Part shown: piece by piece, positions 1 to 32,600 of the stretch | How the letters are laid out: every line of letters begins with the position of its first letter | Position numbering within the stretch: the stretch's first letter is position 1 | From: Balneolaceae bacterium | GTDB taxonomy: Bacteria > Bacteroidota > Rhodothermia > Balneolales > Balneolaceae | Direction: 5' to 3' | DNA length: 32,600 nt | Assembly: GCA_021767245.1 (NCBI GenBank) | Contig: JAASTO010000003.1 | Coordinates: forward strand, 1 to 32,600 | Translations under genes and position numbers: made by a program | Notes under the pieces: generated by a model | The model's database searches: none | Told to the model about the DNA's origin: nothing | What the model saw: only the letters and a program-made list of their open reading frames with translations

Positions 1-905
1 GTTACATTATTTGAATTAACGATCGCCTGTCCGTCATAGTTGGTCAGCTTAACGAGTCCTGATTCTTCTGTTTCGGCATAAAAGTTCTGGGTTTGAAGTT
101 CAGACACAGAGGAACCGGCATTCAGTATGTAACGACTTTGTTCTTTCCCTGAAGCGGAAAGTTTGGCGAGCAAGCCGCCGTCTTCGAGGGTGATCTCGGT
201 ATCGGTGGAATTATTGAGTCGATCTATCCGGGATTTTCGAATAACCGCCATGGTATTTGGTTCAACCTGTATATCACTGCCATCCACAAAGGATAGGAGT
301 GCATAGCTTTCAGAAAATGTTCTGATCCCATCCGATTGTTCGAACAGATCTCCCTGCATGGCATCGGTCCATGAACCCAGTAAACCAAGTCGCTTATCGA
401 CCTGTCCTTTCTTTTGGGATAACTGGGCCTGAACGTCCACCACCCGGTTTTCATTTAAAGCCGATTCCATACTATCAACTGCGGAAGGGAGGCTTCTGCC
501 AAGGGAAAAAGCCTGCTCAATGTTTCCATCATTGATCGCCTTGGTATAGGCAGACATAAGTTTCTGCACTTCCTGATACTCTTCTGACGCAAAGACCGTG
601 GCTCCGTCAGATATCAATGTACCGATTCGTTCTTTTTGAGCAGTGATGGATGCATGGATTTGTGAAAAATTCTGAAGTTCCTGAATTTGCGAAGCAGTGA
701 TGCTGAATACATTTTCTTCTGTGTCATGATCTGCAAGTGAAATAACCAAAGGCCAGTTTTGGGTGCTTCCGGTATAATCTTCCGCAATTTTTTGTAATTC
801 ACTGGCTTTGAATGACACAGAGTTTCCCTGAGCCATAGCAATCCCATGGCCCATAATCAGGACAGTCATAAAGCCAATAAAGACTTTAACATAACTCCTT
901 TTCAT
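1..905 (-). CDS. Secreted protein with FecR-like C-terminal region (3' end beyond window edge)
   Basis: Hand translation from ATG at 905 on the minus strand gives MKRSYVKVFIGFMTVLIMGHGIAMAQGNSVSFKASELQKIAEDY..., an N-terminal signal peptide, with the frame open to position 1. The part ...SYALLSFVDGSDIQVEPNTMAVIRKSRID...TEITLEDGGLLAKLS resembles FecR domains. It is missing from the supplied ORF track because no stop lies inside the window. Confidence 0.75.
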   Translation of the reverse strand, partial: MKRSYVKVFIGFMTVLIMGHGIAMAQGNSVSFKASELQKIAEDYTGSTQNWPLVISLADHDTEENVFSITASQIQELQNFSQIHASITAQKERIGTLISDGATVFASEEYQEVQKLMSAYTKAINDGNIEQAFSLGRSLPSAVDSMESALNENRVVDVQAQLSQKKGQVDKRLGLLGSWTDAMQGDLFEQSDGIRTFSESYALLSFVDGSDIQVEPNTMAVIRKSRIDRLNNSTDTEITLEDGGLLAKLSASGKEQSRYILNAGSSVSELQTQNFYAETEESGLVKLTNYDGQAIVNSNNV

Positions 906-914
906 TTCTACCCG

Positions 915-3008
915 TTACTTCGGGAAAATCAACGTAAACCGCGAGCCGATGGCTTCGTTTGATTCAAGTTCAATTTCCCCGTTGTGAATATTTATGATTT
1001 CACGAACATAAGCTAACCCAAGACCGGTTCCGTTTTCTCGTGCCGCCTTTTTGTTTGATTTAACCCGGTAGAATTTATTAAATATTTTCTTCTGTTCCTC
1101 AAGGCTAATTCCATATCCAAAGTCAGTTACGCTTAGTTTGACAGAGTCAGGGCGGTTGGCCACTTTGATCTCGATGGTTCGTCCCGGTTCTCCATATTTG
1201 ATAGCATTACTCAAAAGGTTTTGAATGGCATCGTACACCAGATCCTTATCGGCTTTGATTTTAAATCCGCGGCCTTCACGTACAATCTCTGCTTCCACAC
1301 CTTTTTGAATGAGGAGAGGACGGTTTACACTTTTAACCTCTTCAGCCAGCCTGTAAAGATCAATATCCACGAATTCGATGTTGGCCCGGCCGGATTCAAT
1401 TCTTTGAATGTCAAGAAAACGATTAACCAGAGTTTTCATTCGCTGTCCGGATAACATGATCTCATTGATCAGATTATTGCGTTCCTTCTCGTCAGTGAAC
1501 GTGGAATCCTGCAACACCTCAGAAAGCCCCATGATACTGGTGATCGGATTTTTCAGTTCGTGTGCAATGATATTGATCATGTCATTTCGTTTAATATCAT
1601 TCAATCGATCTTCTGTTTTATCATGCAGAATGATCAGTGCTGCCTGCTCCTCATCATTCTTGTCAATGATGGAAACGTACTGATAGTCGTAATAGTCGCT
1701 TTTATTTTCGTTTTGATAATGTGCGAGTTCGGAGACGTTGATCTTAACGGTATATGGGTCGGGATTATGGACCTGCTGTTCCAGTTTGCTCATCGTGATA
1801 TCCTTATGAACCAGTAACTCACCAAGCTGTGTGGTATCCGGATCCAGATCCATAGATTCAAGCAGCTGCTTAAAATTATTATTGAGGAAACTGAATTTTT
1901 TATCATTGTCCAGTATTCCGATCAGGTCATCGGAGTAGGTCATCATATATCGGTTTTTCCATTCCTCAAGGATGATCTTCTCCACATTAATGCGCTGATA
2001 GCGTTCAAGAGTGAGCCGAATGTTTTCAAGAGTAGTTTGCATCAGGCTGAACTCGGGTAAAGTGACCGGTTGAATAGGATGTTCAAAATTCAGGGTACTC
2101 ATATATTCAACATCACTAATGATCTGTTCGACCGGGCGATTGACCTTACGGCTGACGTACCATCCAAAGGCAAAAAGGATGAGAAGTATCACACTACCAG
2201 TGATCAGAGAAAAAGTGATCAGATCATAAACCGGTTTCAGGATAAAGGCATCCTCTACCGCAACGGCATGCCAATAGGGAATGGTCTGAAACCTGGAAGT
2301 GAGAATATACCATTCCAATCCATCTATTTCCTTTACGGTAAGATCAGAATAGACCAGATCCATGAGATCTTGTTCGGGAACGTCGATCTGTTTGGACGGC
2401 AGTAGCTTGTTAGAATCTTTGGTGATAATATTACTGGCATAGGTGCCACCAAGGGGGATGTTTACCAGATCATTCACAATACCGGTTGCGTTGAAGTACA
2501 GATCGATCATATAGAATGCCTGATCGATCTGAATGACTTTTCTGGCCACTAAGTAATGCATTTGTGAAAGGGAGTCGCTGCTAAAGCTGACGTTGATCTC
2601 GTTGTCAATTTCAGAAGGATACCAGGTGTAAGTGATCTCAGAAAAATCGATCTCATCATACATGGAACGCCTGATATCCACAGTTTCATCAGAGCCATCT
2701 TCAGAAATGGTGATTCTCATCAAACCGGGAGTGAGGTTCAGTGTTTTTGACATCAGATCCTGTGTTTGGGCAGGATTCTGAAGGATCTGATCCGTCATGT
2801 AATTGGAAGCGTTCAGCCAGTTTCTGATGATCTGATCGGCCCGCTGAAGGGAATATTCCTGAAGTTGTGATACAATAGTGGTGCGCTCGTTAACAATGGC
2901 TTCTTTGTACTGGGGGCGTACAAAGATCCATATCAGGGTAAAAGCTAATAACAGCAGCAGGGAAGAGAATAAAAAGATCCGCTTCCGGAGTGTCAGATTG
3001 TTCAGCAT
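915..3008 (-). CDS. Membrane-anchored sensor histidine kinase (extracytoplasmic sensor, PAS-like, HisKA, HATPase_c)
   Basis: 697 aa ORF; N-terminal TM, second TM before HAMP-like region, H-box IIAHELKNPITSIMGLSEVL, N-box LLSNAIKYGEPG, G-boxes DFGYGIS and NGTGLGLAYVREII. Confidence 0.93.
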   Translation of the reverse strand: MLNNLTLRKRIFLFSSLLLLLAFTLIWIFVRPQYKEAIVNERTTIVSQLQEYSLQRADQIIRNWLNASNYMTDQILQNPAQTQDLMSKTLNLTPGLMRITISEDGSDETVDIRRSMYDEIDFSEITYTWYPSEIDNEINVSFSSDSLSQMHYLVARKVIQIDQAFYMIDLYFNATGIVNDLVNIPLGGTYASNIITKDSNKLLPSKQIDVPEQDLMDLVYSDLTVKEIDGLEWYILTSRFQTIPYWHAVAVEDAFILKPVYDLITFSLITGSVILLILFAFGWYVSRKVNRPVEQIISDVEYMSTLNFEHPIQPVTLPEFSLMQTTLENIRLTLERYQRINVEKIILEEWKNRYMMTYSDDLIGILDNDKKFSFLNNNFKQLLESMDLDPDTTQLGELLVHKDITMSKLEQQVHNPDPYTVKINVSELAHYQNENKSDYYDYQYVSIIDKNDEEQAALIILHDKTEDRLNDIKRNDMINIIAHELKNPITSIMGLSEVLQDSTFTDEKERNNLINEIMLSGQRMKTLVNRFLDIQRIESGRANIEFVDIDLYRLAEEVKSVNRPLLIQKGVEAEIVREGRGFKIKADKDLVYDAIQNLLSNAIKYGEPGRTIEIKVANRPDSVKLSVTDFGYGISLEEQKKIFNKFYRVKSNKKAARENGTGLGLAYVREIINIHNGEIELESNEAIGSRFTLIFPK

Positions 3009-3183
3009 AATTGCCCAATATTAATACATAAAGTTCATTTTACTAAACTGTGAGACGTTTTATTAATATTTTGTAATGTTTTAAAACTCCCGTGAAAAAC
3101 ACTTGTTAACAAAGGCATAACATTCGCTTAACCTTTTCTTTAGCTGAGATGCTGATTCTTGACCAACTTAATTAAATTCCTTT

Positions 3184-3447
3184 ATGCTGATTGGTGGAGA
3201 TTTTAATGACAGGGCAAAACGACTGCTGGCGATCTTGTCAGACATGTGTGATAACGATACGGAAGTTAAAGTACCTGTTGAAGAGCTTGTAAAAGAACTA
3301 CACTCAGATCGTTCTGAGCTGAAGAACCTGTTGCAGTACCTGGAAGGACGTGAACTTATTTCCATCGCATCCATTGGTGGTCCTTTTTTATATGGACATA
3401 TTCAGATCACTGACAAAGGCATTCATAAAGCCCTGAAGAAGAAATAA
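3184..3447 (+). CDS. Small winged-helix-like protein
   Basis: 87 aa ORF with helical pattern followed by ITDKGIHKALKKK, a wing-like ending seen in small wHTH proteins. No obvious strong RBS. Confidence 0.55.
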   Translation: MLIGGDFNDRAKRLLAILSDMCDNDTEVKVPVEELVKELHSDRSELKNLLQYLEGRELISIASIGGPFLYGHIQITDKGIHKALKKK

Positions 3448-3515
3448 GATCTCCTGATAAATTTTATCATTCCTACTCAGATAGCTCTGAATAACAGGCG
3501 ATTGCCATAAACAAA

Positions 3516-3543
3516 AATAGCCTCTTTGTTGAAAGAGGCTATT
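3516..3543 (-). terminator. Rho-independent terminator for the minus-strand metalloprotease gene
   Basis: Perfect 12-bp stem AATAGCCTCTTT-gttg-AAAGAGGCTATT; read on the minus strand it is followed by a T-run (aaaaa on the plus strand at 3513-3517). Confidence 0.8.
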
Positions 3544-3565
3544 CTGTTAATAATCGGGCTGGATA

Positions 3566-6013
3566 TTACTCTGAATCCAAAATATCAGCAATTCGATTCT
3601 GAATATCTTCAATATGAGCTTTCGTTAGTGCATCTGAGATCCTTGAGCTGGCCTGATCAAGGTCCTGATCGAGGGTATTCAGTTCCACTCTGAGCAGGGG
3701 ACGTATATCGGAAGTGGCGATATCAACCCGGCCGGCTTCATCATTTTCAAAAGCGGATGCAATGTTATTGATGTACATGCGCTGCAGGTTTCTGCGATAG
3801 GGGTCAACCGCTTCATGATCATAGATCTCGCTCCATACACCCTGGCGGAGATCGCCTAACATCTCAAGAGGAGCGTAGGCTTCATCTCCATTAAAAGCAT
3901 ACGTTTCATTAAGCCTGATCATCACATCGGCTGCCATCACATCATTCAGAATTCTGGCTTGCAGATTTTTAACCCGGTCAAGTGCTCCGTTATGTTCAAT
4001 GCGGCGTAGGATCTCCTTGTCAAGTAGCCAATCAGGCGTCGTAAATACATGATCATTCAGGAACTTCAAGGCCTGTTTTTGATAGTCCTCAGGAACCGGA
4101 GTGTACACATATCCTTCCTGATCTGAGCTCTTTCGGTTTTGATACATACCGCCAATATTAGTGGATACATGCCCCGCATACCGAGCCCATTGGAAGATCA
4201 ATTCTCCATATATTTCTTCCAGGTCATCATAATCTTCTCCGGGAGTCGATGTCCATTCGATCAGATTAGGAACTACACGTTTCAGATTCATGAGACCGTA
4301 AGTACTTGCTTTTACGGGATCATCAGAAAGGTCCTCAGTTTGAGATGAAGGGTCATATCCGGTGGATGAGGCAAAACGATAGACCGGGTCACCGGCTTTT
4401 TCCATGATCCAACTATCCAGAATGGGCTTTTCATCTTCCGGAGTGTCTGCCTCAGGGATCACACGGTACCCCCAATTGATCGAATACTTATCGTAAGGAC
4501 CGATCTGACGTATAAACCGGATGTTTTCATCTCCCGGCTGGGCGATGTAATTCTGTCGGGCATACTCCATGATGGTGGTAGCGATGCCATATTTTTGAGT
4601 GAAGGTATCGGAACGCAGTGAATCGACCGGATAGGCAGAACTTGACTGCATGTTGTGTGGAAGTCCCAATGCATGACCCACTTCGTGAGAAATCACCCGA
4701 CGCATGGTCTCACCGATCAGGTCATCATCTAGTTTAAGCTTTCTGGCAGCTGGGTTAGCCGCGCCTGTTTCGATCATCAGTCTATTTCTGTAAGACCGCA
4801 TATGGTTATGATACCAAACGATATCACTTTCAATGATCTCACCGGTTCGGGGGTCACTCACGCTTGGTCCAACCGCGTTTCTGATGGTACTTGCTACCCA
4901 GCGAACAGTGGAATAGCGAATATCTTCTGGGCTCCAGTCCGGATCTTCTTCCGGGGTAGGGGCTTCCTTGGCGATCACTGCATTTTTGAATCCGGCTGCT
5001 TCAAAGGCCTCATTCCAGTCTTCAACCCCTTGTTTTACATAGGGTACATATTTTTTTGGAGTGGCTGGATCAAGATAATAGACGATCGGCTCAACCGGCT
5101 CCACGAGTTCACCCCGTTTGTAGGCATCCATATCTTTTGGTTCGAGTCTCCATCGGCGGATATAGCTTTTTTCTTCCGCCTTTTGGGCATCAGATCCATA
5201 ATCGATCTGATTCACGGTAAACCAGCCTACTCGGTAATCTTCGTATCTGGGGCGCATGGGTTCTTTTGGAAGCAGAACCATAGATTGACTCATCAGCATG
5301 GAAAGGGTTGCGGTCTGCTCGTCAGAAGGAGGATTGCCTGCGTTGTAAGTGAGCACATGGCGAACTTCTATATTCTCCGGAAAGCTTTTGGCGCTTTCGA
5401 TATAGGTACGGTCACCATCTAACCGGCGCACCTGATATTCTCGCCTCAAAAAACTGATGGCCCCACTGATCGCTTCGATATCTGAGGTAAAGAAATCGGT
5501 GACTTCTATGACCATAGTTGTTGAGTCTTCATTCATCGCCTCGATAGGGAAAGAGGCCAGGATAGGGGCAAAGTTGTTTGCTTTCACCGACTGGTAAATT
5601 GGCAGGGTATCAGCCGCTACAGCGTTATAGGATTGTTTTCTTAGAAGGATATTATCCTTTTGCCGTTCAAAGGTAATGACCTGCTCGGCGGTTTTGGATC
5701 CGCCCGAGAAAAACCCGAAATAATCGGTAGGGACTTCAGCGATCCGGCTCACCAATAACATTTCACGGTTCAGAAGTGAGTCCGGTATTTCATAATAGAG
5801 TTTATCATCTACCCAGTGGACGTCAAATAGTCCTTCATCAGTTTCAGCATCTTTGGTGATCACTTTGGAGTATTCGTTTCCTCCTTTACCGGAAGCATCG
5901 GCCCGGTCTGAGCCTGATTTGCTGGATGTAGTTTGTTTGGTCCCGGAACAGGCAGCCATAAATAACATGGACAGCACAAAAACCCCGAGTTTTTTAGAAA
6001 ATGCGTTAGGCAT
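3566..6013 (-). CDS. Zinc-dependent metalloprotease lipoprotein (DUF5117/DUF4953-like)
   Basis: HEVGHALGLPHNM zinc-binding motif and downstream TTIMEYARQNY. The ORF track starts at 6046, but a better start is ATG at 6013 (MPNAFSKKLGVFVLSMLFMAACSG...), which puts a lipobox signal peptide at the N-terminus. Confidence 0.9.
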   Translation of the reverse strand: MPNAFSKKLGVFVLSMLFMAACSGTKQTTSSKSGSDRADASGKGGNEYSKVITKDAETDEGLFDVHWVDDKLYYEIPDSLLNREMLLVSRIAEVPTDYFGFFSGGSKTAEQVITFERQKDNILLRKQSYNAVAADTLPIYQSVKANNFAPILASFPIEAMNEDSTTMVIEVTDFFTSDIEAISGAISFLRREYQVRRLDGDRTYIESAKSFPENIEVRHVLTYNAGNPPSDEQTATLSMLMSQSMVLLPKEPMRPRYEDYRVGWFTVNQIDYGSDAQKAEEKSYIRRWRLEPKDMDAYKRGELVEPVEPIVYYLDPATPKKYVPYVKQGVEDWNEAFEAAGFKNAVIAKEAPTPEEDPDWSPEDIRYSTVRWVASTIRNAVGPSVSDPRTGEIIESDIVWYHNHMRSYRNRLMIETGAANPAARKLKLDDDLIGETMRRVISHEVGHALGLPHNMQSSSAYPVDSLRSDTFTQKYGIATTIMEYARQNYIAQPGDENIRFIRQIGPYDKYSINWGYRVIPEADTPEDEKPILDSWIMEKAGDPVYRFASSTGYDPSSQTEDLSDDPVKASTYGLMNLKRVVPNLIEWTSTPGEDYDDLEEIYGELIFQWARYAGHVSTNIGGMYQNRKSSDQEGYVYTPVPEDYQKQALKFLNDHVFTTPDWLLDKEILRRIEHNGALDRVKNLQARILNDVMAADVMIRLNETYAFNGDEAYAPLEMLGDLRQGVWSEIYDHEAVDPYRRNLQRMYINNIASAFENDEAGRVDIATSDIRPLLRVELNTLDQDLDQASSRISDALTKAHIEDIQNRIADILDSE

Positions 6014-6153
6014 GGTAGTAGAGTTAATTAAAAGTTTATTGACCAAATGTAGGGGTATTCAATAAAAGGTTTAAGGGTTTAACATGAAATAACATTCCTT
6101 TTAAAGGGTAGTTTCGGCTAAACTTTCATTAACCAGTTTTCCTGAAAAATACC

Positions 6154-6161
6154 TACCTTTG
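6154..6161 (+). promoter_or_regulatory. Candidate Bacteroidota-type -7 promoter element upstream of alanine dehydrogenase
   Basis: TACCTTTG matches TAnnTTTG, 38 nt before the ATG at 6199; no clear -33 TTG was found. Confidence 0.4.
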
Positions 6162-6198
6162 CATCCTGAAAAACAACAGCCTAACTAAACATAATATC

Positions 6199-7314
6199 AT
6201 GATTATTGGAGTCCCTAAAGAGATCAAGACACACGAGAACCGAGTTGCCATTCAGCCGGGCGGAGTGGTGCAGTTAAAACGTAACGGACATGAGGTTCTG
6301 ATCGAAAAAAGTGCCGGAGTTGGAAGCGGTTTTTCGGATCAGCAGTATATTGATGCCGGCGCCAGGATCATCGATGATGTAGAGGAAGTCTGGAAAAAAG
6401 CAGAGATGATCATGAAGGTGAAAGAGCCTATTGCCGTTGAGTATCCAAGAATGCGTGAGGGGCAGATCATATTTACCTATTTTCATTTTGCTGCGGAGGA
6501 AGCTCTAACCAAAGCCGTGGTTGAATCCAAGTCCATTGCCATTGCTTACGAAACCGTTGAGAAAGCTGACCGGTCTTTACCACTTCTTATCCCGATGAGC
6601 GAAGTGGCCGGTAGAATGGCTGCACAGGAGGGCGCGGTTTACCTGGAAAAACCTAAGGGCGGACGCGGCGTATTGATGGGAGGAATCCCGGGTGTGCCTC
6701 CGGCAAACGTATTGGTATTGGGTGGCGGTATTGTAGGTGTGAATGCCGCGAAGATCGCAGCCGGAATGGGAGCGAAGACCACGATCATGGATATTAGTAT
6801 GCCTAAGCTACGCTACCTCGATGATGTGATGGAAAAGAATGTAACGACTATGTTCTCTTCAGAAGCTAACATCCGTAAAATGTTGCCACATGTTGATATG
6901 GTTATTGGTGCCGTATTGATTCCGGGTGCCAAGGCCCCGCATCTTATCACAAGAGATATGCTGAAACTTATGAAACCCGGCACGGTTATCGTGGATGTTG
7001 CGATTGACCAGGGCGGCTGTTTTGAGACCTCGAAACCAACCACACACAAGGATCCTGTGTATGAAGTGGATGGAATTGTTCATTACTGTGTGGCTAATAT
7101 GCCGGGAGCCGTTCCTTATACATCTACCATGGGACTTACCAATGTGACTCTGCCATATGCGGTTCAACTTGCCAACAAAGGTTGGAAACAAGCCCTGAAG
7201 GATGATCCCGAATTATTGAAGGGATTGAATATTGCGGATGGCTCTATTGTCTATAAAGATGTAGCCGAAGCCTTTGACATGGCCTGGGAAGATGTGGATT
7301 CCGTATTGAACTGA
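6199..7314 (+). CDS. ald: Alanine dehydrogenase
   Basis: 371 aa; MIIGVPKEIKTHENRVAIQPGGV N-terminus, GGGIVGVNAAKIAAGMGA Rossmann motif, MPGAVPYTSTMGLTNVTLPY. Confidence 0.97.
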   Translation: MIIGVPKEIKTHENRVAIQPGGVVQLKRNGHEVLIEKSAGVGSGFSDQQYIDAGARIIDDVEEVWKKAEMIMKVKEPIAVEYPRMREGQIIFTYFHFAAEEALTKAVVESKSIAIAYETVEKADRSLPLLIPMSEVAGRMAAQEGAVYLEKPKGGRGVLMGGIPGVPPANVLVLGGGIVGVNAAKIAAGMGAKTTIMDISMPKLRYLDDVMEKNVTTMFSSEANIRKMLPHVDMVIGAVLIPGAKAPHLITRDMLKLMKPGTVIVDVAIDQGGCFETSKPTTHKDPVYEVDGIVHYCVANMPGAVPYTSTMGLTNVTLPYAVQLANKGWKQALKDDPELLKGLNIADGSIVYKDVAEAFDMAWEDVDSVLN

Positions 7315-7336
7315 ATATTTGCTTACTAATAAATTC

Positions 7337-7370
7337 AAGCCCGGTCATCTATGATGATCGGGCTTTTTTT
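7337..7370 (+). terminator. Rho-independent terminator of ald
   Basis: AAGCCCGGTCATC-tat-GATGATCGGGCTT (one wobble) followed by TTTTTT. Confidence 0.88.
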
Positions 7371-7386
7371 GTTTTGTATAATTTAT

Positions 7387-7578
7387 TTATGTGGTTTGAG
7401 GGTCAGAGTTCATCTGCTCGATGGTTGAAATAGTTACGGGTCTAAGGCTTGCCCAGGGAATGATCAGGGGACCGATAGTTTGATCTGCGAATAAAAAATC
7501 CCATACAACCTTTTGTTCTTGTTCCGAAAGTCCATCTTTGGAATGCAGTCCCGGAAGTTCGGGCTTTCCGTAAAATCG
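7387..7578 (-). pseudogene. Possible 3' coding remnant
   Basis: Minus-strand open frame without a usable start: RFYGKPELPGLHSKDGLSEQEQKVVWDFLFADQTIGPLIIPWASLRPVTISTIEQMNSDPQTT*, bounded upstream by an in-frame TAA. Composition looks protein-like. Confidence 0.35.
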
Positions 7579-7666
7579 TTAATCACCGTTCGTTAATCAC
7601 TAATCAAATTTTAAAGCTTCGGTTTTTCATACCCCGGAAAGACTAATTTCCCGTTTTCGCTTCCTT

Positions 7667-7690
7667 GTTCTTTTGTGCCGACAAAAGAAC
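7667..7690. repeat. Perfect 10-bp inverted repeat in intergenic region
   Basis: GTTCTTTTGT-gccg-ACAAAAGAAC. Confidence 0.7.
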
Positions 7691-7879
7691 CAAAAGCTCC
7701 CGACTGCGAAAAAAAGCTAAAGCTGACTCCATTTCACTAAAAGAAATCAATGCTCCATAATGGGGCTTGCAGGTAAGTTAAGTACCATGCGGTTTGATTT
7801 CTTTCTTAACGCTTCATTCCGTCATCTTCTTAACGCTCTTTTTTCTAAGCTCGATAGAGTATTGAATATTCCCTGGGAA

Positions 7880-8073
7880 CTTTTCAGTCTTGAGCGTAGC
7901 AGAAACTGGAAAGTAGTTGCTCAGGAAGTCTCCGACTTCCAATATGGGTAACTTATACTATTCTATTTAAAAGTTGGCCGACAGTGTGTAAGTCAGAGAC
8001 TTACCTTGCAAAGACTCTTAAGTCAGTGCTTGATAGATTTGGGATAATGGATTATAATTTTAAGTGAAGGGAT
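7880..8073. repeat. Composite palindrome repeat, copy A (p1-p2-p3-p4left; right arm of p4 decayed)
   Basis: p1 7880-7913 CTTTTCAGTCT...AAACTGGAAAG with GCGTAGC inside; p2 7924-7940 GGAAGTC-TCC-GACTTCC; p3 7988-8004 GTAAGTC-AGA-GACTTAC; p4 left arm CTCTTAAGTC 8015-8024. Same order and orientation as copies B and D about 18 kb away. Confidence 0.85.
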
Positions 8074-8214
8074 GGGGTGGCACATTTTGATCCATCACCC
8101 GGCTCTGGTAATATCAGATGGTGTTCTGGAAATAAACAGAGCCGAATGATGGAGTTAAAGTTTTCCTTTCGATTAACTGTAATTTTGATTGTCCTGGGAA
8201 ATACTTGTTTAAAC

Positions 8215-9441
8215 TTATCTTCCGAAGGTGATCACCTTAACCGGGTCCGTATTTGCAGCGACTCTTGCGGGGAACCAGGAGGCTAAACCGGAAAGGAGGA
8301 AGGTGACGATCGTAACGATCACAAAATCGATGAAATGAGGTTCCACAGGGGCGTAACTCATGTAATAATTTTCCTGAGAGAGAGGAATGATCTGGTAGTT
8401 GACCTGCAGGAAGTAGAATAACAGGGAAATTAAGATCCCAATGGTCAAGCCAACGCCAGCTACAAGTAAGCCTTCTATCAAAAATATCTGCCGGATGGCT
8501 TTTGATTTGCTTCCAATGGTTTTCAGGATACCAATATCACGGGTTCGTTCAAGCACCATCATCAGTATGGCACCAATAAGATTGAAAGCTGCTACGATGA
8601 TCATCCCGCTGATCACCAGAGGGATCATGTTTTCCTGAAGCTCGACCCAGGCAAATATATTTCCAAATATTTCAAAGATGGTTTCTACGTAGAAAGGAAA
8701 AATAATGGTTTGTCCTAACGTTTCTCTAAAGGATGCAATATCTGTGTCGTTGTTTACTCTGATCTCTACCGCATCTGCCTGGGTTTCAGAATATTTGAAG
8801 AGACTACGGGCATGTTGTCGGTCTACCAGGGCAAATACTCCATCAAACATATCAATTCCGGTTTCATAGATACCGGATAGACGGAATTGCTTGATCTCTG
8901 GCGAATTGATGAGGGAAGGGATGCCCTCTATGGTATATACCGTAATCACAGATCCAATTTCAGCTTGCAGATCGTCGGCCAGTTCTCTTCCAATCACAAT
9001 ACCCGCTAAGCCGGATGCATCCAAGCTGAGATCATAGTCTCCCTCTGACAAATAATTAGCAACACCATGGTCAGGTACTTCACGATTTACACCTTTTAAG
9101 GTCGTTCCGGTGACATTATCGCGGGTTTGTATCATCACCTGACCCTGAATCACGGATTGTTTGAAAGTGATCTCGGGATAGCGATCCAAATGAGTGAGTA
9201 AAGTATCCACCCGCTCAATGGGGCGGTTCACAAAAGAATTGATGGTCACGTGAGGGGCAAATTCCATGATCTTTCCGTTGATCGTGGATTTGAAACCGTG
9301 AACGATGGATAAAGCGATCAGGAGTCCGGCGGCACCAATGGCAATTCCGGCAATAGACATGTACTTGATGAAGGAAAGAAATCCCGAACTTTTTCGGGAC
9401 CCTTTGAAGTATCGTTTTGCAAGATACCACTCAAATCTCAT
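8215..9441 (-). CDS. LolC/LolE-type ABC transporter permease (FtsX family)
   Basis: 408 aa; MRFEWYLAKRYFKGSRKSSGFLSFIKYMSIAGIAIGAAGLLIALSIVHGF N-terminus, large periplasmic region, three C-terminal TM segments including MVLERTRDIGILKTIGSKSKAIRQIFLIEGLLV. Confidence 0.9.
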   Translation of the reverse strand: MRFEWYLAKRYFKGSRKSSGFLSFIKYMSIAGIAIGAAGLLIALSIVHGFKSTINGKIMEFAPHVTINSFVNRPIERVDTLLTHLDRYPEITFKQSVIQGQVMIQTRDNVTGTTLKGVNREVPDHGVANYLSEGDYDLSLDASGLAGIVIGRELADDLQAEIGSVITVYTIEGIPSLINSPEIKQFRLSGIYETGIDMFDGVFALVDRQHARSLFKYSETQADAVEIRVNNDTDIASFRETLGQTIIFPFYVETIFEIFGNIFAWVELQENMIPLVISGMIIVAAFNLIGAILMMVLERTRDIGILKTIGSKSKAIRQIFLIEGLLVAGVGLTIGILISLLFYFLQVNYQIIPLSQENYYMSYAPVEPHFIDFVIVTIVTFLLSGLASWFPARVAANTDPVKVITFGR

Positions 9442-9566
9442 GTGTTAGGTATTAGTTATTCGTTATTTGATAAATGAAATGTCGAACTTTGTACTTGATC
9501 CTTAAAACAGGTTTAATTTTCATCATAGGCATTTTCGAATAACGAATATACCATTAACGACCTCTT

Positions 9567-11096
9567 TTATTCCGGTTTCATTTGAGGGAAAAACAGTACG
9601 TCGCGAATGGAATCAGAGTTGGTCATGATCATAGCCAACCGGTCAATGCCGATCCCAATACCTGCCGTGGGGGGCATGCCGTATTCCAGGGCACGGATAA
9701 AGTCATCATCAATAGTCATCGCTTCCTCATCGCCACCGGCACGCAGTTTGGCCTGCTCTTCGAGGCGTTCTCTCTGATCGATCGGATCATTGAGCTCGGT
9801 GTAGGCATTGGCGATCTCTTTGCCATTACAGATGGCTTCAAATCGTTCTACCAATCCTTCTTTGGAACGATGTTTCTTGGTAAGCGGGCTCATTTCGATG
9901 GGGTAATCGGTGATGAAGGTTGGCTGTATCAGTTTACCTTCCACATACTCACCAAAGATCTCATCAATGATCTTACCTGAACCGAAGGATTCATCAAGCT
10001 CGATGTGCAGCTCTTTGGCTACTTTCTTCAATTCATCCAGGTCCTTGCCATACAGGTCGTGCCCGGTTTCTTTTTCAATGGCCTCAAACAATGGAATTCG
10101 TGGCCACGGAGCTTTAAAGTCGATCTCGTGTTCGCCCACCTGAACTTTGGTTGAACCGTGGAGTTCAAGAGCTACTTTCTCAAGCATCTTTTCGGTGAAT
10201 TCCATCATCCAGTTGTAATCCTTGTAAGCCACATACAGCTCAACCTGAGTGAATTCCGGGTTGTGGAACCTTGACAGGCCTTCATTCCTGAAATCTTTTG
10301 AAAATTCATAGACCCCATCAAAGCCACCAACGATCAGTCGCTTCAGGTAAAGTTCATTGGCAATACGCAGATACAGGTCCATATCCAGAGCATTGTGATG
10401 TGTAACAAAAGGTTTCGCCGCGGCTCCCCCATAAATAGGCTGCAGGATCGGTGTTTCCACTTCCAGGTAGCCCTTTTCATTCATCATGTTACGCATGGTC
10501 TGAACCATCTGCGTACGTTGTTTAAAGGTCTCCCTTACCTGAGGGTTTACAATCAGGTCCACATACCGCATGCGGTACCGCTGTTCCTTATCAGTAAAGG
10601 CATCGTGAATGACTTTTTCGCCATCTTCATTTTCCACCTCTTTAGGAGTGGGGATAGGACGGATGGTCTTGGACAGAAACTGAAATTCTTCTGCATGGAT
10701 GGTGGTCTCACCGGTTCGGGTTTTAAATACAAACCCTTTGATCCCTACTATGTCTCCAATATCAGCAAGCTTTTTGAAAACGGTGTTATATTCTTCCACA
10801 CCTACGTCATCACGACGGATGTACACCTGAATCGTACCTTCAGAATCCTGCAGATTAAAGAAGGAAGCTTTCCCCATGATACGTCGCGTCATAATGCGAC
10901 CGGCTACACTAACTCTTTCTGTTTCAGGATTCTTTTCTTCATCCCTGATCAGTGTATCATCGTCTAAGATCTGTTTAGAGGTATAGGTCACATCAAAAGA
11001 GTAGGGATACGGGTTAACGCCCATTTCTTCTAATTGTTCAAGTTTTTCCCGGCGAATTTCTTCCTGTTCGGAAAGACTTAATTCCTGATCAGACAT
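9567..11096 (-). CDS. lysS: Lysyl-tRNA synthetase, class II
   Basis: 509 aa; class II motifs [18 protein letters not shown] and [31 protein letters not shown]. Confidence 0.98.
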
Positions 11097-11348
11097 GTAG
11101 TACGTTTTAATTTTATTTACAGGTTTTTGATAAGCACCAAAAATACCGAATTAAGCTGAGAATTGTGAGTTTAAACGTCAATTAGTTTAATAATTCGGAT
11201 TTATGAAAATAGTTCATCACCCTTCTCTAGAAATTACTTAAACAGTTCCTAATACTTTTTTAACAAAGGTCTGATTAGATTCAGTGAAAACAACGATCAA
11301 ACAACTCTACATTGTGCGGTCTAAATCACTAACTCAAGACTTACCGTT

Positions 11349-13598
11349 ATGCGTAAAATATTCGTTTCGTATCTGGCGGTTTTCGGAATTTTGTTATCAG
11401 CTTGTGAAATACCGGATGATCCTAATTTCAGAACTTCCCATCGTATTGAGGCTCCTGTCATGTACGACAAAACGTTCCAGTTTATGGGGCAGGGCTCAAA
11501 TGTACTTATAGATACCACCTCTTCAGATTTTGATTCTCTCTTTTCTGTGGACGGAGATAACTTTATAACCATTTCTAAACAAGAAGATTTTGATTTTGGT
11601 GATCTGGATGATGCCATTCCTGAAGTCGATGTCACTCCAGCTTCCTTTGATACGGAGGTGGGAGAGATCGAGATCGGCAGTTTTTCATCGGGTTCCGGTG
11701 GGAACCTTGGTGAGGCAAGCTTTCAGGATATAACCGGCTTAAATCCCGCTTTATTTTCACCAGGGATACAAATACCCGGCGGACAAACACCGACTCCTGT
11801 AAACATACAGGTTGGGGCGAATACCGATTACTTTGTAAGTGCCACCATCAAAAACGGCTCGGTTGAACTTACGCTGACCAATGATCTTGGTTTCGATATT
11901 GATGTCGCTGACATAGACCTGAAATCAGGCAACACAGTGATCACTTCAACCACTTTCAATAATGTAGCCCACAACAGTACAGTTACCGGGCAATTTGTTT
12001 TTGCCAATGGTGATGTTCTTCAGGATCTGAATGTAGATGTGTCGGTCACGTGGTCAGCCCAAACCTCTCAGGACAATCCCGGCAGTTTGATCGTAGATAG
12101 CCTGGAAGGGGTGGATCTGGTGGCCTCTGAAGTTGAGGCTGCCGTGGAAGCCCAAACCTTCGAAAGCAGTGATGTGACTACCCTGGATAACACTGAATTC
12201 CAGTTTACTGAAGCCGGCCACTATGTGGAATTGCAATCGGGTGATCTGATGATCTCTGAGATCATCAATAATCTGGATATTACCATTGAGAATATGGCGA
12301 TATCCTTTCCGGGGATACGTACGGCACCTTATGCTGAAGGAGATTCATTGGTCATAGTGTATAATGGAGCAACCGAGATCACCAGAGATGGATCAGCTCC
12401 GGCCAGAAGTATGGATCTTTCCGGCTACCGTATTTTTGCAGAAGACAATCAGGTTGAATACAATATCTCGGCTCAAACCGAAAATACTCAGGAAGGCAGC
12501 GGGTCGGAAACCCGGGTCATCTCCGAAACTGATAATGTTGCAGCTACAGTATCTATCAATAATTTACAAATTGCCGAAGCATTTGGGGTGATAGTATCCA
12601 AAGACGTGCTGTTGGGTGATGATGATCCAAACAACGGGATCGATCAGCTGGATCTGTACAATGACACAGAGGCTGAACTGATAGAAATTGATGGCCTTGA
12701 AGACCTGTCCGATAAGCTTGATGGTATTGAGTTTACCGACCCAACCATTTCTATTGACTATACGACCAATCTCGAAGTGGGAGCAACCGTTTACGGAGCC
12801 TTCTTAGGCATAAATTCCAACAATGAGGTGATCTACCTGACGGGAGATGCCGGCAGTATGTATGAGGTCACAACACCGGTTGCGGGGTTGAATGCCAATG
12901 GAATGGCTTTAGCACCTGAAGATCTCATTAAATTTGATATCGATACAAACACCGGCAGCGGTTCGATCAACTTTTATGCGTCAAATACCAATGTGGATGA
13001 CTTTCTCAACAACCTTCCTGATGAGATCCGATTCATCGGTGTAGCCACGGTTAACGAAAATAACGAAGCCGGAACCGTGACATCACCCATTGAATTTGAA
13101 CCGACGATCAACGTGAATATTCCGCTTGCACTGAGAACCACGCAGGCCGCTACGTTCACGGATACTACGGATCAGGACCTGGGTGATCTGCCATCCACAC
13201 AAAATGGGGATGACAGCCGGCTCACTGAAGGACGTATCATCATAGATTACACCAATGGTATTCCGCTGGAGATAGATCTTGAAGTGACCTTCATGGATGA
13301 AAATTATTCACCCATTACCAGCATACCAATTTCAGGAGACGAGATTAAACTGATGGCATCAGGCATTGATCAGGGTACACAATTTGCCGATACGCCTTCT
13401 TCAGGCACCATGCAGATCGTGCTCAACGATAACCAACTGGAGCAACTGTATCAAACCAGATATCTGGAAATTTCAGCCTGGTTGCTGACAACAGATACAA
13501 ACAGTGACGGAGTGGGAGATGATGTTAAGATTAGAACCACAGACGCGATCACACTTTCAGTGAGTGCCGATCTTAGCATCGAAACGGAGGTAAACTAA
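11349..13598 (+). CDS. Large secreted lipoprotein of unknown function
   Basis: 749 aa; MRKIFVSYLAVFGILLSAC lipobox; beta-rich acidic body; DTNSDGVGDD near the C-terminus resembles Ca-binding loops. Confidence 0.85.
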   Translation: MRKIFVSYLAVFGILLSACEIPDDPNFRTSHRIEAPVMYDKTFQFMGQGSNVLIDTTSSDFDSLFSVDGDNFITISKQEDFDFGDLDDAIPEVDVTPASFDTEVGEIEIGSFSSGSGGNLGEASFQDITGLNPALFSPGIQIPGGQTPTPVNIQVGANTDYFVSATIKNGSVELTLTNDLGFDIDVADIDLKSGNTVITSTTFNNVAHNSTVTGQFVFANGDVLQDLNVDVSVTWSAQTSQDNPGSLIVDSLEGVDLVASEVEAAVEAQTFESSDVTTLDNTEFQFTEAGHYVELQSGDLMISEIINNLDITIENMAISFPGIRTAPYAEGDSLVIVYNGATEITRDGSAPARSMDLSGYRIFAEDNQVEYNISAQTENTQEGSGSETRVISETDNVAATVSINNLQIAEAFGVIVSKDVLLGDDDPNNGIDQLDLYNDTEAELIEIDGLEDLSDKLDGIEFTDPTISIDYTTNLEVGATVYGAFLGINSNNEVIYLTGDAGSMYEVTTPVAGLNANGMALAPEDLIKFDIDTNTGSGSINFYASNTNVDDFLNNLPDEIRFIGVATVNENNEAGTVTSPIEFEPTINVNIPLALRTTQAATFTDTTDQDLGDLPSTQNGDDSRLTEGRIIIDYTNGIPLEIDLEVTFMDENYSPITSIPISGDEIKLMASGIDQGTQFADTPSSGTMQIVLNDNQLEQLYQTRYLEISAWLLTTDTNSDGVGDDVKIRTTDAITLSVSADLSIETEVN

Positions 13599-15121
13599 TG
13601 AGACGTTCAGATTACTTTAAAAGACTACAAAAATTAACCGTTTTGATGATCCTGATGACAGGTCTGATGTCGGTTGATGCGCTATCACAATCCCGCCATT
13701 TCAATGCTCAATCCGTAGGTATGGGAGGAGGCGGAACCGCTTATATTGATGGTTTTAATGCCAATTTTGTGAACCCGGCGAACCTCATGCTGGATACGCA
13801 CAGAAACCGAACACAGATCGGTATAGCACCTACCGGGTTTAAAGCCGGGGGGACACTCGCCAATTTTGCCGTGTATAACGATTACCTGACCACAGGCTTA
13901 CTAATTTCTGGCGAGACCCGGGAAAATATGCTTAATGACTGGTTTGGTGAAAGTTCTGCCAATACCCGACAAATGGCCGGTACGGTAAATCTATCGCCCA
14001 TTGGTGTTTCTCACCGAAGAGCCGGTCAGGCTTTTAGTATTGCCACCCGATTCCGGTTCACGGAAGATCTTACGGTCAATAAGGGACTTGCTGAACTAAT
14101 GACCTATGGCCTGGATGCCGATAAATTCTCGGATCCAACCCCGGTCAATTTCAATTCAAGTACTGTGGCTTTTGCTGAGATCTCGTTCGGATATGCAAGA
14201 AAGCTTCTGGAGATCCCGAACCTGTTGTTTGCAAAAGATGTGAAACTGTACGCCGGTGTGGCTCCAAAATTTCTGTATGGAGTGTATGCCACTGATGCAG
14301 ATTTTCAGTCGACTTTGCAAATGACAAGAGGAAGTCAGAGTTCTCCATTTACCGTGAATCATGATTTCAGTTACAGCCTGAATACCATCGGGCAGCTTTC
14401 AGAGCAGCTACAAGCCTTTGAAGCGGCCTACAATCAGGATAGTGATGCTGATATCGATGATTATGTGGATTATGAGGGGGATGACATTGGTGATGTGGAT
14501 GCCACAGGTTTTGGCGTTGACCTTGGGGCAACCCTTGAGATGGATGTATCTTACCTGCCAATTCCGTTATTCATTGATAAAGACAAGACACTTCGCCTGT
14601 CTATGTCCATTACAGATCTCGGATCCATAACCTATAAGAAAACCCCATCCCGTATTTATGCAGATGGCGTATTCACGTATAATGGAGCTCAGGATGAGGA
14701 TTCGTTTGACGACTATTTCGACAACCTTGGAGACAGCCTGAAGACCGACGTGTACGGTAATTTTGATGCCGAACAAACCGGAGGTATCAAACACACCTTG
14801 CCGGGCATGTACAACTTCGGTGCTTCGCTGGAGATGGGTAAACTTTTGGTTGCCCTCGACTATGGGTTTGGGTTCAATAATGATGGAATCAACTCAAGAC
14901 GAAGCGTTCTGAACCTTGGGGCTCAGTACAGACTGTTTGGTTTTGTGCCTATCCGGGCAGGAACCACTTTAGGCGGATATTCCTCTGCAGCCTATTCAGC
15001 GGGGATCGGACTTGATTTCCAGTTCCTTGAGTTCACGGTTGGAGCCTCAACCGTAGCAAATTCCCGAAACTCGGGAAGTTCTGCTACAGCTGCTTGGAGT
15101 GGGTTTGTGATCAGATTTTAG
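13598..15121 (+). CDS. DUF5723-like outer-membrane protein
   Basis: 507 aa; signal peptide then SRHFNAQSVGMGGGGTAYIDGFNANFVNPANLML; beta-barrel-like C-terminal half ending WSGFVIRF. Overlaps the upstream stop (TAATG). Confidence 0.8.
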   Translation: MRRSDYFKRLQKLTVLMILMTGLMSVDALSQSRHFNAQSVGMGGGGTAYIDGFNANFVNPANLMLDTHRNRTQIGIAPTGFKAGGTLANFAVYNDYLTTGLLISGETRENMLNDWFGESSANTRQMAGTVNLSPIGVSHRRAGQAFSIATRFRFTEDLTVNKGLAELMTYGLDADKFSDPTPVNFNSSTVAFAEISFGYARKLLEIPNLLFAKDVKLYAGVAPKFLYGVYATDADFQSTLQMTRGSQSSPFTVNHDFSYSLNTIGQLSEQLQAFEAAYNQDSDADIDDYVDYEGDDIGDVDATGFGVDLGATLEMDVSYLPIPLFIDKDKTLRLSMSITDLGSITYKKTPSRIYADGVFTYNGAQDEDSFDDYFDNLGDSLKTDVYGNFDAEQTGGIKHTLPGMYNFGASLEMGKLLVALDYGFGFNNDGINSRRSVLNLGAQYRLFGFVPIRAGTTLGGYSSAAYSAGIGLDFQFLEFTVGASTVANSRNSGSSATAAWSGFVIRF

Positions 15122-15185
15122 AAGAATTTGATCTGATCGAAACGAATTAAATATCTTAAAAGCTCGTTATGAGGGTCAATTAAAA

Positions 15186-15533
15186 ATGATTCGCATGACG
15201 AGCTTTGCTATTTATGAATTTGTGGCTGTTATACTTGCTTTACCGTTGAGCTATATATTGGCATGGGTGGCAAGAAAGTACACTTTTTCGACCTACAAGG
15301 ATGAAGTGGACCGCCTGTTTGCGGCAGTCTGGAATGGAGAGGAGGAAGACGAGTTAAACGCCTGGCTGAAAGTGTATCGAATTTATCTTCACAAGAGATC
15401 TCCAAAGAAGAAACGATACATACTCAGTAACATTAATTCTCTCAATAAGCAGACGATATACAGTTCGGTTCTGGTAGATGAAAAAGGCAACCTTAAACAG
15501 GGTTCGGATCCCATAGAAACAGACCCCGTCTAA
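15186..15533 (+). CDS. Small hypothetical protein with one N-terminal TM segment
   Basis: 115 aa; hydrophobic FVAVILALPLSYILAWVA followed by a soluble basic/acidic tail. Confidence 0.65.
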   Translation: MIRMTSFAIYEFVAVILALPLSYILAWVARKYTFSTYKDEVDRLFAAVWNGEEEDELNAWLKVYRIYLHKRSPKKKRYILSNINSLNKQTIYSSVLVDEKGNLKQGSDPIETDPV

Positions 15534-15534
15534 C

Positions 15535-16143
15535 TTAGACCTCCGAAGAAGTAAGCATATTAACACCGGCTTCCTTCATTTCATGCATGGCTTTTTCCAC
15601 AGATCCTTCGATATCGATTCCGCGTACGGCATCGGTAATCAAATTAACCTTGTAACCAAGTTTACGGCCGTCCAAAGCGGTCCATTTCACGCAGAAGTCG
15701 GTGGCAAGTCCGCCAACATAAAGTTCTTCAATACCCCGTGCCTGCAGGTATCCGTGTAATCCCGTTACCGTGGTTTGGTCGTTTTCGAAGAAAGCCGAGT
15801 AGGAATCAATATCTTTTCTAAATCCTTTACGGATGATGAGTTGTGACGGTTCAAGACGGAGTTTTTCGTGGAAGTCGGCTCCTTCGGTTCCCTGAACACA
15901 ATGATCCGGCCAAAGGACCTGCTCTCCGTACTTCATTTCAACGGTATCATAAGGTGACTTGCCTTTATGATTTGAAGCAAAGGACAAATGAGAGGAAGGA
16001 TGCCAATCCTGAGTTTGTACGATACAATTGAAGGCACCCAATAGGTTGTTGATGGGGGAGATAACCTCATCGCCACCGGGAACCGCCAATGCACCTCCGG
16101 GACAAAAATCGTTTTGAACGTCAACAATGATCAATGCTTTCAT
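15535..16143 (-). CDS. pncA: Nicotinamidase
   Basis: 202 aa; MKALIIVDVQNDFCPGGALAVPGGDEV, LYVGGLATDFCVKWTALDGRKLGYKVNLITDAVRGID (catalytic Cys). Confidence 0.96.
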   Translation of the reverse strand: MKALIIVDVQNDFCPGGALAVPGGDEVISPINNLLGAFNCIVQTQDWHPSSHLSFASNHKGKSPYDTVEMKYGEQVLWPDHCVQGTEGADFHEKLRLEPSQLIIRKGFRKDIDSYSAFFENDQTTVTGLHGYLQARGIEELYVGGLATDFCVKWTALDGRKLGYKVNLITDAVRGIDIEGSVEKAMHEMKEAGVNMLTSSEV

Positions 16144-16149
16144 AGATAT

Positions 16150-17547
16150 CTAAGCTTTTTTGAGTAATTCTATTTTCAATTCACGCAGTTGATTACTTAA
16201 GCCCACTTTGTAAACATGGGGATTATCAAATCGTTTGTGCTCATCGTTTAATTTCTGAAGTCTTGAATGAGCGTATTGGGCACTCTCTTTTAGGGTAGGG
16301 ATCTCAATAACAACCTGACCGTTTTCAACCACTTTGTGCTGTAATTCTTCGGATCTGAGGTGCCCAACATGGGTAGAACGGTGAGTTATGTACGGGTGAT
16401 AGATCACGTCCGGGATCTCTTCATCTGCAAGGGCAATGCCATCACTGTAAAAACTCCCATCCTGATTGAAATAGCGGATCACTTTTTTAGCATCCGGCAG
16501 CGTGATCTTTTCTTCATTCTCAGAGATCTTAAGGGTGGGCTTACCGTTGATGGAACTCAGTTTATATACTCCATCCAGGGCAGGGTCGTCATAGGCTGTA
16601 ACCAGTTTGGTTCCAACCCCAAATAGATCGATCGGTGCCCCCTGATCGAACAAACTCTTGATCAGGTACTCATCAAGCTGATTGGAAACAGCTATCTTAA
16701 CGTACTCGAGGCCGGCTTTATCCAGCATCTCTCGGCTTTTACGAGCAAAATAAGCGAGGTCACCACTGTCAAGACGTATTCCAACAAGTTTGCGACCTTT
16801 TTCTTCCAGTTCCTTGGCGACCTTGATTGCATTTGGAACGCCATGTTTCAGGGTACTATAGGTATCCACTAATAAGATGGAAGAGTCCGGGTAAAATTGA
16901 GCATAAGTTCTGAAAGCAGTCAACTCATCCTCAAATGATTGGATCCAGGAGTGTGCCATAGTTCCGTTGACAGGAATATCATTCTGCATACCTGCCAGCA
17001 CATTTGAGGTTCCTTCAAAGCCACCGATGATCGCTGCCTTGGATGCCTGTAATCCACCCAAACCCTGAGAGCGCCTGAGGCCAAAATCGACGACCGGTTT
17101 TTCACCGGCTGCCTGTTTGATACGGGCGGCTTTAGTGGCTATCAATGAAGAAAAATTCAAGGTATTCAATAATAACGTTTCCAGGATTTGAGCTTCTATA
17201 ATGGTACCCTCAACCCGAAGGACCGGTTCATTAGGAAAGATCACTTCACCTTCTTTAACGGAATGGATGGTAGGTTTGAACTCAAATTCTTTCAGGTAAG
17301 TAAGGAATTCTTCTTTGAAACCCTGCTTCCGCAAAAAATCAATTTCATCTGCATGAAATTTAAAATTCTGAATCATCTGAAGGAGATCACTTAAGCCTGC
17401 GAATATTACATACCCTCCGTCGAACGGGAGTCGGCGAAAGAAGTAGTCAAAGGTAGCGGGTTGTTCATGGCGACCGGAGAGAAAATATCCCTGGGCCATG
17501 GTCAATTCATAAAGGTCGGTGTAAAGAGCTGGTTTTTTTAAGATCAT
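16150..17547 (-). CDS. pncB: Nicotinate phosphoribosyltransferase
   Basis: 465 aa; LYTDLYELTMAQGYF, DFGLRRSQG, HSWIQSFEDELTAF, VGIRLDSGDLAYFARKSREMLD; 6 nt upstream of pncA. Confidence 0.96.
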   Translation of the reverse strand: MILKKPALYTDLYELTMAQGYFLSGRHEQPATFDYFFRRLPFDGGYVIFAGLSDLLQMIQNFKFHADEIDFLRKQGFKEEFLTYLKEFEFKPTIHSVKEGEVIFPNEPVLRVEGTIIEAQILETLLLNTLNFSSLIATKAARIKQAAGEKPVVDFGLRRSQGLGGLQASKAAIIGGFEGTSNVLAGMQNDIPVNGTMAHSWIQSFEDELTAFRTYAQFYPDSSILLVDTYSTLKHGVPNAIKVAKELEEKGRKLVGIRLDSGDLAYFARKSREMLDKAGLEYVKIAVSNQLDEYLIKSLFDQGAPIDLFGVGTKLVTAYDDPALDGVYKLSSINGKPTLKISENEEKITLPDAKKVIRYFNQDGSFYSDGIALADEEIPDVIYHPYITHRSTHVGHLRSEELQHKVVENGQVVIEIPTLKESAQYAHSRLQKLNDEHKRFDNPHVYKVGLSNQLRELKIELLKKA

Positions 17548-17560
17548 GAGCGCAAAATAA

Positions 17561-17589
17561 AAAGGCTTTCCGTAAATCAGAAAGCCTTT
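17561..17589 (-). terminator. Rho-independent terminator of the lpoB-like gene
   Basis: AAAGGCTTTC-cgtaaatca-GAAAGCCTTT, followed on the minus strand by TTATTTT. Confidence 0.8.
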
Positions 17590-17606
17590 AATGATTTTAG
17601 GAGAAT

Positions 17607-18212
17607 TTAACCCCTGAAATTTCTGCGTTCAACGATCTTTTTGATCTTCTTGTTGCCGATCCACACTTTCTGATTGGTTTCGACATTGATCAGTTCCATA
17701 TTGACCGTATAGAAAACTGAAACGGTTCGGCCACTTGGGGTTTCATCCACAATTGAACTGATGTTTCCGATCAGCATAAAATCGGCTCCGAGTTCCTGAG
17801 CCATGGCCTTCATGGTTTCTGCCGAAGCATATTGTTGCTGTTCCATACGTTCCTGACGGATATCCTGCCGCTCCTCACTACTGGCAACCACGCTGACCGC
17901 TCCGGAGTTTACAAAAGCCCGTTCGATCTCTTTGGTCATTACTTCCGTGTCAATATGTTCCATGCTTTCATTTCTGACATTACCTACGATCACGACAGGC
18001 TGTTTCTGAAATTCTCTGCTGTACTGATTCAGCCAGGGTTTGGTCATGGCATCACTGATCATTTCTTCCGATACCATGCGGGCATCGGTCTCATTCCATC
18101 GACCTGAGAGGTCGGTTGTTTCCTGTGGGTCTGTGCGGGTTACCTTGGCCGTAGGTCTGCATCCGGTAAAAAGGATCAGAAAAGCCATGGTCACTAATGT
18201 TGCGTATTTCAT
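17607..18212 (-). CDS. LpoB-like penicillin-binding-protein activator lipoprotein
   Basis: 201 aa; lipobox LFTGC, PVVIVGNVRNESMEHIDTEVMTKEIERAFVNSGAVSVVAS and LGADFMLIGNISSIVDE. Confidence 0.85.
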   Translation of the reverse strand: MKYATLVTMAFLILFTGCRPTAKVTRTDPQETTDLSGRWNETDARMVSEEMISDAMTKPWLNQYSREFQKQPVVIVGNVRNESMEHIDTEVMTKEIERAFVNSGAVSVVASSEERQDIRQERMEQQQYASAETMKAMAQELGADFMLIGNISSIVDETPSGRTVSVFYTVNMELINVETNQKVWIGNKKIKKIVERRNFRG

Positions 18213-18244
18213 AATTCTGAGGGTTGTGTTTGTTTGATTGAAAA

Positions 18245-19576
18245 TTACTGCGAGAAAATGGATTCCACCAACAAGAGCTCATTACTTCCTGTAACGTTGA
18301 TTTGATAGGTCTCTGAATACAGAACGGTATGATTGGCTGACAGGTATTCAATTTTAAGATCGTGATTTCCCTGTGGAAGCTTTATGGTATTCACCCAGGC
18401 TTTACCCGGCATGGTCTGCCAACCTCTGAGATCAGCTTTTTCACTGGTTTCCTGACCTATGATCCCCAGTACCTCCAGCAGAAATCCCCAGTTTTTGTGT
18501 TTTTCTTTCACACTTGAACTGATCAGGGTGGAACCGGTTGCTTTAACGGTTGCCCTAAGCAAACCACGGGTGTATATGATTGGTTTTTTAGCCTGATAGA
18601 TCTCTGCGGAAACCTCATCCATCTCTTCCACCAGATATAAAGGAGCAGAAAGGGAGTCGGTTCGGATTCGAATACCGTGCACGCTGGAGTTATACATCAT
18701 CAGCTTTGGTAGAGAAAATTTTACGTAAAAACTGTCGTCATCACCACTATCCAGAAAAAAGCGAAAATCTTCCTGTACCTTCATCGGTGCCTGCCCGGAA
18801 AATGCGGTCACTAATACATTATAAGACTGAGGGTCCATGATATGGTTCAGGTTTTCCGGATCCGGTTTTGGTAAATGCCCAATACTACCTTGTTCATGTA
18901 TAGCCGAGGCAAATTTTTCATATTCGATGCGGGCATTGTCCGGCCGGCCGGTTTTTGAAAATAATATAGAAGACAGAAAATGGCTGAATGCACTGTTCTG
19001 AATATTGACGTCTCCCGAACGCCACTCGTTACCCGTGCTGTCAGACTTTGCAAAGGCATCCACCAGGCCCTTAAGCCTGATATCGAGTCGTTCCATTTTG
19101 TAAGCCATACGCCGGGCTTCAACCAAAGCGGCTTCCCAATCCTGCTGATGCATAAAATTCAGGCTTTTAAAGGCATTCAGGTAAACGTCTTCGTACGGTT
19201 CACCGTCATAGACCAACGAATTATCGTTATTAAGGAAGGAACCGATACCCCGGCTGATACTTTTGGTGTATGCATCTTCGATCTGTAATTCTGCCCGGTT
19301 AAAGTAGGCGTTGGAGCTGTCGTAATGTCCGGCAAAGTGATAGATCATCCCACCTTCAAGGTTTTTCAGTACAGCATCTTTAGAGCGGTAAACTTCCTCT
19401 GCCTCAAATGACTGCATTAGCTCGGAAGCTTTATCATAATTGCCTGCGGTAAATGAGTTTCTTAGATCAACCTGTGCATCATCCAATACATAGGCATGGC
19501 ATCCACTAAGTAAAAAGAGTACCCCAAGGTAAATTAGATGAAATCGGGCGCGATTTATGGTTATCTTTGCAGCCAT
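18245..19576 (-). CDS. COG3014-like lipoprotein
   Basis: 443 aa; lipobox LLSGC; TPR-like N-terminal half with LEGGMIYHFAGHYDSSNAYFNRAE and SFLNNDNSLVYDGEPYEDVYLNAFKSLNFM; adjacent to the LpoB-like gene. Confidence 0.75.
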   Translation of the reverse strand: MAAKITINRARFHLIYLGVLFLLSGCHAYVLDDAQVDLRNSFTAGNYDKASELMQSFEAEEVYRSKDAVLKNLEGGMIYHFAGHYDSSNAYFNRAELQIEDAYTKSISRGIGSFLNNDNSLVYDGEPYEDVYLNAFKSLNFMHQQDWEAALVEARRMAYKMERLDIRLKGLVDAFAKSDSTGNEWRSGDVNIQNSAFSHFLSSILFSKTGRPDNARIEYEKFASAIHEQGSIGHLPKPDPENLNHIMDPQSYNVLVTAFSGQAPMKVQEDFRFFLDSGDDDSFYVKFSLPKLMMYNSSVHGIRIRTDSLSAPLYLVEEMDEVSAEIYQAKKPIIYTRGLLRATVKATGSTLISSSVKEKHKNWGFLLEVLGIIGQETSEKADLRGWQTMPGKAWVNTIKLPQGNHDLKIEYLSANHTVLYSETYQINVTGSNELLLVESIFSQ

Positions 19577-19628
19577 TAATAGCAGATGAAATAAGTCTGA
19601 TTGAATTTAAAGTCAACAATGGTAGTGA

Positions 19629-21257
19629 ATGTACGTGAATCTTAACCGATTGTTATATCACATATTGGTGTTAGCTGTGTTTTTTGGAATATGGTCGTGT
19701 GCAACACCAATGGCACCAACCGGTGGGCCTCAGGATAAGGCCGGTCCTGTGGTTGAAAACACCATTCCTGAAAGTGGTACCGTAAATTTTGAGGGCAGAA
19801 CCTTTGAGTTTTATTTTGATGAATTTGTGAACCGAAGCAATGTACTCAATGCCATTACGGTGGAACCGGATCTTGGGATCAGCTATGATATATCCTGGAA
19901 GCGAAAAATGATGAGCATTGAATTCGAGGATGACTTCCCGGATTCTACAACGGTGATCATCAAGCTGGGGACGGACATCACAGATACCCGAAATAACAAA
20001 ATGTCTAAACCGGTCACCTTAGCTATTTCAACAGGTGATGAAATTGATAGCGGACAGATCACGGGTAGAATTCGTTTGGCTGAAACCGGAGAATCGGCTC
20101 CGGATAAAAAAGTACTACTCTACCGTCAACCGTTTGATCTGACAAAACGAGCCACCTATCAGGCACAGACCGACACCGGTGGGGTCTTTAATTTTTCATA
20201 TCTGTCAGAAGGCACCTACAAAGCATTGATCGTAGACGACCGAAATCGCAATAAGATCTGGGACAGGGAGAATGAGAGTGCCTATCCATTCTATGAAGAA
20301 AGCATTCAACTCCCTAAATCCGGATCTGATATCCTTGATGTGGTATATACGGCTCAGCCTGATACCATAAAACCCATTTTGCAGGGAGTGGGGCTTTTTT
20401 CACAAAACAGAATGAGGTTACGCTTCAGTGAAAATATCACCACCCAAAAGGATGTTAGGTTCACCATTACGGACAGCCTCGAAAATAATTATACCACCGC
20501 CTATCCATTGTATATTTCTGAGGAAGAGCCTTTTGTCTTGTTTGCTCAGAGTAAAGATCCTTTGCTGGAGAATAATAGCTACAAAATAGACCCATCGGGT
20601 GTAACGGATAATGCAGGTAACGTGCCTCCGGAAGACCTTTTTGAATTTACAGGGACTTCACAGGAGGATACCACTCAGCAACGTATCATCGGCCGTGATC
20701 TGGAAGCAGACCTTTTGGTTAATGATTCACTGACCATTGTTTACGCGGCTCCCATTTTCGAACCTGAGATCGTTGATTCGCTGGTTGTGATAGAGGGCGA
20801 TATCGATTTTGATGATTGGCCTGAAATTATGGTTCAAAACAACAGGTTGATCATTGGCCCTCAGGAAAACTGGATCGAAGGGGTGGATTATCAGTTTCTG
20901 GCTTGGAATCCCATGACACAGAGAAGGCAGCTATTTGAACCGAATATCTGGGATTCAACTGAGTATGGAGAGATCGATATCCAAATACTTGATGCCGATT
21001 CAACTCATCAGCATGTTGTCAGTTTGAAGGGTCCTTCAGGAAGGGAGATCAAAAAAATTGAATTTAATAGACAACAGACCATAACTGATCTGCCTCCTGT
21101 AAAATATACCATCACGGTTTTCAGGGATGAGAATAAGGATGGAAAATGGAACAGAGGGCAGGCTGATCCCTATCAGTCGCCCGAAAAATATTACATTCAA
21201 CAAAACCTGAATGTGCAGTCAGGATTTACATCAGAAGTACAAATTACGTTTAATTAG
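19629..21257 (+). CDS. Ig-like-domain (Big_5-type) lipoprotein
   Basis: 542 aa; WSCATPMAPTGGPQDKAGPVVENTIPESGTVNFEGRTFEFYFDEFV is characteristic of this family. Confidence 0.8.
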   Translation: MYVNLNRLLYHILVLAVFFGIWSCATPMAPTGGPQDKAGPVVENTIPESGTVNFEGRTFEFYFDEFVNRSNVLNAITVEPDLGISYDISWKRKMMSIEFEDDFPDSTTVIIKLGTDITDTRNNKMSKPVTLAISTGDEIDSGQITGRIRLAETGESAPDKKVLLYRQPFDLTKRATYQAQTDTGGVFNFSYLSEGTYKALIVDDRNRNKIWDRENESAYPFYEESIQLPKSGSDILDVVYTAQPDTIKPILQGVGLFSQNRMRLRFSENITTQKDVRFTITDSLENNYTTAYPLYISEEEPFVLFAQSKDPLLENNSYKIDPSGVTDNAGNVPPEDLFEFTGTSQEDTTQQRIIGRDLEADLLVNDSLTIVYAAPIFEPEIVDSLVVIEGDIDFDDWPEIMVQNNRLIIGPQENWIEGVDYQFLAWNPMTQRRQLFEPNIWDSTEYGEIDIQILDADSTHQHVVSLKGPSGREIKKIEFNRQQTITDLPPVKYTITVFRDENKDGKWNRGQADPYQSPEKYYIQQNLNVQSGFTSEVQITFN

Positions 21258-21263
21258 ATCAGT

Positions 21264-22151
21264 ATGAGTGACTTTTTTGATCAATACATAGATCCGTCTT
21301 TTCACATTCCGTTACTGGTAGGCGTGATCATATTGCTGACCATTATCATTGCGTCGGTTACCACACGTATCATCAATTTGATGATCAAGCGAACCAAGGC
21401 TGCCGATGATAACGAGGATGTGACCAATCTGGTCTTTTTCAAGAGGTCGGTCATTGTTCTGATCTATACGACCGGTATCAGTTTTGCCATTTACATGATC
21501 CCTCAGCTTCGAGTGATCGCAGCCTCTTTGCTTGCCGGTGCTGGTCTGTTGGCTGTGGCCGTAGGTTTTGCCTCGCAGGCTGCTTTATCGAATGTAATCG
21601 GTGGGTTGTTTATAGTGATATTTAAACCTTACAAGATCGGTGACCGTATTTTGGTCAGAACAGACCTTACGGGAGTCGTTGAAGACATTAATCTTCGTCA
21701 TACAGTGATCCGTAACTTCGAAAATAAACGCATTATCATTCCTAACTCTGTTATCAGTAATGAGGTTGTGATCAACTCAAATTATGAAGACAGTCAGATC
21801 TGTAAGTTCATAGATCTGGGTATCAGCTACGATTCGGATATTGACTTGGCCAAAGAGATCATGAGGGATGAGGTTGAAAAACACCCGCTTTCGGTGGATG
21901 TGCGCACGGAAGAACAAATTGAAGGAGGAGAACCCAGGGTTCCGGTTAGGGTAATTCTGATGGGGGAGTCATCGGTAAATCTGCGAGCTTGGAGTTGGGC
22001 CAATAATCCCCCCGATGCCTTTGTTATGGAATGCGACCTGCTTGAGAGTATTAAAAAACGCTTTGACAGAGAAGGAATTGAGATACCTTATCCACACCGA
22101 ACACTGGTGTATAAAGAACCCAAAAATAAGGACTCAGGGCCCGCTCTCTGA
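21264..22151 (+). CDS. MscS-family mechanosensitive channel
   Basis: 295 aa; TM3-like SLLAGAGLLAVAVGFASQAALSNVIGGLFIVIFKPYKIGDRI and beta-domain RNFENKRIIIPNSVISNEVVIN. Confidence 0.94.
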   Translation: MSDFFDQYIDPSFHIPLLVGVIILLTIIIASVTTRIINLMIKRTKAADDNEDVTNLVFFKRSVIVLIYTTGISFAIYMIPQLRVIAASLLAGAGLLAVAVGFASQAALSNVIGGLFIVIFKPYKIGDRILVRTDLTGVVEDINLRHTVIRNFENKRIIIPNSVISNEVVINSNYEDSQICKFIDLGISYDSDIDLAKEIMRDEVEKHPLSVDVRTEEQIEGGEPRVPVRVILMGESSVNLRAWSWANNPPDAFVMECDLLESIKKRFDREGIEIPYPHRTLVYKEPKNKDSGPAL

Positions 22152-22215
22152 TCTGCTGCCGGGTTTAATAAACAACGTAAACAAGCATCGAAAATCCCTA
22201 AACAAATCGTTATCT

Positions 22216-22233
22216 TTTGGAACCGCTTCCAAA
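22216..22233. promoter_or_regulatory. Candidate operator or 5'UTR hairpin upstream of the B12 mutase gene
   Basis: Perfect inverted repeat TTTGGAA-ccgc-TTCCAAA, 18 nt before the ATG at 22251 and adjacent to TATCTTTTG. Confidence 0.45.
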
Positions 22234-22250
22234 CATCAAGAAATTAAGTT

Positions 22251-25200
22251 ATGTCAGTAGAAACGAAGTCTAAGTCATCAAAGAAGAACACAACCGAAGA
22301 AAACGGAACGCTGAATCCACAGCCGTATCAATCCACGAACAAGATCCGTTTTGTAACGGCCGCCAGTTTATTTGATGGTCATGATGCCAGTATCAACATC
22401 ATGCGTCGCATTCTGCAAAGCAGCGGGGCAGAAGTTATACATCTGGGGCATAACCGATCTGTGCACGAGATCGTGAATTGTGCGATACAGGAAGATGCAC
22501 AGGGTATTGCTATCAGCTCGTATCAGGGTGGTCACGTTGAGTACTTCAAATATATGATCGAGCTTCTTGAAGAAAATGGAGCCGGACATATCAAAGTATT
22601 TGGTGGCGGTGGCGGTGTGATCGTGCCGGAAGAAATTGAAGACCTGCACAAAGCCGGAGTAGCCCGCATTTTCTCAGTGGAAGATGGGAGTAAGATGGGA
22701 CTTCAAGGCATGATCAACTTTATGCTGGAAGCCTGCGACTTCGACCCGATCGAGGTAAATAAGCCGGACATGAAGAAAGTGCTGAAGCGGGAAAATGGTC
22801 AGCTTGCAAGAGCTCTGACCGCCATTGAAAATGATCATACAGATGTTTTGACCTATAAGGATGGTAAACTGATCGATGCTAAGGATAAGATTATTGAGGT
22901 CAGCGAAAAGACCATTCCATTAATCGGGATCACGGGAACCGGGGGAGCCGGAAAGAGTTCATTGACCGATGAGATCGTACGCCGATTTTTGACAGAATTT
23001 GAAGACCTGTCCATAGGAATCATTTCAGTGGACCCCTCAAAGGTAAAAACAGGTGGTGCCTTGCTGGGTGATCGTATTCGAATGAACAGCATTGATACCG
23101 ACCGTGTATTTATGCGAAGTATGGCAACCCGAGCCTCCAACCGTTCCACAAGTAAGGGCTTATTGGGAGCCATCGAACTGTACAAGGTTGCCGGTTTTGA
23201 TCTTATTATCGTGGAAACGTCCGGAATTGGTCAGAGCGGTACAGAGATTGTGGAATACACGGATATCCCGATCTATGTGATGACGAGCGAATATGGAGCT
23301 GCCACTCAGCTTGAAAAGATCAATATGCTGGATCTTGCGGAATTAGTAGTATTGAATAAATTTGAGAAAAAAGGTTCTCTCGATGCCCTTCGTGACATCA
23401 GAAAGCAAATGATCCGTAACTCCGGCAGATGGCATGCCAAGCAGGAAGATATGCCGGTGTACCCAACCATAGCTGCTCAGTTCAATGATGAAGGGGTAAA
23501 CCGCTTGTTCAAAGCTATTGTGGATCATATCAACGACCGTTATGAGATGGGCTGGGAAACCAAGATCTATACAAATCCACATCCTGCAGAAGACATTCAG
23601 GCACAGGCTATCATTCCGGGAAAACGGGTTCGATATCTTTCAGAGATCTCTGAAACTGTACGTGACTATCACGAATGGGTGGATGAGCAGGTAGATGTAG
23701 CTTCCAAGCTGGATCAGGTATCAGGTACCATCGATCAGCTGGAGAACTGGAATCCTGATGAGAAAGAAGTTATGAAAGATAACCTGGCCAAAATGCGCGA
23801 GCACTGGCTGGCAAAACTGGATGTGCTTCCAAAGCGGATCATCGAGGGGTGGGATGAGCTGTTTGAACAATATCAGCAGGAGTATTTTGAGGTTAAGATC
23901 CGTAATAAGTCCTTCAAAAATAAGTTATACCGTGAATCACTCAGTGGATTGATGATACCACGCGTGGCTCTTCCTAAAACGAAGAACAAAGGCGAGCAGC
24001 TTAAATTTGCCCTGAAGGAAAACCTGCCGGGTTATTTTCCCTACACAGCCGGGGTGTTTCCATTTAAACGGGAAGGAGAAGACCCAACCCGAATGTTTGC
24101 CGGTGAAGGGACTCCGGAGCGGACCAATAAACGGTTTCACTATGTAAGTGAAGGAATGCCGGCAGCCCGACTTTCCACCGCATTTGACTCGGTAACGTTA
24201 TACGGTGAAGACCCGGGTTATCGCCCTGATATTTATGGCAAGATCGGTAACTCCGGTGTGAGTATTTGTACGCTGGATGATATGAAGAAACTATATTCTG
24301 GATTTGAGTTGACCTCACCAAAAACATCGGTTTCCATGACCATCAATGGTCCGGCGCCGATGATACTGGCTATGTTCATGAACACGGCTATTGATCAGGA
24401 AGTTGAACGCTACCTGAAAGAAAACGGAAAATGGGAACAGGCTCAGAAAAAGATCAAAAAATATTTCAAAGACAGGGGGGTAAAAGCGCCAGAATATGGT
24501 ATTGAGATACCCGCCGGAAGTGATGGATTTGGACTTGGTCTGCTGGGGATAACCGGAGATGAACTGGTTGATCAGGAAACCTATGATAAGATCAAGGAAG
24601 ATACACTAAATGTAGTTCGGGGAACCGTTCAGGCCGATATACTGAAGGAAGATCAGGCTCAGAATACCTGTATCTTCTCCACTGAATTTGCCCTGAAAAT
24701 GATGGGAGATATTCAGACCTACTTCACTGAGCATAAGGTCAGAAACTATTACTCAGTGTCAATTTCAGGGTATCACATAGCGGAAGCCGGTGCAAACCCG
24801 ATCACACAGGCTGCTTTTACCTTAGCTAATGGGTTTACCTTTGTGGAATATTATCTGGCACGTGGACTGGAAGTGGATGATTTTGCCCATAATCTGTCGT
24901 TCTTTTTCAGTAACGGACTGGATCCGGAATATGCGGTCATTGGCCGGGTAGCCCGAAGAATCTGGGCGGTTGCCATGAAAAATAAATATGAAGCCAATGA
25001 TCGATCTCAAAAGCTGAAGTATCACATTCAAACCAGTGGCCGTTCGCTGCATGCACAAGAGATCCAATTCAATGATATCCGTACCACCTTACAAGCGCTT
25101 CTGGCGATCTATGATAACTGTAACTCGCTGCATACCAATGCCTATGATGAGGCGATCACTACGCCGACTGAAGAATCGGTCCGTCGAGCTCTCGCCATTC

Positions 25201-25721
25201 AGATGATCATAAACAAAGAGCTGGGAACCGCTAAAAATGAGAATATTAATCAGGGGTCTTACTTTATAGAAGAACTCACTGATCTGGTTGAAGAGGCTAT
25301 CCTGACTGAATTTGATCGTATTACTGAACGTGGTGGGGTGCTTGGAGCCATGGAAAATATGTACCAGCGTGGCAAGATCCAGGATGAGTCGCTTTATTAT
25401 GAATCCAAGAAACATTCCGGGGAACTTCCAATTATTGGAGTGAATACCTTCCAGAAAGAAGAGGGAGGTGAGGAAGAAGAGAAAGAGATCGAGCTTATTC
25501 GTTCAACCGAAGAAGAAAAACGACAGCAGATCGAAAACCTGGAAGCATTCTGGAAACGAAACGAAAAAGAGGCAGAACTGGCGATCGAAAGACTTAAGGA
25601 AGTAGCCCGTAACAAAGGTAATTTGTTCGAGGAGCTGATGGAAACCGTTAAGGTAGCCTCACTGGGACAGATCTCCCATGCACTCTATGAAGTTGGTGGG
25701 CAATACCGGCGTAATATGTGA
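22251..25721 (+). CDS. icmF: Fused isobutyryl-CoA mutase (B12-binding, MeaB-like GTPase and mutase domains)
   Basis: 1156 aa; B12 domain [33 protein letters not shown]-loop [16 protein letters not shown]; mutase [24 protein letters not shown] and [25 protein letters not shown]. Confidence 0.95.
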
Positions 25722-25739
25722 TGTCAGCTTACATAAGAT

Positions 25740-25943
25740 CTTTTCAGTCTTGAGCGAAGCGGAGACTGAAAAGTTCATACTTAGGAAGTCACTGACTTCC
25801 AATACGGGCTTTGGGTTTGCTTTTGATACAAATCTATAATGCAAGTCAGAGACTTGCTAGAGTTGAGCTCTTAAGTCAGCGCTCGGTAGGTTTTGAATAT
25901 AGAATAATATTATTGAGGCTCGCTTTAAGACTTAAGAGATCTA
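25740..25943. repeat. Composite palindrome repeat, copy B (p1-p2-p3-p4, complete)
   Basis: p1 25740-25773 CTTTTCAGTCT-tgagcgaagcgg-AGACTGAAAAG; p2 25784-25800 GGAAGTC-ACT-GACTTCC; p3 25841-25857 GCAAGTC-AGA-GACTTGC; p4 25868-25938 CTCTTAAGTC...GACTTAAGAG. Confidence 0.92.
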
Positions 25944-25977
25944 AGTGAGATCTAGGGGTAACCAAAAGTAATTCTAT

Positions 25978-26529
25978 TCAAATCAATAACTCATCAATTT
26001 CCAACAGCCCGGTTTTATCGATATACCATTGAGCACTACTGTATGGATAATCTTGTGGTCTTTTGCAGAAACCAGCCTTTACAGGATTGTAATGAGTGTA
26101 TTTCATTTTCTGAGAATAGAATAAATTGTTTTTGATTTCCATAGGCCGATTATCCTGACGCCAGAACTGGTACTTGGTGTTATTTGAGTTTTTACTTCCA
26201 GCTTTTCTGAACATCCACAGCATCCATTTTCTTCTGCTTTCTTTTGTATTTGATTGGAGGTCATTCAAAATTGAATAGGCAGTAAATTTTTTAAAATCTC
26301 GTAGTATATCCGAAAGATTAAAACCTTCTCTTGCACTAACAATCAAATGGATGTGATTAGACATTAAACACCAACCGTGAATTTTTAAGCCTTTGTTGGC
26401 TTGGCAGTATGCTAAACTGCCTACAATGATATCTTTATAGGCTTTTCTTGTAAACACATCAATCCAATCTACTACTGCAAAAGTGATGAAATGAGCTTGC
26501 TGGTGATTATATATTTTAAACCCCGTCAT
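25978..26529 (-). CDS. REP-associated tyrosine transposase (RAYT-like, Y1_Tnp / HUH family)
   Basis: 183 aa; HUH motif MSNHIHLIV and C-terminal KYTHYNPVKAGFCKRPQDYPYSSA (catalytic Tyr region and YSSA typical of RAYTs). No TnpB partner; flanked on both sides by palindromic repeats. Confidence 0.9.
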   Translation of the reverse strand: MTGFKIYNHQQAHFITFAVVDWIDVFTRKAYKDIIVGSLAYCQANKGLKIHGWCLMSNHIHLIVSAREGFNLSDILRDFKKFTAYSILNDLQSNTKESRRKWMLWMFRKAGSKNSNNTKYQFWRQDNRPMEIKNNLFYSQKMKYTHYNPVKAGFCKRPQDYPYSSAQWYIDKTGLLEIDELLI

Positions 26530-26555
26530 AATTAAATATAAAATGTGGTAGGCTT

Positions 26556-26662
26556 AATGCAAGTCAGAGACTTGCTAAAGATCTACTCTTAAGTCAGCGC
26601 TCGGTAGGTTTTTGGATATCGAATAAAACTTTTTTGGCTCGCTGTAAGACTTAAGAGATCTA
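26556..26662. repeat. Composite palindrome repeat, copy C (p3-p4 only)
   Basis: p3 26559-26575 GCAAGTC-AGA-GACTTGC; p4 26586-26657 CTCTTAAGTC...GACTTAAGAG. Direct repeat of the p3-p4 half of copy B (25837-25943). Confidence 0.92.
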
Positions 26663-26711
26663 TGACCTATACATTTTTTTGTTTTCTATTCCTTTACAAC
26701 CACAATAGGAT

Positions 26712-26917
26712 CTTTTCAGTCTTGAGCGAAGCGGAGACTGAAAAGTTTATGCTCAGGAAGTCTCAGACTTCCAATACGCGCTTTGGTTTTTCTTAAGTCC
26801 AATTGCTGTTTGCCTTAATTCAAGTCACTGACTTGCTAGAAAGGAACTCTTAAGTCAGCGCTCGGTAGACACTGGATATCAGATAAGACTTTTTTGGCTC
26901 GCTTTAAGACTTAAGAG
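26712..26917. repeat. Composite palindrome repeat, copy D (p1-p2-p3-p4, complete)
   Basis: p1 26712-26745 identical to copy B; p2 26756-26772 GGAAGTC-TCA-GACTTCC; p3 26821-26835 CAAGTC-ACT-GACTTG; p4 26847-26917 CTCTTAAGTC...GACTTAAGAG. Confidence 0.92.
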
Positions 26918-27330
26918 ATAGAAGAGAAGTAGAAAGATATTTTCGGGCTCTTCATATCATCTTTATATACGAAAAAATAAGAGTGGCTAAGCATTTCGTA
27001 AGATCATTTTTGGGACTGATGAATAATGTAAAACTACCTGAGAAAATTCTTTTCTTATCTGCCATTTCACATGATCCTACCTTTAAATCGTATATACAGG
27101 GCGAATTTTCTTAACAAAACAGTAACGATTTGTTGAAACCAAATAAATTGCTTTATACGGCATAAAAGGGCTTTTTTCGGTTAGAAAAGCGGTTCCATGC
27201 CTCTTGTATATACATTGTAAATATTGATATTCCGCGGGGCTGATGGTAATGTCGCAGGAGCTGAGATGATCACAGTTGTATAGGTGTCCTCTCAGGTACA
27301 AATGAACGAACACGACTAAAATAATCAGAT

Positions 27331-30300
27331 ATGAAAAAGCCCGTCTTTCTACTCATTATGTTATTGGGTATTTCCACTGCAATAATGGGTCAACAAGAAG
27401 AGGTTACCGTCGAGAAAACGCCAGAAGGCTGGCAGCTACTTGTTGATGGTGAACCTGAAATCATTAACGGTATGAACTGGGATTATTTCCCAAGAGGTAC
27501 CAACTACGCTTACAGTCTTTGGAATCAATCGCCGGAATTCATTAAGCGAGCCCTTGACTACGAAATGTCTTTACTTAAAAATATGGGGGTAAATGCCATT
27601 CGTGTTTATACCGGCATTCCTAAGCAGTGGATCACCTATATCTATGAGAACTACGGGATTTATACCATGCTCAATCACTCATTTGGCCGTTATGGTCTGA
27701 CCGTAGACGGAGCCTGGATGGCAAACACAGAATATTCTGATCCAAGAGTGAGAGAGTTATTACTTGGAGAGGTGACTCAACTGGTAGAAGAATATCAGGA
27801 CACTCCGGGTTTACTCCTTTTCTTATTAGGGAATGAAAATAATTACGGACTTTTCTGGGATGGAGCCGAGACGGAAGACATCCCTATGGAGGATAGAAAA
27901 TCCACCATTCGGGCACGTGCCATGTATGAGTTATTCAACGAGGCTGCGGTTCAGATGAAACAGATCGACGATAGCCGGCCTATTGCCATCGCCAACGGTG
28001 ACCTCCTGTTCATGGAGGTTATAACTGAGTTGTTGCCGGATATGGACATCTTCGGTACCAATACCTACCGGGGTATGACCTTCACCGACTTATATGAAAG
28101 AGTAAACAAAGAATATGATAAACCGGTGATGCTAACGGAGTTTGGTTCAGACAGATTTAACGCAAGAACGCTTCAGGAGGCACAAACTGAACAAGCAACT
28201 TATCTATTCAGTAACTGGAAAGAGATCTATAAAAATGCAGCCGGGATGGGCGGAAACGATAATTCGATCGGTGGTTTTACCTTTCAGTTCAGTGACGGAT
28301 GGTGGAAATATGGTCAGACAGAAGGCCTTAATACCCACGATACCAATGCCTCATGGTCGAATGGTGGTTATGAGTTTGATTTTGCGGAAGGTGAAAATAA
28401 CATGAATGAAGAATGGTTCGGTATTATGGCCAAAGGACCAACCGATCTGGAGGGGCATTATAAGTTATTTCCTCGAACAGCCTATTATGTCCTTAAAGAA
28501 GTTCATCAGTTCGATCCATATGGTCAGAATACAGGCCGAAATGATCTTGAACGACATTTTGAAAATATATCGATCATTGATGCAGATCTGAGAGCCAATG
28601 CAGGAGGCGGGCAAGCCGAGGGTAGTGCAGACCTGATAAATTTGAGCAGATTCTCAGCCACCTTTGAAACTTTTAACACTGGTGGCAGCAAGATCACAAC
28701 GCCTGAAGATGCAGACCCGGGTACCGTTCAGTATCCTGATGAGCAAGGCTTTGACCACATGCAATCCTACTTCATTGGGGTGGAAGCCAATCCGGCTCCA
28801 AACATGCGAGCAGAAGTAGTGACCAATATTCTGGGAAATGTGGCTGAAAATCCCATTGACGAGATCTTTTACGAGAACAGAGGCCGCGCCGTTGAGTTAC
28901 TGGGTCAGAATGGAAATATCACGGCTGAGTCGCTGAACAGAGTGGAAGTTTACAGCGCAAGCTACTCCTGGAATCAGGAGTATTTTAACCTGGATGGGTT
29001 CTACCGAACCGGACATTACCACTGGGGATACGAAGGTGATTTCTTTGGATTGTATCCTGAGGCCAATTACGGTGAGCAGATCGATATATATAACGGTATT
29101 GCCCCGTTTGGCTTTGAAGCCGAAGGTAAGAAGATGTTCGATGGATTTAAGCTCGCCTTTGGTCCACAATTGTGGTGGGGAGCTAACCCGGCAGTTCTGC
29201 TGAAGTATTCTACCAATGTAGGACAAACTTCATTGACCGGAATTTATCACGAAGATATTGAGAGACAGGGGGTGACCGGTAGTTCTTTTGCTATTCCTCA
29301 ACCTAAAACAAGGCGCGTAACCCTGGCAGCCGGACGTGATTTCGGCAATTTCGGGATCGAACTCGGAGGTATCTGGGCCGGTGAGCCATTAAATGGTCGT
29401 GAGTTCCAGCTGGTTAGAGAGCAATCTGATGGCAGTTATAATACCTATGTGGATGAGATCAAACCCGAGGATAACTGGGGTGGTAAGATCAAATTCACTT
29501 ACACCAAAGGCTTGTTCAATTGGTATGCACAATCGGCTGTAATGGGCCTTGTAGCTAATGGTGGAGCTGATCAAACCATGACCTTCACAGGATGGAGACT
29601 GAAAGACAGCGGAAGCGGAAATCAGTATAACGTTCTCTCAGGTTTTACCTACAACATTGGAAACCTGCAGGTTGCGCCAAACTTCCTCTGGCAGAAGCCG
29701 ATCGAAGGGCCGGTACCATCTGATCTGGATGCACCTGCACGACCGCGTAACATACTTGACGATCCATTTGTAGTAGGTGGTAACCGTGAGCAGATCGCCG
29801 GTGAGTTATTGCTAACCTACGATCCGACTCCCGGTACCTACATGTACGAGTGGAACAATGACATGGCTGAGGATGCCCGATTTGCGATGAGCTTAGGCTT
29901 TGTGTTCAGACACTTACCAACCACCAGGGATGCCGCCATTGGTATTTTGCCTGACGGACGTACATTCTTCCCATTCCCGGGAGCACCGCCTGCCGAAGAT
30001 CTATGGGAGGTCCACACACGGATCGTCTCCAAAGTGAACAGAGATCTCGGAATTATCGCCAACCTGTATGGTGGTGATGCACAAGCTAACGGCAGCGACC
30101 CGAGACTCATCAGTCGCTTTGGCGGTGATGTACGCATGATCTACAAGAAAATGAAATTCAGTGGATTTGTTAAAGTAGATGACTGGGGTCCATATGACTA
30201 CCACCGTGACTTCAACCTAACTTTCCCACTGCAGTTAATGGCTGATTTCTCAACCGATCTTGGTACACCTGACTGGTTCGATCTGCCTTCTACCCGTATT

Positions 30301-30468
30301 GGAGTAAGAGGAACCTGGAGATCATTGGATCAATATTCCCCAAGATACGCTCCCGCTTACATGATGGATCCGAGCGGAGAGATGGTTCCTGACCCTACAG
30401 CTCCCGGCTTTGGTAACGGTACTGAGTGGGAGTTCAGAACCTACATACAAATTGATATTACGAATTAA
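27331..30468 (+). CDS. Glycosidase-like (clan GH-A TIM barrel) domain fused to a C-terminal outer-membrane beta-barrel-like domain
   Basis: 1045 aa; signal peptide; INGMNWDYFPRG, MGVNAIRVYTG, LFLLGNENN (putative acid/base Glu), PVMLTEFGSD (putative nucleophile Glu). From about residue 480 onward, alternating aromatic strand pattern (SYSWNQEYFNLDGFYRTGHYHWGYEGDFFGLY...) ending WEFRTYIQIDITN. Confidence 0.8.
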   Translation: MKKPVFLLIMLLGISTAIMGQQEEVTVEKTPEGWQLLVDGEPEIINGMNWDYFPRGTNYAYSLWNQSPEFIKRALDYEMSLLKNMGVNAIRVYTGIPKQWITYIYENYGIYTMLNHSFGRYGLTVDGAWMANTEYSDPRVRELLLGEVTQLVEEYQDTPGLLLFLLGNENNYGLFWDGAETEDIPMEDRKSTIRARAMYELFNEAAVQMKQIDDSRPIAIANGDLLFMEVITELLPDMDIFGTNTYRGMTFTDLYERVNKEYDKPVMLTEFGSDRFNARTLQEAQTEQATYLFSNWKEIYKNAAGMGGNDNSIGGFTFQFSDGWWKYGQTEGLNTHDTNASWSNGGYEFDFAEGENNMNEEWFGIMAKGPTDLEGHYKLFPRTAYYVLKEVHQFDPYGQNTGRNDLERHFENISIIDADLRANAGGGQAEGSADLINLSRFSATFETFNTGGSKITTPEDADPGTVQYPDEQGFDHMQSYFIGVEANPAPNMRAEVVTNILGNVAENPIDEIFYENRGRAVELLGQNGNITAESLNRVEVYSASYSWNQEYFNLDGFYRTGHYHWGYEGDFFGLYPEANYGEQIDIYNGIAPFGFEAEGKKMFDGFKLAFGPQLWWGANPAVLLKYSTNVGQTSLTGIYHEDIERQGVTGSSFAIPQPKTRRVTLAAGRDFGNFGIELGGIWAGEPLNGREFQLVREQSDGSYNTYVDEIKPEDNWGGKIKFTYTKGLFNWYAQSAVMGLVANGGADQTMTFTGWRLKDSGSGNQYNVLSGFTYNIGNLQVAPNFLWQKPIEGPVPSDLDAPARPRNILDDPFVVGGNREQIAGELLLTYDPTPGTYMYEWNNDMAEDARFAMSLGFVFRHLPTTRDAAIGILPDGRTFFPFPGAPPAEDLWEVHTRIVSKVNRDLGIIANLYGGDAQANGSDPRLISRFGGDVRMIYKKMKFSGFVKVDDWGPYDYHRDFNLTFPLQLMADFSTDLGTPDWFDLPSTRIGVRGTWRSLDQYSPRYAPAYMMDPSGEMVPDPTAPGFGNGTEWEFRTYIQIDITN

Positions 30469-30483
30469 GAAGAGGCTAGAACC

Positions 30484-32373
30484 ATGAATAAAATGTATAT
30501 AAAAAACTTTACACGTACGATTCTGGCAGGGTTTCTGCTCATATTCGCGGCAACCGGGTGCGAAAGATCGGTTGATGGATTAAAAGAACCGGAATTCCCC
30601 TCAAATCCTGATGTATTCATTGACAGTTTTAGTTCAGGCCTGGAATACTACCCTTTTGAAGGCTCCAGACCGGATGCTTTCAGTGTGGATGGAGAAGACA
30701 CCTACGATAACAGCGGAGCCTCCATGCGCTTTGATGTTCCCAACGAAGGCGATCCTGCCGGATCGTATGCCGGAGCTATTTTCCGTGATGAGAACGGAGG
30801 CAGAAACCTGACTTCTTACAACGCCCTTACCTTTTATGCAAAAGGTACCAAAGCCGGTACCATAAACGAGATCGGGTTTGGTCGAGATTTCTATGGGGAT
30901 GAGTACGCAGTGACCCTCAACAACCTTAAGCTGACTACTAATTGGGAACAATACATTGTTCCTATTCCCGATGCCTCTTTGCTTACTTCACAGCAGGGTA
31001 TGTTCTGGTATGCGGAAGGTCCGGAGGATGGAGACGGTTACTCATTTTGGGTGGATGAAGTGAAATTCGAGAATATTTCAACCCTGGCTCAGGCTCGTCC
31101 GGCTATCCAAAATGGGAATGAAGAGACTCAAACCAGTTTTATCGGTTCAACGATTCAGCTTCAGGGACTCAATTTTACCATCAATCAGGCGAATGGTGTG
31201 GATATAACCGTTGGAGCAGCTCCGGCTTATTTCGCCTTTGCTTCTTCAAATGAAAGCGTAGCCACTGTAAATGACAACGGAACCGTATCTGTAGTTGGGC
31301 AGGGAACCGCTGAGATCACGGCCACCCTTGGTGGTGAACAGGCAAACGGTTCCCTAACCGTAGAATCCATAGGTAACTTTACAGCGGCTCCAACTCCGAC
31401 AGAAGCTCCGGAAAGTGTGATCTCAATTTTCAGTGATACCTATGAGAATGTACCGGTCGATTTTTACAACGGATTTTATGCACCGTTTCAGACTACCACA
31501 TCCAATGACTTTTCAGTCGATGGAAACAATGTGTTGAACTATGAGAACTTCAACTTTGTGGGTATCGAATTCAATCAAAACGTACCGACCATTGATGGTT
31601 CTGAAATGGATTACCTCACGATGGATGTTTACCTCCCGAATCCAATTGAGCCAAACTCAGCATTGAGAGTTAATCTTAGAGATTTTGGAGCAGATGGTTC
31701 CTTTGATGGCGGTGATGATACCATTGTATCAACAACCATCAATGCCAGTAGTAATCCTGCCCTGGTTTCTGAACAATGGATAAGTGTTGAGCTTGATATA
31801 TCCGGTATGGCCAGCAAATCAAATCTTGGTCAGATCGTACTGGATTCTGACCTAGGTCCCGGATTACAAGGTGCCACTATATACGTAGATAATATCTATC
31901 TATACAAAGATGCATCTGTAAGTCAGGCTGCTCCATCTATCCCGATGACCTTTGATGAACCAAATATCAATTACACCTTTGATGTGTTCAATGGTGCCTC
32001 ATTCAGCGTTGTTGAAAATCCGGATCCATCCGGTACAAATACCGCATCTAACAATGTAGGTTCGATCACAAATATTGGTGCACAATACGAGGGAGCATTG
32101 GTGAACCTTGAGACTCCTCTGGATCTGAGTGCCGGTTCAACCATTACGGCTGATGTGTATTCCAATTCAGCCATTCCTGTTCTTCTGAAGTTTGAAGCAG
32201 GAGCCAATGGCGCAGCTGATATTGAGTTGACTGCGAATCATTCAGGTTCAGGCTGGGAAGAGCTGACATGGTCATTTAGTTCTTCAGATCAATATGGAAG
32301 AATCGTGTTCTTTATGGATGGTCCCGGAACGACAGCCGGTACCTTCTATCTGGATAACATAGTACAAAACTAA
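30484..32373 (+). CDS. Modular surface lipoprotein with Big_2-like and CBM-like modules
   Basis: 629 aa; lipobox FAATGC; Big_2-like FASSNESVATVNDNGTVSVVGQGTAEITATLGG; three beta-sandwich-like segments ending FWVDEVKFEN, IYVDNIYLY and FYLDNIVQN. Confidence 0.8.
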   Translation: MNKMYIKNFTRTILAGFLLIFAATGCERSVDGLKEPEFPSNPDVFIDSFSSGLEYYPFEGSRPDAFSVDGEDTYDNSGASMRFDVPNEGDPAGSYAGAIFRDENGGRNLTSYNALTFYAKGTKAGTINEIGFGRDFYGDEYAVTLNNLKLTTNWEQYIVPIPDASLLTSQQGMFWYAEGPEDGDGYSFWVDEVKFENISTLAQARPAIQNGNEETQTSFIGSTIQLQGLNFTINQANGVDITVGAAPAYFAFASSNESVATVNDNGTVSVVGQGTAEITATLGGEQANGSLTVESIGNFTAAPTPTEAPESVISIFSDTYENVPVDFYNGFYAPFQTTTSNDFSVDGNNVLNYENFNFVGIEFNQNVPTIDGSEMDYLTMDVYLPNPIEPNSALRVNLRDFGADGSFDGGDDTIVSTTINASSNPALVSEQWISVELDISGMASKSNLGQIVLDSDLGPGLQGATIYVDNIYLYKDASVSQAAPSIPMTFDEPNINYTFDVFNGASFSVVENPDPSGTNTASNNVGSITNIGAQYEGALVNLETPLDLSAGSTITADVYSNSAIPVLLKFEAGANGAADIELTANHSGSGWEELTWSFSSSDQYGRIVFFMDGPGTTAGTFYLDNIVQN

Positions 32374-32396
32374 TAATCACTGTAATTGCATAAACT

Positions 32397-32600
32397 ATGA
32401 TGAGAAGCTTAAAATCCCTATCGGTTCTTGCCCTACTGCTGTTTATCTATTCCGGATGCAGCAGTAACAATGAGCCTGAAGATTCCTACACCAATATTGT
32501 CTGGCAGGATGAATTCGATCAGGATGGAAGTGTAGATGACGAACTATGGTCATTCGATATCGGCACCGGAGTTGAGATCTTTGGTCAGCCGGGATGGGGA
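32397..32600 (+). CDS. GH16-family glycoside hydrolase lipoprotein (5' part, truncated by window)
   Basis: Hand translation MMRSLKSLSVLALLLFIYSGCSSNNEPEDSYTNIVWQDEFDQDGSVDDELWSFDIGTGVEIFGQPGWG; the VWQDEFD...D...W.FDIG...GWG pattern is typical of GH16 beta-glucanases. Confidence 0.8.
   Translation, partial: MMRSLKSLSVLALLLFIYSGCSSNNEPEDSYTNIVWQDEFDQDGSVDDELWSFDIGTGVEIFGQPGWG

Follow-up and report, generated by a model that had tools for sequence, protein, structure and literature searches.

The intergenic region between ald and lolC in the stretch of DNA analysed here (the window, all 32,600 nt of it, from contig JAASTO010000003.1 of Balneolaceae bacterium; copy positions follow its numbering) harbours an ancient, partly eroded relic of a small dispersed palindromic element. 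We consider it very probable that this relic, copy A, belongs in decayed form to a REPIN-like family of non-autonomous mobile elements in Gracilimonas and that a REP-associated tyrosine transposase (RAYT) formerly mobilised this family in the form of single-stranded DNA. The gene for a predicted RAYT lies 18 kb away, between copies B and C of the same repeat, and its product is the likely mobiliser of the family (Table 1); that the enzyme binds, cuts and moves the units is what we infer. The general REP/REPIN class is known, and the two-hairpin family with a GAT foot is a new member of it with an unusual form.

Table 1 Repeat copies and the RAYT gene in the window
Feature	Position	Strand	Details	Evidence
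Copy A, left unit	7877..7940	+	foot GAAC, H1 (p1), linker, H2 (p2)	direct reading; covariance model E 2.4e-15 (copy A among the model's input)
p1, H1 hairpin of copy A	7880-7913		CTTTTCAGTCTTGAGCGTAGCAGAAACTGGAAAG	direct reading
p2, H2 hairpin of copy A	7924-7940		GGAAGTC-TCC-GACTTCC	direct reading
p3, H2 of the inverted unit of copy A	7988..8004	-	GTAAGTC-AGA-GACTTAC; T-A for C-G	
p4, remnant H1 of the inverted unit of copy A	8015..8071	-		alignment, direct reading
Copy B, complete composite	25737..25941	+	unit 25737-25800 (+), inverted unit 25841-25941 (-)	inverted unit, p1+p2 covariance model E 1.7e-5
Predicted RAYT gene	25978..26529	-	183 aa, HUH H59/H61, Tyr144	NF047646, fold, catalytic residues
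Copy C, single inverted-type unit (p3-p4)	26559..26660	-	adjoins RAYT start	covariance model E 9.5e-7
Copy D, complete composite	26709..26920	+	unit 26709-26772 (+), inverted unit about 26820-26920 (-)	

A preliminary description of this region had read copy A as a composite of four palindromes, p1 to p3 and the left arm of p4, in the same order as in copies B and D. Direct reading and a repeat-finding tool confirm that order over positions 7877-8071, but not the notion of four separate palindromes. A covariance model built on p1 and p2 alone, from 28 copies, also produces matches of about 100 nt to p3 and p4 on the other strand (in the genus genome G003, such inverted matches reach E 2.3e-12), so that p3 corresponds to p2 in inverted orientation, and p4 to p1, likewise inverted but with a longer loop. 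The "four palindromes" are thus one two-hairpin unit present twice in inverted orientation, as in REPINs, a relationship that the earlier reading overlooked together with the RAYT among copies B, C and D.

The 104 units that we extracted share a common plan: a GAT foot, a long hairpin (H1), a linker of about 10 nt and a short hairpin (H2). Among 101 units, the foot reads GATC in 70 and GATA in 12, and the canonical 5' GT[AG]G foot of REPs was not found. H1 comprises 10 pairs and has either a short loop or one of ~45 nt, with the anchored arms 14 nt apart in 54 units and 47-52 nt apart in 34; the linker is mostly 10 nt long and the H2 loop 3-4 nt. Two inverted units with their feet pointing outward form a composite of 150-230 nt that includes additional inner hairpins, and in some species the central hairpin is common to both units. 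Outside the foot, a CC dinucleotide is placed exactly at -5/-4 in 31 of the 101 units, and CC occurs within -8..-3 in 48 units vs 21 at -20..-15 (P 1e-4); this C-rich stretch could conceivably be the cutting site. A few units are also present in other genera of Balneolaceae (genomes G014 and G016; loci L199, L200, L201), with H1 shortened to GATCTYTTAAGTCTGTGACTTAAGAG and its loop almost gone.

The preliminary description had further proposed that stem structure, and not just sequence, is conserved in the repeat. We examined 102 oriented units from across the genus, with the arms anchored by sequence and the 3' arms exchanged only within each genome, a procedure that keeps relatedness at the genome level, though units from the same genome are themselves related. 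Watson-Crick pairing exceeded that in the shuffles at pairs 1, 3, 6 and 10 of H1 and likewise at pairs -1 and -2 of H2 (P <0.0002 to 0.004 across the H1 and H2 pairs, values that are inexact because the units share ancestry and the test involved no tree), and controls with slid H2 columns gave a null result. The extra Watson-Crick types at variable pairs imply at least about 11 two-sided switches. For p1 alone, the alignment tool found 95.3% pairing and a covariation score that none of the 500 shuffles or the slides reached. H2 is unpaired in covariance model R1 (MAFFT misplaced the 3- and 4-nt loops) and was counted from the sequence anchors. Given that pairing exceeded that in the shuffles, compensation no greater than expected, the outcome that would speak against conserved stems, was not observed within these limits, and the proposal gains support.

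Template-switch repair, however, can also generate compensatory pairs in palindromic DNA in the absence of selection (PMC8794818), and some of those counted here could have been produced in this way. An explanation built entirely on such processes would treat the repeats as passive: recombination and replication template switching (quasipalindrome correction) would spread the palindromes and keep them similar, with the compensatory changes resulting from repair that copies one arm onto the other rather than from selection on the folded form. In its favour, template switching can create and mend stems in one event (PMC8794818), and there are signs of exchange among copies B, C and D, as the copy at position B in the sister species Gracilimonas amylolytica (G002; phylum Balneolota) is a mix of D-like and C-like parts. 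This explanation leaves unaccounted for, however, the constant foot and linker, the inverted layout and the flanking of RAYT genes by the units, as well as the occurrence of distinct stems beside each RAYT, and we consider it unlikely. The history of p3 in copy A also points the other way. In its second pair, copy A has T-A, whereas copies B, C and D have C-G (GTAAGTC/GACTTAC in A vs GCAAGTC/GACTTGC in B and C), a change that keeps the hairpin, as the preliminary description had noted; the orthologue of copy A in G. amylolytica reads GTAAGTC/GACTTGC, that is, carries the T-G intermediate expected from two single steps. In copy D, the first pair of p3 is a T/C mismatch.

The right arm of p4, previously described as missing or degenerate, has indeed suffered a deletion of about 14 nt after about position 8064, with TGAAGGG remaining at 8065-8071, whereas the left arm is complete (8015-8024, CTCTTAAGTC). 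The orthologue in G. amylolytica retains the right arm, GACTTAAGGG, and has lost most of p1. Together with the T-G pair in the sister species, this broken arm, kept in the relative, indicates that copy A is genuinely decayed and that the compensatory change in p3 is real. Decay is also apparent in p1, where the foot is GAAC as against GATC and the stem includes a single C/A mismatch as well as one T-G pair. The similarity of copy A to the family is far above chance: the repeat tool matches copies B, C and D to 7873-7962 and 7984-8041, genome BLAST aligns it with copy B, 17,860 nt away start to start, at E 8.8e-14, and the covariance model scores it at 69.5 bits (E 2.4e-15, with copy A among the model's 28 input sequences).

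Other repeats surround copy A. Immediately past it, at 8089-8155, there is an unrelated second palindromic repeat, TCCATCACCCGGCTC...AGAGCCGAATGATGGA, with relatives in G. amylolytica at the end of contig C5 (L081) and on contig C30 (L097), and a more diverged one beside lolC in G006 (L078). An interspersed repeat, CTTGTTCTTTTGTGCCGACAAAAGAACCAAAAGCTC, occupies 7660-7720, and a sequence resembling it comes after H1 units in G008 (L122), which makes this intergenic region a repeat-rich spot. In G. amylolytica, the region of copy A is split over contigs C37 (L095) and the end of C5 (L081), which have about 60 identical bases in common, and the C37 part is followed downstream by an IS110-like transposase, judged by reading; the repeat may have mediated a rearrangement or duplication.

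The product of the gene at 25978-26529 is, by its sequence and modelled structure, a predicted RAYT. It scores 101.1 bits with the NCBIfam RAYT model NF047646 (cut-off 80), H59, H61 and Y144 are invariant in an alignment of 20 relatives, and the top PDB match of its AF2 model (pLDDT 93) is 4er8, the TnpA_REP-REP hairpin complex (E 2.3e-9). The HUH/Y1 fold and the subterminal hairpins are reminiscent of IS200/IS605 elements (IS608, ISDra2), but the score with the IS200 model NF033573 is 27.1 bits, below the cut-off of 55, no tnpB was seen beside the RAYT gene, and this gene does not occur in multiple near-identical copies. PADLOC yielded only a weak partial anti-phage match (E 3e-4, 17.5 bits). 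The orthologous RAYT of G. amylolytica (L082, G002:C5 about 88157) lacks the first 64 residues; copies C and D were not found beside it, and a deletion seems to have removed them.

A second RAYT is encoded in the source genome (G000:C220:7338-7886, L062; 67% identity), with a counterpart in G. amylolytica (G002:C8, L045). Units with the same layout, namely GATC foot, H1, AGC linker and H2, flank this paralogue, but their stems are entirely different, CTTTGAAGCA/TGCTTCAAAG and GGAGGC/GCCTCC. Such units are present only in the two genomes that encode the paralogous RAYT and only beside that gene, so they are not dispersed. Each RAYT accompanied by its own stems is the pattern expected of an enzyme and its cognate substrate.

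The earlier view of the repeat as a dispersed family holds across the genus. Counting matches at E<=0.01 among 150 candidates scored per genome, the covariance model yields a low count of 9 for the draft genome analysed here and counts of 6-49 for six further Gracilimonas genomes, with the highest counts in G003 (49) and G004 (33). Identical 65-nt units occupy different sites in G004, and a more recent spread is suggested in G003 and G004. The orthologous RAYT is flanked by units in all five genomes examined, G003, G004, G006 and G008 included. Strong repeats were detected in 6 of 6 genomes with a RAYT of at least 65% identity vs 1 of 5 without (Fisher P 0.015 for 11 genus genomes, with relatedness not placed on a tree), and RAYT subgroup and strong repeats agree in 10 of the 11, the exception being G010, which has units and no close RAYT. 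At each of the four positions compared (A, B, C1 and C272), G. amylolytica has a copy in the corresponding place, so movement looks old in the source lineage. The ald/lolC gap of G008 is repeat-free and only 72 nt long, its flanks being too diverged to define exact insertion ends; no case was found in which one species carries an insertion that its sister lacks at a site that is otherwise identical, and a search of the available literature retrieved no paper on REPs in Gracilimonas.

The units lie almost exclusively between genes (29 of the 30 tested loci are outside long ORFs), often directly behind them, with copy B starting about 16 nt past the 3' end of the upstream gene, and they are structured, as would also be the case for terminators or 3' stabilising hairpins of mRNAs whose likeness to REPs is secondary. 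We find this very unlikely, given that the model search locates units in both orientations and that Rfam gives no match at the gathering threshold or E<=1, which also led us to reject a riboswitch or non-coding RNA. Copy A was likewise rejected as the ald terminator: the actual candidate, a terminator-like site, lies 500 nt ahead of it, at 7337-7365, and none was called in copy A itself.

By analogy with TnpA_REP (PMC8266576), the RAYT, as an HUH/Y1 nuclease, would recognise the unit as a folded single strand, cut adjacent to its foot, copy or move it, and join it at new extragenic sites without a target-site duplication. The extragenic placement agrees with such mobilisation, as does the lack of target-site duplications among 16 composites with outward feet (observed sum 7 vs 7.9 after shuffling). 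The latter result also counts against what we regard as the least credible alternative, MITEs of a DDE transposase bounded by terminal inverted repeats GATCTYTT...AARAGATC: composites do end in inverted repeats, but these are whole foldback hairpins, and the gene that they flank encodes a predicted HUH enzyme.

The features of the RAYT fit the REPtrons of subclass 2.6 (RAYT/TnpAY1, mostly Bacteroidetes, Bertels group 5; Quentin et al. 2018, PMC6006769), as judged against Table 1 and the text of that paper. The likeness extends to the HuH-Y spacing of about 82 residues, the NHIH motif, the downstream SS motif, and atypical structures that lack GT[AG]G, flank the gene and have copies elsewhere in the genome. 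The Y-x-H-x-N-P signature is present, with YTHYNP slightly off: WQ and YIH[QN]NP of the table correspond to WRQ and YTHYNP in the RAYT of the window, whose orthologues come closer. The host here belongs to Balneolota, and neither the two-hairpin unit nor the inverted dimer appears in the sections consulted of the published description of subclass 2.6. Pseudomonas REPINs (Bertels and Rainey 2011, PMC3116915) similarly consist of two inverted REPs dispersed as one unit with a cognate RAYT, but differ from the composites described here in length, in the additional inner hairpins of the latter and in the RAYT group. The REP/BIME of E. coli, with TnpA_REP (subclass 2.2; PDB 4er8), share extragenic imperfect palindromes, inverted pairs and a RAYT of the same fold, whereas the Gracilimonas family has a GAT rather than a GTAG foot, two hairpins per unit and tens of copies. 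Copy numbers of REPs and REPINs often exceed 100 per genome, compared with the at most 49 matches counted here under the above threshold. In the broad sense, the family displays the features of REPs/REPINs: dispersed, extragenic palindromes in inverted pairs and an adjoining cognate RAYT.

This atypical anatomy makes the family of moderate interest as a REP/REPIN with a Bacteroidetes-type RAYT. Published tests of REP recognition concern groups 2 and 3, of the GTAG type (PMC8266576). It is possible, although on balance doubtful, that the Gracilimonas enzymes use a recognition code unlike that of characterised REPs, with a GAT foot, two obligatory hairpins, a cutting site at the CC (-5/-4) and stems that switch with the RAYT subgroup. 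The family offers an anatomically resolved representative of a poorly described, GTAG-less subclass of the Bacteroidetes type, and the two RAYT paralogues encoded in a single genome, whose units follow a shared plan but differ in their stems, form a natural swap pair for asking whether the foot, H1 or H2 is read.
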